Of a stretch of DNA of 64,000 bases, positions 1-64,000 are shown in pieces. This DNA is from Thermanaeromonas toyohensis ToBE (GTDB taxonomy: Bacteria; Bacillota; DSM-521; Neomoorellales; Neomoorellaceae), in NCBI RefSeq assembly GCF_900176005.1, contig NZ_LT838272.1:1569587-1633586 (forward strand). Direction: 5' to 3'. Positions within the stretch are counted from its first letter, which is position 1. Each line of letters begins with the position of its first letter. A program made the position numbers and the translations under genes. The notes below the pieces were generated by a model, which worked only from the letters and a program-made list of their open reading frames with translations, was not told where the DNA came from and ran no database searches.

Positions 1-1
1 G

Positions 2-484
2 CGGTACGGTAAAAGCAAGCTCATAGGTGAAGAGTTCTTACGAGCCCTGGGGGACCGGTACTACCTTATCCGCACCAGCTGGGTTTTCGGCCCGGGGAAA
101 GAAAACTTTATTACCAAGGTTCTGGCATGGGCGGGGCAAAGGGAAGAACTGCGCATTGTGACCGACCAGGTGTCCTGCCCTACTTACACCCGGGACCTGG
201 TGGAAGGCACGCTGAGGTTGTTGGCCACCGGGCGCTACGGTGTGTACCACTTGACCAACACCGGCTACTGCAGCCGTTACGAGTGGGCCCGGTACATCCT
301 TGAGAGGGTCGGCTGGCGGGGCAGGCTCGTGCCCGCAAGGAGCGCAGACTTCGGGCTCCCCGCACCGCGCCCGCACTTTTCGGCGCTCGACAACTCGCCC
401 CTGCCGGAATTGCTGAACTGGGAAATGCCGCCGTGGCAGGACGCAACCAGGAGGTTCCTGGCGGAATTGGGGTTTGCGGAGTAG
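2..484 (+). CDS. rfbD: dTDP-4-dehydrorhamnose reductase, C-terminal part
   Basis: This is the 3' part of a gene that begins before the window. The open frame runs from the first bases with no start codon visible. The segment opens with YGKSKLIGEE, carrying the Tyr-x-x-x-Lys catalytic pair of short-chain/extended reductases, followed by RTSWVFGPG, which is typical of RmlD. The family reduces dTDP-4-keto-rhamnose to dTDP-rhamnose with NAD(P)H, the last step of the pathway. The next gene is RmlB-like, so this is the end of a rhamnose-synthesis cluster. Rhamnose could feed the glycosyltransferases near 8.2-11.3 kb; that link is inference. Confidence 0.88.
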   Translation, partial: RYGKSKLIGEEFLRALGDRYYLIRTSWVFGPGKENFITKVLAWAGQREELRIVTDQVSCPTYTRDLVEGTLRLLATGRYGVYHLTNTGYCSRYEWARYILERVGWRGRLVPARSADFGLPAPRPHFSALDNSPLPELLNWEMPPWQDATRRFLAELGFAE

Positions 485-672
485 CGGGGCCCCACCCTTG
501 AAAGGTGTGGGGCCCCGCTCTCTTATGTGGGGGTGGCCGCTGGGTCCGTCCGCTGTGGCGAAGTGGCCTCAGCGGCGCGCTCTTTGCGGTTTGGTGCGTT
601 CGTTCTCGAGTTGCGGGTGCATCTCGGGTTTTCCGACGGCATGGAAGACATTTTCGGAGAAAGGAGGGAGCG

Positions 673-1722
673 GTGTCCTACCCTCGGCATCCAAAAGCAT
701 GGGCAGGGGCACCGCGCGGGCTAGTGAAACTGCTTGTTACCGGTGGTGCAGGCTTCATTGGGAGTACGTTTGTCCGCATGGCCGTTGCGCGCGGTTACGG
801 GGTGGTCGTGCTGGATAAGCTGACGTATGCCGGGGACACGGAGCGGCTTCAGGGCACCGGTGTTCCTTTCTATAGGGGTGACGTGAAAAACCGGGAACTC
901 GTCGAGGCTGTTCTGGAGCACGAGAGGGTGGATGCCATTGTCCACTTCGCCGCGGAGACGCACGTGGACCGCAGTATACTGGACGCGTTCCCTTTTGTCG
1001 AGACCAATGTGGGGGGCACGCAGGTGCTGCTCGATGCGGCCCGCACGAGGGGAATAGGGAAGTTCGTTTACGTGTCTACCGATGAAGTTTACGGGGAACT
1101 AGGGCGGGACGGAATGTTCACGGAAGAAAGCCCCATGCGGCCCAATTCCCCTTACGCAGCCTCCAAGGCGGCCGCTGATATGCTGGCCCTGGCGTATCAC
1201 CGCACATACGGCGTGCCCGTTTGCGTGGTGAGGCCGTGCAACAATTACGGTCCGTGGCAGTACCCGGAGAAGCTCATTCCGGTGGTGATTTACAAGGCGC
1301 TGGCGGGGCAGCCGGTCCCCGTGTACGGCAAAGGGGAAAACGTGAGGGAGTGGCTGTACGTGGAGGACTGCTGTACGGGGATTCTGGCGGTGCTCGAGAA
1401 GGGGCGGCCAGGTACGGCGTACAATCTGGGCAGTGGGGAGGAAAGGACCAACCTGGAGGTAGTGCGGAGTATCTTGGGGTTATTAGGTAAAGACAGCGGG
1501 TTGATAAAGTTTGTAAAGGACCGTCCGGGGCACGATTTCCGCTACCGGGTGGACTTCTCGCGCGCGGTACGCGAGCTGGGTTTCAGACCGCGGGTGGCTT
1601 TTCCGTGCGGCCTGGAACTCACCGTGCGTTGGTATCTGGAGAACCGGAAGTGGCTTTTTGAAAAGGCGCGCCAGCTCGAAGCCCTGTGGAGTAGCGTGTA
1701 CCGGGAGGGTGCCGCGTGCTGA
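673..1722 (+). CDS. rfbB: dTDP-glucose 4,6-dehydratase
   Basis: The product converts dTDP-glucose to dTDP-4-keto-6-deoxyglucose in the cytoplasm. Visible signatures are the Rossmann motif GGAGFIGS, HFAAETHVDRS, STDEVYG and SPYAASK with the YxxxK pair, in the order expected for RmlB, and the total length fits the family. The GTG at 673 has a strong ribosome-binding site (AAGGAGGG at 661-668). The GTG at 724 would give the more usual N-terminus VKLLVTGG but has a weak site, so the start is not settled. The open frame extends further upstream to 505 but nothing supports that part. The 3' end overlaps fliP by 7 nt. Confidence 0.9.
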   Translation: MSYPRHPKAWAGAPRGLVKLLVTGGAGFIGSTFVRMAVARGYGVVVLDKLTYAGDTERLQGTGVPFYRGDVKNRELVEAVLEHERVDAIVHFAAETHVDRSILDAFPFVETNVGGTQVLLDAARTRGIGKFVYVSTDEVYGELGRDGMFTEESPMRPNSPYAASKAAADMLALAYHRTYGVPVCVVRPCNNYGPWQYPEKLIPVVIYKALAGQPVPVYGKGENVREWLYVEDCCTGILAVLEKGRPGTAYNLGSGEERTNLEVVRSILGLLGKDSGLIKFVKDRPGHDFRYRVDFSRAVRELGFRPRVAFPCGLELTVRWYLENRKWLFEKARQLEALWSSVYREGAAC

Positions 1723-2453
1723 GGCGGAAAAGAACATGGGTCCTTATGGCGGTTGCCGCGGCCGCAGCAGTGGCCTTTGCGGCGCCGGCGATGGCGGCCG
1801 AAAGCCTCAGGATACCAGACGACCTGGCATCCCCGCGCGGATTTTTGTACGTGACCGGTGTGCTGACGGCGCTGGCGATGGTCCCGCTGATCCTGGTGTC
1901 GCTAAGCTCCTTTACGCGGATAGTGGTGGTGCTGTCCTTTTTGCGGAACGCCGTCGCGACCCCGCAGATACCGCCCAACCCGGTAATCATCGCGCTGGCC
2001 CTCTTCCTTACGGCTGCGACGATGGCCCCGACCTGGGAGCGCGTATACTCGGAGGCCGTGCGGCCGTACCTTGCAGGCGAAATCGGGGCGGCCGAGGCGG
2101 TGGCCAGGGGAGAAGCCCCCTTGCGGGAGTTCATGCTGCGCCACACCAGGGAAAGTACGCTCAAAATGTTTCTGGACTATCTGGACGTTAAGCCGGAGAC
2201 GCCCCAGGACACCCCTATGCGGGCCCTAGTACCCGCGTTCATGGTGAGTGAGCTCCGTACCGCGTTCGAGATGGGGTTTATGCTTTACCTGCCGTTTCTT
2301 GTTATTGACCTGGCCGTCGGGACGGCCCTCATGTCGTTCGGCATGATTATGCTGCCGCCAGTGATGGTGAGCTTACCCCTCAAGCTCTTGGTGTTTGTGC
2401 TTGCTGACGGTTGGGACGCCGTGGTGAGCTCGCTGCTGGCAAGTTATCATTGA
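1716..2453 (+). CDS. fliP: flagellar export gate protein FliP
   Basis: FliP forms the core of the flagellar type III export gate in the inner membrane together with FliQ and FliR. The protein has an N-terminal signal peptide (RRKR, then an Ala-rich stretch ending near AMAA) as is usual for FliP. It then shows the conserved LILVSLSSFTRIVVVLSFLR block and the QTPPN-like IPPNP segment, with a C-terminal block containing FMVSELRTAF and SFGMIMLPPVM. Its 245 residues match the family. The GTG at 1716 is chosen because GGGAGGG lies 8 nt upstream. It overlaps the end of rfbB and starts the export operon. Confidence 0.95.
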   Translation: MLRRKRTWVLMAVAAAAAVAFAAPAMAAESLRIPDDLASPRGFLYVTGVLTALAMVPLILVSLSSFTRIVVVLSFLRNAVATPQIPPNPVIIALALFLTAATMAPTWERVYSEAVRPYLAGEIGAAEAVARGEAPLREFMLRHTRESTLKMFLDYLDVKPETPQDTPMRALVPAFMVSELRTAFEMGFMLYLPFLVIDLAVGTALMSFGMIMLPPVMVSLPLKLLVFVLADGWDAVVSSLLASYH

Positions 2454-2461
2454 CGGGGGTG

Positions 2462-2737
2462 ATGTTTTTGACGCCCGATGGTGCCGTATATCTGCTACAG
2501 GAAGCATTGAGGGTCCTGCTGGTGCTGGCCGGCCCCCTTCTGGTCGGCGGGCTGGTGATCGGTTTGGTTGTCAGCCTTGTCCAGGCCGCGACGCAGATGC
2601 AGGATATGACCCTTTCTTTTGTGCCGAAGCTGGCGGGCGCCGCTGTTTTGCTTGCGCTTTTTGGACCGTGGCTTCTTCAGGTAGCCGTAGACTACGTGAA
2701 GCGTATGCTTTTATCCTTGGGGGCAGGCATTCCTTGA
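2462..2737 (+). CDS. fliQ: flagellar export gate protein FliQ
   Basis: This is a 91-residue protein with two membrane segments, the expected size for FliQ. It contains the GLVVSLVQAATQMQDMTLSF block and the following PKL, which are diagnostic. The ATG at 2462 follows GACGGGGGTG and gives a normal N-terminus; an earlier in-frame GTG near 2411 lies inside fliP and is rejected. The stop codon overlaps the TTG start of fliR, which suggests translational coupling. Confidence 0.94.
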   Translation: MFLTPDGAVYLLQEALRVLLVLAGPLLVGGLVIGLVVSLVQAATQMQDMTLSFVPKLAGAAVLLALFGPWLLQVAVDYVKRMLLSLGAGIP

Positions 2738-3477
2738 GCGAGGCCTATTCTTTCCTGACGTGGAAGTTTGCTCTGGTTTTTTGCCGCGCGGCCGGCCTCG
2801 TGTGGGCGGCACCGGTCATCGGGAGCCCTATGGTGCCGGCTCCTGCGCGCGCGGCCCTTTCTCTTTTTCTGGCGCTGGCGGCGTACCCGCTGGTCCCGGA
2901 GTCGGTTGCCGCCGGGCCGTTGGCCGCCGCGGGCGAAGTGATGTTCGGCCTTGCGGCAGGGACCGCCGCAAGACTGGCGCTGGAAGCGGCGGGCTTTGTG
3001 GGAGGGGTGTGGGACGTACAGGCCGGCCTGGGGATGGCGAACCTACTGGACCCTGCTACAGGGCAAGGGGTGTCGCTCCTCGGTGGGCTCCTGACGTTCG
3101 GTTCTGCGGCGGTGTTTGTGGCCGGGGGTGGCGTCGAGACAGTGCTGGCGGGCCTTCTTTTTTCTTTTGAGGCCCTTCCCCCCGGGGGACCGCCAATGGT
3201 CTCCGTGGCCGAAGTCTGGCTGAGGGTGGCCCCCGCCTTTTTTGCCCTGGCGGTGTCGTCGGCACTGCCGGTCGTGCTCGTTTTGTTGGTTGTCGATGCT
3301 TTTCTGGGCATAACCGGGAGGACCGCTCCGCAGGTCAATGTGTTTTCTATAGGGTTTGCACTGCGGCTGGCGGTGCTCTTTCTTGTTCTGGTGGCGGTCC
3401 TGCCTCACGTGCTGCACGCGGTCTCTGCGGCTGCCCTGGAATGGGCTACGGAGTTCTGGAAGGGCTTTGCAGGCTGA
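2734..3477 (+). CDS. fliR: flagellar export gate protein FliR
   Basis: This hydrophobic protein of about 247 residues has repeated membrane segments, the block WAAPVIGSPMVPAPARAALS and a C-terminal GITGRTAPQVNVFSIGFALR, which matches the conserved FliR motif with NVF-x-x-G. FliR completes the FliPQR export gate. The TTG at 2734 overlaps the fliQ stop as TTGA and has GGGGGCAGG upstream. The open frame could extend back to 2668, but that would lie inside fliQ. Confidence 0.93.
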   Translation: MSEAYSFLTWKFALVFCRAAGLVWAAPVIGSPMVPAPARAALSLFLALAAYPLVPESVAAGPLAAAGEVMFGLAAGTAARLALEAAGFVGGVWDVQAGLGMANLLDPATGQGVSLLGGLLTFGSAAVFVAGGGVETVLAGLLFSFEALPPGGPPMVSVAEVWLRVAPAFFALAVSSALPVVLVLLVVDAFLGITGRTAPQVNVFSIGFALRLAVLFLVLVAVLPHVLHAVSAAALEWATEFWKGFAG

Positions 3478-3538
3478 TGTCTGGTGGCCTGGTACGGGGT
3501 GACCCGTCTTTTAACGGCAAAGGGAGGGGGAAGATAGG

Positions 3539-4537
3539 TTGTCTGATCAAAAGGTGCCAGCGACGCCCAGAAAGCGGGCTCGTATGCGGGAGCGCGGCGT
3601 CGTGCCGCGGAGCCCGGAACTGGCCGGGGCGCTCGCCTTCCTGGCGGGTCTTGCCGCCGGGACCGCATCGCTACCGGGGGCCCTTGAACGCATAAGGGAT
3701 TTGCTGTGGGGGAGCGGGGGCGGGGGCGTGTCAGGGGCGGCCCTTGCGGCGGGTACTACGTTTATAACTGTTGTGGGCCCGGTCGCGGTTGCTACGGCGC
3801 TCGGTGCGGCCGCCGGAGTGCTGTTGGGGAGCGGGGCTTCGCTGGCTTGGCGTGTGGATGCAGGAAGGATCAACCCTGTCGCAAACTTGGCGCAGGTGTT
3901 TTCGCGGCGGGCCTGGGCGGAGGCGCTCAGAGCGGCGGTCAGGGTCGCCACCGTGGGGGTTGCGTCTTGGCTTGCAGTCCGCCGGGTCCTGCCGTCGCTT
4001 TTGGGTTCTCCAGGCGCCGCCGGTAGGGGCGTGCTGTCCGCAATGTGCTGGATTGCCTTAGCTGCTGTGGCTGTAGCGGTTCTGGACTGGTGGTGGCGGC
4101 GCTGGGAGTACGAGCGCATGATAGCGATGACGCCCGAGGAACTGCGCGAGGAGACGAAGGAGACGGAGGGCAACCCGGAGGTGCGAAGGCGTTTGCGCCA
4201 GTGGATGCGCAGGCTAGCCCAGTCCCGCTCTTCACTGAGGAACGTCCGGTCGGCGTCGGTGGTAATCACTAACCCTACGCGGTACGCGGTGGCACTCCGG
4301 TACCGGCGAGGGTCTGACCCAGCTCCCGTGGTGGTAGCAAAGGGTACGGGCCGGTTGGCGGAGCGCATACGTGCGGAGGCCCTGCGCGCGGGCGTGCCCG
4401 TTGTCCCCAATCCCCCCCTCGCGAGGGCGTTGTACCGGTTAGAGATAGGGCGTTTTATCCCCCCGGAACTTTACAGGGCCGTGGCCGAAGTGCTTGCCCA
4501 GATCTGGCGGCTATCAACGTCGGACAAAAGGTGGTGA
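3539..4537 (+). CDS. flhB: flagellar export switch protein FlhB
   Basis: FlhB controls the switch of export substrate from rod/hook to filament proteins. The N-terminus (TPRKRARMRERGVVPRSPE) is the usual basic FlhB start. Four membrane segments follow, then a cytoplasmic domain with ALRYRRG and VPNPPLARALY. The autocleavage site, normally Asn-Pro-Thr-His, reads NPTR here (about residue 245), so the histidine is replaced while the scissile Asn-Pro pair is kept. At 332 residues it is slightly short for the family. TTG at 3539 follows a purine-rich GGGAGGGGG and lies 3 nt before flhA on the other side. Confidence 0.94.
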   Translation: MSDQKVPATPRKRARMRERGVVPRSPELAGALAFLAGLAAGTASLPGALERIRDLLWGSGGGGVSGAALAAGTTFITVVGPVAVATALGAAAGVLLGSGASLAWRVDAGRINPVANLAQVFSRRAWAEALRAAVRVATVGVASWLAVRRVLPSLLGSPGAAGRGVLSAMCWIALAAVAVAVLDWWWRRWEYERMIAMTPEELREETKETEGNPEVRRRLRQWMRRLAQSRSSLRNVRSASVVITNPTRYAVALRYRRGSDPAPVVVAKGTGRLAERIRAEALRAGVPVVPNPPLARALYRLEIGRFIPPELYRAVAEVLAQIWRLSTSDKRW

Positions 4538-4540
4538 TCG

Positions 4541-6550
4541 GTGCGTATGCGGTTTAACGACGCGGGATCGCTGGTGCTCCCTGTTTTCGCTGGCATCGTG
4601 GCCGCCACGATCATCGTGCCGCTGCCATGGCAGCTGTTGGACCTGCTGATAGCGGCGAACATCTCTTTGAGCCTTGTGCTCCTTTTGCTGGTGTCAACGG
4701 CCCGGGCGGCCGAGGTTACCGTGTTCCCGACCGCGATCCTCCTGGCCACCCTGTTCCGCACGGCGCTTAATGTGGCATCGACAAGGCTTGTACTATCGCA
4801 AGGGTACGCGGGGCAGGTTATACAGCGCTTTGGTGAATTCGTGGCGGCGGGTAACCCTATATTGGGGCTGGTAATGTTTGTGATCATTACCGTCGTGCAA
4901 TTCGTAGTGGTGACCCGGGGCGCGGAGCGCGTCGCCGAAGTGGCGGCGCGGTTCACCCTGGACGCCATGCCGGGCAAGCAGATGAGCGTCGACGCGGACC
5001 TCAACGCCGGTCTCATTACAGAGGAGGAGGCCAAGAAAAGGCGTCAGGAGATACGCCGCGAGGCGGACTTTTACGGCGCCATGGACGGAGCGAGCCGCTT
5101 TACGCGGGGCGATGCCGTGGCGGGCCTGGTCATTGTGGGAGTTAACCTGTTGGGCGGATTCGCGGTCGGTGTGCTGCAGCAACAGCTCAGCCCAGCTGAG
5201 GCCTTCACGCGCTACGCTCTCCTCACCATTGGGGACGGCCTGGCTTCGCAGATACCGGCCTTGCTCACGGCCGCGGCTACCGGCGTAGCCGTAACGCGGG
5301 CTGCCGAAGAGGACGACTTGGGGCGGAGCATGGTGGCGCAGATCGCCGGCCAGCCGCGGGCTGTTCTCGGTACGGGGTTGCTGATCTGCTGTCTGGGCCT
5401 CGCCCCCGGGATGGCACACCTGCCGCTGCTGGGCGTTGGTGCTCTGCTGGTGGCCGCGGGCCTGGCGGCGCGGCGCCGCACTCCTGAAACGCCCAGGGTG
5501 CCTGAACTCCAGGCACCTGCGTTCGAGGATATATACCGGACAATGGTCCCCGACAAGCTGGTTGTCGAGTTGGGAGCGGCCGCGGCGGCCCTTGCGAACC
5601 CAGATTCGCCGGACGGCCTGCCGGCGCGGATCGGGGGGCTCCGCAGGCACCTGGCCAGGCAGATGGGCGTCGTGCTGCCGCCTGTTCGGCTGAGGGAGAG
5701 CGCGGAGCTTAAGGCCACCGGGTACGCGATTTTGCTACGGGGGGTAGAGGTCGCCCGGGGTGAAGTGCTGCCGGGGCACCTGTTGGCCGTCGCGGCCGGA
5801 GAAACGGGCGAAATACCGGGTGTGCCGGCGCGCGACCCTGCGTTTGGCCTTCCTGCCCTGTGGATTGAGGAGGCCCGGCGCCACGAAGCGGAGGTCGCCG
5901 GGTGGACGGTGGTCGACCTCGCGTCCGTGATCATTACTCACCTGACCGAAGTGGTGCGGCGGCACGCGGACGAACTGCTGGATCGCGAGGAGGTGCAGCG
6001 GATGCTGGAAGCTGTCCGGCGGGAGCATCCTGCCCTCGTGGACGACCTGATACCGGGGACGCTGAGTGTGGCGGAAGTTCAGGAAGTCTTGCGGGGGTTG
6101 GTTCGGGAGGGAGTGCCGCTAACTGATCTGCCAGGGATACTGGATGCCCTGGGACGGGCCGCGAGGACGACGAAGGACTGCAAGGCACTTACGGCGGCAG
6201 TGCGGCGGGCACTGGCCCGGCTGATTACAAAATCGGCCGGTCTGGACCGTGGCGCACCCGTGCTGGTCCTCGACCCTGCCGTTGAGCAACGCCTGGTTGA
6301 GGACGCGCTGCGTACTCCTGGTGCGTTGGACCCGAACCTGGCAGAAAAGCTTGTTTGTGCCCTGGCAGACAGAATAAACGCGGTAACAGCCTCGTCGCGG
6401 CAGATGCCGGTCGTGGTGTGCGCCGGGGAGATCCGCGAGACGCTGCGCGCCCTCGTTGAAAAGATTTCCCCCCGCGTCGCAGTGCTGGCGTACCACGAGG
6501 TGGCGGTCGACGTCAAACCCACGGCGGTGGTGAGGTTACAGGATGCGTAA
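4541..6550 (+). CDS. flhA: flagellar export protein FlhA
   Basis: FlhA is the large export-gate subunit that docks chaperone-substrate complexes and uses the proton motive force. The N-terminal half has about eight membrane segments and the FHIPEP-family block around LFRTALNVASTRLVL and GNPILGLVMF. The cytoplasmic half contains the conserved GLPARIGGLRRHLARQ stretch and ends with AYHEVAVDVKPTAVV. Length (669 residues) fits. GTG at 4541 follows AAAGGTGGTGATC. Normally flhF, flhG and fliA would follow; here a short sigma-like gene overlaps the end by 8 nt. Confidence 0.95.
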   Translation: MRMRFNDAGSLVLPVFAGIVAATIIVPLPWQLLDLLIAANISLSLVLLLLVSTARAAEVTVFPTAILLATLFRTALNVASTRLVLSQGYAGQVIQRFGEFVAAGNPILGLVMFVIITVVQFVVVTRGAERVAEVAARFTLDAMPGKQMSVDADLNAGLITEEEAKKRRQEIRREADFYGAMDGASRFTRGDAVAGLVIVGVNLLGGFAVGVLQQQLSPAEAFTRYALLTIGDGLASQIPALLTAAATGVAVTRAAEEDDLGRSMVAQIAGQPRAVLGTGLLICCLGLAPGMAHLPLLGVGALLVAAGLAARRRTPETPRVPELQAPAFEDIYRTMVPDKLVVELGAAAAALANPDSPDGLPARIGGLRRHLARQMGVVLPPVRLRESAELKATGYAILLRGVEVARGEVLPGHLLAVAAGETGEIPGVPARDPAFGLPALWIEEARRHEAEVAGWTVVDLASVIITHLTEVVRRHADELLDREEVQRMLEAVRREHPALVDDLIPGTLSVAEVQEVLRGLVREGVPLTDLPGILDALGRAARTTKDCKALTAAVRRALARLITKSAGLDRGAPVLVLDPAVEQRLVEDALRTPGALDPNLAEKLVCALADRINAVTASSRQMPVVVCAGEIRETLRALVEKISPRVAVLAYHEVAVDVKPTAVVRLQDA

Positions 6551-7022
6551 GGACACCCTGATGACGGCAGCGGTGCTGGGTTTTCTCGACATGGCGGAAG
6601 CGATAGCAGCGCGAGTACGCTTGCGCTCCTGGTGGGACCGACAGGACCTGGCAGCGGCGGCCAGAGAAGGGCTGGTCCGGGCGGTCCTGGCTTACACCCC
6701 TGACAGGGGACCTTTTGCGGCGTTCGCCGTCCGCTGCGTGGAAAATGCGGTGGTGAGCGAGGCACGGCACCTGGCCCGGGAGAAAGCCGTCCCTTCCGAG
6801 CAGCTGCCCCGAGAATACGCGGGGACGGACCCCGAGGAGGCGTGTCCGGGGTTACCGCTTGAGCTGAAAGGCAAGGACCGCGCGCTGGCCGAGCTCCTGC
6901 TTGCAGGCTACGACAAGGGCGAGTGCGCGCGGCTGCTTGGGGTTTCGCCTTCCTGGGTCAGCAGGAGGTGCCGGGTTCTGGCCCGGAGGCTGGCCGCGCA
7001 GAAGAGGCGGGAAAGGGGGTAG
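6543..7022 (+). CDS. short sigma-70-like factor in the flagellar operon
   Basis: This 159-residue protein has a region-2-like segment (about residues 35-75: WDRQDLAAAAREGLVRA and FAAFAVRCVENAVVSEARH). It also has a region-4-like helix-turn-helix near the C-terminus (ELLLAGYDKGECARLLGVSPSWVSRRCR). It is much shorter than FliA/SigD (about 250 residues) and seems to lack a clear region 3. Its ATG overlaps the flhA stop, so it is co-translated with the export genes. Position suggests a role in late flagellar transcription, for example of flagellin just downstream. That is inference; it could also be a sigma-like regulator without promoter activity. Confidence 0.7.
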   Translation: MRKDTLMTAAVLGFLDMAEAIAARVRLRSWWDRQDLAAAAREGLVRAVLAYTPDRGPFAAFAVRCVENAVVSEARHLAREKAVPSEQLPREYAGTDPEEACPGLPLELKGKDRALAELLLAGYDKGECARLLGVSPSWVSRRCRVLARRLAAQKRRERG

Positions 7023-7028
7023 CTAAAG

Positions 7029-7220
7029 GTGGCGGACGTAAGGCTGAACGGCCAGCTGCAGGTGACCCGATCAGCGGAGGTGGCGCAGGCCCACCGAACT
7101 GTGCCGGCCGCGGCCGGTTCCGGCGTGCTGCAGGAACAGCCCCTCAGGGTGCGGAGGGTGCGGAAGGCCCGCAGGCCCGAAAAAAGCCGGGAAACTAAGA
7201 AAAATGGCGTGTGGGCCTGA
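7029..7220 (+). CDS. small basic protein of unknown function
   Basis: An open frame of 63 codons begins with GTG 7 nt after the sigma-like gene. The protein starts VADVRLNGQLQVTRSAEVAQ and becomes strongly basic at the C-terminus (RVRRVRKARRPEKSRETKK). No family is recognised. The AAAGG upstream sits almost directly on the start, so translation is not certain. Its place between the sigma-like gene and flagellin is the main argument for it; a flagellar regulator is conceivable but not shown. Confidence 0.38.
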   Translation: MADVRLNGQLQVTRSAEVAQAHRTVPAAAGSGVLQEQPLRVRRVRKARRPEKSRETKKNGVWA

Positions 7221-7222
7221 TT
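7196..7222 (+). promoter_or_regulatory. weak sigma-28-like promoter candidate upstream of flagellin
   Basis: TAAG, a 15-nt gap and GCCTGATT resemble the sigma-D/sigma-28 pattern TAAA-N15-GCCGATAA only partly. The site lies about 105 nt before the flagellin start, where such a promoter would be expected. The -10 match is poor, so this is a candidate only. Confidence 0.22.
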
Positions 7223-7326
7223 TCTGGGTTATATTCGTGTGGAACCGCCTATTATGGTCTGTCACGGGAAGCAAAAAATGGGCCGGGTGTCCGTAGTTAA
7301 CCTTATGGAAGGAGGTGAACAGGAAA

Positions 7327-8151
7327 ATGTCGCTGCGGATCAATACCAACATAGAGGCCATCAACGCCCACCGGAACCTTTACCAGACGAGCGTCCAGCT
7401 GCAGAAGGCGATGGAGAGGCTGTCGTCCGGCCTCCGGATCAACCGTGCGGCCGACGACGCGGCGGGGCTGGCGATCTCCGAGCGGATGAGGGCGCAGGCC
7501 AGCGGGCTCGACCAGGCGGTGCGGAACTGTAACGATGGCATCGCTCTGGTGCAGACGGCCGAGGGTGCATTAAACGAGGTCAACGCGATGCTCAACCGCA
7601 TGCGCGACCTCGCGGTGCAGGCGTCCAACAGCACTTTGACTGATAACGACCGTTTGGACCTGCAGTACGAACTCAACCAGCTGCTCCAGGAGATCGACCG
7701 GATCGCCAATACGACCGAGTACAACACGATGGTCCTCTTGGCCGGGTCGTACGCCACGGTGCCGATCACGATCCAGGCCGGTTCGGACAAGGGGCAGCAG
7801 GTTGCAACGACCATCGGCGCGGTGACGACCGGAGCGATGGGCCTCAGCAACTTGTCCATCACTTCGATCAGCCTCGCCAACTTGGCCATCGGCACTATCG
7901 ACGCGGCGATAGACTACGTCACCCGCATACGGGCGTGGCTGGGCGCCTTCCAGAACCGGTTGGAGCATACAATCGCCAACCTGCAGGTGGCCTACGAGAA
8001 CATCAAGGCCTCGGAGTCCCGCATCCGCGATGCAGACATAGCTATGGAAACCGTAAACTACACGCGGCTGCAGATCCTCCAGCAGGCCGGTACTGCCGTC
8101 CTCGCTCAGGCCAACCTGGCGCCGCAGGCGGTCCTCCAGCTGCTGCGGTAG
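7327..8151 (+). CDS. hag: flagellin
   Basis: The filament subunit is exported by the FlhA/FlhB/FliPQR machine encoded upstream. The N-terminal D0/D1 domain (SLRINTNIEAINAHRNL, then LSSGLRINRAADDAAGLAIS) and the C-terminal D1/D0 domain (ENIKASESRIRDADIA, ending APQAVLQLL) are both clear. With 274 residues it is close to a minimal flagellin: only about 70 residues replace the surface-exposed D2/D3 domains. ATG at 7327 is 10 nt after AAGGAGGTG; a GTG at 7315 inside that site is rejected. A strong terminator follows. Confidence 0.96.
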   Translation: MSLRINTNIEAINAHRNLYQTSVQLQKAMERLSSGLRINRAADDAAGLAISERMRAQASGLDQAVRNCNDGIALVQTAEGALNEVNAMLNRMRDLAVQASNSTLTDNDRLDLQYELNQLLQEIDRIANTTEYNTMVLLAGSYATVPITIQAGSDKGQQVATTIGAVTTGAMGLSNLSITSISLANLAIGTIDAAIDYVTRIRAWLGAFQNRLEHTIANLQVAYENIKASESRIRDADIAMETVNYTRLQILQQAGTAVLAQANLAPQAVLQLLR

Positions 8152-8162
8152 CGGGACGGAAG

Positions 8163-8199
8163 AAGGCCCCGCTTTCAGCGGGGCCTTCTCATTTTTTTT
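8163..8199 (+). terminator. rho-independent terminator of flagellin
   Basis: A GC-rich inverted repeat (AAGGCCCCGC, loop, GCGGGGCCTT) is followed by TCTCA and eight T residues. It starts 12 nt after the flagellin stop. Confidence 0.93.
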
Positions 8200-8241
8200 G
8201 ACGCCTACGAGTGCCGTGGTTCGAATGGGAGATGGGGTAGG

Positions 8242-9960
8242 ATGCGCGTTTATTTTGTTGGTTCGGGTGTTCCTCTAATCCACAGGACCATAGACTGTTT
8301 TGTTGCTTTGGCCCTGGAGCGTGTTGGGGCTGAAGTGCGCAGGGCGGAAATCTGGGAGCTGCTGGAGTTCTGGCGTAAAGGCGCGGAGGCTTTGGCTCTG
8401 GGCAGGGGCGAATTTGAGGACGAAGCTCTTTTGGAGCGGGTTTTGGGGTGGCTTTACGAGGACGTGCGGCGGTTCCGGCCTCACCTTTTTCTTGCGATGC
8501 ACGGCCGGCATGTCCCGTCGTCGCTTATTGCTGCCGCGAAGGAGGCCGGCGCGGTGTGCGCCCTCTGGGCCGTGGACGACCCTTACGAGATAGACCGGTC
8601 GCTGGAGTACGCGCTCCGGGGGTACGACCTGGTGTTCACGGTGGAGGAGGCGGCCGTGCCCGTGTACAGGGAAGCGGGCGTCGAGGCCTTTCACCTGCCG
8701 CTTGCCTGCTGGCCGGAGTTCCACCGGCCGGTGGCGGTCCCGAAACGCTACTTTTCCGAGGTCCTCTTTATCGGGTCGGGGTTCCCTTCGCGCATCTCGT
8801 TGCTGTCGGCGCTGGCAGGGATGTTGGAAGGGCGAAAGATAAAGGTTCTCGGCCAGTGGTGGGGTGGTCTGCAGGGGGCTAACCTGGACGTGGAGGAGCG
8901 ACTTGTTTCCCCAGCCGAAGCGGTGCGCTGGACGTGTGGCGCCAGTGTTGTCCTGAATCCTCACCGTGGGGCGGGGGAGACGGCGTACGACGACGCCAAC
9001 AGCCAGCGGGTGCCTGCGCTGTCGGCGAACGCCCGCTTTTTTGAAGTGGCGGCCTGCGGAGCATTCCAAGTGTGTGATGACAGGCCCGGGGCGGTGGCGC
9101 TGGGGGCCGTGACTTTCCGGACTCTGGAGGAGCTGGCCGAAGTTACGGAGCGGGCGCTGCATGACCCTGTGTGGCGGCAGGCGAAAGCGGAGGAACTGCG
9201 CCGAGCGGTGCTTGGGGGGCACACGTACGAGCACCGGGCCAGGCAGATTTTTAAGTTGGTTGCCGGAAAGGAAGCGAGGCCGGTTTCCGCGCTCTACAGG
9301 GGTATCGGGTACTACCGCAACGTGAACCGCGCGGTACTGGACGTTCTGGGGGAAGTGCTTTCCGCGGGCAGGGCGCGGGTTTTGGACGTGGGGTGTGGCA
9401 GTGGAGCCCTGGGGGCGGCACTTAAACAGGTCCGCCCCGGGACGGAAGTTTTCGGGATAGAGGTGAATCCTTTCGCCGCACGCGAAGCGGCGTGCGTTCT
9501 TGACGGCGTAGTCGAGGGGGACGTTGAGGCGGTGGATCCCGGGTTTGGGGAAGAGTCTTTCGACTGTCTGGTGCTGGCGGACGTACTGGAGCACCTGCGC
9601 GACCCGTGGGGTACCCTCGGCAGGCTGGCCCGGCTATTAAAGCCGGCGGGTGTTGCCGTGGCGACCCTGCCTAATGTTGGGTACGTGGGTGTGGTGGAAG
9701 GCCTCCTGGAGGGCAAATGGGAGTATGTGGACTCGGGCGTGCTGGATTCGTCCCACCTGCGGTTCTTTACCCGGGATACTGCGGTGCGGCTTTTCGAAAG
9801 GGCGAAGCTTAAGGTGGAAAGAATTGAGGGTTTGATGTGGGACCCGGGAGACGCCGCAAGGGCTGCTTACCTGAGGGCGTCCGTCGGGCGGAGTTTGCCG
9901 GACGCCGAATATGTGCAGTTCTTGCTGGTGGCCAGAAAGGGGGGAGCCACGTGCTCGTGA
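8242..9960 (+). CDS. CgeB-type glycosyltransferase fused to a SAM methyltransferase
   Basis: The protein has 572 residues in two parts. Residues 1 to about 340 resemble CgeB/DUF3880 glycosyltransferases (LWAVDDPYEID, FTVEEAAVPVYREAGV, GSGFPSRISLL, NPHRG, FEVAACGAFQV). Residues from about 365 form a class I methyltransferase with motif I VLDVGCGSGALG near residue 380, then FDCLVLADVLEHLRDPWG and a late LRFFTRDTA. Fusion suggests that a transferred sugar is also methylated. Location directly after flagellin suggests flagellin or surface-glycan modification; this is inference. The gene overlaps the next glycosyltransferase by 10 nt. Confidence 0.82.
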   Translation: MRVYFVGSGVPLIHRTIDCFVALALERVGAEVRRAEIWELLEFWRKGAEALALGRGEFEDEALLERVLGWLYEDVRRFRPHLFLAMHGRHVPSSLIAAAKEAGAVCALWAVDDPYEIDRSLEYALRGYDLVFTVEEAAVPVYREAGVEAFHLPLACWPEFHRPVAVPKRYFSEVLFIGSGFPSRISLLSALAGMLEGRKIKVLGQWWGGLQGANLDVEERLVSPAEAVRWTCGASVVLNPHRGAGETAYDDANSQRVPALSANARFFEVAACGAFQVCDDRPGAVALGAVTFRTLEELAEVTERALHDPVWRQAKAEELRRAVLGGHTYEHRARQIFKLVAGKEARPVSALYRGIGYYRNVNRAVLDVLGEVLSAGRARVLDVGCGSGALGAALKQVRPGTEVFGIEVNPFAAREAACVLDGVVEGDVEAVDPGFGEESFDCLVLADVLEHLRDPWGTLGRLARLLKPAGVAVATLPNVGYVGVVEGLLEGKWEYVDSGVLDSSHLRFFTRDTAVRLFERAKLKVERIEGLMWDPGDAARAAYLRASVGRSLPDAEYVQFLLVARKGGATCS

Positions 9961-11267
9961 GCGTCGTGATACCTGTGTGCGGGAATCTGGAATTGACGCG
10001 GCTGTGTCTGGAAACGCTAGAGGTGTTTACCAGGCCGGAACACGAAGTCGTGGTCGTGGACAACGGGTCTGCGGACGGTACGGAAGAGTTTTTGGCGGAA
10101 GCGGCGGAAGCCGGAAAGATAAGGTTGATCCGCCACGAGCGCAATTTGGGGTTTGCAAAGGCCGTGAACGACGGGATTGCCGTTGCTCGGGGTAGATATG
10201 TTGTCGTTCTGAACAATGACGTGATTCTGACGCCGAGGTGGCTTGACAACCTGCTTTATTGCCTGGAGGCCGTCGCAGGCGCGGGGATGGTTGGCCCGGT
10301 CAGTGCCAATGTGAGCGGCATCCAGCGCGTGGACGCCGATTTTTCTTCGTTGGAGGAGCTTTTGGCTTTTGCGGATATTTGGAACAGACCCGACCCCGCG
10401 AAGTGGTTTGAAACGGAGCGGTTGGTGGGTTTCTGCCTGGTTGTGAAGAGGGAAGTGTTCGACCGAATAGGGCTTTTTGACGGCCGTTTCGGCCTCGGCA
10501 ATTTTGAAGACGACGACCTGTGCCTGCGGGCGAGGTTGGGCGGGTACCGGTTGGTGGTCGCGGGCGACACCTATGTGCACCATGTGGGTTCAGCGACGTT
10601 CAGGTCCCTTGGCCTGGACTACGCGGGACTAATGCGGGTGAACGCGCGGAAGTTTGCCCGGAAGTGGAACCTGGCTTTCGACCCGTACCGGGCGTTCATG
10701 GGCAGGCTCGCGCTGGACCCGTGGGGTAATGTGCGGGCGGAGGACGTTCCGGTGCCCGGGCTTTATATCGTTCCGCACGGGACTGACGGGGCGCCACGGG
10801 AGCTCGAGGAGCTCGCCGACGGGGTGTTCAGCGCAAGCTGCTATGCGGGGGGTGGGGCTTGGTTGCTCCACGTGGGGTTAGGGGAGGAGTGGTCTGGTAT
10901 CGGATCCCTGCGGGCCGCGCTCGACGGCCCCAGGGAGTCGGGTCTGGTGGCCGCGGTGCACAGGACGCCGTTCGGGGAGGCAGTGTGCCTTTCGCCGCGG
11001 CTGGAGTGGCCGGGGACGGTGGCTGTCAGAGTGCTACCGGGGGTTTCGCTCAGGTCGGAGAGGGCACCATTCCCTACCGGGGTTCCTGTGCCAGACGAGG
11101 TCGCACTTCTTGAGCGCGGGGTGGCCTGGCTGTGCGCGGGCCGATCCGCCCGCGCCGCGGAGTGCTTCGGCCGGGTTTTGGCTTCGCGGAACGAGGTTAT
11201 CGTGCGGGCAGCCCGGTTTAATCTTGGCTTGATTGAGCGGAGCGCGGTACATCAACGAACTAGCTGA
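9951..11267 (+). CDS. family 2 glycosyltransferase
   Basis: GTG at 9951 follows AGGGGGGAGCC and gives VLVSVVIPVCGNLELTRLC, the standard GT2 N-terminus. The GT-A fold signatures are VVVDNGSADGT, RNLGFAKAVNDGI and VVLNNDVILTP (the DxD-like NND), and a later FGLGNFEDDDLCLRA acidic motif. These cover about residues 1-250. The C-terminal 190 residues, including a possible helical repeat segment, are not assigned. The start is confirmed by the overlap with the preceding gene, indicating one operon for surface glycosylation. Confidence 0.85.
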   Translation: MLVSVVIPVCGNLELTRLCLETLEVFTRPEHEVVVVDNGSADGTEEFLAEAAEAGKIRLIRHERNLGFAKAVNDGIAVARGRYVVVLNNDVILTPRWLDNLLYCLEAVAGAGMVGPVSANVSGIQRVDADFSSLEELLAFADIWNRPDPAKWFETERLVGFCLVVKREVFDRIGLFDGRFGLGNFEDDDLCLRARLGGYRLVVAGDTYVHHVGSATFRSLGLDYAGLMRVNARKFARKWNLAFDPYRAFMGRLALDPWGNVRAEDVPVPGLYIVPHGTDGAPRELEELADGVFSASCYAGGGAWLLHVGLGEEWSGIGSLRAALDGPRESGLVAAVHRTPFGEAVCLSPRLEWPGTVAVRVLPGVSLRSERAPFPTGVPVPDEVALLERGVAWLCAGRSARAAECFGRVLASRNEVIVRAARFNLGLIERSAVHQRTS

Positions 11268-11323
11268 GTGGAAGTTATGCGAAAAGTACCCAAGTATGTA
11301 AGAAAGGGGGGAAATGGCGTCTC

Positions 11324-11935
11324 TTGCCCGCGCGTGGGGCGGGGCATCCGGCGCCGCAGGAGTTGGTCAAGATAGGCATCAGTGGTACGTTCGGCGTGGG
11401 AAAGAGCGTTCTGGCACGGTTGCTGGGTGAAGAACTGCGGCTGCCCGTTATTGGGGGAGCGGCTGCCAGCGTGGCTGTCAGGCTGGGCGTAAAAGATGTT
11501 GGTGAATTCGTACGGGACAAGAGCTTGGCGAGAGAGTTCCTTATACACGTCCTTTCGGAACAGGTGGCTGCTGAAAACGCTTGCCCTGACGGGTTCGTCA
11601 GCGATGGAACAGCCCTGGACTGTCTGGCTTGCTGGCTTGCATGCGGGTTGAACGGTTCGGAGCTCGGCAGGACCTACCGGGCACGGTGTCTGTCCCGGCG
11701 CTATGACGTTGTGCTTTATGTTCCACTATCGCAAAACAGTCGCGAAAGGCAGGAGGAGTTTGCGAGCGATTTTCAGAAGTTCAGGTTCCGGGTTGACCAG
11801 GCACTGCGCATGGTCTTGTTCCGGTTTAAGCTAGTTGAAAGCATAGTGGTGGAGGGAAGCGCCCGGGAAGGTGTGGCGTTGACCGGGACAGTGGCACGCG
11901 TTATAGAAGCGGTGAGGAAGGTGCGGCGGACATGA
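11324..11935 (+). CDS. P-loop nucleotide-binding protein (AAA_28/NadR-kinase-like)
   Basis: A Walker A motif GTFGVGKS lies about 20 residues from the chosen start. The pattern of a phosphate-binding loop, then LAREFLIHVLSEQ and FVSDGTALDCLACW, resembles small ATPases of the AAA_28 or nucleoside/NadR-type kinase group. Substrate is unknown. TTG at 11324 is 12 nt after AAAGGGGGG. An ATG at 11314, closer to that site, opens a different 39-codon frame that ends early and may be a leader. The gene overlaps the next one as ATGA, so it is coupled to the HD-GYP protein. Confidence 0.6.
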   Translation: MPARGAGHPAPQELVKIGISGTFGVGKSVLARLLGEELRLPVIGGAAASVAVRLGVKDVGEFVRDKSLAREFLIHVLSEQVAAENACPDGFVSDGTALDCLACWLACGLNGSELGRTYRARCLSRRYDVVLYVPLSQNSRERQEEFASDFQKFRFRVDQALRMVLFRFKLVESIVVEGSAREGVALTGTVARVIEAVRKVRRT

Positions 11936-12582
11936 CTTTGAGGGAACTGCTTCGCGGTCTTTCGGAGAGAAAAGACGGATACCTCCTTGTACATCAGGCC
12001 GGGGTTTGTTTTTACGCCGATATGCTGGTCCAGGAAGTGGCACCACGTTTGAGGCCTGTAGTGCTGACAGCTGCGGCGTACCATGATGTGGGCAAGGCAC
12101 TCCTGCCAGATAATTTGCTGTTCAAAGACGGGGACCTGACTCCGGAAGAATGGAAATACGTCCGCCTTCATCCCGTTTCGGGAGCAGATCTGTTAAAGCG
12201 GGGAATTCTGGGAGAAGCATGGCAGAACGGGAGCTGGGAACAGGTGGTCTTGGCCGTTAGGCACCACCATGAGCGCTGGGACGGCTCGGGTTACCCGGAT
12301 GGGATAAAAGAAGAGAAAATACCCCTCGCGGCACGGATTATTGCTCTGGCTGATGCGTATGATGCGATGACTACGGACCGTCCCTACCGCAGAGCCCTTT
12401 CTAGGGAAACAGCCCTGAAGAGAATCGTTGAATCTGCGGGGACGCAGTTCGACCCAAACCTGGCGCAAATTTTTGTGAAAACCCTTTCATCTCTCGAGGA
12501 CCGAAACCTGCGCGACCAGCTGGCAGACTTTTCGGCGAAGTTCTCCTATCCCGATTTGGGGCGCTGGGCCGCGTCCGGTTAA
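11932..12582 (+). CDS. HD-GYP domain phosphodiesterase
   Basis: The protein consists of little more than an HD-GYP domain (216 residues). Visible motifs are YHDVGKALLPD (the HD pair), HPVSGADLL, HHERWDGSGYPDG (HH and GYP motif) and RIIALADAYDAMTTDRPYR. The family hydrolyses cyclic di-GMP, a signal for motility and surface attachment, which fits the neighbouring flagellar genes. There is no sensor domain, so the partner may be the overlapping P-loop protein. Target specificity is inferred from the family, not tested. Confidence 0.85.
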   Translation: MTLRELLRGLSERKDGYLLVHQAGVCFYADMLVQEVAPRLRPVVLTAAAYHDVGKALLPDNLLFKDGDLTPEEWKYVRLHPVSGADLLKRGILGEAWQNGSWEQVVLAVRHHHERWDGSGYPDGIKEEKIPLAARIIALADAYDAMTTDRPYRRALSRETALKRIVESAGTQFDPNLAQIFVKTLSSLEDRNLRDQLADFSAKFSYPDLGRWAASG

Positions 12583-12614
12583 GTACAGGTGCGGCGGAAC
12601 GGAGGAGGGCTTGC

Positions 12615-14246
12615 GTGGTGAGACACGTACGGACGGCAGCAGCCGTGCTAATGGCGGTTTTGACAGGATATGCGTGTCTCGGCTTTTACGAGCAGCCTGT
12701 GCATATAGGCGGTGGGACCCCACGAGTTAGCCTTGCGGACACGGTGCTTTCGCCGCCCCCGGTAAGGAAGGGAGGCAGGGTTTTTGTACCGGTAGAGGCA
12801 GTTTTGCTTGCTCAGGAAGGTGGGAAATGGGAACAGAAAGCGTTTGCCTGTGTGGGAAGCTACATTCCACTGGGGCAGGCGCTGGATTTGCTGGAAATTT
12901 TTTCTGTAGAGGAAGGAAGGGACGGCATGCGGGTTCCGGCCTGGGGGGCTGATCCGGCAGGGCGTTCGCACTACCGCATCTACCCGCTTTATGACGTGGT
13001 AGCGCATGTTGATGCGGTAGAAGGCGTAATCAAAGGGAATGTTACTGTTAGTTACCGGAACCCATACTTTAGTCGGCTATCGGACCTCCAGTTCTTGCTT
13101 CCCGGTAACGGCTTCGCGTGGGGTGGCAGTTTGATAAAGGTAGACGGGGTGCGGGTTGACGGAAGGCAGGTGGAATTTGCAGTTGTTGGTAGCAGGTTAG
13201 AGGTACCACTGCCCCGTCCGGTGGCCCCGCTGGAGGCGGTGTCCGTAGGGATAACCTTCACTACGCGGCTGCCACGCCGACCGGGACGGCTGGGGATCTT
13301 CGATGGGATTATAGTAGCGTCGGGGTGGTACCCGCTGCTCTGTCCGCGGCAGGGCGGCATATGGGTGGGAATGGCGGAAGGCGCGGCTTTTGGCGACCCT
13401 TATTTTTCGGACGCGGGATACTACCGGGCGGCTGTTGAGGTTCCAGCAGGGCTGGCAGTAGTCGCAAGCGGGAAGGTCAGCGGAAGGCGGGAGGGAAACG
13501 GCAGAACAGTATGGTTCTTTACAAGTGAGAAGCCCGTACGCGAGTTTACGTTTGTGGCCGGAACGGGGTGGAAAATGAGCACCGGTTGCGTAGGGCACAC
13601 GGAGGTGATGTTGGCATCACGCAGGGACGCGGATTTGCCTGTGCTGGCGGGGGCGGTGCCGGCATTTTCATTTTTTAGTGACTACTGGGGGCCTTATCCA
13701 TATACATACTTGCATGTAGTGGTGGCTCCCCTTGAGGATGGTCTTTGGGGGATGGAGTACCCCGGCCTGGTGCTTGTGAACGCAAGAAAGGGGATTATAC
13801 CTCATTTGGTAGTAGTGCACGAGGTGGCGCACCAGTGGTGGTACAACTTGGTTGGGAACGACACCATACGTTCCGCCTGGATAGATGAGGGCCTTGCGGA
13901 GTACAGCGCTTTGGTATATTGTAGGGAAAAGGGACCGGAACTCTACGGCGAGATACGGGCCAGGGTTACCGCTGGAGGAAAAGTACCGGAGCGGGAAAAA
14001 GACCTGCGGCTCTACGGTACGGAGGAGGAATACCGGCAGGCGGTGTACGGGGGAGGTGCCCTTTATTGGCTGGAGAGGGAGGAAGTGATGGGTACCGGCA
14101 GGCTTCGTGAAGCCCTGCGCTGGGTACAGGAGTATTATCGGTACGACAGGGTGGACGCTGGCGACCTCGAAAGAATATTGGCGTTTTTCGACGTTAACGG
14201 CAGTCAAGCGCCTAACCGACAGAAAACAGCAGGCGGTGCCGAATAA
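12615..14246 (+). CDS. secreted M1-family metallopeptidase
   Basis: The 543-residue protein has a hydrophobic N-terminal export segment. The zinc site HEVAH is at about residues 402-406, followed exactly 19 residues later by the glutamate in DEGLAEY (HExxH-x18-E), as in M1 aminopeptidases. The exopeptidase motif appears as GMEYPG rather than GAMEN, which is common in bacterial M1 relatives of uncertain specificity. Residues 30-75 (RVFVPVEAVL) resemble a fragment of a copper-amine-oxidase-like stalk domain. Start GTG at 12615 follows GGAGGAGGG. It probably cleaves peptides outside the cell. Confidence 0.82.
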   Translation: MVRHVRTAAAVLMAVLTGYACLGFYEQPVHIGGGTPRVSLADTVLSPPPVRKGGRVFVPVEAVLLAQEGGKWEQKAFACVGSYIPLGQALDLLEIFSVEEGRDGMRVPAWGADPAGRSHYRIYPLYDVVAHVDAVEGVIKGNVTVSYRNPYFSRLSDLQFLLPGNGFAWGGSLIKVDGVRVDGRQVEFAVVGSRLEVPLPRPVAPLEAVSVGITFTTRLPRRPGRLGIFDGIIVASGWYPLLCPRQGGIWVGMAEGAAFGDPYFSDAGYYRAAVEVPAGLAVVASGKVSGRREGNGRTVWFFTSEKPVREFTFVAGTGWKMSTGCVGHTEVMLASRRDADLPVLAGAVPAFSFFSDYWGPYPYTYLHVVVAPLEDGLWGMEYPGLVLVNARKGIIPHLVVVHEVAHQWWYNLVGNDTIRSAWIDEGLAEYSALVYCREKGPELYGEIRARVTAGGKVPEREKDLRLYGTEEEYRQAVYGGGALYWLEREEVMGTGRLREALRWVQEYYRYDRVDAGDLERILAFFDVNGSQAPNRQKTAGGAE

Positions 14247-14298
14247 ATATAGTGGAAAATCCAGTACTAAGAGAATTAGCCAAGGGGGGAGGAATTAG

Positions 14299-15369
14299 AT
14301 GAAGAAGTACAGAGTATTTCTTGCTGGCGCCCTAGCGTTAGCATTTCTTTTCGGTACGCTCGGGACAGCTTACGGAATGGAGCAAGCAGAATCCATGAAT
14401 GCAGGTCCGGCGACTTCCGGAGTACAGGAAGGCTCTGTCGTCCAAGATGTGTACCAGCACCAGGAAAGGAGGGAGTTTGAAGTCAAAAACCGTGTCCGTA
14501 ACGAAGGTGAGGACTACCAAGTAAGAGTGGAGGAAAAACTCCAGCAGCAGATAATGGAAGGGATCGAAGACCAGGAGCTAGCACGGCCAGGAGCAAAAGG
14601 TCTTGAAAGGCGGATTGCAGAATTGGAAAGGAAATTGGCGAAAAACCCCGACGACCAGAAGGTGCTCTGGCGATTGGCAGTTGCTTACCGCAACATAGGT
14701 GAGTATGACAAGGCTATCGCGGTTCTGAAGAAGCTGGAAGGCCTCCTGCCGCACCCGACAGCTAAAGTGGCAGTACTGCTGGCGCAGTGCTTGCGGGCAA
14801 AAGGGGATAAGGAGGCTGCGCTCGAGGAGCTGGAGAAGCTAGCTGAGTCGGCTGACACTGTGGCGGGAGCTGTCTACGCTTACAGGGCCATCCTGAAAGA
14901 AGAGCTGGGTAAGGTTGGTGAGGCTGCAAAGGATCTGGAAAAGGCTATAGCCGAACAGCCTAAAGAAAGGGATTTCTATAAGAAGGTTGGCGAGCTCTAC
15001 AGCAAGGCAGGTAAGAAAGGTATTAAGGTGTTTGTTAAGGGTAAGAAGCTCAAGTTTGATGTGGAGCCTTTTGTCGAGAATGGCCGCACACTGGTGCCGG
15101 TGCGGGCAATCGCTGAGGCGCTTGGGTTGCAAGTTGATTACAAGGAAGGCGTAGTTACCATCACAAATCCAGCAAATGGCAAGATTGTTGTTCTGCATAC
15201 CGGGCGTGCCGAAGCTGTAGTAGATGGGCGCAAAGTAGGGCTTGAGGTGCCCGCCAAGGTTGTGCCGCCCGGGCGGACGGTTGTTCCGCTCCGCTTTGTG
15301 GGCGAGAACTTTGGCGCGGACGTGGAGTGGTTTGAAAACGGCCAAGTGGTGGCTGTAAACGAAAAATAA
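14299..15369 (+). CDS. secreted TPR and copper-amine-oxidase-like stalk-domain protein
   Basis: A signal peptide (MKKYRVFLAGALALAF, ending near TAYG) leads into a charged region. Tetratricopeptide-like helices follow at about residues 100-235 (NPDDQKVLWRLAVAYRNIGEYDKAI and repeats). A C-terminal domain of the copper-amine-oxidase N-terminal-like type then covers about residues 240-356 (ENGRTLVPVRAIAEALG, TVVPLRFVGENFGADVEW). Such domains are common at the surface of spore-forming Clostridia and do not bind copper there. A likely scaffold or envelope-assembly protein; partner unknown. A terminator follows directly. Confidence 0.78.
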   Translation: MKKYRVFLAGALALAFLFGTLGTAYGMEQAESMNAGPATSGVQEGSVVQDVYQHQERREFEVKNRVRNEGEDYQVRVEEKLQQQIMEGIEDQELARPGAKGLERRIAELERKLAKNPDDQKVLWRLAVAYRNIGEYDKAIAVLKKLEGLLPHPTAKVAVLLAQCLRAKGDKEAALEELEKLAESADTVAGAVYAYRAILKEELGKVGEAAKDLEKAIAEQPKERDFYKKVGELYSKAGKKGIKVFVKGKKLKFDVEPFVENGRTLVPVRAIAEALGLQVDYKEGVVTITNPANGKIVVLHTGRAEAVVDGRKVGLEVPAKVVPPGRTVVPLRFVGENFGADVEWFENGQVVAVNEK

Positions 15370-15378
15370 ATTGTGGCG

Positions 15379-15420
15379 GAGCCGGGCATCTCTTTTGAGG
15401 TGTCCGGCTTTTTGTTTTTA
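15379..15420 (+). terminator. rho-independent terminator
   Basis: The arms GAGCCGGGCA and TGTCCGGCTT surround a 12-nt loop and are followed by a run rich in T. It starts about 10 nt after the stop of the TPR/stalk protein. Confidence 0.85.
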
Positions 15421-15455
15421 GAGATAGCGGAGGACATGACCAGGGGACGTAAAAA

Positions 15456-15482
15456 ACCGGGTACTGTTCGGTGCAGTACCCG
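15456..15482. other. 10-bp perfect hairpin in an intergenic region
   Basis: CCGGGTACTG and CAGTACCCGG flank a 7-nt loop. It lies in the roughly 400-nt gap before the next gene, which otherwise holds only a second hairpin and no gene that I can support. It could be a second terminator or a processing site; there is no good T run. No riboswitch class was recognised around it. Confidence 0.5.
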
Positions 15483-15656
15483 GCAATTGCAGGCCGCGGC
15501 GCGTGAAAGGGGGAAGCTTATGCGGAAGGGGCGCCGCGGCATAGCTAGACGTGTTGCGGGTGTTATATTTTGTTGAGGTGGCAGGGCGTTGAAGAGGATC
15601 AGCCCCTTCTTCTGGTAGGTTATTATAGCAGGGTGCGCTACAAATAGCAAGAACTA

Positions 15657-15699
15657 GGGAAGCAGTGTGCCCGGGCGCGATGCCCGGGCTTCCTTTTTT
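15657..15699 (+). terminator. terminator-like hairpin upstream of secreted protein gene
   Basis: Two copies of GCCCGGGC surround GCGAT, closed further by GGAAG and CTTCC, and are followed by TTTTTTG. It sits 67 nt before the next start, so it may act as an attenuator for the following gene or end a short upstream transcript. Confidence 0.65.
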
Positions 15700-15765
15700 G
15701 TGGGGGGCTGCGTTCTGGCAGAACTCTTCGCTGAAAAATTTGACAAGGAAAGGAGGGGAAGCTGA

Positions 15766-16263
15766 GTGGCAAGAAAGTTCGGGGTTGGCGTACTAGCCTT
15801 GCTTTTGCTTTTAGCCCTGGCATGGCCAGCCGTAGCCGATACGGTCACCGTAACAGTGACGCCTTTAGACCCGTCAGCAGCTTTTGCCATTGATACTTCT
15901 TCGCCTCCGCCGAGCAATCTGAACATCATAAAGGGCAGCTCAGGGTCATTCAATGTTACGTTGAAGAATGTTGCAGCTGAGCCTCTCTACCTTTACGCAC
16001 GGACCCCGGGACAGGCGACGCCGGTTAACCCTTCTGACACTCCGTGGTCGCTTACGACCGATAGTACTCCATCTGGGAACAGTTACAGTTTATGGGCTAC
16101 GACTGGCAGTTTGGGTGGTTATATATCAATCGTTGGTACCAAGGTGAGCAGTTCTAGCGTAGATAGTGGGAGCACCATCCAAGTTGTAGTAAAGGTCAAT
16201 CTTGGCGGTGTCGTAGGGGGTCCGCAGAAAATTAGCATCGAATTCTACGGTTCACGGAGCTAA
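15766..16263 (+). CDS. small secreted surface protein, Thr/Ser-rich beta type
   Basis: The 165-residue product begins with a clear signal peptide (ARKFGVGVLALLLLLALAWPAVA) followed by DTVTVTVTPLDPS. The mature part is rich in Ser, Thr, Gly and Val, has no Cys, and looks like one Ig-like or pilin-like beta domain. No family is recognised. GTG at 15766 has AAGGAGGGGAAG upstream. It precedes two other exported proteins of similar style, so a shared role in an envelope structure is plausible. Confidence 0.68.
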   Translation: MARKFGVGVLALLLLLALAWPAVADTVTVTVTPLDPSAAFAIDTSSPPPSNLNIIKGSSGSFNVTLKNVAAEPLYLYARTPGQATPVNPSDTPWSLTTDSTPSGNSYSLWATTGSLGGYISIVGTKVSSSSVDSGSTIQVVVKVNLGGVVGGPQKISIEFYGSRS

Positions 16264-16387
16264 TGGGGGGGACGCAGCGCCCCCATTTCAGAAAAGAGAA
16301 CGCGGAGCACAGTAGCCTTCCCATTTTACTAGAAACGAGGGTATTGCTTCTGTGTTGTGCGACGCATCAGACTGGGGGGAGGGAAAT

Positions 16388-16996
16388 ATGAAGGGTGTAC
16401 GTGGTTTGTGTGTGTTACTAGCTGGACTAATTTTGTTCATTGCGGGAGCCTGGTTTTTACCGGCAGCAGCCGAGGGAGGTGAGCACCGATGGCTCGCGGC
16501 TGGGCTCTCTCCTGTTAAGGTTGAATTGCGCATGCCATTGGCCTGTGCTGAGGAGAGGAAGGTATTTCTGACGGCAGTCAACCTGGGGGATGTGCCGTGC
16601 GAAGTAGAAATACGGCCTGTACACCCGCCGACCGGTGTTCTGCCACAGGGAGAAAGAGTCGCCCCGCTAGAATGGGTAGAAGTTTCCCCCGAGAGCGCAT
16701 ATCTGGAGCCGGGGAGGTCGGAATACGTGGCTGTAACCTTAAAGCCGGCTGCTGATGCTCGGGGAAGATACTTTGCAGTTGTAGCGGCAAAAGCCAGTCT
16801 TCCTGGTGGGACTTTTGACGTGTCTACAGTCTCGTATTCTACTATCGGGTTCTCTGTCCAGCCGGGAGCGCAAATTAAAAGGCTGGCTTTAAAATATGGG
16901 CCTCTGTTTGTGCTGGTTTTCGGGACAGGTTTGTACTTTGCCCGGTTCGCGCCGAGGAAGCTGATATCTGGTAAGGAAAGCCGGAAGGCGGGGTAA
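16388..16996 (+). CDS. secreted protein with C-terminal membrane anchor
   Basis: The ATG at 16388 follows GGGGGGAGGG and gives a signal peptide, whereas the frame can extend back to 16352 without support. The exported part reads as an Ig-like/DUF916-type domain (VELRMPLACAEERKVFLTAVNLGDVPCEVEIRP). A membrane segment near residues 175-195 (YGPLFVLVFGTGLYFA) is followed by a basic tail. Its opening RWLAAGLSPVKVEL parallels RWLAVGVSPQVVDV in the next protein, so the two are distant paralogues or share a domain. They are only 2 nt apart and clearly one operon. Confidence 0.68.
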   Translation: MKGVRGLCVLLAGLILFIAGAWFLPAAAEGGEHRWLAAGLSPVKVELRMPLACAEERKVFLTAVNLGDVPCEVEIRPVHPPTGVLPQGERVAPLEWVEVSPESAYLEPGRSEYVAVTLKPAADARGRYFAVVAAKASLPGGTFDVSTVSYSTIGFSVQPGAQIKRLALKYGPLFVLVFGTGLYFARFAPRKLISGKESRKAG

Positions 16997-16998
16997 GG

Positions 16999-18069
16999 AT
17001 GTGGCGTGCGGTAAAGTTTTTATCTGTTATAGCTCTTAGCACTGTTATGGGAATTCTTTTTTCTGCCGTCGGGAGAGCCGGAGAGCAGCGCTGGCTGGCG
17101 GTGGGGGTCTCTCCGCAGGTCGTGGATGTCGGAACGGTTAGGGAAGGTGAGACTATCCAGGCCAAGCTGGCCGTAGTTAACATGGGTGATATGCCTGCCA
17201 GAGTGCAAGTTGCGCCGGAAAATCCCTTTCAGTGGTCAGGGCTAAAACTTCCTATAGGCCTTCTATCGGTGGAACCGGCGTGGGTCAGCTGTGAGCCCAG
17301 GTTGCTGGTGCTGGAAAAGCCGGGGGATGTTGCAGAGGTGACCGTAAGAGTAACAGTACCACCAGGTACGCCTGGTGGAGTGTACGGGACGGTAGTGGTT
17401 GCCAGGACCGGTATAGAGGACGGGAAAAGCGGCGAGGTCGGAGTTTTGGTGAATACTTCATCTGTTGCGTTGGTGACTTTTACGGTGGCAGGTGAAGGTT
17501 CCGCGTTTTTGGACGTGGGCGGTCATTGGGCCGAAACGGAGGTAATGTTACTGGCGTCCAGGGGTATTGCCAGGGGTTATCCGGACGGCACCTTCAGGCC
17601 GGATATCCCGGTAAGTCGCCTGGAGGCGCTGCTGTTCGAGGCCAGGATGCTGAGGCTTCCCGGTGAACCCGCGGCGTACCTTTCCCGGTTTGCTGACTGT
17701 CATGAAATACCGGAGTGGGCGATTTTTACCGCCTCGGCGGCCGCTAAGGCGGGCCTAGTCGAGGGGGAACTTGAGGGCGGAAGGGTGTTCTTCAGGCCGG
17801 GGCGGCCGGTAACCAGGGTGGAGGCGGCTCTGTTTGTCCTGCGTGCGCTGTCGCTTGAGGAAAGGCCGACTGCTCCGAACACATTGCTGTTTACTGATGC
17901 CGGAGAAGTGCCGGCATGGGCCGCAGGGGACCTGGGCCGCGCGGTAGCGGCGGGGCTCATCAAAGGATATCCGGACGGGACGATCAGGCCGGGTGCGGCG
18001 GTGACACGTGCTGAGCTGGCGGCCATGTTGGCCCGGGTACTGGCCAGAATAGAAAACCGGACAAAGTAG
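16999..18069 (+). CDS. secreted protein with three SLH repeats
   Basis: A signal peptide is followed by an Ig-like domain (RWLAVGVSPQVVDVGTVREG) to about residue 160. Three S-layer homology repeats follow (GHWAETEVMLLASRGIARGY with PDGTFRPDIPVSR; a divergent middle copy; and AAGLIKGYPDGTIRPGAAVTR). SLH repeats bind pyruvylated secondary wall polymer, so the protein is expected to be fixed to the cell wall. It may display or anchor the two preceding secreted proteins; that is inference. Confidence 0.85.
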   Translation: MWRAVKFLSVIALSTVMGILFSAVGRAGEQRWLAVGVSPQVVDVGTVREGETIQAKLAVVNMGDMPARVQVAPENPFQWSGLKLPIGLLSVEPAWVSCEPRLLVLEKPGDVAEVTVRVTVPPGTPGGVYGTVVVARTGIEDGKSGEVGVLVNTSSVALVTFTVAGEGSAFLDVGGHWAETEVMLLASRGIARGYPDGTFRPDIPVSRLEALLFEARMLRLPGEPAAYLSRFADCHEIPEWAIFTASAAAKAGLVEGELEGGRVFFRPGRPVTRVEAALFVLRALSLEERPTAPNTLLFTDAGEVPAWAAGDLGRAVAAGLIKGYPDGTIRPGAAVTRAELAAMLARVLARIENRTK

Positions 18070-18116
18070 CAGAGCAAGGGGTGTTGTGACTATGGGAAGA
18101 AGGAAGGAGGGTTTAA

Positions 18117-18725
18117 GTGCGGAGGAGTGTGCTGTGGGTCGCCTTGGCAGCCGCTGTTTTTGCCCTGGGTGGGGTTGCTGGGGCTTTTTACCTGAGTAAA
18201 GAACCCTGGCAGTTAGTCCCGGTTACGCAGGCAATGGAGCGCCACATGAGGCTAATACCGGAAAGCAGGATTTTGTTGTTTGGATTTATTCTTAGCAAAA
18301 ACGTGCTCGCAGTCACACTGGGTTTATTTGCGGAGCAAATACTTGTTGCGGTAAACAGGTTACGGGTACAGGCGGCCGTGAGGTTGCGGTTCCCACAGGT
18401 ATTCACTAAGGACGGCTCCGTTCCGGCACTTTTTCTGGGGAGGCTTGTGCCAGCGGGTGTGCTTGCTGTAAACGGCGCTGTTTTAGCCGGTATGTGTTAT
18501 CTGCTGCGGAGCGCGGGGACGAAGGTAACCTGGCTGGCCGCCGGCTTGGTACCGCACGGGGTACCCGAGTTGCTTGCTCTGTTCTTGGCGTGCGGTGCTG
18601 GTATAACTGGGACTGCGCCGGAGGAGAAATTTGTGCTGTTGCGGCGTGCTGTGCTCCCGTTGTTGACAGCAGCCGCATTTATTGAGGTGTGGGTTACTCC
18701 GGAGGTGATGCGGTTGGCTGGGTAA
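18117..18725 (+). CDS. SpoIIM/DUF95-like membrane protein
   Basis: The 202-residue protein has about five membrane segments. Its most informative stretch is LVPHGVPELLALFLACGAGI, close to the PHG-x-x-E-L motif of stage II sporulation protein M and the wider DUF95 family. In sporulating Firmicutes SpoIIM belongs to the DMP engulfment machine, but DUF95 proteins outside that locus have other, unknown roles. There is no spoIID or spoIIP nearby, so I call it SpoIIM-like only. GTG at 18117 follows AAGGAAGGAGGG. Confidence 0.65.
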   Translation: MRRSVLWVALAAAVFALGGVAGAFYLSKEPWQLVPVTQAMERHMRLIPESRILLFGFILSKNVLAVTLGLFAEQILVAVNRLRVQAAVRLRFPQVFTKDGSVPALFLGRLVPAGVLAVNGAVLAGMCYLLRSAGTKVTWLAAGLVPHGVPELLALFLACGAGITGTAPEEKFVLLRRAVLPLLTAAAFIEVWVTPEVMRLAG

Positions 18726-18804
18726 GTTATCGTGGTGTAAGAATTGAATATCTGCGAATGATATAGTTCCTTTACAATCATATCTATGGAGGGGGAATAC
18801 TTTA

Positions 18805-19068
18805 ATGGAAGTACTCAAGGTTTCATCAAAGACGGATGTGAGGAGACTCGGAAGGGCTCTGTATCATGCACTGAAGGAAAATGGCGGAGAAGCAGTCTTG
18901 CAGGCGATGGGTGCCGGGGCGATTAGCCAGGCGGTGAAAGGTGTGGCTGTCGCACGGGGTCTGGCAGCTCCGGAAGGGGCCGATTTAAAAGTGGTGCCGG
19001 GTTTGACGCGGGTCACTGTCGACGGGGCTGAAAGGAAAGCGATGCAGTTGCGTGTATTTTGGCGCTAA
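18805..19068 (+). CDS. spoVS: stage V sporulation protein S
   Basis: This 87-residue protein matches the compact SpoVS fold: MEVLKVSSKTDVRRLGRAL, then AIGAGAISQAVKGVAVARG-type sequence (here MGAGAISQAVKGVAVARG), APEGADLKVVPG and TRVTVDGAERKAMQLRV. SpoVS affects septation and coat assembly in Bacillus and is widespread in thermophiles. ATG at 18805 follows GGAGGGGG. A strong terminator follows, and this is the last gene that looks chromosomal before the accessory element. Confidence 0.9.
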   Translation: MEVLKVSSKTDVRRLGRALYHALKENGGEAVLQAMGAGAISQAVKGVAVARGLAAPEGADLKVVPGLTRVTVDGAERKAMQLRVFWR

Positions 19069-19077
19069 ATGCTAATA

Positions 19078-19112
19078 GGCCGGGTGTTCTTTGGGGGATG
19101 CCCGGCCTTTTC
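19078..19112 (+). terminator. rho-independent terminator of spoVS
   Basis: GGCCGGG and CCCGGCC enclose a 16-nt loop and are followed by TTTTCT, 9 nt after the spoVS stop. Confidence 0.88.
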
Positions 19113-19389
19113 TACCGAGTATTTTGCGGGCCGGTTTGCATGAGTTTGCCCGATTGCTGTCTGCTACGCGACGACGGGTCCGACGCACGGCTGGCGGTGT
19201 GCAGTTTAGTGCAACCGTGGTAGAGTACCCTCAGTGTAACTTTGTCTTCGTTGCTCAGAGAACATTATCTGGGTTTGGATAAGTTCGCAATGAAAAACCC
19301 GAGGTTTTGCCATAATGCTCGTTTTCTGAGAAGAATAACAACTCGTGAAGAGTATCTCTTGACGAATATAGCGGGGGGGTAAAGGTAAG
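19113..19389. other. gene-free junction between core-like region and accessory element
   Basis: No supported gene is present in these 277 nt. The end holds TCTTGACGAATATAGCG and GGGGGGGTAAAGG just before the ParM-like gene, so promoter and ribosome-binding elements are probably here. No tRNA end or obvious attachment-site repeat was found by eye. Gene content changes sharply across it. Confidence 0.4.
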
Positions 19390-20394
19390 ATGCTGCTGGC
19401 TGTTGACCAGGGATACGGCTATACAAAAGCTGTCGCAGGGGGGAAAAAGGTAGTTTTCCCGTCCGTAATTTCACCGGCTGGTGAGACCGACTTGGGTCTG
19501 GGCAAAATTTCTTGGGGCCACCTTGTTACAGTGAGGTCCCAGAGTTCAACTGTTAGGCGCCAGTACTTTGTCGGCGACCTGGCCTTGAAATGCGGTGTTG
19601 CTGCCCAGTTGACTCTGGCGAGAAACAAACTGTCGAGGGAGATATCTGACCTGCTCCTACTGACGGCGGCCTACCTGGCAGGTGCTGAAGGCCAGGTGAC
19701 TCTAGCGTATGGCTTGCCCATAGCTTACTACCGGCACCAGCGGGATGAGGCCAGGCGTTCCCTTCAGGGAATGGCTGCTTATGTCTGCGTCGATAACGGA
19801 CCGGAAAAGTATATTTCCTTTGGGCATGTTGCCGTATTTCCTCAGGGGGTCGGTGCCCTGTTTAGCGTGGACAGGTTGCCGGAAGAAGGGCTGGTCGGGC
19901 TGCTCGACATAGGGTTTTACACCACGGACTACCTGCTGGTAGAGGTGAGAAAAGACCGGGTGGACCCCCTGCCCAATTACTTCGGCTCCATAGAAATCGG
20001 CGTCAGTTCGGCTATGAAGGCTTTTGGTGAGCGTTTCCTCAAGGTGACCGGCAGGCCTCTTAGCCTTGTAGAAATACAGGAGTTGTGGGGCAGGTCGCGA
20101 ATAACTTTCGAAGGCGAGAAGCTCGAGCTGGAGCCGATGCAGAACGAGAGCCGCATCGCCGTGGCGCAGGCGATAGTGGAGGGTGTAAGCGCTGCGTGGG
20201 CACAGAAGTCAAGTTACGTGGATGTGATATACCTCGCGGGCGGGGGTGGGCTCGAATTCTTGCCCGTCCTGCGGCAGATGCTGCGGAAAGACGTAATTCT
20301 GGTGCCCGAACCCCAGTACGCTAATGCACTCGGTTTCTGCAGGATGGCGTTGAGGCAGCTGGGTGTTGACAACAGGTCTGCTGGCTATATTTGA
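19390..20394 (+). CDS. ParM-like actin-type segregation ATPase
   Basis: The 334-residue protein begins LLAVDQGYGYTKAV, the phosphate-1 loop of actin-like plasmid proteins. It continues with TLAYGLPIAYYR, the phosphate-2 loop LLDIGFYTTDYLLVEV, an EIGVSSAMKAFGE stretch, and the adenosine motif YLAGGGGLEF. ParM proteins polymerise and push plasmid copies apart, attached through ParR bound at a centromere. The candidate centromere and ParR lie immediately downstream. ATG at 19390 follows GGGGGGGTAAAGG. It marks the start of plasmid- or ICE-like content. Confidence 0.83.
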   Translation: MLLAVDQGYGYTKAVAGGKKVVFPSVISPAGETDLGLGKISWGHLVTVRSQSSTVRRQYFVGDLALKCGVAAQLTLARNKLSREISDLLLLTAAYLAGAEGQVTLAYGLPIAYYRHQRDEARRSLQGMAAYVCVDNGPEKYISFGHVAVFPQGVGALFSVDRLPEEGLVGLLDIGFYTTDYLLVEVRKDRVDPLPNYFGSIEIGVSSAMKAFGERFLKVTGRPLSLVEIQELWGRSRITFEGEKLELEPMQNESRIAVAQAIVEGVSAAWAQKSSYVDVIYLAGGGGLEFLPVLRQMLRKDVILVPEPQYANALGFCRMALRQLGVDNRSAGYI

Positions 20395-20402
20395 TGGTTC
20401 GG

Positions 20403-20558
20403 GTGTGTTCGCCTGAAATGCCTTTAAAAATAAAGGGTAAAAGGGAATTTGCCAACGCAGGTGAACACAGTCGCTCCCTGCGATTGGAGGCTGTGTTCAC
20501 CTGGGCAGTAAAGCAAATCGGGAAGCTGTGTGGCAGAAGGCGGGAGGGGTGAACACAG
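20403..20558 (+). repeat. candidate centromere: four 13-bp sites spaced 55-33-55 bp
   Basis: A 13-bp site occurs four times between parM-like and parR-like genes: 20403-20415 (GTGTGTTCGCCTG), 20458-20470 (CAGGTGAACACAG), 20491-20503 (CTGTGTTCACCTG) and 20546-20558 (GGGGTGAACACAG). Copies 1 and 3 point one way and 2 and 4 the other. Copies 2 and 3 are exact inverse partners; the outer two differ at two positions. Start-to-start distances are 55, 33 and 55 bp, all multiples of 11, so the sites would lie on one DNA face. This fits a parC-like site bound by the ParR-like protein; it could also autoregulate the operon. Confidence 0.7.
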
Positions 20559-20598
20559 CGCTATTTGGACTTACGAGTAGCCAGGGAAGTGAAGTGAA

Positions 20599-20907
20599 AT
20601 GACAATGGCTAATGGAGGAAAGCACGGGAAACGCAGGGGAAACAGGCAATTACAGGTCCGGCTGCCTGCCGACCACTGGGTCTGGACGCTGGATTCTGCC
20701 ACCAGGAGCCAGGAAGTAAAAAAGGCCCTGGAGTTCTACCGGAATTACCGGGAGCTATTAGAGAGCATTCGGGCAGATTTGGAGCATATAAAGTCACTCC
20801 TTGCTTCGGGTGTTGCCAGGGTTCAGGCAGAAGGGGTACAGAATGAAGGAATGCAGAGGGAGGATGCAAGACTAATGAACACACTAGAAAAGTTCCTTGA
20901 CTTTTGA
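20599..20907 (+). CDS. ParR-like ribbon-helix-helix DNA-binding protein
   Basis: This is a 102-residue basic protein. Residues 14-45 (NRQLQVRLPADHWVW, then TRSQEVKKALEFY) read as a ribbon-helix-helix strand followed by helices, as in ParR adaptors. A coiled-coil-like tail follows (YRELLESIRADLEHIKSLL). Its place directly after the ParM-like gene and the spaced inverted sites is the canonical ParMRC arrangement, although parC more often lies upstream of parM. I infer that it binds the sites at 20403-20558 and links them to the actin filament. Confidence 0.68.
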   Translation: MTMANGGKHGKRRGNRQLQVRLPADHWVWTLDSATRSQEVKKALEFYRNYRELLESIRADLEHIKSLLASGVARVQAEGVQNEGMQREDARLMNTLEKFLDF

Positions 20908-20935
20908 CCAGTGTCGGTGAAGGAGGTGAGGGAAG

Positions 20936-21370
20936 GTGGGTGAGAAGAGCGAGTTCGTACCGCTACGTGTTAAGTGGATGCTGGACCTAGTACCCCAGGG
21001 TGAAATAATCTGCATCCCGGATAAGCACCTGGTTATATACAAAGTCAGCCAGGCGGAGATTGAGAGGTTGGAGGAGTTCTGGACAAAGAACAGGATGGGC
21101 GATTATGCCCGGGGATACCTTAACGGGAAGAAGCGGGGCAGAGGGCAGGCTGTGCCGGACGCACTCCCGGAAGATGAAAGGGAAATGAGCCTGGCGGAGG
21201 CAGCGAGATTGCTGGCACAGAAGGAACTCAATAGCGAAGAGTGTAACTCCCGCCCCAAGAGAACGCGCGGTCGCGGGCGGTACAGGAGCACCGTTATTGA
21301 GGGCGAAACGGATAGTAGGCAACCGTCGGAGGATTCGCCGGAGGAGATGGAGTATGACGGAGAAGGCTAG
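20936..21370 (+). CDS. hypothetical protein, basic and acidic tail
   Basis: The 144-residue product is not recognised. Residues 1-60 (FVPLRVKWMLDLVPQGEIIC, IERLEEFWTKNR) look folded. The rest is charged, with basic (KKRGRGQ, KRTRGRGRYR) and acidic (SEDSPEEMEYD) patches, suggesting nucleic-acid contact. GTG at 20936 has AAGGAGGTGAGGGAAG upstream. The end overlaps the start of the RusA-like gene by 17 nt, so both are made together. Confidence 0.6.
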   Translation: MGEKSEFVPLRVKWMLDLVPQGEIICIPDKHLVIYKVSQAEIERLEEFWTKNRMGDYARGYLNGKKRGRGQAVPDALPEDEREMSLAEAARLLAQKELNSEECNSRPKRTRGRGRYRSTVIEGETDSRQPSEDSPEEMEYDGEG

Positions 21371-22046
21371 CAATGACGTCCAGGAATTCAGCCCTGCTTT
21401 AAGCGAGGCTGCTGCCGCTCTCCTCGAGGAACTGGACGAACTCAACTTCAGGATGGCGTCGCTTTCCGCCCAGGTGGCGTCCTTCGAAAAGCTTTTATCA
21501 GAGTGCGTTGCCGTCCCAGGTAGTCCTGCTTCCGGTTGTAAAGGGTTTTACGACCCTGGGCCTCCGGGACAGTTGTACTTGTTCATTCCCGTAGCGCCGC
21601 CTTATCTCAGGGTGGCGTGGAACCGCTGGCCTTCGCAAACCAACTACCGCCAGGTAAGGCAGCTCTGGTACGGTTATGTGAAAGAGGCCTTGAAAGGGAT
21701 TGCTCTCCCCTTGGAGCCGTTTCAACAAGCAGTGGTGGTCTTCAAATTTACATGGGGAGATACCAGAACGCACGACGTGGACAACTATGCTGTAAAGTTC
21801 ATAGTTGACGCTTTGGTGAAAAATAACGTGATTGCGGGGGACAGCTGCGAAAAAATGTCTCTGGTGGTGCTGGGCGAAAAGAGAAGTTTTTGGTCTACCC
21901 AGGTCCTGGTGACCCCGCAGGTCGGCCAGCTGGCGTCAATAAGAGAGATTATTGAGTGTTGGGAAAAGATAGCGATGCCAGACGATACCAGAAATGGAAA
22001 TAATGAAGCCCAGCAGATTGAAGATAGGCCACAAAATTTAGTGTAA
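21354..22046 (+). CDS. RusA-like Holliday-junction endonuclease
   Basis: The central and C-terminal parts (about residues 60-200) carry the RusA pattern. A proline-rich start (YLFIPVAPPYLRVAWNRW) is followed by the acidic core THDVDNYAVKFIVDALVKNNVIAGD, with the DxDN pair near residues 140-143 and a further Asp about 10 residues on. RusA family enzymes resolve four-way junctions in phages and plasmids. An N-terminal coiled-coil-like extension is unusual. ATG at 21354 follows GGAGGAGATGG; the longer frame from 21297 lies in the previous gene. Confidence 0.65.
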   Translation: MTEKASNDVQEFSPALSEAAAALLEELDELNFRMASLSAQVASFEKLLSECVAVPGSPASGCKGFYDPGPPGQLYLFIPVAPPYLRVAWNRWPSQTNYRQVRQLWYGYVKEALKGIALPLEPFQQAVVVFKFTWGDTRTHDVDNYAVKFIVDALVKNNVIAGDSCEKMSLVVLGEKRSFWSTQVLVTPQVGQLASIREIIECWEKIAMPDDTRNGNNEAQQIEDRPQNLV

Positions 22047-22286
22047 CATATTTTGGGACATTTTAGTCTGCCCCATTGCTTGAGTTTCAAGGGTTCCCGC
22101 CTGGTTGAAAGGTCGAATTTTAGAAAGGTTAGGTGCTCATGGGCGCGTACGTGTCTTCGTTTTCCAAGTGTTCTGGCTTCGAAATAGGGCGGTTAGCGCC
22201 ATACAAGGTTTTGGGGGCGCTCAAGGGGAAATTAGCGGGCTAATGATAGCAGAAGAAAATTTCCAGTTAATGTTCCGGAAAGGCAG

Positions 22287-23315
22287 GTGGGTAAGGGGGC
22301 TTTTGCGGTGGAAAGGCCGGCAGATGTGCTAATGCAGTGGCTGAAAGCAACAAAAGTAGTGGACTTTAGTGATTTCAGGGATATAGCGTGCGGGGGAGAC
22401 AGGGTACGGGCCTGGAGGGAAACCAGCAAGCTGATAGAAGCTGGTATCGTGCGGGCTGCAGGGCATCCGGGGGACGGCAGAAAAAGGTGCCTGGTGCTGA
22501 CGGCCAAGGGTGCCCGGGAGCTTGGGGTGGAAGTAAGTGCCCACCGGGTAATCAGAAGTTCGCAACTTGGGTGGTTCATTTTGCGCAGCCGGCTTTATGT
22601 GCGGCTTTTGAAGGCAGGCTTTGCGCCAGAAGCTATACTGGGACGAAAAGAAGCGCTGGAGAAGTACCGGTTGGACCCACAGGAGACGTATCTGGCCTGG
22701 GTGATTGCCGACCCCGGGCCTTATTGTTTGTACGTCCCCTGGCCTACAGGCTACGGTTCTAAAGTGTACCGGTCGGTAAACAACACGGAAGGTCGGGGTA
22801 TCTGGTTTGAAGGCCATGTGCTGGTACATGACACGCTTGAGAGCTGGCGTTATGACCGCAGGCGGTTTTTGCGGAACTGTCCCCCCGGCCGCTTCCTATT
22901 GCTGCGGTACGACCAGCTTGGTGAGCTTAAAGTGGCCCCCGGGGAACGGACGAGAGATGTGGGAATACTCTTCGAAGCAATAGCGCCCGGTGGCAGGCTG
23001 ACCCGTGCTCCGATAGGAACTCCCCTCCCCCTGGTGTACACTCGGAGGGGGAGCATGCTGGTAGGAGACATGCGGCTGGATGATATAAGCTTGGCCGCCA
23101 GGGTAATAGCGCTCACGGGAGAAATGGTCGGCGGGTGGAACGGGGTTACTCTTGTTATGCGTGACGAAGCGCACGCTGCTGACTGGGCGCGTTTCTTTGG
23201 GAACAGGAGATGGCTGTGGTACCTGACAGCTTCAACGCTTGGCCTGTACCAATACGATGGCAAGCGGCTTTTATATGTTGGAGGTGCCAAAAGGCGTGAG
23301 AGTGCAACCAGGTAA
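22287..23315 (+). CDS. replication-relaxation-family winged-helix protein
   Basis: Residues 10-75 form a winged helix (ADVLMQWLKATKVVDFSDF, RETSKLIEAGIVRAAG, KRCLVLTAKGARELG) like that of Replic_Relax plasmid proteins. The remaining 250 residues (YLAWVIADPGPYCLYVPWP onward) are not assigned. It lies directly upstream of and overlaps a coupling-protein gene, a typical place for this family in conjugative elements, where it may help relaxase or oriT function. GTG at 22287 follows GGAAAGGCAG; a later start is possible. No relaxase was identified in the window. Confidence 0.58.
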   Translation: MGKGAFAVERPADVLMQWLKATKVVDFSDFRDIACGGDRVRAWRETSKLIEAGIVRAAGHPGDGRKRCLVLTAKGARELGVEVSAHRVIRSSQLGWFILRSRLYVRLLKAGFAPEAILGRKEALEKYRLDPQETYLAWVIADPGPYCLYVPWPTGYGSKVYRSVNNTEGRGIWFEGHVLVHDTLESWRYDRRRFLRNCPPGRFLLLRYDQLGELKVAPGERTRDVGILFEAIAPGGRLTRAPIGTPLPLVYTRRGSMLVGDMRLDDISLAARVIALTGEMVGGWNGVTLVMRDEAHAADWARFFGNRRWLWYLTASTLGLYQYDGKRLLYVGGAKRRESATR

Positions 23316-25644
23316 AAGCTCGCCTTTTTTCACAGGCGCTCTTTTCTCTCGGCTTCCAGAAATTGAAAACAAGTTGGAAGAACTGGAGCGCCGTGTGCTT
23401 GGGGTTTTGCAGGCGAATTTGCCTCTGGCAATGAGTGTAGGTTCGGTAGCCCTCTCAGTGCTGGCTATCTTGCTGCAGGCAGTCCGGCCTAACAGCGGTG
23501 TTTATGCGGCTGTTCCAGCGTTGGTGTTAGGGATGGCGGGTGTGGTCATCGCTTTTGTTGGCAGACATCCGGAGGGTAGAAAAGCAGTTATAGCCGGGCT
23601 GGTAGGGGTAACGCTTGCCGCATCCGTTCTCATTGGTGCCTGGCTGGTAGTGTTGGCTAGTGGTGCTATCGATGCGAGCATGGTGGAACCCCTGAGCACA
23701 GCAGCTCACCGGGCGGTAGCCAGAAAAGCGGTCGCGCTTCTCCCCCCGGCGGTTACAGTGGGCCTGCTTCTTATCATATTGAAATACATTTTGGGCGGAA
23801 ACAGGTACGGGGTGTCTGGAGGAGAATTGATGGAGATGGCCGGCAGGGTACTGAAAGCACTATTGGGTAGGGACAGCGCAGGGAAGGGATCATTTGATGT
23901 CACTATTGCGCCCGGCGCTGTAATTTTAGGGGAGGACCGCTTCCTGCACACCCTCATAGTTGGCACGACGGGTACCGGGAAGACCAGCCGGGTATTGAAG
24001 CCCATGATAGAGCAAGACCTGTTAAGGATAAAAAACGGAGAGCGCATAGGGATAACCGTAGTTGAACCGAAAGGGGACTTCAGTGCGGACGTGGCGGAGA
24101 TGGCCCGCAGCCTGGGCATCCCGGTGATATTTATCAACCCGGAGGATCCGGACACGCCGCGGTTCAACCCCCTGGAGGGGGATCCTCTGACGGTGGCAGA
24201 AATCATGAAGACTGTGCTGCAGTCTCTATTCGGGAAGCAAGAAGCGTTCTTCCGGCAGGTCCAGGAAGTTATGGCCCGGAACACAGTATTGCTGCTCAAG
24301 GCGGCATACGGGGACAACCTGGATATCAAGATGATGACAGAAGTGCTGCGGAACGAGGAGCTGCTGCTGAATTGTATGCAGGCAGTGGAGCAGAAAGAGC
24401 GCGGTCCGTCGTCCCTCACCCAGTACTTCCGGCAGGAAGTCTTGGGCAAAAACAAGGAAGAAATGTTCCGGCACGCGCTGGGCTTGCGGCTTCAGCTGGA
24501 GGACATAACCGGTAACGCCCTCCTGAACAGAGTTCTAGTGGGAAAGAGTGACGTGAACCTGGACCGCCACCTGGAGGGTGGGGGTGTGCTGGTTGTGAAC
24601 ACGGCCATGGGAAGGCTGGGAAAGCTTGGGGACGTCTTCGGGCAGTTCATTATCATGCACTTTCAGTACGCGGTTTTCAGGAGGCCGGGCAATGAGCACA
24701 CCAGGCCCTACCACGTGCTCTATGTGGACGAATTTCCTCGGTACGTGAACCCGGACTTTGAGCGCCTGCTGGCGATAGGCCGGTCGTTCAGGTGTGCGAC
24801 AGTGCTGGCACTACAGACTACGGCGCAGCTGTTACTGGAGAGCAAGCCTGCGTTCAGGGACATAGTGCTGGAGAACTGCCGTAATAAAATAGTGTTGAAC
24901 CTGGGCTCTGCTGAAGATGCTAAGAGGCTGGCGGCAGAGTTTGGGGAAAGGCAGGTAGTACAGAAGTCGCGGACGTACAAGCAGGAAGGGCCGATAGCTC
25001 TGCATCTGTATCCGGATTCGATAAGGGAAGATGAGAAATTTGAACCGCGCTTCCGGTATACGGACCTGATGGAGCTCAAGCCCTTTCATGCAGTAGTGAG
25101 GCTGGTGGAGAGGGGGCAGCCCCTTCTTCCCAGGGTTGTAAAGCTTGAGCTTTCAGAATGGGACAAGAGAAAAATGGGAATCAAATCAAAGATATATGAT
25201 GGGTATCGTGAAGAAAATGGAGAGGCTGGGAGGAGCCAGCCGGCGGCAGAAGTAGGGGCACAGAACACTGAAAGAGAAGACGCGCTTAAAGAAGAGGGAA
25301 GCAATAAGTACTCTTGCGGTAACGGGTCTAGCGGGACGGCGGTGCCTGGATGGATGCCGAAAGTGCTGGAAGAACTTTTGAAGGAGCTGCCGGAGGATGA
25401 AAAGCCCAGACTGCTGCAGAACGTTATCCAGTCCTTCCGGGATGCCGGAACGGGTACTGGCAGTGATGGAGATACCAACCGGGATGTTGCAGGGGGAAAC
25501 AGAGCGGAAGAAGCTAAACCGGCGGTAACGGAAATAGAGGAGGCAGGTATGGAAGACACGCAGAGCAGCGCCGATACAGATGGAGGAGACCGCCAGGAAA
25601 ACACTGAAGGAAAAGCATCCGGGAATTCGTTCTTCCCCATCTGA
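23275..25644 (+). CDS. VirD4/TraD-type conjugative coupling ATPase
   Basis: The protein has three to five membrane segments before residue 190, then a large ATPase domain. Walker A is GTTGTGKTS (about residue 230), Walker B is VLYVDEFPRY (about residue 485), and LALQTTAQLLLE follows as the conserved Q-containing motif. Coupling proteins bring the relaxase-DNA complex to a type IV channel and drive transfer. A low-complexity acidic tail (TEREDALKEEGSNK and later) is not assigned. The start is uncertain: ATG 23275, or GTG 23296, which is better placed after TTGGAGG; the frame reaches back to 23239. No other T4SS gene is visible. Confidence 0.85.
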   Translation: MLEVPKGVRVQPGKSSPFFTGALFSRLPEIENKLEELERRVLGVLQANLPLAMSVGSVALSVLAILLQAVRPNSGVYAAVPALVLGMAGVVIAFVGRHPEGRKAVIAGLVGVTLAASVLIGAWLVVLASGAIDASMVEPLSTAAHRAVARKAVALLPPAVTVGLLLIILKYILGGNRYGVSGGELMEMAGRVLKALLGRDSAGKGSFDVTIAPGAVILGEDRFLHTLIVGTTGTGKTSRVLKPMIEQDLLRIKNGERIGITVVEPKGDFSADVAEMARSLGIPVIFINPEDPDTPRFNPLEGDPLTVAEIMKTVLQSLFGKQEAFFRQVQEVMARNTVLLLKAAYGDNLDIKMMTEVLRNEELLLNCMQAVEQKERGPSSLTQYFRQEVLGKNKEEMFRHALGLRLQLEDITGNALLNRVLVGKSDVNLDRHLEGGGVLVVNTAMGRLGKLGDVFGQFIIMHFQYAVFRRPGNEHTRPYHVLYVDEFPRYVNPDFERLLAIGRSFRCATVLALQTTAQLLLESKPAFRDIVLENCRNKIVLNLGSAEDAKRLAAEFGERQVVQKSRTYKQEGPIALHLYPDSIREDEKFEPRFRYTDLMELKPFHAVVRLVERGQPLLPRVVKLELSEWDKRKMGIKSKIYDGYREENGEAGRSQPAAEVGAQNTEREDALKEEGSNKYSCGNGSSGTAVPGWMPKVLEELLKELPEDEKPRLLQNVIQSFRDAGTGTGSDGDTNRDVAGGNRAEEAKPAVTEIEEAGMEDTQSSADTDGGDRQENTEGKASGNSFFPI

Positions 25645-25800
25645 ACTATCCATTCACTGGTGGCGGCCCGAAATGTCCTGCGGGGGATAAGCGTCAACAA
25701 GAAAAAACCATCTCAGTTGGGAAGAACTGTTATGGGTAAGGCTGAGGGTGTGCTAAAGTAGGTTGTAAGAAGCAGTGTTAAGAGAAATGGGGGAGAAAAA

Positions 25801-26205
25801 ATGCGCGACATGCTGCCTTTGAGTGAGAGGCTTCTCTACGCGGGTCTGGCAGGGCTGTTATCACTGGGCGGAGGGTTGTTTCTGATGGACTTCCGGGCCC
25901 TGAAGTCCCTGCCTCTAAGTGACCGCCAGTGGGCAGCCCTCGCGATGTTCCTCGTTCTATCTTTCATGCTGGCGGGGGCTCCCGCGGGGTGGGTGGCGGG
26001 TAAATTTTCACGTGAGACGATGCTGCCCTTTGGCCTGGCGTGCGCTGGCGCGTACGTGGTGCCTGTAGCGATCTGGTTTGCGGGCTTTGGGCCCGGCTGG
26101 CCCGCGTGCTGGGTCTGGGGCTGGTTGCTGGCTTTTGTGGGCGGGGGGCTGGGCCTTGGGGTAGGCCTGTTGGTATGGCGGAAGAAGCGAGGCCGGAGCA
26201 GGTGA
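25801..26205 (+). CDS. small hydrophobic membrane protein
   Basis: A 134-residue protein with about four membrane segments (LLYAGLAGLLSLGGGLFLM, LAMFLVLSFMLAGAPAG, and two near the C-terminus) and a basic tail RKKRGRSR. No family is recognised. ATG at 25801 follows TGGGGGAGAAAAA. It may belong with the conjugation genes upstream. Confidence 0.6.
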   Translation: MRDMLPLSERLLYAGLAGLLSLGGGLFLMDFRALKSLPLSDRQWAALAMFLVLSFMLAGAPAGWVAGKFSRETMLPFGLACAGAYVVPVAIWFAGFGPGWPACWVWGWLLAFVGGGLGLGVGLLVWRKKRGRSR

Positions 26206-26221
26206 CCTGCCCGGCGTGTGC

Positions 26222-26325
26222 TTTTGTGACGACCCCGACTGGGGCACAGTGGTCTGGCCCAACGGGGCAGATATATGGCTGGACGTACTGTACACCGATG
26301 CGGTAGCGCTTAGGTTTCCACTGAA
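26222..26325 (+). pseudogene. C-terminal fragment of a DUF2442 protein
   Basis: The translation in one frame reads DPDWGTVVWPNGADIWLDVLY. It is nearly identical in pattern to DARTVVWPNGADICPDVLYA in the intact DUF2442 gene at 38427. No start codon or N-terminal half is present, so it is a remnant of about 30 residues. Confidence 0.6.
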
Positions 26326-26400
26326 AGCGACCTCAAGAGGTATATGGGCATTGAGGCAGAAACAACATAGAGGAAGCCTTTCCAAAGGGTGAGGTAGAAT

Positions 26401-27033
26401 TCAGGGCCGGGAATATCCCTCACCCAGGCTTTTTTTCAGGGCGACCTTCGGCACTTTGTCTGCCTTTGGCTGTGAGCTATGTTCTTCCAGCTCGGCTACT
26501 TTCTCCTTCAGGGCCTGGCGGGCCCTGTTTAGCCTGGATTTGACCGTGCCCAAGGAACACCCCAAAACCTTGGCTATGTCCTCGTAGCTTAACCCCTGGA
26601 ATTCCCTTAGCACCAGCACTGCGCGGTACTTTGGGGGCAGGCTGTCCAGGGCTTGTCGTATGTAGCTCTGCTTTTCCCTGTCGGCCAGGACTTCCTGGGG
26701 GTCAGACCCTGTGGTTGCTAAATCCCGAGTGATCTCTCCCTCCTCTGTGAGGAGCGGTTCATCCAGGGAATAAGCTATATTGTCTTTTTTATTTTTGCGC
26801 CGGGAATTGAGGTACAGGTTAACCGTTATACGGTGTAGCCAGGTGCTCAGGTCAGCTTCAAAGCGGAACTTCTCCAGGTTAAGGTAAGCTCGCACGAATA
26901 CTTCCTGGGCCAGGTCCTGGGCGTCGGCGTGATTGCCGGTTAACTGGTAGCTGAGAGCGTATACTTTGTCCTGGTAAGCTATCACTATCTTTTCAAACTC
27001 TTTTTTCTTATCGCCAAGAGTCAAGGCCAACAC
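26401..27033 (-). CDS. ECF-type RNA polymerase sigma factor
   Basis: The 210-residue protein has region 2 (AYQDKVYALSYQLTGNHADA, QDLAQEVFVRAYLNLEKF, STWLHRITVNLYLN) and region 4 (ALDSLPPKYRAVLVLREF, GLSYEDIAKVLGCSLGTVKSRL), as in SigW/RpoE-type sigma factors. The reading is on the minus strand with GTG at 27033. No anti-sigma gene follows, as would be normal, so it is either controlled elsewhere or was separated from its partner. A DUF2442 remnant and a transposase remnant flank it, so it sits in a rearranged stretch. Confidence 0.9.
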   Translation of the reverse strand: MLALTLGDKKKEFEKIVIAYQDKVYALSYQLTGNHADAQDLAQEVFVRAYLNLEKFRFEADLSTWLHRITVNLYLNSRRKNKKDNIAYSLDEPLLTEEGEITRDLATTGSDPQEVLADREKQSYIRQALDSLPPKYRAVLVLREFQGLSYEDIAKVLGCSLGTVKSRLNRARQALKEKVAELEEHSSQPKADKVPKVALKKSLGEGYSRP

Positions 27034-27311
27034 CTCTGGGGGTTTGAAAAAGTCGCCGATTAAGGTGTGATGCGCTGGGGGGCTCTCCCCAGCACTTTTC
27101 TTGCCGATGTTGGCGGGCGGCCCTTGCCCCGACCTGTTTCGGCTTTACTGCGGTGGCTTACCTGCAGCCAGGGTTTTCGGTGAGAAAGGCCCAAGCTAAA
27201 GCAGCCATGGCACAAACCTTCATATATAGATATTCGGCAGGAAATAGGTGGAGTCCTTCCATTTGCCAGTGGGCCTAGAAAAACTGATTGGGAAACGTAA
27301 GGGTTTTTATG

Positions 27312-27960
27312 GCCTGGAGAAAGGGGTACACGAACTAACGCAAAAGGTTTGTAGCCAAATGTTAACCTGGGCGCTAGACAGATTGATAGCTGGCTGATGA
27401 ATGAACGTAGCCGGAGCCTTTGGGAAGTGGTAGGATTTCGGGCCAAGACAGCTTTAAGCACCTTTGGGGAATTTATTTACAGGAGGCGCTTGTACAGGAA
27501 CAAAGAAACTGGGGAGAGGAAATTTTTTGTAGACGAAGTTTTAGGCTGGCCTTCTCGGGCGAAGGTTACCCCAAGACTAAAGGAGCTATTTCTAAAACCG
27601 GGTAGTGAACTATCCTTTGGCCGGGCAGCGGAGATATTGGGGTATCTTGCACCTGGGGTAAGCGGCATGAAAGTATGGCAAGCCCTGCAAGAAGTGGACG
27701 AAGCTTTAGAGCAGGAAGGGGAAGAGGGCAGGAGTTTCTGAGAATGGTGAAGTGCCTGGAGGGAAAGAAGTGGGGCCGGAGCTATGTATAGAAGTTGGCT
27801 GAGTGATAATACGGCTGCAGAAGGAAAAGGAGAAGCGAGGGGAAATCGAGTATGTAGTGAGCTACGAAGAGGAAGAAGAGGCAAAACGCTGTGAAGAAGT
27901 CTTAGTGGTCATGGATGAAACTGTGGAGGAGATTGGCAAAAACTTGTACAGGGCAGCCTA
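27312..27960 (+). pseudogene. decayed ISLre2/UPF0236-family transposase, N-terminal part
   Basis: Fragments in three frames join into the N-terminal third of a UPF0236/ISLre2 transposase. They are VHELTQKVCSQMLTWALDR (from about 27328), then WLMNERSRSLWEVVGFR and FGEFIYRRRLYRNKETGERK (frame starting at 27397 and open to 27741). The last is GPELCIEVG, a stop, then VIIRLQKEKEKRGEIEYVVS. At least one frameshift near 27390, one near 27740 and an in-frame stop near 27810 are seen. The C-terminal catalytic part was not found. No terminal inverted repeats were located. Confidence 0.72.
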
Positions 27961-28062
27961 AAAACTGGGGGCGGAGGCATCGCATTTGTTGCTGCCGCCA
28001 TCAGACAACCGTGGGGAACCGTCCCAGGTAGTAGCGCAAGACATGCAGGGGCACAGGTAGTA

Positions 28063-28359
28063 GTGATGCTGACTTCGAAATTCCTTTTCCACACTCGGGC
28101 CAGGCGCCAAGCCTGTGAGGCTGGGGCACGCATAGTCAGTCTTTTCGGGGCGACGGTTGAGATGCTGGTGCATGTTCTAAATGTGGATTACGGAAAGATG
28201 GCGGCGGAATGTGGCTATTATGCCCATCTCTTAACGGAAGGCCGGCAGGCCATGCTGTACACTCCTGCAGGGACCGAATTAACGTTTCCCCTGAAGGGCG
28301 TCGGGGATACGTTGATAGCGGCTTATATACCATTCCTGGCAGCTTTGGCAATCTCCTAG
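28063..28359 (+). CDS. uncertain open frame of 98 codons
   Basis: The frame contains VSLFGATVEMLVHVLNVDYG and AECGYYAHLLTEGRQAMLY, which look protein-like, but no family is recognised, the start has no good ribosome-binding site, and it lies between a transposase remnant and a short gene. It may be part of another decayed gene. Confidence 0.25.
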   Translation: MMLTSKFLFHTRARRQACEAGARIVSLFGATVEMLVHVLNVDYGKMAAECGYYAHLLTEGRQAMLYTPAGTELTFPLKGVGDTLIAAYIPFLAALAIS

Positions 28360-28579
28360 CAGGCGAAGCCTGCATTGGTGTAGGCGACAAGCCGAGCATA
28401 GGCGGTAAAGTAGAAGCACCCTGTCACCTGGGTGCGGTACTGCCAGAGCCCGTTCTTTGAATCGACGGACAGGCTGTTCTGGGGGCAGAGGGGCCTGGGG
28501 CAGGCGGATCATCAAAGTTGTAGCAGTCTGGGCAGGATATAACTGGTTAATGTCGAATAAATTATCTGGGGTGAGGGCA

Positions 28580-28747
28580 ATGGCGACGGAAGAGCTGGAG
28601 GCAGCCATCGCAAGTACGGCGAAGAAAATTCATGAATTGCTAGAGCAGATAGGGGCGACCAGCGACCCGCGGGAGAAGCGTCGTTTGGAACGCCGGTTGA
28701 AAGAACTTCCGATTTTGCGGCTCTGGCAGTTGGGACAAATAAGTTAA
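28580..28747 (+). CDS. small helical hypothetical protein
   Basis: A 55-residue protein beginning ATEELEAAIASTAKKIHELL and continuing ATSDPREKRRLERRLKELP is almost certainly helical and probably a coiled coil. ATG at 28580 follows GGGGTGAGGG, and the longer open frame from 28457 has no such support. Function unknown. Confidence 0.5.
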   Translation: MATEELEAAIASTAKKIHELLEQIGATSDPREKRRLERRLKELPILRLWQLGQIS

Positions 28748-28920
28748 AGTGCGACCGGGGGTATCGGGATGAGGAAGGAACTCCCGCGTGTGTCAGGGGT
28801 TGCCCAACCGGAGCGTTAGTTTATATCGAAATAGAGGGATACAGCAACCAGCGCCGGGCAAACTTTCTTGAACAAATGTTGCAAAGCAGGTAGAAAAGAG
28901 CGTCCGGGAGGTGCTTTTTA

Positions 28921-29994
28921 ATGAAAAAAACTGCAGTGTTAATTCTGACTGGAGCAATATTAGCGTTAATTTTGCCATTGCCAGCTTATGCTCAGATGGA
29001 ATACCTCTTTGTAGATAAGGATACTATCGACCAGGATTTTTCCTGGGGAAAAAACGATATTATTGATGCGATAGACTATGAGCTATATAGTGGCTATCCT
29101 GATGGTACTTTACGATTAAACAACAATATAACGAGGGCCGAATTTGCCGCCATATTAAGTCGGGTAATAGATGTTGTCGGCACTCCGGGGCCAAACTGGT
29201 ATGATGCCGTCGTAGACGGTTTAGTGAAGGCAGGAATTATACCCGATAAATCCGGGAATTGGGATGCGGCTATTACCCGGTTAGAAGCTGCTAAATGGTT
29301 GGGTAGGCTGGCCAGGATTTATAGCCTGCCCGTAACGGATCCGGAAATCGTTTTTAGGGATACGCAGGATGTTGATGCCCTGTATGCGGGTAAAACCGGG
29401 CTTATTAAAGGCATAGAGGATGGAGTACTTGGGATAGACCAAAATCTCAATCGTGCCCAGGCAATAGTACTTTTAAACAGGATAAATAAAGCGATTAATA
29501 TAGATTTAGCTTCCGATGAAGATTTAACTAATGCCGCTCGTGAGGCTATAGAAGATCTGAATAAGATTGTTACCTCATTTGATGCTCACCAGGACGATAT
29601 AAAAATTTCGTACAAAGATTTACCCTACCGACGGGTTACTCCTAGTCATTTTGAGCTACGCAGAAGGATGTTTTTGGATTTAGATCTTCCCAACAGATTT
29701 GGGTTTTTGCATACGGTTTCACGAAGATTCCCTTGCTCTATAAAAGGCGTTACGATAGCGCAAAAGCACAGAAATACGGCAGTAGCTTACGTTAGTGTGG
29801 ATTTGAACGTAGGTTTGGAGGAAAAATATATAACCAGCGATGAGGATAGAAAAATGTTATTGCGCTCGAGTCCTATTTGGCACATAATCCATAAGATGTT
29901 AAATCAAGGATATTTGACTGTTTATTTGAGAAAAATGGAAGGAAACTGGAAAGCTACGGTGATATATTTTTATAAAGTGCCGCTAAACAGTTAG
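28921..29994 (+). CDS. SLH-domain secreted protein, AT-rich
   Basis: A signal peptide (KKTAVLILTGAILALILPLPAYA) leads into two to three degenerate S-layer homology repeats up to about residue 200 (SGYPDGTLRLNNNITRAEF and a later copy ending LNRAQAIVLLNRI). The C-terminal 155 residues are unassigned (FELRRRMFLDLDLPNRFGF and on). The base composition is visibly more AT-rich than the genes on either side, and codons such as ATA and TTA are common, so the gene probably arrived from a different source. It may place a new domain on the wall. Confidence 0.78.
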   Translation: MKKTAVLILTGAILALILPLPAYAQMEYLFVDKDTIDQDFSWGKNDIIDAIDYELYSGYPDGTLRLNNNITRAEFAAILSRVIDVVGTPGPNWYDAVVDGLVKAGIIPDKSGNWDAAITRLEAAKWLGRLARIYSLPVTDPEIVFRDTQDVDALYAGKTGLIKGIEDGVLGIDQNLNRAQAIVLLNRINKAINIDLASDEDLTNAAREAIEDLNKIVTSFDAHQDDIKISYKDLPYRRVTPSHFELRRRMFLDLDLPNRFGFLHTVSRRFPCSIKGVTIAQKHRNTAVAYVSVDLNVGLEEKYITSDEDRKMLLRSSPIWHIIHKMLNQGYLTVYLRKMEGNWKATVIYFYKVPLNS

Positions 29995-30107
29995 TATGAA
30001 GTTAAGGATGTAGCGGGCAGGAAATCGATAATAGAGCGGGCTTAGAAGAAGGCTCGGGACTAAAATCTCGGGCCCCTAGTTTTATGTAGGAGGGGTGGCA
30101 CAGGGGG

Positions 30108-30350
30108 TTGCAAGAAGGCCTACAGCAAAGCCTACAGCAGGGGTCACAGCAAAGGCTCCAGCAGGGTCTGGAGGAGGCCGCAGGGAAGTATTTAACAAAG
30201 GTTTTAAAGAAGCGTTTAGGTTTCCTTTCTTCGGAGGCAGAGGAGAGGATAAAGTCTTTTTTCTTGAGGGAGCTTGATGAGCTGGCGGAGAAGATATTTG
30301 AGGTGACCAGTGGAAGTGACCTAAGGAAATTCCTGGGTGTGGAGCATTGA
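30108..30350 (+). pseudogene. C-terminal fragment of an Rpn-family nuclease
   Basis: About 80 codons encode a Gln/Leu-rich repeat (QEGLQQSLQQGSQQRLQQGL) followed by KVLKKRLGFLSSEAEERIKS. That is the usual tail of Rpn/PD-(D/E)XK recombination-promoting nucleases. The N-terminal catalytic domain is missing and a stop lies just upstream, so this is a remnant. Confidence 0.62.
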
Positions 30351-30668
30351 AGAAGCTCCACATCCACATGCGCGGTCGGGCTCTAGGGGTTTACTTTTGT
30401 AAAAATCTTTGAGATGATTGCCGATGGGTAGTAGTGCTCCCGAGGGCATTCGAACTCTAAAACTGTTTGTAAGACTGGCATAGATGTGTAATCCGAATTA
30501 TTGGTGGTTTTTCGGCGTAGACGAGGGGAGGCAGGCGATAAGAGATTGGCCTGGACTGCTAAATTATCGGGTTGCTGCGAGACATGTACTGAGGGCGGGT
30601 TATGGATGATTGTAGGAAGGTAAAGATGGGTATGCGCTTACGCGGCGCAAAGGAAAGGGGAAGTAAGA
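30351..30668. other. intergenic stretch with no supported gene
   Basis: These 318 nt contain no open frame with support and no clear hairpin terminator. They lie between an Rpn remnant and a hypothetical gene. Confidence 0.4.
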
Positions 30669-31193
30669 ATGGCTGAAGAAGCTACAATATCTCAGTGGCA
30701 GGTCCTTTACAACCTGGCCCAGGCCTTTCGGGAGGTAGGCCCCTGGCAATGGATGAGTGAGGACAGTCTATTTGGCGTTCAGGACCCGGAAACTGGAAAG
30801 GTAGGCTACTGCGCCGTAATTGGAGAGTTAAAGGAAACCTATGGGCTGGTAGTTTATCCGGGCAGCGAAGGGTTGGTTTCTTATGTCATGATGAAGGAGA
30901 TTCAAGACCCCCGGGACTTACACTTTATGTCCCACCAGGAAGCTTTATCCCTCATTTTTGCCAATAGCAATGAAGTGAGCAACAAAGACAAGGCATTGAT
31001 AAGAGAGTTGGGTTTAAAGTTTCGGGGGAAGAATGCCTGGCCGGTTTTCCGGAGCATGCAGCCATGGTATTTTTTTCAGCCACACCTTCAGATAGCAAAA
31101 CTCACCAGGGGTAAGCCCTTTTCAGTACCTCGGCCAGCCTGCAAAGGCGCTTTACAGCCTCGTGGGGTAATTTTTTACTCTAGAAGGAAATAA
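30669..31193 (+). CDS. DUF7309/DUF6930-like protein, C-terminus probably truncated
   Basis: Residues 1-150 (FREVGPWQWMSEDSLFGVQD, GYCAVIGELKETYGLVVYPG) look like an N-terminal domain of a widespread family of unknown function found in Firmicutes and archaea. The ending (FSVPRPACKGALQPRGVIFY) is atypical, and another frame over the same bases reads FQYLGQPAKALYSLVG, so a frameshift near 31120 may have removed the C-terminal domain. The assignment is from memory of the family and is not certain. Confidence 0.5.
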   Translation: MAEEATISQWQVLYNLAQAFREVGPWQWMSEDSLFGVQDPETGKVGYCAVIGELKETYGLVVYPGSEGLVSYVMMKEIQDPRDLHFMSHQEALSLIFANSNEVSNKDKALIRELGLKFRGKNAWPVFRSMQPWYFFQPHLQIAKLTRGKPFSVPRPACKGALQPRGVIFYSRRK

Positions 31194-31344
31194 CTGGCTA
31201 CTAGATTGGCCCATAGCAGAAGTCGAAAAGATACTTACCGACCCCTTCCAGATTTATTAATGAAAACAATCGGTAGCTCATCCGCCCCGGCTGGAGGAGG
31301 GAAGTCAGATATTGGCCTGTCGCGAAAAAGTCGATAGAAGCACT

Positions 31345-31602
31345 TCAATGCCCTAGTTGCTTTTTAAGGCTTTCTATATCTGCCAGGCTAAGCCCTGTAG
31401 CTTTGGTAATAGTGTCAAGGTCAACATCAAGAAGGAGCAAGTTTCTTGCTACTTCCAGTTTAGCTTCGATCTTACCCTCCAGTTTACCCTCAAGTTTACC
31501 TTCAAGTCTGCCTTTTTCTTCACCTTCTTTTAATCCTTTTAACCAAGCCTCCTGCTGCATTTCTTCTAGCACCAATTCCAGGTTGCTTATTATCTTTTTC
31601 AC
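31345..31602 (-). pseudogene. C-terminal fragment of an Rpn-family nuclease
   Basis: The 85-residue reading KKIISNLELVLEEMQQEAWL with the run LEGKLEGKLEGKIEAKLE and ATGLSLADIESLKKQ matches the tail of the Rpn copy at 35477-36474, where ISNLELVLEEMQREAWLKGL is found in a longer protein. The catalytic half is absent. The lysine/glutamate repeat region is expanded relative to the other copy. Confidence 0.65.
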
Positions 31603-31740
31603 CTCCCAGGGATAACTTACTGCCAGGATGTCCTCAAGTTTTACCGGTGCGTCCGTAGGTTGTAATATGGCCCTAGTGTGCAGCCTAACTGTCTAGAATA
31701 CTTTTGGGTGGTACTGCTTATTTATGCTTAATTGATGTTG

Positions 31741-34701
31741 TTAAGCGGGTTCTCTGTCTTCCGGGTCTTCTTCATTTTGCCTGAATTCCATATCGTAATT
31801 TTGGAGGAAGTTTAGTTCGGCTTCGCTTAATCCGTAATGGGGTGCCAGAAATGCGTCGATGCGGAGGATGAACGGTAGCGATTTTCTGGGGTGTATTTCG
31901 TCCATTTCGATGGTTACTCCTTTTACTTGGAGTTTCTTGCGCAGGGCACTCCTTTGATATTCTTTCATCAATTCCTCAGTCGCTTTTATCAACTGCTCAT
32001 CGGAAAGCACGCTTTCGGGCAACGGCATAGAAAGCACTTCGTTATTGAGTACGTGAAATTCATCAGACTGGATAATCCACCAGAAGTAGAAAAGGTTGGA
32101 GTTCAATACGGCGACAATAGCTTTAGCAGCTTTAGGAGATGTTGCCACAAGTTGCCTCAAATTCGTAGAAATTCCGGGGATTCCGTTTCTGGTAAAGTAG
32201 GGAATGAAATCATAAGCCTTGAGCCAGTATCTGCCGACAGAGTGGTAAAAAACTGGGTAACCTTTGTTGTCCTCTGTGAGGTAGTCAGCGACAGTCTTTG
32301 TTATGGCGTTAAATTTTTTGTAGACAGAAGCTCCTGTATCATCCGCTACTCTAGGGATAAAACCCTCACTGAGCACGCCCGCACATCCCATCACCGGGGT
32401 AAATATTACTTTTTCTCTATCACAGTGGTTGAAGCGGTAGAGTCTCGACGATTCTACGACACACGGCCCTTCGCCTTTATTCCGTGCGAAGAAAATCGTA
32501 GTCCTTTGCTCTGCTTCCGGAAATATTTTTGATGGTCTTATGGAGTAGTGGGCGGCTTTTAAGTTTCCATAGTTTTGGTATATAGCTCTCCGCACTTTTT
32601 CAAAAGTGCTTCCGCAGGAGAATGAAAGTGGGACTATGAAGGAGAGGGCGCCGCGCTTTTTATTCAGTTGGATTCCCTTTACAATGAAATGAGCGAACAG
32701 GTTTCTTGTCCCGGCTGCGTCGGAAAGCTTGTGGAATGGCGATTCCTCAAAGACGTCATAAGGCGGGTTCCCGATGATACCGTCGAACCCGGGGTCCTCT
32801 TCGGGGTCCGCTGCGTCATTAAAGTAGCAGTAGTGAAAATTCAGAGGGGCAAAGAGAGGAATTGAAGGGGCCTGTCCGTATTCTGTTCTAAAAGCCGCCG
32901 ACAGCTCCGCCAGCAAGGTGTTCTTTATTTTCTTGTACTGTTCGATTATCGAAGGGTTCCACGGGTTTGAGAGGTAAGAGTTCCTTAATTCCTGCATTTT
33001 CCTGATACTGTCTCTATACTTTGCAAGCAGTTCGTAACACTTTTCTGTCGGCAGGTCGATTAACGTGTCCGCGTTGATAAAGTTAGACTCGAGATCCGGC
33101 AGAACATGGCTGACATTCCGGGGCAGTGCGCTGTACCTGAAGTGCTCTGGGGCCAGCTTCAGGGCTTCTTTCCAGATGTTGACCTTGGCTACATCCAACG
33201 CCTTCCCATCCAGGTCTATACCGTGCAGGTGTCTCAAGATTAACAGTGCTATGAGACGGCGACCATCATGGGACTCTTTTCCCAGGCCGAGGATTTCCCT
33301 TACTTCTATTGTTTTTTCCCTTGGCAGCCTTATATGGTCAGGTTCGAATATTGTCTGGGAAGTCGTGTAATCAACCGCCCAGAGTGTTTTTTGGTTAATC
33401 TCCTGATACACGTTCCAGATATGCCGTAACACCTTTATCAAAAAGCTTCCAGAACCGCAGGCGGGATCAATGATCCGGATTTTGGACAACCTGAGTGCTA
33501 GGTTTTTTGCCTGTTCGTAGTCTTTTGCTTCGAGGGCATTCAGGAGGTCGTTCTTTATAGGCACAAAAAGCTCTGCAACTATCATCCGGCTCATGTGCTC
33601 CGTAACATCAGCCGGAGTATAGTATATTCCCTGCTGTTTCTTCTGTTCTGCGAGAAATGTTTCATAAGCTTTTCCAAATATATCTTCATCAATGCTCCGG
33701 TAGTTGTAGTATAGCAAGCCAATTCCGAAGGTTGCAGACCATTCGGAGAGGCCGAGTACCCGTTCGATGGCAGCCCGGAACCTGGCAAGGTTCTTTTCTG
33801 TTTGGACCAAGTAGCGGAAGGTGTCTTCCCGGAACAGTTCGGTGTCGTAATATTCGTAGCACCACTTATCGACTTCTTGGAGAAACTCTGACAGGACCTT
33901 CGCGTACCCTTTTGCTTTCCACTTTTTTTCTTTGTCTGCGAAGGTGTCTTTCAAAAAATTGAAAGGGATAAGGCCGTAGTCTTCGAGTGTTTTCACAAAG
34001 ATAAATTTGCTTAGGATGCGAACAATTTGCTCTTCTTTGCTGGATGTGAACTCCACCTCTTCCATTTCTGCATACCACTTTTTAAGGTCTGCGAAGAAGC
34101 GCTGGTCAAGGTCGTGCTTGGGCGTGATGTCTTCCTTACGTCTTACGACATCCCATAAGTCAGGGTTCTTGGTTAAATCTTTCACCAGATTGACAAATGG
34201 TTCCTTCAAGAACGGTTTGAACTCAAAAATGGCTTCCCGGTTAAAATAATAGACTTCCTTCAGGTTGGTAAACAAAACGTAGTCATAATCCCGGAGGTAC
34301 TGCTTGACCTGGTTTTTGTCGTCCTGGAGCAAGCGCAAAAATTCCGCTTCCAGCTGAGAAAGTACGATTTTGCCAGCCCTGGTCACATGCAATGGTTTCA
34401 GTTCAACCGCGACAGGGTTGCCTGTGTAATGCTGGATCAGATAGTCTACCCAGCCTTTGCCTGCTTTTATTTGCGGGCTAAGGTTGAGGGAGAGGTACTC
34501 TTTTCCTTCCAGGAGAGGACGAAAAACATATTCGGAAAGGGCTGTTTCTGGTTTCCCTCCGGCAAGGATTATATCTACGTACTTCTCTGCATCAGGAGTT
34601 CTAAGTCTCTCTTTGAGTTCACTGAATTCATCAGGGGACAAGGTTTTTACACTGCCGAGTAGTTCGATATCGGCCAATAAATCGTCTATTCTGTTGAACA
34701 C
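31741..34701 (-). CDS. Type IIG restriction-modification enzyme (Eco57I-like)
   Basis: A 986-residue single-chain enzyme. An N-terminal nuclease-like segment near residues 85-105 has VDYL, then AVELKPL, a possible PD-(D/E)xK core. The methyltransferase core has motif I DPACGSGSFLIKVL and motif IV GIIGNPPYDVF, so it methylates adenine at N6. The C-terminal part (SFIVPLSFSCGSTF, LVATSPKAAKAIVAVLNSN, NNEVLSMPLPE) is the target-recognition region. No separate R or S gene is present, which fits Type IIG. The target sequence cannot be read from the protein. It is flanked by Rpn remnants and DUF433, a typical defence-island setting. Confidence 0.88.
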   Translation of the reverse strand: MFNRIDDLLADIELLGSVKTLSPDEFSELKERLRTPDAEKYVDIILAGGKPETALSEYVFRPLLEGKEYLSLNLSPQIKAGKGWVDYLIQHYTGNPVAVELKPLHVTRAGKIVLSQLEAEFLRLLQDDKNQVKQYLRDYDYVLFTNLKEVYYFNREAIFEFKPFLKEPFVNLVKDLTKNPDLWDVVRRKEDITPKHDLDQRFFADLKKWYAEMEEVEFTSSKEEQIVRILSKFIFVKTLEDYGLIPFNFLKDTFADKEKKWKAKGYAKVLSEFLQEVDKWCYEYYDTELFREDTFRYLVQTEKNLARFRAAIERVLGLSEWSATFGIGLLYYNYRSIDEDIFGKAYETFLAEQKKQQGIYYTPADVTEHMSRMIVAELFVPIKNDLLNALEAKDYEQAKNLALRLSKIRIIDPACGSGSFLIKVLRHIWNVYQEINQKTLWAVDYTTSQTIFEPDHIRLPREKTIEVREILGLGKESHDGRRLIALLILRHLHGIDLDGKALDVAKVNIWKEALKLAPEHFRYSALPRNVSHVLPDLESNFINADTLIDLPTEKCYELLAKYRDSIRKMQELRNSYLSNPWNPSIIEQYKKIKNTLLAELSAAFRTEYGQAPSIPLFAPLNFHYCYFNDAADPEEDPGFDGIIGNPPYDVFEESPFHKLSDAAGTRNLFAHFIVKGIQLNKKRGALSFIVPLSFSCGSTFEKVRRAIYQNYGNLKAAHYSIRPSKIFPEAEQRTTIFFARNKGEGPCVVESSRLYRFNHCDREKVIFTPVMGCAGVLSEGFIPRVADDTGASVYKKFNAITKTVADYLTEDNKGYPVFYHSVGRYWLKAYDFIPYFTRNGIPGISTNLRQLVATSPKAAKAIVAVLNSNLFYFWWIIQSDEFHVLNNEVLSMPLPESVLSDEQLIKATEELMKEYQRSALRKKLQVKGVTIEMDEIHPRKSLPFILRIDAFLAPHYGLSEAELNFLQNYDMEFRQNEEDPEDREPA

Positions 34702-35167
34702 ATTGCATCACTCCATTTTGCAAGAGCTGACAATACGGGAGGCGAGGAGAATGAAAACAGTAGTTACCGGGGCTTCTACAGCATACGAAACGTCATGGCC
34801 AATGCCAGTATATCACAAGGCGGCCAACAATCCAACACCTTCTTAAATGCTTTCTCCCTATTTGGCTGACCTGTACGACAAAGCCATACTGTCAAATGGT
34901 GGGGTCTCATCCGGAGAAATTCTTTCTAGACGCACCTACTGTATCTTGACACGGACTTGGAGCCTGCGACTTGTTGACGACCACTAAAGCTTTTGCTAGA
35001 CTCCATCTCGAAAGCGAGGAAGTGCATGATTGCTGAAGTTTTCTCGCCAGCGTGATCGGTTGGGATGAAATGCGAAATGTGCGTCTCGGTACGACCGGCA
35101 AGGGTAATAGGCACTACCTGGGGGAAGCCGGGCTTTTAGTTACGTTCCAAAGGGAGGCAGGTGGAAA
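34702..35167. other. intergenic stretch with no supported gene
   Basis: These 466 nt have no supportable coding frame. A good ribosome-binding site (AAAGGGAGGCAGGTGG) at the very end belongs to the DUF433 gene that follows. The R-M gene promoter, reading leftwards, probably lies here. Confidence 0.4.
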
Positions 35168-35431
35168 ATGCGGGCAGTAGGCAGGATATGTTGCAACCCT
35201 GAAGTGATGTTGGGACAACCGACAATAAGAGGGACGCGGTTAACGGTTGCATTTATTTTGAGATGCCTAGCTACTATGGACATTGAGGAGGTTCTGGAGC
35301 AGTATCCATTTTTGACCAGAGAAGATGTTGCTGCGGCACTCGAGTATGCAGCAGAGGTTTTAGAAGGTGGAAAGGGAGATAATGAATTTTTGTTGAACGA
35401 GAATGTTAGCAAGCAGGTAGCGAAAGCTTAA
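35168..35431 (+). CDS. DUF433 antitoxin-like protein fused to a toxin stub
   Basis: Residues 1-68 are a DUF433 domain (VGRICCNPEVMLGQPTIRGT, RLTVAFILRCL, YPFLTREDVAAALEYAAEVL), normally the antitoxin of a PIN-like DUF5615 toxin. The last part (NEFLLNENVSKQVAKA) is the start of DUF5615 (usually FLLDENVS), read in the same frame, then a stop. After a frameshift the toxin continues as LKNLGHEAEMVRDALGLSV up to 35499. The antitoxin is intact but its toxin is a broken stub of about 40 residues. Confidence 0.75.
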   Translation: MRAVGRICCNPEVMLGQPTIRGTRLTVAFILRCLATMDIEEVLEQYPFLTREDVAAALEYAAEVLEGGKGDNEFLLNENVSKQVAKA

Positions 35432-35499
35432 AGAATTTAGGCCACGAAGCTGAAATGGTTAGAGATGCATTAGGTCTCAGTGTTCCGTTTGCTTCCTAA
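35374..35499 (+). pseudogene. DUF5615 PIN-like toxin remnant
   Basis: Two frames together give EFLLNENVSKQVAKA and then LKNLGHEAEMVRDALGL, the N-terminal 40 residues of a DUF5615 toxin with the first Asp of the usual LLDENVS changed to Asn. The rest of the domain is replaced by the convergent end of the Rpn pseudogene. Confidence 0.65.
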
Positions 35500-36474
35500 G
35501 GTCCTCTATTTCTTCTAAGCTGAATCCCGTAGCTTTGGCAATGGTGTCAACGTCGACATTGAGAAGCAGTAAGTTTTTGGCTACTTGCAGTTTGGCTTTA
35601 CGTTCGCCTTCCAGTTCGCCTTCTAGTTTACCCTTCTCCAGTCCCTTTAACCAAGCCTCCCGCTGCATCTCTTCTAGCACCAATTCCAGGTTGCTTATCA
35701 TCTTTTCCACCTCCCAGGGATAACTTACTGATAGGATATTCTCAAGTTTCACCTGCGCATCCACAGGTAGCTTGGGCCTTATAACGTTCAATAGCCACGC
35801 CTTTAGGTAACGAAACTCATCAGGAGTAAGAGTCTTTATTACCCTGGCCAGTTTACGAAGGCGCTTCACAAGTTCTTGGGGACTAATTCTTTGGTCTAGC
35901 AAAAAACACTGGCTATCAAATTTGCCGCGTTAAGAAGCTCTTCTTCGCTGTAGCGGTTTACATCAAAAAGAAGATAGCGGAAGTCGAGAAGGTATTTAGC
36001 AAATTCTTCGTAACCGGCCTGCATTTCTTTAAAGGTACGGGCGGCTGTCCATTGAGTGGACCCATTATACAGAACTGCTGGGATGATGGGCGGTAGCCGA
36101 AAGTCCTTACGTTCCCGTTCAGCTTGGGGAGTGTTGTGGTAAACGTCCCGCCAGACTTCCACCATATATAACAGCAGCCTGAAAGGCATGAGGTAGTCTA
36201 CAGTTGATTGGAGTTCCAAAAGGATGTAAAAGATAATGCTCCGGTCTTTATTTTTAAGCATGTAGATGATGTCGGCTTCTTTTTCCTGAAAGTCCTGGAG
36301 GATATATGATTTGTTCACTAAGATAAGGCTGTTTTCGTCTATTGTTTCTACCCAGTGTTCGCGGACGAAGGTTTTCAGGAGTTCGAGGAACACCTTTTTG
36401 TAAGCCAGAAGCTGTTTGTAACCTTTATCGTGCGGGTGGTGGGGTAGTTTGGGCTGCTGTTCATGTCCAGGCAC
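35477..36474 (-). pseudogene. Rpn-family recombination-promoting nuclease, frameshifted
   Basis: The minus strand from GTG at 36474 (with GAAGGAAG before it) encodes GYKQLLAYKKVFLELLKTFV, EADIIYMLKNKDRSIIFYIL and LLELQSTVDY, the catalytic Rpn domain, up to ASVFC and a stop at 35896. The protein then resumes in another frame as LDQRISPQELVKRLRKLARV through ISNLELVLEEMQREAWL to 35477. One T added to the run of six T (about 35900-35905) would restore a single frame. It may be a mutation or, less likely, a slippage site. Confidence 0.75.
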
Positions 36475-36737
36475 GGGACCACTTCCTTCTACGGGAATTA
36501 TAGCATTGCTTCGAAGGGAAAAGGAAGATGCGACCCAGCTATAGAATACGTTTAATGTTCGTTGCCGGGGGTTAGGGACAAAAAGGTAAAACGTTGGGGG
36601 TGGCGGTTTCCGTGCTCGTGCGGACTTAAGGGAAAAAGGGCAACTTAAGAACCAAGATGTCGGGTACATGATTCTTAACTGGTCGGCTAACAGAGTATTG
36701 GTGGCACAAGGTCCGTTGAAAGGGGTGGGTGTAGTTA

Positions 36738-37682
36738 ATGTCCAAGCAAATGATAATTGAGCACTCCGAACCCGGTTTTGTCATTACCTTAACCGATGAC
36801 CTGGAAAACACTTTACGCAATCTTTCTTGGGAGCAGGTAGAAAAGCTGCGGCAGGAGCTAGTGATTCTTGCACGCCAGATATCAGCGGAGTGCGGCCGTG
36901 CTCTGGAGGCTTTTCACGTTGAGGTTCCGAGCGAAGTTGGAGCTTCCATTCCCTCTTTAGCCACGTTGGAAGATGTCGACAAGACATATGTTGAACAAGT
37001 GTTGGAGCGGGCAAAGGAGCAATTCGGATGGAAGTTTAAGCTCTACATGAGCTATCTCCTGGAAGGGAGATACTCACGCCGGGACTACATTGAGGACATC
37101 AGGGATGAAATCATGCACGGCGACTATGGGGACCCCGTTCTGCCTGCTGAACTAAGGGAGCACCGGCGGCGCCTGCTTGAACAGAGGATACCGCCAGTAT
37201 GTAAAGGGCTTACTGTGGATCACTATCTGGTCGGCCACTGGTGGGTGGAAGAAGAAACCAAGCAGGTAGAGAAAATATTCGAGGAAGTAGACAGCGAAAT
37301 TCGGGCTGTAGGGCGGTATCTGCTGGAGACGATAACTCCTTCAGAAAAAAACGAAGAAGAACTGTTCTACTGGTGCGTCTTTGCTTCCCAGACGTGCCAC
37401 GACCGGTTCTACGAGCTTTACGGGGCTCTAGAAGAGAAAGTGCCTTACCTTCACCGGAAAGCCCACTACTGCTGGACGCTTTACCGGACGGGGCGGTGTT
37501 TCAGGGACTGGCTTGTGGGGAAGATGAAGGAATACGTCGAAGAAGCACGGAGCATTTATATTCCGGAGGGGATTGAGGCCCTGGAAGGGATACTTACAAA
37601 GATGCGGGACGAACTTTCCGGCCTGTTTGCCGATGAGAGCGGGGGCGAAACTGAGAAACAAGAAGAAAGGGATAAACCATGA
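36738..37682 (+). CDS. hypothetical partner of a radical SAM protein
   Basis: This 314-residue, charge-rich protein is predicted to be soluble and helical (NTLRNLSWEQVEKLRQELVI, KEYVEEARSIYIPEGIEALE). It contains two Cys-containing stretches (SAECGRAL, YWCVFASQTCHDRFYE) but no recognised domain. ATG at 36738 lies after GAAAGGGGTGGG. Its stop overlaps the radical SAM start as ATGA, so the two are translationally coupled and probably act together. It does not look like a short precursor peptide. Confidence 0.62.
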   Translation: MSKQMIIEHSEPGFVITLTDDLENTLRNLSWEQVEKLRQELVILARQISAECGRALEAFHVEVPSEVGASIPSLATLEDVDKTYVEQVLERAKEQFGWKFKLYMSYLLEGRYSRRDYIEDIRDEIMHGDYGDPVLPAELREHRRRLLEQRIPPVCKGLTVDHYLVGHWWVEEETKQVEKIFEEVDSEIRAVGRYLLETITPSEKNEEELFYWCVFASQTCHDRFYELYGALEEKVPYLHRKAHYCWTLYRTGRCFRDWLVGKMKEYVEEARSIYIPEGIEALEGILTKMRDELSGLFADESGGETEKQEERDKP

Positions 37683-38401
37683 AAGTTGCGTCAGTCGAGA
37701 TAACGACCGCCTGCGACCTGGCGTGCGGGTACTGCCAGCAGGCGCACACGGGCGAATTCATGGACGAAACCACCTTCAGGCAGGTTCTCGGAACATGCAG
37801 GGAGGCGGGGTACCGGGCGGTGGCCCTTGGTGGCGGTGAACCGCTGCTTCATCCCGGTGTGAACGACTTTTTACACCTTGCCCGGCAGGCCGGTTTTACC
37901 ACCGCCCTGACCACGAATGCAACCTTACCTGAAAGGGTATACCGGTTGAAGAACCTGGACTACCTGGGAGTGTCCTGCGGTAAGGGGGAGTGGGAAGCTG
38001 TTCTGGACTGGGGGAGAGAGGCCCCGTTTGCTGTCACGGCGGTTGTTCTCCTTACGAAAGGCGGTCTAGAAGCGCTGAGAAACCAAGCTGTCAAGGCGTA
38101 TTCCCTTGGCTGCCGCAGGTTCATGTTCACTTCATACAAAGGGGACCAGCAGGAGTATTATCCTTCACGGGAAGAACTGGCACTGATGCTGGCGGTGGGT
38201 GCCTACCTTGGCAGGACTGCTGGTGCGGTGGTGGGAATAGATGCGTATACGTACCGGCGCCTTGGGCTGTTGAAAGAGTGCAGGGGTGATTTTGTCCGGT
38301 TCGACGTTTACGGCCGGCAGCAGCCCTGCTGCTTCTCGGCATGCGAATACTATCTATCAGTATCTCGTGCGGTTGCGGATTACCCCGGGGATAGAGCATG
38401 A
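37679..38401 (+). CDS. radical SAM protein
   Basis: The N-terminus has the cluster motif CDLACGYC (CxxxCxxC, residues 11-18) for a 4Fe-4S centre that cleaves S-adenosylmethionine, followed by ALGGGEPLLHPG (the GGEP SAM-binding motif) and TNATLPERV. The 240-residue length is minimal. A Cys-rich C-terminal segment (CRGDFVRF, QQPCCFSACEYY) could ligate an auxiliary cluster, as in peptide-modifying radical SAM enzymes. The substrate is unknown; the coupled upstream protein is the best candidate partner. Confidence 0.85.
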   Translation: MKVASVEITTACDLACGYCQQAHTGEFMDETTFRQVLGTCREAGYRAVALGGGEPLLHPGVNDFLHLARQAGFTTALTTNATLPERVYRLKNLDYLGVSCGKGEWEAVLDWGREAPFAVTAVVLLTKGGLEALRNQAVKAYSLGCRRFMFTSYKGDQQEYYPSREELALMLAVGAYLGRTAGAVVGIDAYTYRRLGLLKECRGDFVRFDVYGRQQPCCFSACEYYLSVSRAVADYPGDRA

Positions 38402-38426
38402 GCTGGCCGGACGGGAGAGGTCGAGA

Positions 38427-38717
38427 ATGTGCGGCGGAAGTATTCAGAGCACAGGCCATGAGGTCCGCAGCGTGTACCCTGTTGGGAACCATCACCTGAT
38501 TCTGGAATTCGAGAATGGGGAGTACCGGGTGGTTGATATCCGGCCCTTTATAAAGGGGCCGGTATTTGAACCCCTGAGGGATCCGGCGTTTTTCCGCCAG
38601 GTGAGAGTTGATCCTGACGCGCGCACTGTGGTCTGGCCCAACGGGGCGGACATATGCCCGGACGTGCTGTACGCTAAGAGCGTCCCGCTTGAGCTGCCGA
38701 AGGAGATTGGAGCATAG
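38427..38717 (+). CDS. DUF2442 protein
   Basis: ATG at 38427 follows GGGAGAGGTCGAGA and gives a 96-residue protein with the DUF2442 pattern (RSVYPVGNHHLILEFENGEY, VVDIRPFIKGPVFEPLRDP, TVVWPNGADICPDVLY). DUF2442 often accompanies DUF4160 in toxin-antitoxin-like pairs and may bind DNA. Here DUF4160 is not seen and the gene follows the radical SAM gene closely. A fragment of a paralogue lies at 26222. Confidence 0.78.
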   Translation: MCGGSIQSTGHEVRSVYPVGNHHLILEFENGEYRVVDIRPFIKGPVFEPLRDPAFFRQVRVDPDARTVVWPNGADICPDVLYAKSVPLELPKEIGA

Positions 38718-38744
38718 AGTAAAAGACTGAGCGAGCTTTCGTGA

Positions 38745-38772
38745 GCGGCCTGGAAAGACAGGCCGCTTTTCG
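38745..38772 (+). terminator. rho-independent terminator
   Basis: GCGGCCTG and CAGGCCGC enclose GAAAGA, followed by TTTTCGTTT. It closes the radical SAM/DUF2442 operon. Confidence 0.92.
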
Positions 38773-38828
38773 TTTATACGGGCCAACAGCCGGCCCGCCA
38801 AGACCATTCCACCAGAAAGGAGGGAGTG

Positions 38829-38852
38829 GGGCGGGCCGATAAGGGCCCGCCC
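38829..38852 (+). other. hairpin between ribosome-binding site and start codon
   Basis: GGGCGGGCC and GGCCCGCCC pair between AAAGGAGGG (38816-38824) and the ATG at 38861. Unfolded, the ribosome-binding site is about 36 nt from the start, too far to work; folded, the gap shrinks to about 12 nt. This could regulate translation of the ArdC-like gene. Confidence 0.5.
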
Positions 38853-38860
38853 TCAGTACA

Positions 38861-39752
38861 ATGAAAAGGCTTGCGAACAGCAAGGACCAAAAAGTGAGGG
38901 AGCTTTACAACAGGCTCATTGAAGGCGTCAGAGAGGTGCTGGCCGAGGGCCAGCTGGCGGAGTTCCTGAAGTTCATCTCCCGCTTCCGGGAGTACAGCCT
39001 GCACAACACCCTGCTTATCTACAGGCAGCGCCCGCACGCGACGATGGTGGCCGGGCTGAGGACCTGGAACTCCCTGGGCCGCAGGGTCAAGAAGGGTGAG
39101 AAGGGCATAGCGATATTTGCCCCCACAATCAGGAAGGTTAGAGTCGCAGTCGAAGAAACTGACCCTGAGACCGGGGAGGTCCGGGTAGTAGAGCGCGAAG
39201 AGGAGAGGGTCGTGGGCTTCCACGTGGCCTACGTCTTCGACGTGTCCCAGACCGAAGGCAAGCCCCTGCCGCAGCCGCCGGAGGAGAAGAAAGTGCCCGG
39301 CGGGAAGGCGGCCCGGTACATATGGGACCGGCTGCTTAAGGTCAGCCCTTTCTCGGTCAGGTGAGGCTGCCTGATACCCGGGGCCAAGGGAGAGTTCGAC
39401 CCCGTAAGCGGAGAAATACACCTTGACCCCACGTTGGACGAAGGCATGCGGGCGAAGGTCTTACTCCACGAAGTGGCCCACGGCCTGGCCTGGCGGATGG
39501 GCGTGGACGGCCCGGAGGTCAGGCAGAAGTACGGGGGAGACGCCAGGGCGCGCGGAGAAGCCATAGCCGAAGGCGCGGCCTACATCGCAGCCCACCACTT
39601 CGGCCTGGACACGTCCGGCTACAGCTTCGACTACGTGGCCGGCTGGGTCCGGGACGCTGAGAAGCTCCTGGAGTGGGGGGGCGGTGAGGAAGGTGGCGCT
39701 GGAGCTGATACGGCTGATAGAAGGGGCCGGGCGGGAGGAAGAGGCGGCGTAA
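38861..39752 (+). pseudogene. ArdC-like antirestriction protein, interrupted
   Basis: The first frame (38861-39364) encodes an ArdC N-terminal single-strand-binding domain (FISRFREYSLHNTLLIYRQR, GLRTWNSLGRRVKKGEKGIA). It ends at an in-frame TGA (39362). The same frame then continues with GAKGEFDPVSGEIHLDPTLD and the metallopeptidase site HEVAHGLAWR. A second lesion lies at a run of seven G near 39676: skipping one base yields VRKVALELIRLIEGAGREEE and a proper end at 39752. ArdC proteins protect incoming plasmids from restriction. Two independent lesions argue for a pseudogene, though a truncated N-terminal product could still be made. Confidence 0.78.
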
Positions 39753-39911
39753 AGCGTAAGAGGGGCCTGGGAATCCGGCCCTTAAATATTTTCTGGGAGT
39801 GCTGGAAAAGATATGTCTTTGCCGGGTATAATACTGACAGGAGTAATTCAGGACTTGGTTTTAATTATCGACCGGCGGAAGCAGGATGTTTGACAAAGAG
39901 GGAAGGTGTAC

Positions 39912-40004
39912 ATGGTAGGTGGTTTGACTAAATCCGATCCCAAGGCGCTTAGGGGAAAGCCTGTGATTGCCGGGACCAGGATACCCGTAGAGCTTATGTG
40001 CTAA
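39912..40004 (+). pseudogene. truncated DUF433 antitoxin
   Basis: ATG at 39912 follows GAGGGAAGGTGTAC and opens a 30-codon frame that reads KSDPKALRGKPVIAGTRIPV, the N-terminal half of a DUF433 domain, then stops at TAA. The rest of the domain is missing. Confidence 0.6.
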
Positions 40005-40150
40005 AAGTCTTCAGAGTAGGTTGCTGCCGCCTATTAGATTTCCTACCTTCCTTGCTGCTGGAAATTTAGAACTGGGAATGCGCCAGACCATAACAGACTT
40101 GCCCCTGCAATAATTCATTGATAAACTTAAGATAGTAGGTGGTGGTTTAA

Positions 40151-41047
40151 CTGCAGCCGAAAAGCGGTAACAGGTACGATATCACCATCAAGGACCTTTT
40201 CGCCGACGAAACTCAGGAACTCATCAACTACTTTGGTCCCCTTGAGGTCAGGGTAACTGGCGACTTGAAAATCGAATTTCCCCATATAGAAACCAGGGTT
40301 TCCGACCTGGTAATAAAAGCTGAAAGCCTGCAAGGACCTGTGGCCGTCCACCTGGAATTCCAAAGCCGTAATGACGATGAGATGCCCTACCGTATGTTGC
40401 GCTATGCCCTGGAAATCTACAAAACCTACCACCTGCCGGTCTACCAGCTGGTAATCTACTTTGGCCAGTGGCCTGCGACCATGACCAGTCAACTTGAGTA
40501 TCGACTGAGCGACCAAAACTTGCTGGATTATCGATACCACCTTATCGATGTGGGTAATATAACCTATGAAGAACTAAAAAACAGTCCCCACCAGCGATTG
40601 CTTTCCTTGTTACCTGTAGTAGACAGGGAAAAGCGCCAGAGAAGTGGTAAAGAATTCCTGCGGCGCTGTGCGGAAGATATTCTCAGCAGCAACCTGGACC
40701 CGGAAACTAAAAAAACCGTATTGTTGCGGGCGGAGATATTCGCCGGCCTAGTTTTTGACCAAAAAACAATTGACCTTGTTTTCCGGGAGGTGGAACAAAT
40801 GCTTAACATAGAGGAATCCGCCGGCTACCAGCGGATATTTGAAAAGGGTATGGAAAAGGGTATGGAAAAAGGACAGCAAGAATCCTTGATGGACGTAACC
40901 ATCAGGCTCTTAAGCAAGAAGTTCCGCAAAATACCCCGGGAGTATCTGGTCCGAATTAAAGAGCAGGACGTTTATGTCCTGCAGCAGATTATCGACAACA
41001 TCTTTGATATCAATGATATCAAAGAACTGGAAGACTACCTGCAGTAA
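40151..41047 (+). CDS. Rpn-family recombination-promoting nuclease
   Basis: The full protein reads LQPKSGNRYDITIKDLFADE, the Rpn catalytic core (DLVIKAESLQGPVAVHLEFQ, with the Glu-Phe-Gln strand), then HLIDVGNITYEELKNSP and the tail MEKGMEKGQQESLMDVTIRL. The domain starts directly after an in-frame TAA at 40148 with only CTG (40151) available; the first usual start, TTG at 40265, would remove 38 conserved residues. So it either starts at CTG or has lost its start codon. GTAGGTGGTGG precedes it. This is the most complete of four Rpn copies in the window and ends at its own terminator. Confidence 0.72.
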   Translation: MQPKSGNRYDITIKDLFADETQELINYFGPLEVRVTGDLKIEFPHIETRVSDLVIKAESLQGPVAVHLEFQSRNDDEMPYRMLRYALEIYKTYHLPVYQLVIYFGQWPATMTSQLEYRLSDQNLLDYRYHLIDVGNITYEELKNSPHQRLLSLLPVVDREKRQRSGKEFLRRCAEDILSSNLDPETKKTVLLRAEIFAGLVFDQKTIDLVFREVEQMLNIEESAGYQRIFEKGMEKGMEKGQQESLMDVTIRLLSKKFRKIPREYLVRIKEQDVYVLQQIIDNIFDINDIKELEDYLQ

Positions 41048-41101
41048 AGTATATCGTTCAGGTATATAGCAAACAAGTGCCTGGTCTAGGAAGGAATAAA
41101 A

Positions 41102-41140
41102 CCGCCGCAGGGAGTTATTCCCCAGCGGCCTTTTTATTTA
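41102..41140 (+). terminator. rho-independent terminator
   Basis: GCCGC-A-GGG and CCC-A-GCGGC pair around a short AT-rich loop, followed by CTTTTTATTTA. Confidence 0.8.
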
Positions 41141-41360
41141 GCACTAGGCCGTCTACACTTAAAAGGCAACCCCTCAAGGCAATGTTCCTTGCCTTGATGA
41201 AATGGGGCCGGAAAAGGCCGGGGGAGGGCCCGGAGGCGCCCGCTAAGGCCCCGAAAAGCGCTCAAGGCAACGCGGAAGCGGGTCTTTTCTGAGGCAGCTG
41301 GGGAGCATATATACATCAACTTTCCCCTGGTCCTTCCTGACCCATTAAGTTTTGGTGCGG

Positions 41361-41376
41361 TATACATCGATGTATA
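41361..41376. repeat. 16-bp perfect palindrome, copy 1
   Basis: TATACATCGATGTATA occurs here and again, identically, at 44183-44198. It is one of the set of palindromes clustered around the recombinase gene. It lies in about 550 nt with no gene. Confidence 0.85.
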
Positions 41377-41709
41377 AAAAACTCCTGCGGCGGGGAAGAC
41401 TTGTTCCCACCTTCACAAGCAGGTTGCCTTGCGTAAAAGACAGCTGATGAAAGAAAAGATGTATTAACTGCATAATTTCTTAATCTCCCGAACTCCTCCA
41501 ACTGTCGTTTGGTGCAAGCTGGGTGTCCCTACCGGCGGTACTTACCCTACGTACCCCCACCCGCGACGCGCTCTTTTGGCCTTATTTTTTTGGGTGGATA
41601 AAAGCGGTAAAATAATCAGCCCTAGAAAATCAAGGCAAAGCGGGTTGGAATAAATTAGTAAAAATCGGGGTCTGCCCTGCCTGGTGCCAGAAAACAACGA
41701 CCGCAAAAG

Positions 41710-41799
41710 TGCCAGATTCTGGGGTTTACGACGTAAACTGTTGCGTTTACGGACTTTTTAAGGCGGCGGTCTACGGAGACGTGAGAGTCCGTAAACGCA
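41710..41799. repeat. palindrome unit A (GTTTAC type)
   Basis: The unit reads GCCAGATTCTGGG, then palindrome GTTTACGACGTAAAC (41724-41738). Next comes TGCGTTTACGGAC (41742-41754), and 32 nt later its exact inverse GTCCGTAAACGCA (41787-41799). The two arms could form a 13-bp hairpin. The same layout with other letters is found in unit B, 125 bp downstream. Confidence 0.8.
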
Positions 41800-41834
41800 C
41801 CGGCTGAGGTGGGCCCAAAAGGTCCGCTTCAGAA

Positions 41835-41922
41835 TGCCAAATTCTGGGGTTGACGTCGTCAACTGGTGCGTTGACGGACTTTTGCCGGACCACGGTGCGT
41901 GAGATGGTGTATGTCCGTCAAC
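41835..41922. repeat. palindrome unit B (GTTGAC type)
   Basis: Flanks match unit A (GCCAAATTCTGGGG; GTGCG; GGACTTTT). The palindrome is GTTGACGTCGTCAAC (41849-41863), the direct half is GCGTTGACGGAC (41868-41879) and the inverse is GTCCGTCAAC (41913-41922). Every half-site has G where unit A has T, with the pairing base changed as well. A further GTCCGTCAAC lies at 42071-42080. Confidence 0.8.
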
Positions 41923-41949
41923 TACACTGTGAACCCCGGCATAATCCGG

Positions 41950-41978
41950 TTGCGCTCCCGGGCGCAGGCGTATATAAT
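41950..41978 (+). promoter_or_regulatory. promoter of small RNA copy 1
   Basis: TTGCGC, 17 nt and a perfect TATAAT give a strong housekeeping-type promoter. The same 29 nt recur at 42187-42215. It lies 27 nt downstream of the inverse half-site of unit B. Confidence 0.8.
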
Positions 41979-41984
41979 AACCCC

Positions 41985-42050
41985 CGAGGACTACAAGCAG
42001 GTCATCACCCAAGGGGCCCCGGAGGGGTGAGAAACCCTTCCGGGGCTTCC
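41985..42050 (+). ncRNA. small RNA candidate, copy 1
   Basis: Transcription from the promoter above would begin near 41985 and run through GGACTACAAGCAGGTCATCA into a GC-rich hairpin (42016-42046, GCCCCGGA pairing with TCCGGGGC). There is no open frame with a ribosome-binding site. The T run after the hairpin is missing in this copy, so termination may be weaker than in copy 2. Function unknown. Confidence 0.55.
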
Positions 42051-42158
42051 GCGTGCCGCAATTGGCAGAAGTCCGTCAACAAAGTGTTAGACGCCTGTTA
42101 AGGGGTTGTTCATTCAGGGTCGGTAGCAAGAATGGGTTTGAGGATCTTATCGACCGGC

Positions 42159-42174
42159 GTTCACTCGAGTGAAC
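42159..42174. promoter_or_regulatory. palindromic operator candidate upstream of small RNA copy 2
   Basis: GTTCACTCGAGTGAAC is a perfect 16-bp palindrome that ends 12 nt before the -35 box of the second small RNA. It is preceded by CCGGC, giving GGCGTTCAC, which echoes GCGTTTAC and GCGTTGAC of units A and B. Confidence 0.7.
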
Positions 42175-42186
42175 ATGGGCTTCACC

Positions 42187-42215
42187 TTGCGCTCCCGGGC
42201 GCAGGCGTATATAAT
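42187..42215 (+). promoter_or_regulatory. promoter of small RNA copy 2
   Basis: The sequence is identical to the copy 1 promoter: TTGCGC, 17 nt including CCCGGGCGCAGG, then TATAAT. Confidence 0.8.
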
Positions 42216-42221
42216 AACTTC

Positions 42222-42293
42222 GGGGACTACAAGCAGGTCATCACTCAGGGGCCCCGGAAAGGCCATTCGCCTCTCCGGGGCCCCCGCTTTTTT
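42222..42293 (+). ncRNA. small RNA candidate, copy 2
   Basis: The predicted transcript of about 72 nt contains GGACTACAAGCAGGTCATCA as in copy 1. It ends in a strong hairpin (GGGGCCCCGGA pairing with TCCGGGGCCCC) followed by GCTTTTTT. Promoter and intrinsic terminator so close together, without a coding frame, indicate a small untranslated RNA. No known RNA class was recognised. Confidence 0.62.
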
Positions 42294-42300
42294 GGCAGCC

Positions 42301-42375
42301 TTAGAACGGTGATATGAAACTCAGTTCTGCAGCAGGCAAAAGACATCGTTCTATTTCTCTAGAACGTTCGTTCTA
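42301..42375. repeat. GTTCTA/TAGAAC site cluster
   Basis: Half-sites TTAGAACG (42301-42308) and CGTTCTA (42347-42353) lie near the palindrome TAGAAC-GTTC-GTTCTA (42360-42375). One palindrome plus spare half-sites is the same design as in units A and B, with unrelated letters. Confidence 0.6.
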
Positions 42376-42424
42376 AAACCAATATGCTGCTGGCCGCACA
42401 AACGGAAAACGTTTTCACGCTAAC

Positions 42425-42482
42425 CCGTGAGTCCGTGAAGAAAGGCAGCGGGGGTCCGTGAAAAAATTTTTCACGGCCGTGA
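42425..42482. repeat. CCGTGA site cluster
   Basis: CCGTGA occurs at 42425, 42433, 42456 and 42477, with inverse TCACGG at 42471. The middle part is a perfect 21-bp palindrome (42456-42476): arms CCGTGAAAAA and TTTTTCACGG around a central A. Confidence 0.7.
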
Positions 42483-42567
42483 AAGGCAAAATTTGGACGC
42501 TTTAGGGGAGCCTGCCTGATTCCGCCATCAGGATTCCGCTCGGAGCCTTCTACCGGGATCAGCCATT

Positions 42568-42608
42568 TTGTCCGCTTGCGCGGACAATTTTGTCGCGCGC
42601 GTGACAAA
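42568..42608. repeat. two adjacent palindromes TTGTCCGC and TTTGTC types
   Basis: TTGTCCGC and GCGGACAA flank TTGC (42568-42587). TTTGTC and GACAAA flank GCGCGCGT (42589-42608). The second ends directly at the -35 box of the next candidate promoter. Confidence 0.65.
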
Positions 42609-42776
42609 TTCACCCGCCGGCAGCAGTATCGCTATGATATACTTTTAGATGACAGAGCCCGCCGCGCCTCTTGACGTGGTGAGCGTCAATGCAGACCAGG
42701 GCGGGACACCTTCATAACTCCTTACCCCCTTTTCGGTCCCCGGGGAGTTATAAACTCTCCCGGGGTTTTTGCTTTG
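42609..42776 (+). ncRNA. third small transcription unit candidate
   Basis: TTCACC, 18 nt and TATGAT (42633-42638) form a plausible promoter. The RNA would contain a TTGACG/CGTCAA hairpin near 42673-42692 and ATAACTCC (42714-42721), which can pair with GGAGTTAT (42744-42751). Its end is a terminator hairpin (CCCCGGG with CCCGGGG, 42738-42765) and TTTTTGC. The GGAGTTAT partner overlaps the terminator stem, so the two structures exclude each other. No coding frame is supported. Confidence 0.45.
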
Positions 42777-43058
42777 TAAATCAGTGGTGGCCTTTTGAGG
42801 GGTTATTCCGGTCTGGGCTACTACCTTACGAACTGGTTAGTATTTGCGTCCGAGGCGGAGTTAAGAAACTCCTACACAGAGCAGGCCTCCGTCTGAAGGG
42901 CACTTCCCGCGGGCAGTTCTATCAGGGAGGCAAACAGAGGGCTGCCAGGGCAGGTCTCCAGGCGCAGTTCTACCGGTAGAAGTTTTTGAGCACTTCGGCA
43001 GCCAGTACTGTATTTCAGGGCCTTGTTTTAATTAAATCCATGAAAGGAGTGAGCTTAA

Positions 43059-43937
43059 GTGAGCGAAACCTTTGACCGCTACTTTTCCCACCTGAAGGAC
43101 ACTGGCTCCTCCGCGCACACCGTCTCCGGCTACCGCAAGGACCTTTTAGCCTTCGCCTCCTGGTACCGGGGCACTTTCGGGGAGGACCCGGAGCCCGAGA
43201 AAATCACCAGCATAGACCTCCGTGAGTACCAGGGCTGGATGCGGAACGTGAAGGGGCTAAAGCCCAACACGGTAAACCGCCGAATGAAGGCGGTGAAGTC
43301 CTGGCTGTCCTGGTGCGTGAACCAGGGCTTGGCCCCCAGGCTCCCGGACTTCCCGAAGGGCGTCCCGGAGGCCAGGCGGGCGCCCCAGGCCCTGGAGAGG
43401 GCCGAGGTCAACAGGCTGCTCAGGGAGGTCGAAAGGGAGGGCGACCCCAGGGACGCCGCACTGATAAGGCTGATGCTCTCCTGCGGGTTAAGGGTGTCCG
43501 AAGCAGTATCGCTGAGGCTGGAGGACGTGGACGTGGGGGAGAGGCACGGGGTAATCGTGGTCCGGAGCGGGAAAGGGGGCAAGTACAGGGAAGTACCTGT
43601 ACCGCCCGCCGCAAGGAGGGCCCTCCGGGAGTGGCTGGCGGTCAGGGAAAAGAAATATCCCAGGTCCCCCTGGCTGTTCCCCGGGGCCACAGACGACAGG
43701 CCCCTCACGCCCGGGGCCGCCTGGCGCATTGTGAAAAAGTACGCCTGGAAGGCCAGGATATCGGATTTACACCCCCACACCCTGAGGCACACCTGCGCCA
43801 CGAACATGCTCCGGTCCGGGGCAAACCTGGTCGAAGTGGCGTCGGTGCTGGGCCACGCCAGGCTGGACAGCACGGCGGTCTACACCAGGCCCTCCGTAGC
43901 GGACCTCGCCCGGGCGGTGGAGAGGGGGGAGGCGTAG
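43059..43937 (+). CDS. XerC/XerD-type tyrosine recombinase
   Basis: The 292-residue protein has an N-terminal SAM-like core-binding domain (FDRYFSHLKDTGSSAHTVSG, LKPNTVNRRMKAVKSWLSW) and the catalytic domain. The active-site residues are R in CGLRVSEAVSLRL, K in GKGGKYREVPV, HTLRH, then GHARLDSTAVYTR with the nucleophilic tyrosine. It could integrate or excise the element or resolve multimers. GTG at 43059 follows AAAGGAGTGAGC. It is the only intact recombinase in the window and stands in the middle of the palindrome field. Confidence 0.93.
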   Translation: MSETFDRYFSHLKDTGSSAHTVSGYRKDLLAFASWYRGTFGEDPEPEKITSIDLREYQGWMRNVKGLKPNTVNRRMKAVKSWLSWCVNQGLAPRLPDFPKGVPEARRAPQALERAEVNRLLREVEREGDPRDAALIRLMLSCGLRVSEAVSLRLEDVDVGERHGVIVVRSGKGGKYREVPVPPAARRALREWLAVREKKYPRSPWLFPGATDDRPLTPGAAWRIVKKYAWKARISDLHPHTLRHTCATNMLRSGANLVEVASVLGHARLDSTAVYTRPSVADLARAVERGEA

Positions 43938-43949
43938 CCTGGCGTGAAA

Positions 43950-44018
43950 TGTCCAGTCAGGCATCCCTACTGGAAGGAACCTGGGGGTAATTACAAAAGG
44001 TGTCCAGTCGACTGGACA
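43950..44018. repeat. TGTCCAGTC half-site and 18-bp palindrome after the recombinase
   Basis: A half-site TGTCCAGTC (43950-43958) lies just behind the recombinase stop. The full palindrome TGTCCAGTCGACTGGACA is at 44001-44018 and runs into TTTTATTC. It may serve as terminator, operator or recombination-related site. Confidence 0.7.
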
Positions 44019-44050
44019 TTTTATTCTTCAAGGATTTCTCGCAAAGCAGC

Positions 44051-44198
44051 CTTTATGCTTAATTAGCGGTTCATTCCACGCGGAATACTTTTCACCCCCG
44101 GCCTATCGCAGGGTCGGGGGAAAGGAGTATTTCATACCTCAGGGACTTTTACGGAGCAACTTCTGCGCTTAATTACCCACTTTATACATCGATGTATA
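44051..44198. repeat. units C and D: same flank, different palindrome
   Basis: Unit C has GCTTAATTAGCGGTTC before ATTCCACGCGGAAT (about 44074-44087). Unit D has GCTTAATTACCCACTT (44167-44182) before TATACATCGATGTATA (44183-44198). The flank is shared and the palindromes differ; the second is identical to that at 41361. Confidence 0.6.
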
Positions 44199-44202
44199 TC
44201 TT

Positions 44203-44243
44203 CCGAGGCCGACCTGGCCCAGGCGGTGGAAAGGGGGAGGCGT
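44203..44243 (+). pseudogene. 3'-end remnant of a second recombinase gene
   Basis: GCCGACCTGGCCCAGGCGGT and the following GGAAAGGGGGAGGCGTAG match the 3' end of the recombinase (ADLARAVERGEA and stop), with a few changes and one base missing in the G run. Nothing of the rest of the gene remains. Confidence 0.65.
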
Positions 44244-44248
44244 AGCGG

Positions 44249-44272
44249 AAAGTATCGCGCGCGCGATACTTT
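44249..44272. repeat. 24-bp perfect palindrome
   Basis: Arms AAAGTATCGCGC and GCGCGATACTTT meet without a spacer. It lies 6 nt after the recombinase 3' remnant, as the TGTCCAGTC palindrome lies after the intact gene. Confidence 0.85.
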
Positions 44273-44315
44273 GGCCGGCCTGGCCCGGACGGGGAGGGCG
44301 AGGGCTGCTGTTTGA

Positions 44316-44411
44316 AATTGCCTGTGAAAATCGGCAATTTTGCCGGAATGCATAAACAATTTGCTTCCAAAAATTACCCGCAAAAATCGGTAATTTTGCC
44401 GAAATTTGCGG
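44316..44411. repeat. units E and F: AATTGCC and AATTACC types
   Basis: Unit E: AAATTGCC, TGTGAAAATC, GGCAATTTTGCCG (44315-44345). Unit F: AAATTACC, CGCAAAAATC, GGTAATTTTGCCG (about 44371-44401). The GC pair of E is replaced by AT in both arms of F, so pairing is preserved. Confidence 0.6.
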
Positions 44412-44440
44412 TAAGGAACTTCCAGTACTGGTAAAAGGTG

Positions 44441-44476
44441 TTTATCAAATTCGGCAAGATTGTCAAAATTGATAAA
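44441..44476. repeat. TTTATCAA inverted repeat
   Basis: TTTATCAAATT (44441-44451) and AAATTGATAAA (44466-44476) are near-perfect inverse arms 14 nt apart. Confidence 0.5.
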
Positions 44477-44500
44477 GTAACAATATTTTTCAACTTCAGG

Positions 44501-44553
44501 GGCTAAAGTGTTACTCGAGTAACAAAAAGTATTACTCGAGTAATACTTTAGCC
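44501..44553. repeat. two CTCGAG-centred palindromes nested in a larger inverted repeat
   Basis: TGTTACTCGAGTAACA (44509-44524, 16 bp perfect) is followed 2 nt later by a 24-bp perfect palindrome (44526-44549, arms AAAGTATTACTC and GAGTAATACTTT). GGCTAAAGT (44501) and ACTTTAGCC (44545) enclose both. Confidence 0.8.
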
Positions 44554-44561
44554 GCGAAAAG

Positions 44562-44590
44562 GTATTAGCCGAAAGTATTAGCCGGCCAAT
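44562..44590. repeat. GTATTAGCCG repeats with GCCGGC palindrome
   Basis: GTATTAGCCG occurs at 44562 and 44575. The second copy continues into ATTAGCCGGCCAAT, a 14-bp palindrome with one mismatch pair. Confidence 0.5.
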
Positions 44591-44626
44591 AATGGGGACG
44601 CCTGGCAAAAAGTTTGAGCGGGGCAT

Positions 44627-44694
44627 GTTGACTCAAGTCAACTGCGTCTACAATAGCCTTCAAATACGTCTTTGATAACATTTCCTGAGTCAAC
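44627..44694 (+). promoter_or_regulatory. palindrome overlapping a promoter, with spare half-site
   Basis: GTTGACTCAAGTCAAC (44627-44642) contains the -35 box (GTTGAC or TTGACT), and TACAAT (44649-44654) is the -10 box at a 15-16 nt spacing. A protein on the palindrome would block the promoter. Half-site GAGTCAAC lies at 44687-44694 in the transcribed part. Confidence 0.55.
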
Positions 44695-44753
44695 ACAGCC
44701 CACACATCAGTAATCGGTACCGGACGGTGCTATTCGTCGTTTTTAAAGTCTTA

Positions 44754-44779
44754 AAATTTATCGCCCGGGCAATAAATTT
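44754..44779. repeat. 26-bp palindrome before a small gene
   Basis: Arms AAATTTATCGCCC and GGGCAATAAATTT differ at one pair only. It ends 8 nt before the GTG of the following open frame and could be its operator. Confidence 0.65.
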
Positions 44780-44786
44780 GGGTTAG

Positions 44787-45035
44787 GTGAGTTCGGAGAG
44801 GGGTGTGACACAGGTGAGAAAAAGGCTAAAGCTAAAAAGCGCACTGCTCATGGAAGCCCTGGCGCGCGGCGTGGTTTCCGTGGGCGGTCTTGACCGTGCA
44901 GTCTACGGCGGGTCGCCCGGGGACCGGAGGGCCAGGGGTAGGGTCGCGGGACTGCGATATGATACGATAAGGCGAAGAAAGCGTTCGGATAAGTCTCTAG
45001 AAAAGCAAGCTATTGGGTTGATAGTAGAGCATTGA
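44787..45035 (+). CDS. small basic hypothetical protein
   Basis: An 82-residue, Arg/Lys-rich protein (VRKRLKLKSALLMEALARGV, GGSPGDRRARGRVAGLRYDT) with possible winged-helix character but no recognised family. GTG at 44787 follows GGGTTAGG; GTG at 44803 or 44814 are alternative starts. The only candidate DNA-binding gene inside the palindrome field other than the recombinase, so it may bind one of the sites; this is speculative. Confidence 0.42.
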   Translation: MSSERGVTQVRKRLKLKSALLMEALARGVVSVGGLDRAVYGGSPGDRRARGRVAGLRYDTIRRRKRSDKSLEKQAIGLIVEH

Positions 45036-45084
45036 TTTTTTGGGATGGTTCGAATATAATTGAACCTGAGCGGAGTAAGCGAAG

Positions 45085-45220
45085 CCCGGGGGTGACATCA
45101 AGCGTTAACAGGTTTCCCAGGGACGGTTAGGTACTGCTTTTTGCATTTTTAAAGCCGAAAGCAGGTCGCACGCACGGCCCCGGGAGGGGGTGACATTGGG
45201 CGTTAACACCTTCCGGGGAG
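45085..45220 (+). repeat. tandem pair of GTGACAT-GCGTTAAC units
   Basis: CCCGGGGGTGACATCAAGCG with TTAACAGG (45085-45112) and CCCGGGAGGGGGTGACATTG with GGCGTTAACACC (45178-45211) are diverged copies 93 bp apart. In the second, GGTG/CACC and CCCCGG/CCGGGG form a hairpin followed by TTTTTGTGTTTTTTG, so it can terminate transcription. Confidence 0.55.
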
Positions 45221-45282
45221 AGAGGTTTTTGTGTTTTTTGACGTCGCTGTAGCGGCGGCTTTTATTTTTTTTGTAAAAGGGA

Positions 45283-45576
45283 GTGGCCTGTGTGGCTTCT
45301 GTGCCTGTACGTTTTCGCTCTCTTTTTTGGGACACCGTGCCCGAAAGCTTGGACACGGAAAAACACAAAAGGTACATTATAGAGCGCGTGCTGGAATTCG
45401 GCGACGAGGATGCCTATCGGTAGTTATTTGCAACTTATACAGACGAAGAGATTGTTGCGGTAGTTAAATCCAGCAGGCAGATATCTCCGCGGACGGCAGT
45501 TATGATGGCCAATTTTTACGCTATTCCTTGGGAGCAAGTTACATGTTTGCGGAGTGTATTTCTTCCGAGGCCCTAA
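45283..45576 (+). pseudogene. DUF6922-like antitoxin, in-frame stop
   Basis: The frame reads VRFRSLFWDTVPESLDTEKH, KRYIIERVLEFGDEDAYR, a TAG at 45421, then LFATYTDEEIVAVVKSSRQI and SPRTAVMMANFYAIP. This is the pattern of the small protein encoded before AbiEii-type nucleotidyltransferases (DUF6922), in which Trp is usual where the TAG stands. The rest of the frame is intact, so the lesion is young. Confidence 0.68.
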
Positions 45577-45909
45577 GTTTGCTGGAGACGTTAGAGAAAG
45601 CAGAAAGTTTTCGCTCTATGGGATTTTACCTTGCGGGCGGTACAGGTTTAGCGGTGCAACTCGGTGACTTTCGAAGAGCTGAAAGGTATTGTCGAGCAGA
45701 AATACTCTGGTGTACGTTATAACTGGCTTCATTTGGTTCGGAGTCTCGGATACTTTGTCGATGCCGAAGAAGATCCCATGCCGGTACTAACAGTGTCGGG
45801 CGAGATGAAAGAAATGACTGCGCAAGAGTGGGAAAAAATAAAGCAATTTTTTACGGAGCTCCAGAGGGAGGCTCTTCTTGAGATACGGCAACGGGGACTA
45901 CGTTTTTAA
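45543..45909 (+). pseudogene. AbiEii-like nucleotidyltransferase toxin, internally deleted
   Basis: ATG at 45543 opens SSEALSLLETLEKAESFRSM with GFYLAGGTGLAVQLG, the N-terminus of an AbiEii nucleotidyltransferase. It then jumps directly, in another frame from 45664, to VTFEELKGIVEQKYSGVRYN and the C-terminal helices ending LREALLEIRQRGLRF-like. The catalytic DxD part is deleted. Together with the preceding gene this is a dead toxin-antitoxin pair. Confidence 0.7.
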
Positions 45910-45963
45910 CTGTTTTGGGGTCTGTTCCGAAACGCAGGTGCAATTTAAGTAGCCCCAAATCGT

Positions 45964-45989
45964 CTGGTAGCTACCAGCAGACTGGTAGC
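45964..45989. repeat. CTGGTAG palindrome plus half-site
   Basis: CTGGTAGCTACCAG (45964-45977, perfect 14 bp) is followed after CAGA by half-site CTGGTAGC (45982-45989). Again one palindrome with an extra half-site, in letters unlike the other clusters. Confidence 0.7.
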
Positions 45990-46300
45990 GTTGCTTGTTA
46001 GTAAACAAAAGTTAGTGAAGATTTTGATAACTAAAGAAGGATATTCCCCGCGCACCATGAGTTGTTCTGCAATGGCTTTTAAGCTGGAACTGGATTTTTA
46101 TGGGTGTTCTTAATCACTGGCTGAGCGGCAGGGAAAATTATTTTTACGGCTGTTGGTGACCTGGCCAGGACGCCTGGGACGCCGCGGGGCAGTCGGCCTG
46201 GTATTCGGCCTGGTGTATGGAAGAGATTACGCGTTTGTGAAATACGTTACTCCCGAGGGCGCAAGCAGGAAAGCTCAAAGAGAAAAGGGGGGGTAAATGA
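45990..46300. other. intergenic stretch before the ParB-like gene
   Basis: No gene can be supported in these 311 nt. One frame near 46160-46230 shows a repetitive Ala/Trp-rich reading (AWDAAGQSAWYSAWCMEE) that may be a remnant. A good ribosome-binding site (AAAGGGGGGGT) at the end belongs to the next gene. Confidence 0.35.
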
Positions 46301-47362
46301 ATGAATTTTTCGCAATTGTCATACACTGAAATGAAAGTACGACTTGATGAGCTTCGGGAGAACCCGTGGAACTTTTTTCGGGCGGCAGACCCGGAGGAAG
46401 TGAGAGAGCTGGCGCTGAGCATAAGGGAGCACGGGCTGCTGCACCCGATAGTGGTGCGGCCTGTGGAGGGTGGGTATGAGATAATATCGGGCCACCGGCG
46501 GAAGCAGGCGCTGGAGTACCTGGGTGTCAAAGAAACGACTGTAAGGGTAGTTGAAGTAGACGACGTTGAAGCGGAGTTGATGCTGATAGATGCTAACCTG
46601 GAGAGCAGGGCATTATCTCCGATGGAGGTGGCCAGGGCGATAAGGCGGAAGAAGGAGCTGATGGGGGAGAGGAGGGGAAGAAAAGAGCGCAATAATTGCG
46701 CTAATTATTCGGGGAAGACGAGTCAGTTGCTCGCATCAGAATTTGGTTTAAGTCCCCGGCAGATAGAAAACTACGACAAGCTCAACGACCTGATTCCTGA
46801 ACTGCAGCTTCTGGTAGAGAGGGGCAAGCTGAAACCCACAACAGCAGTCCACATAGCGTCCTGGCCCCCGGAGGCGCAGCGCGACCTGTACGAAGCCCTG
46901 GGGGACGAGATAGCGGAGCTTAAAGTAAAGGAGGTGATGAAGCTAAAAGAAGAGAGCGAGAGGGGATACTTTGTATTGAGAATCCTGCAGAGGAAGCTGG
47001 AGGAGGTGGAAGCGAGGCTTGCGGAATACACCCAGGCAGAAGAGTTGAAGGAGAACCTGAAAGAGGAGATAGCGCGCCTCCGGCTGCAGAAGAAGCAGCT
47101 GGAGTACGACATCATCGACCGGCAGAACGCCCTTAAGGCCCTTGAGAACCGGGCGGTGAAGAAGGGGGCGGCCCTGATAGAGCTGCTTGAGCGTTTGTGC
47201 CGTCCGGTGCAGGCGGCCCTGCCGGACATAGAGCACTACCTCGGGGAGGGTCTGGAGGACGAAGCGTTCCGGGCCTATGCCCTGAGGTGGGCGGCTGTGT
47301 TGAGGCAGGCGGCGCTCTTAATAGAGGAGCGCCTTCAGTCTAAAATGAGGCGGGTCAAATAG
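46301..47362 (+). CDS. ParB/RepB-like partition protein with coiled coil
   Basis: The N-terminal ParB nuclease-like/CTPase domain is clear (LRENPWNFFRAADPEEVREL, SIREHGLLHPIVVRP, GGYEIISGHRRKQALEYLG). The helix-turn-helix is FGLSPRQIENYDKLNDLIPE and LKPTTAVHIASWPPEAQRD. Residues 220-290 form a long coiled coil (RKLEEVEARLAEYTQAEELK, LRLQKKQLEYDIID). No ParA is next to it, so it may regulate or mark DNA rather than partition, or work with a ParA elsewhere. ATG at 46301 follows AAAAGGGGGGGTAAATGA. Its target could be one of the nearby palindromes. Confidence 0.85.
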   Translation: MNFSQLSYTEMKVRLDELRENPWNFFRAADPEEVRELALSIREHGLLHPIVVRPVEGGYEIISGHRRKQALEYLGVKETTVRVVEVDDVEAELMLIDANLESRALSPMEVARAIRRKKELMGERRGRKERNNCANYSGKTSQLLASEFGLSPRQIENYDKLNDLIPELQLLVERGKLKPTTAVHIASWPPEAQRDLYEALGDEIAELKVKEVMKLKEESERGYFVLRILQRKLEEVEARLAEYTQAEELKENLKEEIARLRLQKKQLEYDIIDRQNALKALENRAVKKGAALIELLERLCRPVQAALPDIEHYLGEGLEDEAFRAYALRWAAVLRQAALLIEERLQSKMRRVK

Positions 47363-47455
47363 TTATCCGGGAGTGCTGGCCTAGTGCTGGCGCAGAAAAG
47401 TGTAACAAAACCCGGCAACAGAACAAATTATGTTTGATGGAGGGGGATGAGCGGT

Positions 47456-48397
47456 ATGATACTTTCTGAAGGCTACACTGGCGTAAAGAAGAAGCTTGAG
47501 GCTGTTGAGGAGCAGTGGGACGAGCTTTATGCCGCCCTGCAGCAGAAGAGCATACTCCAGGGCAGGGTGACCGGTGTTGAGGAGAACGAACTGGGCGAGT
47601 GCCTGGTGGTGAACCTGGGGGCGGTGAAGGGGATAATACCGCCCGAGGACATGGGGCGCGTCCCGAAGAGGCTGTCGGCCATGATAGGCTCCGTGGTGGC
47701 CTTTCGGGTGAAGGCCATCGACAGGGCCAAGGGCGTAGTCTATCTCGACCGGAACAGCGCCCTGAGCCAGATGGCTTCGGTCACCTGGAAGGAACTTGAA
47801 GAAGCGTCTGCTGAAATCGAGCCGATACTGGCGAAGATAAACGAGCTCACGCAGCAGCTGAGCGAGACTTCCGATGCGGAGAAGATGCGGGAGCTGAGGG
47901 TCCAGCGGTCGGCCCTGTGGGAGGAGGCCAAGCAGAAGGGTCCGGTGCGCACGTGCACGGTGAGGTGGGTGGTGAAGGAAGGCGCCTACGGCGACATCGG
48001 CGGCGTCATAGCGTTCATACCCGTGCGCGAGCTCAGCTGGAGCATGGTGGAGGACGCTCGCGATGTAGTATCGCCTGGGGACAGCTTTGACGTGCGGGTG
48101 TACTACCTGGACAGGGAGAACGGCGTTGTGAGGGCCAGCCACCGCGTGCTTCTCCCCGACCCGTGGGAGAAGGCGAAGACGAAGTACGTGAAGGGCGGTG
48201 TGTACCTGGGCAGGATAGCAGGCACCAGCCCGAAGGGGTATATAGTGGAGCTTGAGCCCGGGGTGCGGCTTACGGCCCCGTTCCTGTACTTTGACCGGCC
48301 GGAAGTAGGTACCGAGGTCATGGTGGTGGTCGGCTATGTGGGGAAGCGCGGCCTGGCCGGGAAGATAATAAGGGTGCTGGGCAAGAAGGCGGTGTAG
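47456..48397 (+). CDS. S1-domain RNA-binding protein
   Basis: About 313 residues with three OB-fold S1-like units: QGRVTGVEENELGECLVVNL to about residue 105, RTCTVRWVVKEGAYGDIGGV to about 225, and YLGRIAGTSPKGYIVELEPG to the end, with a coiled linker near residues 110-150. The family binds RNA, as ribosomal protein S1. On a plasmid-like element a role in translation or RNA protection is unexpected and unknown. ATG 47456 is preferred over 47447, which touches the GGAGGGGG site. It lies 95 nt behind the ParB-like gene. Confidence 0.72.
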   Translation: MILSEGYTGVKKKLEAVEEQWDELYAALQQKSILQGRVTGVEENELGECLVVNLGAVKGIIPPEDMGRVPKRLSAMIGSVVAFRVKAIDRAKGVVYLDRNSALSQMASVTWKELEEASAEIEPILAKINELTQQLSETSDAEKMRELRVQRSALWEEAKQKGPVRTCTVRWVVKEGAYGDIGGVIAFIPVRELSWSMVEDARDVVSPGDSFDVRVYYLDRENGVVRASHRVLLPDPWEKAKTKYVKGGVYLGRIAGTSPKGYIVELEPGVRLTAPFLYFDRPEVGTEVMVVVGYVGKRGLAGKIIRVLGKKAV

Positions 48398-48400
48398 CCC

Positions 48401-49114
48401 ATGGGCCCTTTTTCCCGGGCCTTTTACGAGCTGCGGCGTGAGAGCCACGGGGGCCGCGGCGGGGTAATAAGCAGCGGGCTGGAGGGCGGTCTGGTGGAGC
48501 TGGCGGGCAGGTGGAAGGTTTACAGCGGCAACCAGGCCGCCCTGGCGCTCAGGGCCGGGCGGGAGAAGGTGAGGGCTGCGCTGTCGAAGCTGGTGCGGTG
48601 GGGGTATTTGGACAGGCTGGTGACGGGGTGCACCCCGCCGCTTTACACTCTGGGCCCGGAAGGGAGCCGGGTTTTAAGGCTCCCGCTGGAGGAGTGGGAC
48701 GCACCGCGGGCGTTCCGCCTGGTGATGGCGCACCAGCTTTATCTCAGGCTGCCGGAGATATTTGAGTACCGTGCCGACCCGGGGAGCGGCTGGGACGCGC
48801 TGCTGGAGGTAAAGGGGATACAGTATCCGGTTGTGTGCCCGCGGGCTGGGGAAGCGGAGGTGGACCGGTGCGTGCTGGTTCTGGGGTTGGTGCCTGAGGG
48901 CAGCCGGCCAGTCGTGGTGGCGGCCACGGAGGACGAAGCGGTGAGAGTGGCGTCCCGGATAAGGGCCGGGCTTCAGGCCCGGTATGTGTGGGACGACCTG
49001 CTGCGGGAGGAGGAGTTCTTTTTCTACCGATGGACTGGTTCGCGGCTGGAGCCTTCCGAGAAGGTTTCGCGCTCCGGGATAAAAACCCTTGACAGGGTCC
49101 CGCGGGCGTGCTAA
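48401..49114 (+). CDS. replication-relaxation-like winged-helix protein
   Basis: Residues 25-85 (VYSGNQAALALRAGREKVRA, ALSKLVRWGYLDRLVTG, PPLYTLGPEGSRVLRL) resemble the winged helix of Replic_Relax proteins, as in the gene at 22287. The second half is unassigned. It starts 3 nt after the S1-domain gene, so both are one operon. Two such proteins in one element suggest two plasmid-type modules fused. A hairpin (TAGCCGCCC/GGGCGGCTA) follows. Confidence 0.58.
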   Translation: MGPFSRAFYELRRESHGGRGGVISSGLEGGLVELAGRWKVYSGNQAALALRAGREKVRAALSKLVRWGYLDRLVTGCTPPLYTLGPEGSRVLRLPLEEWDAPRAFRLVMAHQLYLRLPEIFEYRADPGSGWDALLEVKGIQYPVVCPRAGEAEVDRCVLVLGLVPEGSRPVVVAATEDEAVRVASRIRAGLQARYVWDDLLREEEFFFYRWTGSRLEPSEKVSRSGIKTLDRVPRAC

Positions 49115-49121
49115 TATGGAG

Positions 49122-49144
49122 TTAGCCGCCCCTTCAGGGCGGCT
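49122..49144 (+). other. hairpin after the winged-helix gene
   Basis: TAGCCGCCC and GGGCGGCTA enclose CTTCA. The following AGGGTGTTT is only weakly T-rich, so it is a possible terminator. Confidence 0.55.
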
Positions 49145-49336
49145 AAGGGTGTTTACGGACGATTCGTGGCTTTTGGTGGATAATACTGCGCATGAGCAGC
49201 GCACGCGCGTACGGCGCGACCGGGGCGCGGATGAAGTTTCGGTGCGTAGTGGGTATGGACTTTGGTGTTGCCCATCGTTGGCAGTGAAAATCGTTGGGAT
49301 TGAAAGAAAAGAATTTTTTAGCGAGCGGCCATTCTG

Positions 49337-49546
49337 GTGGCGGCCGCTGCGGGGAAGGGAAGGCCGTGCTGGCTGCGGTATGTTTTTGGGTGTGCAGCCG
49401 GCGCGGCTTTTTGGCTTTCTTCGCTGCGTTCCTGTGCTGCTGCTATGTACACCCGCAGTTATCAGGTAAAAGCTGGTAAAGAAAGGCTGGCGGGCAAGAT
49501 ACAGGCTTTGTTCGGGTTGCCTGGTACAGAGGGCAGCGCCGGCTGA
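49337..49546 (+). CDS. possible small membrane protein
   Basis: A 69-codon frame (VAAAAGKGRPCWLRYVFGCA, AAFWLSSLRSC, then ERLAGKIQALFGLPGTEG) ends 13 nt before a strong terminator, which supports some transcript here. The ribosome-binding site is poor and another frame (49294-49479) also encodes a hydrophobic peptide, so the true frame is unsettled. Confidence 0.32.
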   Translation: MAAAAGKGRPCWLRYVFGCAAGAAFWLSSLRSCAAAMYTRSYQVKAGKERLAGKIQALFGLPGTEGSAG

Positions 49547-49559
49547 CAGGATAAAAAGA

Positions 49560-49605
49560 GGGCTGCGCTTGCTGAGCAGGGGGAGCAGGCGCAGCCCTTT
49601 TTCTT
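49560..49605 (+). terminator. rho-independent terminator
   Basis: GGGCTGCGCTTGCT pairs with AGCAGGCGCAGCCC around a 10-nt loop, followed by TTTTTCTTT. Confidence 0.9.
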
Positions 49606-49616
49606 TGGCTATCAGG

Positions 49617-49671
49617 CTTGCGCCCTGCCCCTAGAGCAATAGACCAGATTGCTTTTGGGGGAGGGCGCAAG
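49617..49671. other. long hairpin with 24-nt arms
   Basis: CTTGCGCCCTGCCCC and AGAGCAAT on the left pair with ATTGCTTT and GGGGGAGGGCGCAAG on the right, with only three non-Watson-Crick positions and a 7-nt loop. It starts 12 nt after the terminator and has no T run. It might be a structured RNA or a remnant of a mobile element end. Confidence 0.6.
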
Positions 49672-49812
49672 TCCAGGTCTTGGTAGTACTGGTGACACGA
49701 CCACCAGTGCTGAGGAGAAAGAGTAAGGCTGCGGGCGCGACTTGCGGCCTTCCGGAAAAAATGGCGACTCCGAGGGGTCAACCTGAGGGGTCAAAAGGGG
49801 GGAGGGAGAGTC

Positions 49813-49998
49813 GTGCGGAGATACCGCAGGTATCAAAAATGTGGTCAGTCCGCGGGGCGCGGCTACATAGTTGCGGTGAAGGGGATTTACCTGAAGGATA
49901 GTGGAAAATACGCGGATAGCCGTCAAGAAGTTGAAAAGGCCGGCTACCCGGAGGCCTGGGCGCTGCGGGAGTTTTTGCTGGCACAAGCGGAGATATAG
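49813..49998 (+). CDS. small hypothetical protein
   Basis: GTG at 49813 follows GGGGGGAGGGAGAGTC, a strong ribosome-binding site, and opens 61 codons (RYRRYQKCGQSAGRGYIVAV, KGIYLKDSGKYADSRQEVEK). No family is recognised. It is near the following gene and probably in the same transcript. Confidence 0.48.
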   Translation: MRRYRRYQKCGQSAGRGYIVAVKGIYLKDSGKYADSRQEVEKAGYPEAWALREFLLAQAEI

Positions 49999-50049
49999 CG
50001 GGCACAAACAGAGATACAGTTTTTCGGGGGAAGGAGCGGAGGGGGTGCC

Positions 50050-50397
50050 ATGTACCTGTTCAATCTATCGGGCCACTCGGTTCCGGCGAAGAACGAAAGG
50101 TACGATGTCATAATTAACAGGGATTACCCGACGATTCCGCCGGTGCCGCGGGCGATACGGAAGCAGGCTATTGAACTTGTGGACAGCCTGCCCAGGGACG
50201 TCCTGGAGAGGGGCGACTTTGAGGTCATCCTTCCCGGGATGACTCCTCTGGCGGCAGCGGTTATTGCCGTGCTGGACAACCGGTGCGGGGCGCTTCCCTG
50301 CATCAGGTTTGCGGTGAAGCAGGCGGATGGGACGTACAGACTGAGTGGGCCCATCAACCTACAGCGGATACGCACGGAAGGGCAGTCGAAGAGATAA
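50050..50397 (+). CDS. Csx15-like CRISPR-associated small protein
   Basis: The 115-residue protein has the layout I associate with the Csx15 family of small CRISPR-linked proteins. It starts with YLFNLSGHSVP, has a middle helix, then EVILPGMTPLAAAVIAVLDN and GALPCIRFAVKQADGTYRLS, ending with a strand INLQRIR. Csx15 occurs near type III CRISPR loci and is thought to act on cyclic oligoadenylate signalling. Here it is on a plasmid-like element with no cas genes, 700 nt from a two-repeat CRISPR. The assignment is by eye and moderate only. Confidence 0.5.
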   Translation: MYLFNLSGHSVPAKNERYDVIINRDYPTIPPVPRAIRKQAIELVDSLPRDVLERGDFEVILPGMTPLAAAVIAVLDNRCGALPCIRFAVKQADGTYRLSGPINLQRIRTEGQSKR

Positions 50398-50481
50398 CCT
50401 CTCGGGGGCTGCCCTTAAAAACAAAAAAATATCTGAGGCCGCAACGGCCTAAAAAACCCAAAAAAGAAGGAGGTATAATAC

Positions 50482-51018
50482 ATGATTCAAAACATCACCA
50501 GCAGCCGTCGGTGGACGGCAGAAGAGGATAAAAAGGTGTTGGAGGGGATGGCCCGGGCAACGAACAAGGTGCTGGCCGTCCAGAACTTGGCTGCCATGCT
50601 GGGCAGGACGCCCAAGGCAGTAGAACGGCGGTACTATCGCTTATGCAAGCGGATGCACATGACGGGCCAGGCCGCCGGGGTAGCGGGGAAGATGAGCAGG
50701 GTGTTCGAGAAGCTGATGGCCGCGGCGGAGCAGAGCCCGACGGGCCGTTTGACTGCTGCTCAGTTAGAGAAAATAGCGCGGGAAGAGCGGATGAAGTACC
50801 CCCAGGTCCTGTCATTTTGGGGCAAAATCAATAGCCACGAGTTTTGGTTAGTCAAAGAGATAAGGGGGTTACGTAACCAGGTGATTGTCGTACAGGAAAA
50901 GCTGCGTCAGCTGGAGGAGGAAAGAGAGCGTTTGGAAAACGCGCTTCGCGAGCGAGAAGAGATGGTTGCATCTATCCGCAAAACGCTGGAAGAGCTTCGC
51001 GCGGTATTTGCGTTTTAG
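50482..51018 (+). CDS. Myb/SANT-like (RsfA-type) regulator
   Basis: Residues 8-58 form a Myb-like helix-turn-helix (RRWTAEEDKKVLEGMARATN, LAAMLGRTPKAVERRYYRL), as in RsfA-type prespore regulators and phage proteins. A coiled coil occupies about residues 125-170 (LRNQVIVVQEKLRQLEEERE). Start ATG 50482 follows AAGAAGGAGGTATAATAC. A small hairpin (AGGCCG/CGGCCT) lies 31 nt upstream. Probably a regulator of element genes; target unknown. Confidence 0.68.
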   Translation: MIQNITSSRRWTAEEDKKVLEGMARATNKVLAVQNLAAMLGRTPKAVERRYYRLCKRMHMTGQAAGVAGKMSRVFEKLMAAAEQSPTGRLTAAQLEKIAREERMKYPQVLSFWGKINSHEFWLVKEIRGLRNQVIVVQEKLRQLEEERERLENALREREEMVASIRKTLEELRAVFAF

Positions 51019-51030
51019 GCTGTAGTGGTA

Positions 51031-51060
51031 AGAAGGAGGCCCTTAACGGGTCTCCTTCTT
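51031..51060 (+). terminator. terminator-like hairpin
   Basis: AGAAGGAGGCCC pairs with GGGTCTCCTTCT around TTAAC. The tail TCCTTTCT is pyrimidine-rich but not a pure T run. Confidence 0.7.
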
Positions 51061-51115
51061 CCTTTCTACAGATTGCAAGGCTTTGAGGAGTGGTACCATG
51101 CTGCCGGAGATAGGG

Positions 51116-51212
51116 GTTTCAATTCCTCTTAGGTAGGCTGGAAACGAAGCTGGAAGTTTTCCGGTACCTCTGCGAGGAAGCGGTTTCAATTCCTCTTAGG
51201 TAGGCTGGAAAC
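51116..51212 (-). CRISPR. orphan mini-CRISPR: two repeats, one spacer
   Basis: Two identical 30-nt repeats (51116-51145 and 51183-51212) flank a 37-nt spacer (51146-51182). On the plus strand the repeat begins GTTTCAATTCCTC and ends AGGCTGGAAAC. On the minus strand it begins GTTTCCAGCC and ends with AATTGAAAC, the usual 3' end of type I-B/III repeats, so crRNA would be read leftwards. No cas gene is in the window and no third repeat is present. It may use host Cas proteins. Confidence 0.85.
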
Positions 51213-51252
51213 TCTCTCATGCCAATTATACAGGGCCGGAGGGAGAAAGTCA

Positions 51253-51573
51253 ATGCTGTCGGTTGTGTCTACTGCAATTCAGGCGTTCAGCGTGCTGGCG
51301 GGATGCTTTTTTGCCGTACGTTACTTTTTTGTGCGGAAGAGCCATCCCGAAGAGAAGGTCGTATGTATGGCGTTTATAGCGATGTTTGCGGCGGTTACGG
51401 TTGTGTTCGGCGGCCCCAGCATTAGCTTTCCACCAGTCACGTGGGCTTTAAGGGCAGTCGGGGTGATAGAGGCAGCGGGCGCTGTGCTGGCTGTGGTCCG
51501 CCGGGAGAGTTTCTGGAGGCAGGTTGACAGGGCGGTAACTGCGACGGTGTTTTTCTTGCTGTCCATGTTTTAA
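51253..51573 (+). CDS. small membrane protein, three to four segments
   Basis: The 106-residue protein has hydrophobic stretches VSTAIQAFSVLAGCFFAV, VCMAFIAMFAAVTVVFG, ALRAVGVIEAAGAVLAVV and a C-terminal VTATVFFLLSMF. No family is recognised. ATG at 51253 follows GGAGGGAGAAAGTCA. It lies 40 nt from the CRISPR repeat and 18 nt from the next small gene. Confidence 0.62.
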   Translation: MLSVVSTAIQAFSVLAGCFFAVRYFFVRKSHPEEKVVCMAFIAMFAAVTVVFGGPSISFPPVTWALRAVGVIEAAGAVLAVVRRESFWRQVDRAVTATVFFLLSMF

Positions 51574-51591
51574 TCCGAGGGGGTCATCGTT

Positions 51592-51774
51592 GTGCTGCGG
51601 AAGGTGGACGGGGCGCAGGCGGCCCCCGATGCTTTACAACAGGGCGTGGAGAAAGACGTTTGGCTGGATCTGTGGGAGCGGTTTGACGCCTGGGTGGAAA
51701 GGCGGTACATATGGTTTTTCTATTTTGCGTTTGGCTACCTGGCGGTCCAGGTAGTCAGGGCACTGGTGGACTAG
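51592..51774 (+). CDS. small single-span membrane protein
   Basis: Sixty residues, with a charged N-terminal half (DVWLDLWERFDAWVERRY) and a C-terminal membrane segment (WFFYFAFGYLAVQVV). GTG at 51592 follows CGAGGGGGTCATC. It may form a pair with the preceding membrane protein. Confidence 0.55.
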   Translation: MLRKVDGAQAAPDALQQGVEKDVWLDLWERFDAWVERRYIWFFYFAFGYLAVQVVRALVD

Positions 51775-51819
51775 AAAGGGCGGCAGCCCAAAAATCAAAA
51801 AAGGAGGGCGGTCCAAGTG

Positions 51820-52725
51820 ATGGACCTCAAAAACAAGGTGGCCATAGATGAAAGGGACGGCCACTTTCTCGGACGGCTCTGCTGGTACACGATACACGAA
51901 CAGCTCAATCTTACCAGGCAGCAGCTGGAAGACTTGTTTGAGCAGAGCGGAGTGGACAAGAAATTCCTGCCGCCCCCGGTAAAAGAAGTGGACGTTTTCA
52001 GGAGGGCTACCAGCAGGGTAGAGAGGAGCGGGATACCGCTGGACAAGGACCGGTCGATGAACCTGCTGGTACGGGAAGTGAACAGTACGAGGGACGGGGT
52101 AGCCCGGCAGATAGTGATAGAAATAGTGGACGCCAGGAACGTGCGGCTGGATTATAAGCCTGCGGTCACGCTTCTATTTGTGCGCAAGACAGGGCGGATA
52201 AACACGCAGGTTCACGTATCCGACCCGGCTGCGGAGGGGGCTGCGCGGCAGGCGGAGGAGCTGTACGAAGCGCTTCTGGGCAAATATGAAGGCGACCATG
52301 TCCGCCGGATGGTGAGCAGCATTTTATCTTCCATGAGGCCGACTGGAGTGCGCCCTTCAGGCGGGGTTTACTTCGTCCCGGAGAAATACCGGGAGGAACT
52401 TTTTGCCCTGGAGCGGCTGGTGCGGCTGCTGGGGTGCGAGTTTTTCACCATTCCCGTGGTGGACAGCGTGGACACCAGGGAGATGGTGAAGAAGAAGCTG
52501 GAAGACCAGGTGCTCGCTGCGATAGCCAGCCTGGCGGACGCCCTCAGGCAGGAAGACCTCACCCAGAAGCAAGTAGTAGCGCTGATGGAGGAGACAAAGA
52601 AGCTGATAGCGGACGTTGAGGAATACGAAGCATTACTGGAAAAAGACCTGAGCGACCTGCGGCACAAGGTGGGACTTTTGAAAATGCAGGCAGTGGAGCT
52701 TTTAAATAGAAAAACGGCGGCATAG
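51820..52725 (+). CDS. DUF6744-like protein
   Basis: A 301-residue soluble protein (LGRLCWYTIHEQLNLTRQQL, FRRATSRVERSGIPLDKDRS, VVDSVDTREMVKKKLEDQV) with a helical C-terminus. It resembles DUF6744, seen on plasmids and phages of Firmicutes beside MoxR-type ATPases. Function unknown. ATG 51820 is preferred to GTG 51817. The MoxR-like gene follows after 68 nt and a hairpin (GAGCGGGGT/ACCCCGCTC, 52744-52765). Confidence 0.58.
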   Translation: MDLKNKVAIDERDGHFLGRLCWYTIHEQLNLTRQQLEDLFEQSGVDKKFLPPPVKEVDVFRRATSRVERSGIPLDKDRSMNLLVREVNSTRDGVARQIVIEIVDARNVRLDYKPAVTLLFVRKTGRINTQVHVSDPAAEGAARQAEELYEALLGKYEGDHVRRMVSSILSSMRPTGVRPSGGVYFVPEKYREELFALERLVRLLGCEFFTIPVVDSVDTREMVKKKLEDQVLAAIASLADALRQEDLTQKQVVALMEETKKLIADVEEYEALLEKDLSDLRHKVGLLKMQAVELLNRKTAA

Positions 52726-52793
52726 GGGAGAAACGACCGGGAGGAGCGGGGTGCTAACCCCGCTCAAAATCTTTTAATTGGGAGCGAGCCAGA

Positions 52794-53903
52794 ATGGACT
52801 TTTTGAAAAAACTCGGTGAGGTACGCGCGTACCTCAACAGCAGGTTTGTCCAGCGTGAAGAGCTAATCGATGTATGCTTGACTGCTCTGGTGGCACGCCA
52901 GCATGTCCTGCTTTTAGGTCCCCCGGGGACGGCCAAGACGCAATTAATATCGGAGCTGGCGGCCTGCCTTGACGGGGGCCAGCACTTCCAGTGGCTGCTG
53001 ACGCGGTTCACGACGCCGGAGGAACTTTTCGGGCCGGTATCCCTTTCAGCTTTAGAGAGGGACAGCTACCGGAGGGTGACCGCCGGGAAGCTCCCGGAGG
53101 CGACCACCGCGCTGCTTGACGAAGTATTCAAAGCCAACTCCGCGATACTAAATACCCTGCTCAGCATTATAAACGAGCGGATATTTTACAATGACGGTCA
53201 GCCGGTAAAGGTGCCCCTTATCACTCTGTTTGGTGCTTCCAACGAAGTGCCGGAAGGTGAGGAGGAGGCGGCGCTGGCGGCCTTTGCAGACAGGTTCTTG
53301 TTCTGGTACCAGGTAGAGTACCTGGAGGAAGACGGAGCTTTTGCGGAGATGCTGCGGCTGGACGGTTCGGGGTCCCGGCCTTCGGTGAAAGTGGACGAGA
53401 TAGCGGTAGCTTCCATGGCAGCGGAGCAAGTAGAACTGGGGGACGACATAATAGACGCGATGGTTGAGCTGCGGCGCAAGCTGCGGGCCGAAGGGATAAT
53501 CGTATCCGACCGCAGGTGGAAGCAGTCGCTGTCAGCGGTGAAGGCGAAAGCGTTCTTGAACGGTGGTTCCCGGGCGGAAGTCCAGCGGGACATGCTGGTC
53601 CTGATGCACACCCTATGGACATCGCCGGAGCAGAGGGACATCGTCCAGCGGGTGGTGCGTGCGACGGTCGACCCATACGGTCAAGAGGTAGCGGAGCTGA
53701 TGGCGGAGGCGAGGGAGGTCTGGGAGAACGCAGTTAACAGTGGGGACACGAACGTTGGGGTAGAGGCGCACGGGAAGCTGAAGAATATAGCCAACAGGCT
53801 GGACGAACTGGAGAAGTTGAACGTGGACGTGCAGGCCCCCAAAGAGAGGATACAGGCGTACATCAAGGACGTTCTTACAAAGTGCCTCAGGATTACTCTA
53901 TAG
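52794..53903 (+). CDS. MoxR/RavA-like AAA+ ATPase
   Basis: The 369-residue protein has Walker A LLLGPPGTAKTQL (about residue 40), Walker B and sensor TTALLDEVFKANSAILNTLL, and a sensor/arginine-finger region FADRFLFWY, as in MoxR/RavA ATPases. These act as chaperones for metal or complex assembly, usually with a von Willebrand factor A (VWA) protein. A VWA protein is encoded at 56842, with other genes inserted between. The C-terminal part (VGVEAHGKLKNIANRLDELE) is a helical bundle. Confidence 0.87.
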   Translation: MDFLKKLGEVRAYLNSRFVQREELIDVCLTALVARQHVLLLGPPGTAKTQLISELAACLDGGQHFQWLLTRFTTPEELFGPVSLSALERDSYRRVTAGKLPEATTALLDEVFKANSAILNTLLSIINERIFYNDGQPVKVPLITLFGASNEVPEGEEEAALAAFADRFLFWYQVEYLEEDGAFAEMLRLDGSGSRPSVKVDEIAVASMAAEQVELGDDIIDAMVELRRKLRAEGIIVSDRRWKQSLSAVKAKAFLNGGSRAEVQRDMLVLMHTLWTSPEQRDIVQRVVRATVDPYGQEVAELMAEAREVWENAVNSGDTNVGVEAHGKLKNIANRLDELEKLNVDVQAPKERIQAYIKDVLTKCLRITL

Positions 53904-53914
53904 GAGGCATGCAT

Positions 53915-54388
53915 ATGTGTCGTTATGGCTGGGAAGACATTACGCGAATTACTTACCTAACGTCCAGCATTGGTGAACCTATCAGTTGTCTGCCGGATAG
54001 CGTTATTCCTGTTTCCGAAAGCGAAGGTGCGTGGTTGCAGAAGCTGGAGGAGAGGATTTCGCTTTTTGCTTATGCTGTCCAGCTTCCGGACGGAAAGCGG
54101 GGGATCCTTCTGGCTATAGAGATAGTGAATCCTGAGTCCGAATGCCCAGAGGACGCCCGAATAGCGCGTGAATGGGGATTTGTGACGTCAGGGGATGCGT
54201 GGCGGTTCGCGGAAACCGTTTTGAAGAAGTGGCGGGAGCACGGCCTGCGGGTGTTTGGCGGCTACGCCACGGGGCCGTTCGGGCGCCACGAAATAGGTGC
54301 GTTTGTTGGGTTTGACGAACCGGACGTTTTAGAGAAATGCGTGCTGGCTGACAGGCTGGCGAGCGAAGTGGACAGTGTGACAGTGTAA
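53915..54388 (+). CDS. hypothetical protein
   Basis: The 157-residue protein (CRYGWEDITRITYLTSSIGE, FAYAVQLPDGKRGILLAIEI, GGYATGPFGRHEIGAFVGFD) shows no recognised domain. AGGAGG at 53902 favours the second ATG (53915) over 53909. It follows the MoxR gene closely and may be its substrate or adaptor. About 220 nt of GC-rich hairpins without a gene follow. Confidence 0.58.
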   Translation: MCRYGWEDITRITYLTSSIGEPISCLPDSVIPVSESEGAWLQKLEERISLFAYAVQLPDGKRGILLAIEIVNPESECPEDARIAREWGFVTSGDAWRFAETVLKKWREHGLRVFGGYATGPFGRHEIGAFVGFDEPDVLEKCVLADRLASEVDSVTV

Positions 54389-54610
54389 GAGAAGGGGCGG
54401 GGCGCGTGCCCTGCCCGTGGTCCGGTGAAAGGGGCGCCGGGTCACGGGGAGGGTATGGGCCTCGGAGTGCCGGGGTGCGCGACAGCCCGGCACGCATGCG
54501 GAGTAAGGTCCTTAAGGAAAGGTAATAGAGGTCTTTGGGTTGTTTGGACGCAGGTGTTGTGGTAAAATAAGGTAACAAGTTGGCTGAGCGGGCAGAAGGG
54601 AGCGAGTGAT

Positions 54611-54826
54611 ATGAAGGTTATAGGCAGCAGGAGACCTCCTCAGGGACAAGATTTGTGGGAGCAGTGGGACGAATTTTGCGAACTGGCGTGGAGCTTTCGC
54701 AAGGATCAGGTATTTGTGCCGAAGGGAGTTTACCGGTTTAAAACATTCGAGAAGGCGGAACAGTGGAGGATAAGAATGCTTCTCGGGGAAAGGCCTACAG
54801 CAGGCTTCCCGGCAAAGAGGACATAA
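54611..54826 (+). CDS. putative antitoxin-like small protein
   Basis: Seventy-one residues (SRRPPQGQDLWEQWDEFCEL, VPKGVYRFKTFEKAEQWRIR). ATG at 54611 follows GGGAGCGAGTG. It overlaps the next nucleotidyltransferase gene by 64 nt in another frame. Such small partners before a nucleotidyltransferase are typical for toxin-antitoxin pairs, so it is called antitoxin-like by position. Confidence 0.55.
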   Translation: MKVIGSRRPPQGQDLWEQWDEFCELAWSFRKDQVFVPKGVYRFKTFEKAEQWRIRMLLGERPTAGFPAKRT

Positions 54827-55266
54827 AGAAGCTTTGTGAGGCGCTAAACGAAGCCGGGGTAAAGTATATTTTGGTCGGGGGGATCGCAATAAATTTTCAC
54901 GGGCTGCCACGCATGACGCATGATATTGACCTGCTGATAGACTCTTCTCCTGAAAACGTACGGAAGATAAAGGAAGCTCTGGCTTATCTGCCTGATGGGG
55001 CTGTAAGAGAGCTCAGGGACGAGGATGTACAGAACTACACGGTAGTAAGAGTCGCAGATGAAATTGTCGTAGACCTGATGGCGAAGATTGGAGATGTTAC
55101 TGTAGCAAACGCTGGTACTGAAGCACACGAGATAGACGGGGTAAAAATCGTGGTGGCTGATCTGGACACGATGATACGTACGAAGCCGGGACTGCGGGAA
55201 AAAGACGTGAAATACTTGCTGGCTAAGAAAAAAGCGATAAGCGAAAGGAACCGCCTAAAAATGTAA
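54763..55266 (+). CDS. nucleotidyltransferase, toxin-like
   Basis: The core reads VKYILVGGIAINFHGLPRMT followed by HDIDLLIDSSPENV, with GG and DxD motifs of the polymerase-beta nucleotidyltransferase fold (about residues 35-65), and KIVVADLDTMIRTK. The 167 residues fit small toxin-type members. The only in-frame start with a sensible length is GTG at 54763, inside the preceding gene. Together the pair resembles a MNT- or AbiE-like toxin-antitoxin locus, here intact, unlike the remnant at 45283-45909. Confidence 0.68.
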   Translation: MEDKNASRGKAYSRLPGKEDIKKLCEALNEAGVKYILVGGIAINFHGLPRMTHDIDLLIDSSPENVRKIKEALAYLPDGAVRELRDEDVQNYTVVRVADEIVVDLMAKIGDVTVANAGTEAHEIDGVKIVVADLDTMIRTKPGLREKDVKYLLAKKKAISERNRLKM

Positions 55267-55288
55267 GAACGCGGTTCCTTGCTTTTTT
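55245..55288 (+). terminator. rho-independent terminator over the stop codon
   Basis: AAGGAACCGC (inside the gene end) and GCGGTTCCTT pair across the TAA and are followed by GCTTTTTTC. A second hairpin, GGGGTGCAG/CTGCACCCC, lies at 55302-55323. Confidence 0.82.
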
Positions 55289-55398
55289 CAAAGATTCCAA
55301 GGGGGTGCAGCGAACTGCACCCCCTTTGCATTTTAGCCGGGATGCACTGGGCGACATTATGCCCGCCCTGTGCAAACATGTAAGAAGGGGGTCTTGTT

Positions 55399-56067
55399 AT
55401 GGGTCTTGAGGCCTATGTGGATGCTGCCGACCTGTTTGTGAAGATAGGCAGCTACGGGTGGTATCACAGCTTCCGCAGCACCGTTTGCGACAAACTGGAA
55501 GACGGGGACTGGGGCAGCCGGTTCCCGCTGCTTCAGAACCATTCGGACTGCGACGGTGACTACTCTCCGGAAGAGGCAGTGGAACTGCTGGAAGAGCTCC
55601 GGACCATCAGGAAAGAATTCGAAGGTGTGATGTATCCGGTTGTTTTGTACTGCGACGGGCAGGGCAGCGTCCTCGACTACCGCGAGAAGTACTCTGAAGC
55701 GGGTATTTTCATTTACGGCAACGGCTTTGGTTTTGGCGTGACCGAAGAAGGCCTGGTGGTGCAGTCGGAGGACCCGACCAGGGTTGACCTTCCGGTGGAC
55801 GGCATAAGGCGGGACATATTCGGCCGGCCTGAATACCGGTGGTATTTTGCCTTGATGGAGTGGAAGGGTGGGAACAGTTGGGAGTGCAGGCGGGCAAACG
55901 GCGCCACAGTAACCATAGAAGGGCTTCCGACCGGGGCTCCTCCGGGATGCGTCGTCATAAAGAAGGGTGAGATGCCGGCATCGGAAGTATTCAAGGAGCT
56001 CATCGACACCATGGAGGAACTTTGCAGGGCATCGGAAGAAACGGGGGACCCGATAGTGTTTTGCTGA
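55399..56067 (+). CDS. Imm70-like protein, paralogue 1
   Basis: A 222-residue protein beginning GLEAYVDAADLFVKIGSYGW and containing NHSDCDGDYSPEEAVELLEE, the motif I associate with Imm70-type immunity proteins. A second half (EYRWYFALMEWKGG, GLPTGAPPGCVVIKKGEMPA) is unassigned. It is followed by a clear paralogue. Immunity proteins neutralise contact-dependent or secreted toxins, but no matching toxin gene is visible. ATG 55399 follows AAGGGGGTCTTGTT. Confidence 0.55.
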   Translation: MGLEAYVDAADLFVKIGSYGWYHSFRSTVCDKLEDGDWGSRFPLLQNHSDCDGDYSPEEAVELLEELRTIRKEFEGVMYPVVLYCDGQGSVLDYREKYSEAGIFIYGNGFGFGVTEEGLVVQSEDPTRVDLPVDGIRRDIFGRPEYRWYFALMEWKGGNSWECRRANGATVTIEGLPTGAPPGCVVIKKGEMPASEVFKELIDTMEELCRASEETGDPIVFC

Positions 56068-56118
56068 TTTTTACTGGCGCGGTACGGTTGAGCCATGTTC
56101 GGAATAGGGGGTCAAGCT

Positions 56119-56802
56119 ATGGGAATTGAGGCATATGTGCACGCCGCCGGTATTTCTGTAGTGCTGGGCACTTATGCTTACTGCGACGCCTTCCGGGAGG
56201 TGATATGCGGAAGGTCGGAGGACGGCACGCGAAGGAGCAGCTTTCCCCGGTTAGAGAAGTTTTTTAGCGGGGAATGTTCTGCAAGGGATGCGGAGGGACT
56301 GCTGCAGGAGTTGGAAGTCATTAAGGCGGAGTTTCAGTCCGTAATGCATCCGGTTGCGCTCTACTGTGCTAAAGACGGCGAGGTATTGGGTTTCCACATA
56401 AAGCATAGTCCAAACGGCGTATTATCCGCGGGCGACCGGGGTATTGTTTTCGGGGTAACGGAAAAGGGGCTGTTCGTGGAGTCGAAGTTTTCCAATGAGC
56501 TTCCGCTGCCGGCAGACGAAAAAAGGGTAGACATACTGGGCGACCTGCTGTACCGGTGGGTATTCGCTTTCATGAGGCGTGTTTGCGAGAAGACGTGGAC
56601 ATGTTGGCGTGACGACGGGACTGCGGTGACGGTGGCGGGGATAAATCCCTGTGCCCCTCCGGATTGTGTGGAGGTGAGGGCTGCGAGGATGCCGGTCGTG
56701 GAAGTGTTCCGGGAGATTATTCATGGTTTAGAAAGGCTGTGCCGGGCGTCAGCTCAAACCGGCGACTCAATAAAGTTTCGCCGGGTAGTAGTGTGTCGCT
56801 AG
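56119..56802 (+). CDS. Imm70-like protein, paralogue 2
   Basis: It matches the preceding protein over most of its length: GIEAYVHAAGISVVLGTYAY, LLQELEVIKAEFQSVMHPVA, and a similar ending with APPDCVEVRAARMPVVEVF. It has lost the SDCDG motif (its place is taken by FSGECSARDA), so the two copies have diverged. ATG at 56119 follows AATAGGGGGTCAAGCT; the frame extends to 56095 without support. Tandem duplication with divergence suggests recognition of different partners. Confidence 0.55.
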   Translation: MGIEAYVHAAGISVVLGTYAYCDAFREVICGRSEDGTRRSSFPRLEKFFSGECSARDAEGLLQELEVIKAEFQSVMHPVALYCAKDGEVLGFHIKHSPNGVLSAGDRGIVFGVTEKGLFVESKFSNELPLPADEKRVDILGDLLYRWVFAFMRRVCEKTWTCWRDDGTAVTVAGINPCAPPDCVEVRAARMPVVEVFREIIHGLERLCRASAQTGDSIKFRRVVVCR

Positions 56803-56841
56803 GAAGACACTTGCTGCCAGAGCGGTTTGGGGGTGAACTAA

Positions 56842-58323
56842 ATGGCCCCTGAAAGGGCTGATACGGTGCTGAACACGGACCGCTACGACCGACGGCTGTA
56901 CGGGGAAGTATACCGCCAGGCGGAGCGGCTGCGGGAAGTAGAAAAAGAGCTTATGGAGAAGGTGCCCACGGCAGATGTCCTGCTGCGCGATGTGTGGGCC
57001 GGGCTGTACAAAGCCCGGCCCGAAGTACTGGAAGAGGTGCCGCCTTCTCTCAGGGTGAACCAGGCCATCATGAAGGAAGTGCTGGGCCTCCCGAAGGTGG
57101 AGGACCTGCGGCAGACGACCAGGTTCGACGAATGGGGTTCAGCGCTGGGGGCGGTATCGTTGGCGCCGGAGCTTGCCAGGTTGATACCTGAAGAGGCGAA
57201 AGAAGCCTTCCGGTACGAACAGGAAGCCAGCGAGTTCCTGAGGCAGGCAGCCAACCTCCAGATGGCTGCTGAGGCAGCACAACAGGCGGGCCAGAGACAG
57301 GCAGCGCAGCAGATGATGCAGCGGGCCCAGCAGTTGAGGCAGAAAGGGCAAAATCTGATAGCGCAGGCCGAGCGGGCTGCTTCGGCTGCGGTGAGGAAGA
57401 TAAACCCCGACCGGGTGAGGGTGGTCGCGGGCCGTGCTGCGGAGAAGGCGCAGGAGAGCCTGGAAAGCGTGAAGGCGTTTAGCTGGGGGACGTCCCCGGG
57501 GCAACCGCACCTCTTGAAGAATTCCCGGGAAAAATTTGAGCTGGCTCAGAGGATGGCGGTTGATTACCGGCTGAGGGAGATAGCGCGCATGGCCGGCAGG
57601 ATAATCAGGATTGCCCTTCACAAGAGGAAGACCAGGAAGCGCCAGGAGCCGGCCGAGCTGGTGGGCATCACGCTGGGGAGCAGCCTTGCCAGGGTGCTGC
57701 CTTCGGAGCTGTGCTATTTGGGCCATCCCCTGCTGAAAAAGGACTTTCTGCGGCGGTTTACCGAAGGGAAGCTGCTCCAGTACGAGCTGCGGTCGAAGGA
57801 GAGCGAAGGGCGGGGCCCGATAGTATGCTGCCTGGACAGCTCGGGCAGCATGGAGGGCGTCAAAGAGATTTGGTCCAAGGCCGTGATGCTCGCACTGTTC
57901 CAGGTGGCGGTGCGTGAGAGGAGGGCTTTTGCCTGCATCCACTTTGGGAACAAGGAGGAGCTGAAGGTCTTCGAATTTCCTGAGCCCGGGAAGGCGTCTC
58001 CGGTGGAGGTAGCAGAAGCGGCCCTTTTCTTTTTCGGTGGGGGCACCGATTTTGAAGCCCCGCTGGGCAGGGCAGTGGAACTGATGGGGAAAAGCGCCTA
58101 CAAAAAAGGCGACATTGTCTTTATTACTGACGGGCTGTGTGCCGTGAGTGAAAAATTTATCACCCGCTTCCAGCGTGTCAAGCAGGAGAAGGAGTTCAGC
58201 GTGTATTCGGTTGTTGTAGACGAAGACCCTGGCGGTGTGCTGCCCTTCAGCGACCGGGTGGCGCTGTTTAACAGTGCGAAGGGGGACGACCGTGAGGCAC
58301 TGGAGGTGGTGTTTGGGAGATGA
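56842..58323 (+). CDS. VWA-domain protein (ViaA/CoxE-like partner of MoxR ATPase)
   Basis: The 493-residue protein has a long helical N-terminal part with a Gln/Ala-rich coiled coil at about residues 130-190 (AEAAQQAGQRQAAQQMMQRA). A C-terminal VWA domain has the metal site CCLDSSGSM (DxSxS) near residue 330, GGGTDFEAPL (Thr of the site) and DIVFITDG. VWA proteins work with MoxR ATPases such as the one at 52794. The stop overlaps the next start as ATGA. Confidence 0.85.
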   Translation: MAPERADTVLNTDRYDRRLYGEVYRQAERLREVEKELMEKVPTADVLLRDVWAGLYKARPEVLEEVPPSLRVNQAIMKEVLGLPKVEDLRQTTRFDEWGSALGAVSLAPELARLIPEEAKEAFRYEQEASEFLRQAANLQMAAEAAQQAGQRQAAQQMMQRAQQLRQKGQNLIAQAERAASAAVRKINPDRVRVVAGRAAEKAQESLESVKAFSWGTSPGQPHLLKNSREKFELAQRMAVDYRLREIARMAGRIIRIALHKRKTRKRQEPAELVGITLGSSLARVLPSELCYLGHPLLKKDFLRRFTEGKLLQYELRSKESEGRGPIVCCLDSSGSMEGVKEIWSKAVMLALFQVAVRERRAFACIHFGNKEELKVFEFPEPGKASPVEVAEAALFFFGGGTDFEAPLGRAVELMGKSAYKKGDIVFITDGLCAVSEKFITRFQRVKQEKEFSVYSVVVDEDPGGVLPFSDRVALFNSAKGDDREALEVVFGR

Positions 58324-59048
58324 GGCTGGCCAAAGTGGCTGTCGTGTTTGATAGGGATGTCCCCGCCGGGCTCTATATCGGGAGCCGAGCGGAGCAGGCA
58401 GTGAAGGAATATACCGGGCATTGCAGGGTGGCATTGTACGAAGTCGACACCGGAAGAATATATGGGCTGGAAGAAATGCTTCCGGAGGGCGGCCGGGTGC
58501 GGGGGCCGAAGCTCTGGCCGCCCTCTTCAGAGTCCCTTTCCGGGCTATTGCCGGAACTAGACAGGGAAATTGACTGGCTCGGCGAGCGGCTCAGGAAGCT
58601 CCGGGAGCATAAGGAAGAAATCCAGTTCTTGATAGGCGTGTTCAAGCTGCTCGAGCGCGGGGTAGTGGTCACGCCTGACGGCGGCTACGGCAGGTGGCCG
58701 GAATGGAGCCCTTGCTTCAGGCCGAAGGACGGCACGCTTCACTTCCTCTCGGCAGGGGTCGGGGATTACACCAGGGACGTGCCCTTTCTGCGGGGGCGCA
58801 GCGCTTATGTTGTGCCGCGGGAATACTTCACCGGTGTTGACCCCCGCATGGAGCATGCACTGAAAGTGCCGGTGGTTTCTCTTGAGCAGGTAAAGCACGA
58901 TACGTGCCGGTACTGTGGGGAACCCCGCCCCGTGATGGAGTGGTACCAGGAAGTATACGGCTCTCCGGATGGTGACTTGTGCGAGAGGATCATCTTCCTG
59001 GCCTGCTGTGGCCTTCAGGTGCTGTACAGGCAGGAGTTCAGCTGTTAG
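58320..59048 (+). CDS. hypothetical protein with possible zinc site
   Basis: The 242-residue protein overlaps the VWA gene by 4 nt and so belongs to the MoxR/VWA operon. It has a central coiled coil (LGERLRKLREHKEEIQFLIG) and a C-terminal segment with CRYCGEP and later CERIIFLACCGLQ that could hold zinc. No family is recognised. Confidence 0.62.
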   Translation: MRLAKVAVVFDRDVPAGLYIGSRAEQAVKEYTGHCRVALYEVDTGRIYGLEEMLPEGGRVRGPKLWPPSSESLSGLLPELDREIDWLGERLRKLREHKEEIQFLIGVFKLLERGVVVTPDGGYGRWPEWSPCFRPKDGTLHFLSAGVGDYTRDVPFLRGRSAYVVPREYFTGVDPRMEHALKVPVVSLEQVKHDTCRYCGEPRPVMEWYQEVYGSPDGDLCERIIFLACCGLQVLYRQEFSC

Positions 59049-59223
59049 GACGCCTTTGCGATGCGATAAGAGGATGAACCATTCTGTGTGCTACCGGTAG
59101 GGTTACCGCCCTGTTGTCCTTCCCGACACTTTCCCGGAGGGAGCAGCAGGGCGGTGATGTTTAAAATCGGGGCTGCTTGCCAATTTTGGTGAATTAGGGC
59201 AGGCCCTGAGGAGGAGATGGGGG

Positions 59224-61887
59224 ATGGAATCCGGCAGCACGAATCAGTGGAAGGGGCCGGCGGCATGGGAGGACCTGGAAGCGGAAGCGCTGTCCCGTGC
59301 CGGCCGTACAGACCTTGAGGTCTGGCAACAGTTTTTCCAAATATTCAGGGCCAGGAAAAAGAAAGGCCAAAAAATAAAGCTGTTAGAAAAGCTCTGTGAG
59401 AACAAATTCCCCTTTACAGCCGAGATAAGAAATTTGGCTGACTATCCAGTCGTTGAAGATGTTTTTATGCGAACCGGGAAGCTCTTCACGCGGAGAGACG
59501 TGGAAGCTTTATGGGACTGCAAGTACCTCGTACCCAAGTACTGGCTGTTTGTTTATGCGAAATACCTGCACGGACATGTCAGGGAATACGCTACCGCGCT
59601 ACTGCGGGAGCACCAAGAACTTGTTTTGCTGTTACTGTTATGGAGCCTATATTGGGATGATTCGGGGGTACGGCTTGAAGTAGGGTTGAAAAACAGGCTG
59701 GACCACGGTTCTGCCTGTCTGTGCAGAGATTCCCTGCGAAATATCGTTCTTAACGAATGGGACCGGGTATTGGACGTATTAAAAACAAGCATCAAATTTG
59801 GCGATAAATGGGACCAGAAAAACTGGACCACTTACATTCATACCCGTGCGGGCAGAATTAGGAAATGTTTAGCTGAATATGCAGGGGTGACCTTGGCTGA
59901 TGCCGCGCAGAAACCGGCCGGCAGCAGACCGCTTGCCGGGCCTGATGGCAGGAGTCGGGAAAATAGGCGAGCTTGCGAAGAGGGGATGCCTGCCTGGAGT
60001 AACGGACAGGAAAGGAAACTGGATGCAGGGAGCGAGGGAAAGGCAGCGCAGTCAGGGAAAGGCAGAGACCTGCTCAGGCCCGATGTTCCGAAGATGTGGC
60101 TGGAGCTGTTTTCACGGCCCGTGAGGTGGATGGAACTGGACCCTGCTGTAAGGGAGCAGTACCTAAAGAAGGCAGAAGAGGCGGCTGTAAGCCAAAAGGC
60201 GGCGGAGGTCAAAAGGATACTAGAGATGCTGGCCAGCGGAAGCTTCCCGATTCTAGTGAGCGACAGCGAGGCTTACAGCCAGATGTGGCAGTTTGCAGCG
60301 CTGCTGTACCGGAGGTTTTGGCGGGTCTGGCTTGACGCTCACTGCTTCAACGTCTACAGCGGTAGCCGGCAGGAGGATTTGGGCAGCAGGGAGGCTGGGT
60401 ACTGGGACAAGCTGTTCAGGCAGGCGGTTTACAGGCACGGGCCAGAATACGTGCTGTCGGCAATCAGCCGCAACCCTGGCAAAGAGGGTATAGCCAGAGC
60501 GGGAACATACCATGTGCTGAGGCACTGGTTCCAGAGGACGAAGGCGGGAGTGGTAGGGTGCGGGACGCCGGCGGAAGCGATAGGCGTCCTGCAGTCGCTC
60601 AGCGCAAAGGTGCGCGGCGTCAGAGGGGTCCTTGCGGCGGCCGGGTTTCGGGCGGAGGCAGTCCTGGGCGGAGTTTTTAAGGACTTTCATAACGGGCGAC
60701 TTTTGAAGCTCTTCGACGCTCTGGTAGGGGACGTTTTGGAGAAGGTGCGCGCCCTGTGTCCGTTCAGGGATGCGGGGTGGGCGCTCGACCGGGTGGCGGC
60801 CGTGCTTGCGGACATGGAAGAAGCCGGGCTTCCTGTTGGAGTAGAGACCGCCGGACGGATAGAGAGGGAGCGCGGTCTGGTGAGGTCCCTCCTCTGCCGG
60901 CTGGCGGCTCTGGCCGCGCAGGCGTACCGTCTCAGGGAAGAACAAGAAAAATGCCGGAAGAAAGAGGAGGCTGGCTTCAGAGAAACGCTAATACAGCTCC
61001 TGTACTCTAATCCGTACACCGGGCGTTCGGTGCGCCGTGCGTGGGGGGTGTGCCTGAGGGCCTGGCTCGGGCGTGAGTTCGGGCTGCCGCCGGAGGGGAT
61101 AGTCGCCCGGGTGGCCAGTTCGTTCTTGAGGGCATGCGGTTACGTTGCGGTTCGCGTGAAGCAACAGGGCGGTATGCTGCTTACCAGGTGGTGGTTGAAC
61201 GGCGGCGGGAGCACCGGTTTCAGGTTCGTCCCAGCGCGGGATCCGAGGTGGAATAACCCACTGGAGGAAATCCAGGCCCTGTACGCTCTCGCCGTGGCGG
61301 CAGACGCCTGCTGCAGGTTCCTTCCGGGAAGGTCCGGTGGCGGCAACAGCACACGTGAGCGCTCCCAGGGTAGCCCGCCGGGGTCACCGGCAAGGAAGGG
61401 TGGCTTTGCGGCTAGCGCGTTGCGGCCCCGGTATCCCCGGAGCGCGAAAGTGCAAATAGATGAAGGCCGGTCGGGGTACCGGTGCGGGAACGGGGAACAG
61501 AAGCAGCGGGCGCATCAGGTGTGCGGCCACTTCCGGAGGCTGCTGCCGGGGCAGAAGGCGAGTGAGAAAGCGCTGGAGAACGCGCTCCTTTATGCGGGGC
61601 TTGTTTTCCTGCCGGAGGGGTTTACCTTCGTGCGGCCCCACGTGCGCGGCGGCATCCCCCCGGGGCCGGACGTGTTTTCGGCGACTGTGTACGCCCAGAG
61701 CGTTGCGTACCTTCTGGACCTGTGTGCCGCCGGGGCGGCGGCCGGGCGGGGGATGGACCCGAAGGTATTCGGCTTCGAGGTGCGGGTCAGCCGGTCGGGG
61801 CGGTACTACGAGAGCTTCAGGCGCGTGGGCGACCCCTTGAAGGCGGCGGACGGACTGCGCTGTTCGGGGCATTTCGGGGCGGAGTAA
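59224..61887 (+). CDS. large orphan protein of 887 residues
   Basis: No domain is recognised. Residues 1-215 and 290-690 look folded and helical (LEVWQQFFQIFRARKKKGQK; YAKYLHGHVREYATALLREH; WLDAHCFNVYSGSRQEDLG). Two low-complexity, basic linkers (about 225-285 and 700-765) separate them from a C-terminal domain (VRPHVRGGIPPGPDVFSATV, VFGFEVRVSRSGRYYESFR). The size and architecture suggest a nucleic-acid enzyme or scaffold. ATG at 59224 follows GAGGAGATGGGGG. The leader holds a hairpin (ACCGCCCTG at 59105, CAGGGCGGT at 59147). It stands alone. Confidence 0.6.
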   Translation: MESGSTNQWKGPAAWEDLEAEALSRAGRTDLEVWQQFFQIFRARKKKGQKIKLLEKLCENKFPFTAEIRNLADYPVVEDVFMRTGKLFTRRDVEALWDCKYLVPKYWLFVYAKYLHGHVREYATALLREHQELVLLLLLWSLYWDDSGVRLEVGLKNRLDHGSACLCRDSLRNIVLNEWDRVLDVLKTSIKFGDKWDQKNWTTYIHTRAGRIRKCLAEYAGVTLADAAQKPAGSRPLAGPDGRSRENRRACEEGMPAWSNGQERKLDAGSEGKAAQSGKGRDLLRPDVPKMWLELFSRPVRWMELDPAVREQYLKKAEEAAVSQKAAEVKRILEMLASGSFPILVSDSEAYSQMWQFAALLYRRFWRVWLDAHCFNVYSGSRQEDLGSREAGYWDKLFRQAVYRHGPEYVLSAISRNPGKEGIARAGTYHVLRHWFQRTKAGVVGCGTPAEAIGVLQSLSAKVRGVRGVLAAAGFRAEAVLGGVFKDFHNGRLLKLFDALVGDVLEKVRALCPFRDAGWALDRVAAVLADMEEAGLPVGVETAGRIERERGLVRSLLCRLAALAAQAYRLREEQEKCRKKEEAGFRETLIQLLYSNPYTGRSVRRAWGVCLRAWLGREFGLPPEGIVARVASSFLRACGYVAVRVKQQGGMLLTRWWLNGGGSTGFRFVPARDPRWNNPLEEIQALYALAVAADACCRFLPGRSGGGNSTRERSQGSPPGSPARKGGFAASALRPRYPRSAKVQIDEGRSGYRCGNGEQKQRAHQVCGHFRRLLPGQKASEKALENALLYAGLVFLPEGFTFVRPHVRGGIPPGPDVFSATVYAQSVAYLLDLCAAGAAAGRGMDPKVFGFEVRVSRSGRYYESFRRVGDPLKAADGLRCSGHFGAE

Positions 61888-61918
61888 GGCAGTTGTTTGT
61901 AGGGGCTGGCGGGGCTCT

Positions 61919-61969
61919 CCCGCCTTTCCCTTTCCCCTGTGGGGTGCACAGGGGAGAGGGGAAGGCGGG
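61919..61969. other. 22-bp GC-rich hairpin
   Basis: The arms 61919-61940 (beginning CCCGCCTTTCCC) and 61948-61969 (ending GAAGGCGGG) pair over 22 nt with two G-T wobbles around a 7-nt loop. There is no T run. It lies 31 nt after the orphan gene and 69 nt before the next. Confidence 0.7.
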
Positions 61970-62037
61970 AACGCCTGGTGGAGGGGGCTGCACGACAGCC
62001 TTCTCCTTGCCAAAAAGCTGTCCTGGGAGGGATAGGC

Positions 62038-62280
62038 ATGAGTGCCCGGACGGTGGAGTTCACCCGGGCGGTGCGGCCCTTGGGGCCAGCGCTGCAGCCG
62101 ACCGCACGTGGGGGACGAAAGAAGAAGCGGGTGCTGGAGAAGTGCTGCAAGGAAACCTGGAGGGACCACCTGGCTGAGTGGGTATGGAACGCTCCTGAGC
62201 CGGTGTTCCGGCTGGTGCTTCTGCTTTTGCGTGTGAGCTGGTGCATGCGTAAGGTTGCAAGGGTCTTTTGTGTGCGGTAG
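62038..62280 (+). CDS. small hypothetical protein with hydrophobic tail
   Basis: Eighty residues (SARTVEFTRAVRPLGPALQP, basic GGRKKKRVLEKCC, and VFRLVLLLLRVSWCM). A peripheral or membrane-bound protein is likely. ATG 62038 follows GGGAGGGATAGGC. No family is recognised. Confidence 0.5.
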   Translation: MSARTVEFTRAVRPLGPALQPTARGGRKKKRVLEKCCKETWRDHLAEWVWNAPEPVFRLVLLLLRVSWCMRKVARVFCVR

Positions 62281-62295
62281 TCGGGGTGCCCGTTG

Positions 62296-62583
62296 ATGGG
62301 CCGCAAAAAACTGACCGCCCGGGAGGGAGCGACTGTGAGCGCAATAACGCTTGCGGGCACAAAAAGGAAGTTCAGGCTGCCCAGGTCGCTGTGGCTGAGG
62401 AAGCCGGCGACGCGGGTGGTGCCGGACAGAAAGAAGGAGGAGAGCCGGCGCGCGTGCCGGCGGAAGGAGTGGGAGAAAGAGCTGGAGGACATGAGTTTCA
62501 CTCTCCCAGAAGATATAGGGAGAGGACACCGGGTTCTACTGGAAGTCCTCTTCGCGGTGTGCGTTAACGACTTTTCTTTGTGA
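62296..62583 (+). CDS. small basic hypothetical protein
   Basis: About 95 residues, strongly basic (GRKKLTAREGATVSAITLAG, RKEESRRACRRKEWEKELED). It could bind nucleic acid. TTG at 62293 or ATG at 62296 may start it; the ribosome-binding site is weak. Confidence 0.45.
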   Translation: MGRKKLTAREGATVSAITLAGTKRKFRLPRSLWLRKPATRVVPDRKKEESRRACRRKEWEKELEDMSFTLPEDIGRGHRVLLEVLFAVCVNDFSL

Positions 62584-62664
62584 GGAAAAGAAAGCAGCCC
62601 GGCATGCGCTGGCCTGCCAGCTTTAACCAGGGCATGCCGGGCAAAAAAAGGAGGGCGAAAAAGC

Positions 62665-62982
62665 GTGTTTGCCCTTGCCGAGCTGATCCCAGAGGATGTA
62701 AGGGAAGCGATGTTCCGCCTTTGCGGTGGTGGCCGTGCTGGCCAGCCAGCTGAGCACGTAGATGGTGAGGCTGCGGCCTACCGGAGCGATGGTTCCCGGG
62801 TGCCGCTGGAGGCCGCTGTGGAAGTCCTGGTTCAGGACAGGCGGTTCAGGGGTGCGGCGCGGCGCGGCCGGGAGCCGTACGGGCTGGCGCGGGAGGTCCT
62901 CCGCAGTGCCGGCATCCGGGTCCCGCGGAGGCACTTCCGCAAGGTCATGTTGGAGGCGTCGAGAAAGGTGCTGGCTAGTTAA
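62665..62982 (+). CDS. small hypothetical protein
   Basis: The 105-residue protein (FALAELIPEDVREAMFRLCG, EPYGLAREVLRSAGIRVPRR) is unassigned. GTG at 62665 follows AAAGGAGGGCGAAAAAGC. An 11-bp hairpin (GCCCGGCATGC/GCATGCCGGGC, 62597-62642) lies 22 nt upstream. Confidence 0.55.
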   Translation: MFALAELIPEDVREAMFRLCGGGRAGQPAEHVDGEAAAYRSDGSRVPLEAAVEVLVQDRRFRGAARRGREPYGLAREVLRSAGIRVPRRHFRKVMLEASRKVLAS

Positions 62983-63037
62983 GGCGCTGCCCCGCGCGGA
63001 CTGTCCGTGCGGGGCGCTCTAACAAGGGGGGTATAAA

Positions 63038-63346
63038 ATGGGCTACATCGTGATGACGTTCGAGGAATTCATAGAGGGCCTGGACCGCATAATAGAGGAA
63101 GCCAAAAAGATAGTGAGACTTCTGACCCACAGTCCAGTTTATGCGCCGTGGTTCAGGGGGCTGTGGGAGGCAGACGGAGATGTGTATGATTTTTATCCAT
63201 TGGCCCGGGAAATCAGCTGGAAGGTGTGCGGCCGCGACCTTTCTCTGATGCAGTGGGAGAAGGCGTGGCAGTACCGGACTGTGCTGGCGAACGAGTTGAA
63301 GGTTGCGCGTGAAGAGTTCGCAAATGCAGTCGTTGGCTGGTATTAA
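63038..63346 (+). CDS. small acidic hypothetical protein
   Basis: The 102-residue protein (TFEEFIEGLDRIIEEAKKIV, WFRGLWEADGDVYDFYPLAR) is helical and unassigned. ATG at 63038 follows AAGGGGGGTATAAA. A strong GCCCCGCGCGGAC hairpin (62989-63015) lies 22 nt upstream. Confidence 0.58.
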   Translation: MGYIVMTFEEFIEGLDRIIEEAKKIVRLLTHSPVYAPWFRGLWEADGDVYDFYPLAREISWKVCGRDLSLMQWEKAWQYRTVLANELKVAREEFANAVVGWY

Positions 63347-63375
63347 TGTACCAGAACCGGGGAGGTTGCGGTCTT

Positions 63376-64000
63376 ATGGTTATAACACTTATCGAAGAAG
63401 TAAGCCCCGGAGATGTAATAAGGTTTGAGGAAGCAGAAGAGAAGCTCTGGAACAGCCCTCCTCCGGTAGAGGCGCGCTACCGCCTGGCCGGTGGTGATGA
63501 GGGGAGGATAGACCGGGACACCTGGAACAAGCTGAACAAGCAGTACTGGGGCGAAGATGTCCTGGAAGAGTTCGATATGTTTTTTGCCTTGCCCAGGTGG
63601 AGGCTGTTTGGGGATGCTCCTGATATTCTCCGTGCTGCCGGGTACGACGTGAACGTCGTTACTCTGGAAGAGCAGGCCGCGGAGCGGCGGAGGCGGTACA
63701 TGGCCGCTGTCGAGGAGCAGAAAAAGAGGGAGGAAGAAAGACGGCAGCAGAGAAAGCGTGCGGAGGGACTGATTGAGCAAGAAACATGCGGTTTAGTCAA
63801 AGCCGGAGAAGTGGCCGGTTTTTATGAGTTATTTGATGAAGAATATAGCGTACGACCCCTGGGGTTCTACCACAGCGGCCTGGACTTTCTCTCCGTCGGC
63901 CGTTCGCGCTTAACGAGGAAGAAGATGGTCCTGCACGGCTACGGCAACGCCGTAGACACGTACTGCGACCCCGAGACGGCTGAAGAACTCTTCCGGCGCA
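63376..64000 (+). CDS. hypothetical protein, cut by the window end
   Basis: ATG at 63376 follows GGGGAGGTTGCGG and opens a frame that remains open to the end (at least 208 codons). It begins VITLIEEVSPGDVIRFEEAE, has a charged coiled coil near residues 105-135 (RYMAAVEEQKKREEERRQQR), and then VAGFYELFDEEYSVRPLGFY. No family is recognised. It lies 29 nt after the previous gene. Confidence 0.62.
   Translation, partial: MVITLIEEVSPGDVIRFEEAEEKLWNSPPPVEARYRLAGGDEGRIDRDTWNKLNKQYWGEDVLEEFDMFFALPRWRLFGDAPDILRAAGYDVNVVTLEEQAAERRRRYMAAVEEQKKREEERRQQRKRAEGLIEQETCGLVKAGEVAGFYELFDEEYSVRPLGFYHSGLDFLSVGRSRLTRKKMVLHGYGNAVDTYCDPETAEELFRR

Follow-up and report, generated by a model that had tools for sequence, protein, structure and literature searches.

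A field of unlike palindromes in Thermanaeromonas toyohensis as candidate recognition sites for many ParB-type proteins

The 64,000-nucleotide stretch of the Thermanaeromonas toyohensis ToBE genome analysed here (the window) contains a 4.6-kb field of palindromic sites which are of one kind, with a common skeleton and a common half-site spacing grammar, and which evolve by changing all half-sites together. We propose that these are about 19 recognition sites of different specificity for ParB-type proteins, meaning DNA-binding proteins with a ParB/Noc/KorB-like HTH that plasmids, phages and integrative elements encode, and that they would act as parS mimics; judged from sequence, we give this reading an even chance. 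The identity of the sites is well supported; their function we infer, with partition piracy or incompatibility as the most likely use of the candidate mimics. The first of the meanings offered in the preliminary description of this DNA, namely that the sites are the set of specificities of a DNA-binding protein family that is diversifying, is strongly supported: the palindromes have a common skeleton, their half-sites change in concert, and some of them match palindromes found inside ParB-type genes.

A common skeleton and spacing grammar

All palindromes recognized in the initial reading proved real. Those at 41361, 41724, 41849, 42159, 42456 (two nested), 44001, 44183, 44249, 44509, 44526 and 45964 are perfect or odd-centred perfect, while those at 42360 (TAGAACG-TT-CGTTCTA), 42568, 42589, 44332, 44388, 44441, 44577, 44627 (one mismatch) and 44754 (94%) are imperfect or gapped; a palindrome at 42968 (TTCTACCGGTAGAA) had escaped that list. 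As originally claimed, only 41361 and 44183 are identical. The comparison with shuffled sequence proposed at the time gave a clear answer: between 41301 and 46000, 13 palindromes with arms of at least 7 were observed versus 0.67 ± 0.82 (maximum 4) in 200 dinucleotide shuffles of this stretch, and 9 versus 0.16 with arms of at least 8. So did the comparison with the rest of the genome, in which 20 stretches of 20 kb yielded 49 palindromes per 400 kb and at most 3 in any 4.7 kb. Measured against the density in non-coding sequence alone (0.19 per kb, 90 kb), the count has a Poisson probability of ~1e-11. The extra half-sites are real as well, being found within 150 bp of 14/22 field palindromes versus 40/407 elsewhere (Fisher 7e-9).

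The sites had been called unlike each other, which is true of the palindromes as such but not of their skeleton and spacing grammar. When aligned by their centres, the field palindromes reveal a hidden common skeleton, TNTNACNC·GNGTNANA (the dot marks the centre), which is close to ParB parS and Noc sites and is not present among 402 background palindromes. Its information content is 2.88 bits versus 0.87 ± 0.25 (maximum 2.16) in 20,000 draws of background palindromes, and its match to the positions common to parS and Noc sites was reached by none of 100,000 such draws. T is enriched at −8 and −6 and C at −3 and −1, with some sites that do not fit, and a central CG occurs in 11/16 field sites versus 77/402 background palindromes. 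The field thereby shows the parS-type combination of a 16-bp palindrome, a T-rich outer arm and a central C·G. The palindromes of Burkholderiales Bsr parS, for instance, also measure 16 bp, are T-rich at their ends and have CG in the centre (PMC5450999), and the likeness to ParB parS, Noc NBS and Bsr parS (PMC7383237, PMC5450999) extends from the 16-bp length, T-rich 5′ end and central CG to the variation of family members at a few mirrored positions. In contrast to normal ParB/parS, Noc and Bsr systems, where one specificity is repeated near its own parAB, every site in the field differs; moreover, the field favours A at position 5 where parS has T, and it adds half-sites at 21 and 51–59 bp, which are not usual in parS.

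These half-sites lie at fixed distances of 21–22 and 51–59 bp within units of unrelated sequence. Such distances were seen in 21/28 field pairs versus 1/43 background pairs, in a count where field pairs are not all independent and the distance bins were chosen afterwards. The two distance classes are significant, whereas a 10.5-bp helical phasing of half-sites is not.

One example of concerted change is given by sites B (41724–41799; palindrome GTTTACGACGTAAAC, half-sites at +21 (41745) and +58 (41790)) and C (41849–41922; palindrome GTTGACGTCGTCAAC, half-sites at +21 (41870) and +59 (41916), and another at 42074), paralogues with 88% identity over 49 bp in which the same base is changed in every half-site. 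The other example is the paralogous pair J1 and J2 (44315–44411; AAATTRCC..GGYAATTTTGCCG), where the change is compensated and the core, CAA-n-TTG, is that of the in-gene sites of the subfamily to which the window's own ParB belongs. A half-site is seen at 51 bp in site A (41310–41376; half-site TATACATC at 41310, palindrome TATACATCGATGTATA at 41361–41376, second copy at 44183–44198) and in site G (43950–44018; TGTCCAGT at 43950, TGTCCAGTCGACTGGACA at 44001), at 52 bp in site M (44627–44694; AGTTGACTCAAGTCAACT with half-site TGAGTCAAC) and at 18 bp in site O (45964–45989; CTGGTAGCTACCAG). The site termed lex (42302–42375) has half-sites at 58 bp (42302) and 22 bp (42347) from its palindrome at 42360–42375, and site E (42413–42484), with nested palindromes CCGTGAAAAAATTTTTCACGG and TTTCACGGCCGTGAAA, has them at 21, 44 and 56 bp. 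Further sites are D (42159–42174; GTTCACTCGAGTGAAC), F1 and F2 (42567–42608; TTGTCCGCTTGCGCGGACAA, and TGTCGCGC·GCGTGACA at 42591), P (42912–42981, plus strand; half-site AGTTCTATCAGG at −53 from the palindrome at 42968), I (44249–44272; AAAGTATCGCGCGCGCGATACTTT), K (44441–44476; an interrupted inverted repeat, TTTATCAA..TTGATAAA), L1, L2 and L3 (44509–44591; TGTTACTCGAGTAACA, AAAGTATTACTCGAGTAATACTTT and TATTAGCCGGCCAATA, respectively; the outer arms of L2 and L3 are common with site I) and N (44754–44779; AAATTTATCGCCCGGGCAATAAATTT).

Template switching, in which quasi-palindrome correction perfects random inverted repeats, would make arms and neighbouring half-sites uniform, which is what units B and C show. 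Such a mutational artefact is already disfavoured by the skeleton test and appears very improbable, since it can neither give a skeleton common to unrelated sites or exact in-gene matches elsewhere, nor confine the field to a single 4.6-kb stretch. The hairpins of RNAs that had been considered at the outset also explain less. On that view each unit, with its arms a, a′, a, a′, might fold into either of two hairpins, as in an attenuator; the arms do covary, and the four-arm order permits alternative pairings. However, no Rfam family was found in the field, a stem with a T run is not the rule among the sites, there are no general U-tracts, and terminator-like tails, present after few sites, exceed shuffles only mildly. 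An RNA stem would also leave unexplained the fixed, ParB-like T-T-AC-C·G skeleton, the 21-bp spacing and the identity with in-gene sites of DNA-binding proteins, and we regard a structured RNA as improbable.

Matches to palindromes inside ParB-type genes

ParB-type genes of mobile elements often have an internal palindrome, whose codon position is constant and whose sequence varies by member. In 787 kb of the same genome, only two of the 50 even palindromes match the field (≤1 mismatch), each of them located within a mobile parB gene. Site F2 is 15/16 identical to the palindrome within a mobile parB-methyltransferase gene (G000:1402874), while the half-site and palindrome of site P (14/14 core) recur with identical spacing inside another mobile parB gene (G000:1450497), the 53 bp being kept exactly and the intervening sequence having decayed (17/41 identical). 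By these matches, the two genes are probably cognate to F2 and P. Two further sites exactly match in-gene palindromes of phage HTH/coiled-coil genes from IMG/VR, namely, site D that of L154 and site G that of L153. These genes are homologous and have the matching palindromes at one and the same codon position, where each member of the family has a different palindrome, and the HTH of this phage family aligns with that of ParB (hhalign 90%, E 1e-6). In the subfamily of the window's ParB-family gene (46301–47362, plus strand; own in-gene palindrome AGCGCAATAATTGCGCT at 46686–46702), the palindromes are likewise at a constant place. This regularity provides a reusable rule which yields candidate protein-site pairs straight from sequence, so that the evolution of ParB specificity becomes directly testable.

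A candidate cognate gene was found for only 4 of the ~19 field sites. IMG/VR scans of A, E2 and L1 gave chance-like matches only, in unrelated genes apart from E2, which matched once between genes and once in a ParB-methyltransferase gene, at its far end. The L1/L2 pattern had one outside match in 398 genomes, in an unrelated membrane-protein gene, and a ParB_N search of 299 relatives listed mostly chromosomal ParB and was uninformative on mobile ones. The phage HTH/coiled-coil family was not found in the genome itself or in 249 relatives, and an AlphaFold model of the phage protein, dominated by its coiled coil, gave no informative PDB match.

Gene remnants, the recombinase and regulation

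Around most field sites no gene survives. DNA searches of this genome and its relatives returned fragments only and no second field, so far as is known a feature of this one genome. The main alternative to parS mimics is that mobile parB-type genes inserted here successively and eroded, their in-gene palindromes persisting without function today. In line with such a history, site P lies within a decayed parB-like segment, an 18-codon piece of a mobile parB gene, 83% identical and containing a stop, remains at 44697–44750 on the minus strand, and the same stretch holds a decayed nucleotidyltransferase-like gene and two decayed copies of the 3′ end of the field's recombinase gene (44202–44246 and 44273 to about 44307, plus strand) with site I between them. 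Yet the palindromes are perfect and a half-site with its exact spacing is kept although the DNA in between is scrambled; profile and tblastn searches detected no HTH remnant around sites other than P; 3.7 kb is too small for ~19 genes; and B/C and J1/J2 were duplicated within the field and diverged in concert. Erosion alone we therefore view as possible but on the unlikely side.

The XerC/D-like tyrosine recombinase (43059–43937, plus strand), originally placed at the centre of the field, is probably incidental, because homologues with 83% and 76% identity lack such a field and its relatives include plasmid recombinases; none was seen at the homologue loci L035, L036, L039 and L081. That the palindromes are attachment or attC-like recombination sites of this enzyme seems the most improbable explanation of all: the gene is indeed flanked by the two identical palindromes (41361 and 44183), but a single recombinase would not have sites so short and so different, the two close homologues do without them, and the protein scores best as XerC/XerD, with XerC as the best model and the integron-integrase model TIGR02249 at 86.6 bits, far under its cut-off of 265.

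ParB and KorB proteins are also transcriptional repressors, and the palindromes might be operators through which the element's own regulators govern small field genes. Of the two copies of a small ORF, one has its start codon directly after the end of site D, and the start of the second is overlapped by a C half-site. Nevertheless, such a regulatory hub is unlikely: the window has few regulators for ~19 specificities, hardly any genes lie in the field, the small ORFs lack conservation, and the real repeated operator of these elements is a different palindrome, GGTACGCGCGTACC. Besides ParB, the window encodes a coupling protein, an ALP actin-like segregation ATPase, ArdC and a replication-relaxation protein (Replic_Relax), a context in keeping with a mobile, putatively integrative element.

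Possible uses and related systems

As parS mimics, the field sites could work as follows. An incoming element would supply a ParB-type protein, which the matching field site would load; the partition machinery of the newcomer would then be shared by the host element, and the extra centromere would unbalance or expel the newcomer (centromere incompatibility), with each site working against or with one competitor class. The earlier suggestion of an immunity or incompatibility code between related elements fits this scheme. If true, a single element could hijack or exclude many competitors via centromere mimicry, as a broad plasmid defence or for hitch-hiking. To our knowledge, such defence or hitch-hiking has so far been described for single specificities only.

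At least four sites match docking sites in genes elsewhere, and the locus may therefore be a heritable, multi-specificity library of the centromeres of other elements, kept for defence or piracy, an extension that we offer tentatively and consider rather doubtful. Each site would then be specific to one class of plasmid, phage-plasmid or conjugative element, whose partition protein it would capture, and the array would grow through site duplication and concerted change, comparable to a CRISPR spacer set in logic though not in mechanism. Since site P resembles a gene remnant, some sites may be relics instead of acquired mimics.

Among known systems, SGI1 pirates the IncC ParABS through parS mimicry, its parS-like sites stabilising SGI1 and destabilising the other replicon (PMC10954446). 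It is an integrative element, as the carrier of the field may be, with parS-like inverted repeats and without being the source of the ParB; in contrast, SGI1 has two copies of one specificity, whereas the field, known from its sequence, has ~19 candidate specificities in 4.6 kb. Staphylococcal oriT mimics (PMC8136818) are similar in that mobile elements carry mimic sites for several distinct helper systems, but their role is in conjugation instead of partition, and a plasmid has few of them. The phage HTH-coiled-coil genes of PHROG_15609/DUF3102 have in-gene palindromes of the same kind, including the two identical to D and G, with the difference that there is one palindrome per gene, inside it, while the field includes sites that have no gene; the phage in-gene sites also come without extra half-sites. 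For an HTH_17/coiled-coil gene of an Ammonifex plasmid, no clear pattern was seen in relatives; the gene itself has CTGGACA half-sites both inside and upstream, suggestive of the same logic.

Density and spacing of the field palindromes

Perfect palindromes whose arms reach 7 bases or more number 13 between 41301 and 46000 of the window, compared with an expectation of 0.67 (maximum 4) from 200 dinucleotide shuffles. Sampling 400 kb of this genome gave 0.58 per 4.7 kb and never more than 3 in such a span, and the rate for non-coding sequence alone is 0.19 per kb. The concentration seen in the preliminary description stands out against both shuffled sequence and the genome sample. Once imperfect and gapped palindromes are counted, the total reaches about 20, essentially the set originally listed plus one at 42968 (site P). 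The extra half-sites (single palindrome arms) said to accompany most palindromes are indeed present within 150 bp of 14 of 22 in the field, versus 40 of 407 elsewhere. No second such field was found in the stretches of this genome examined.

An arm and its same-orientation extra half-site lie 21-22 or 51-59 bp apart in 21 of 28 field pairs versus 1 of 43 background pairs; the field pairs are partly non-independent, with units B and C being paralogous and nested palindromes counted twice, and the distance bins were set post hoc. This spacing was seen in every one of the unrelated units A (41361), B (41724), lex (42360), E (42413-42484), G (44001), M (44627), and P. Units B and C (41849) are duplicates in which one and the same base has changed in each half-site, and a similar compensated change distinguishes J1 from J2 (44315-44411).

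A common skeleton and its likeness to parS

Centre-aligned, 16 non-redundant even palindromes lying outside the recombinase gene (43059-43937, forward strand), share T at -8, T at -6, A at -4, C at -3, and C at -1. Their information content totals 2.88 bits versus 0.87 ± 0.25 for equal-sized background sets (maximum 2.16 in 20,000 draws), and on a separate score over the positions common to chromosomal parS, the docking site of ParB, and Noc sites (NBS), the field value was reached in 0 of 100,000 draws. The skeleton and the distance classes were spotted before testing, a bias that measuring total information content and scoring against parS/NBS both reduce. The field sites are of one kind.

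By our reading, sites D (42159), L1 and L2 (within 44509-44591), and G appear to match the wording of a quoted description of parS-type sites. Two mirrored positions distinguish ParB from Noc sites (PMC7383237), and in our own alignment these seem to correspond, by position, to variable positions of the field. In contrast, parS has T at one position where the field sites prefer A. Interpretation as regulatory operators, RNA hairpins, recombination sites, or template-switch artefacts would explain less.

Palindromes inside ParB-type genes

All three mobile parB genes of this genome contain a palindrome, as do 6 of 12 related plasmid parB genes. In the window ParB gene (46301-47362, forward strand) and three plasmid parB genes, it falls at the same residue of the alignment; all four have the core CAA-n-TTG, and their outer bases differ. 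Judging from this position and variation, the in-gene palindromes may be the cognate sites of their ParB-type genes. Across 787 kb of this genome there are 50 even palindromes, and only two come within one mismatch of a field palindrome; random palindromes do so in 9 of 5000 cases. Each of the two lies within a mobile parB gene, one at G000:1402874 and the other at G000:1450497. The latter gene and site P (half-site at 42912) have an identical 12-bp half-site, both at -53 spacing, whereas only 17 of the 41 intervening bases are identical.

Exact scans of IMG/VR returned one match to site G and two to site D. Three further field palindromes gave chance-looking matches only, which sets the background rate. 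The G match and one D match lie inside homologous phage genes (proteins 32% identical), in the same place directly past the HTH. Other PHROG_15609 members carry different palindromes exactly there (TTTGTCCACTCGAGTGGACAAA, TTTGTCCAACCGGTTGGACAAA, and further imperfect ones), and in a DUF3102 gene of a Paenibacillus phage that same post-HTH place is occupied by TTGCCGATACGTATCGGCAA. By hhalign, the PHROG_15609-family profile aligns with the ParB HTH (90%, E 1e-6).

We consider the field sites to be probably docking sites for ParB-type proteins of many specificities; the analysis covers a field in one genome, with putative cognates for four sites. The main rival, a graveyard of parB-type genes, would leave such sites behind as remnants and draws partial support from site P; against it stand the density of the sites and the fact that they are perfect, with their spacing kept, amid otherwise scrambled DNA. 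The recombinase gene aside, the surroundings of the sites yielded neither an HTH gene nor a clear remnant of one, with two exceptions: a weakly parB-like stretch at site P and a parB fragment of 18 codons (44697-44750). As docking sites, the array could widen to many partners or competitors the parS mimicry of the integrative element SGI1, whose two mimics bind IncC ParB, making SGI1 more stable and the plasmid less so (PMC10954446); SGI1 addresses one ParB, whereas the field would hold many putative specificities.

In the PHROG_15609 and DUF3102 phage genes, the palindrome occupies one fixed codon, with member-specific sequence, beside the varying recognition helix (L156-L164, near 2250; L165:2218; L154:9211), possibly a ready-made recognition code. 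The HTH_17/coiled-coil gene of Ammonifex plasmid pADEG01 (L085:3665-3990) has a palindrome and several CTGGACA half-sites, upstream and in the gene; CTGGACA is also the half-site of site G.

Setting of the field and other repeats

Chromosomal genes lie on the left of the window. Further right are genes for a coupling protein, an actin-like protein, ArdC, ParB, and a replication-relaxation protein, along with MoxR/vWA genes; these mobile-type genes suggest that the field lies inside an integrated plasmid-like or conjugative element. A decayed gene (45330-45910) resembling one in another genome (G048:C7:14130-14915) looks by eye like a nucleotidyltransferase/AbiEii-type toxin remnant. A duplicated 74-bp module (41950-42023 and 42187-42258, one copy frameshifted) comprises a terminator and a tiny ORF (LRSRAQAYIIT..) for which no clear homologues were found. 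A G/C-rich stem and then a T-rich tail come after the motif GGGTGAC-N4-GCGTTAAC, which occurs at 45086-45151 and 45184-45220 and in sequence stretches L057, L059, and L067 (at 909); the several copies lie in mobile regions, and the unit, without Rfam match, is a candidate attenuator or small RNA. The short conserved non-coding stretch CTCCAACTGTCGTTTGGTGCAAG (41496-41524) recurs in an intergenic region 88 kb off (L003:1501-1529).

The palindrome GGTACGCGCGTACC has seven copies with 0-1 mismatch, at window 52822 and at G000:C1 1394973, 1402517, 1425815, 1431550, 1432517, and 1476849, all within 1.39-1.62 Mb, and looks like an operator common to the conjugative-type elements there. Two CRISPR-DR2 repeats lie at 51116-51212; a long CRISPR array at ~1.4165 Mb of the chromosome (L066 16500-18000) has a different repeat.
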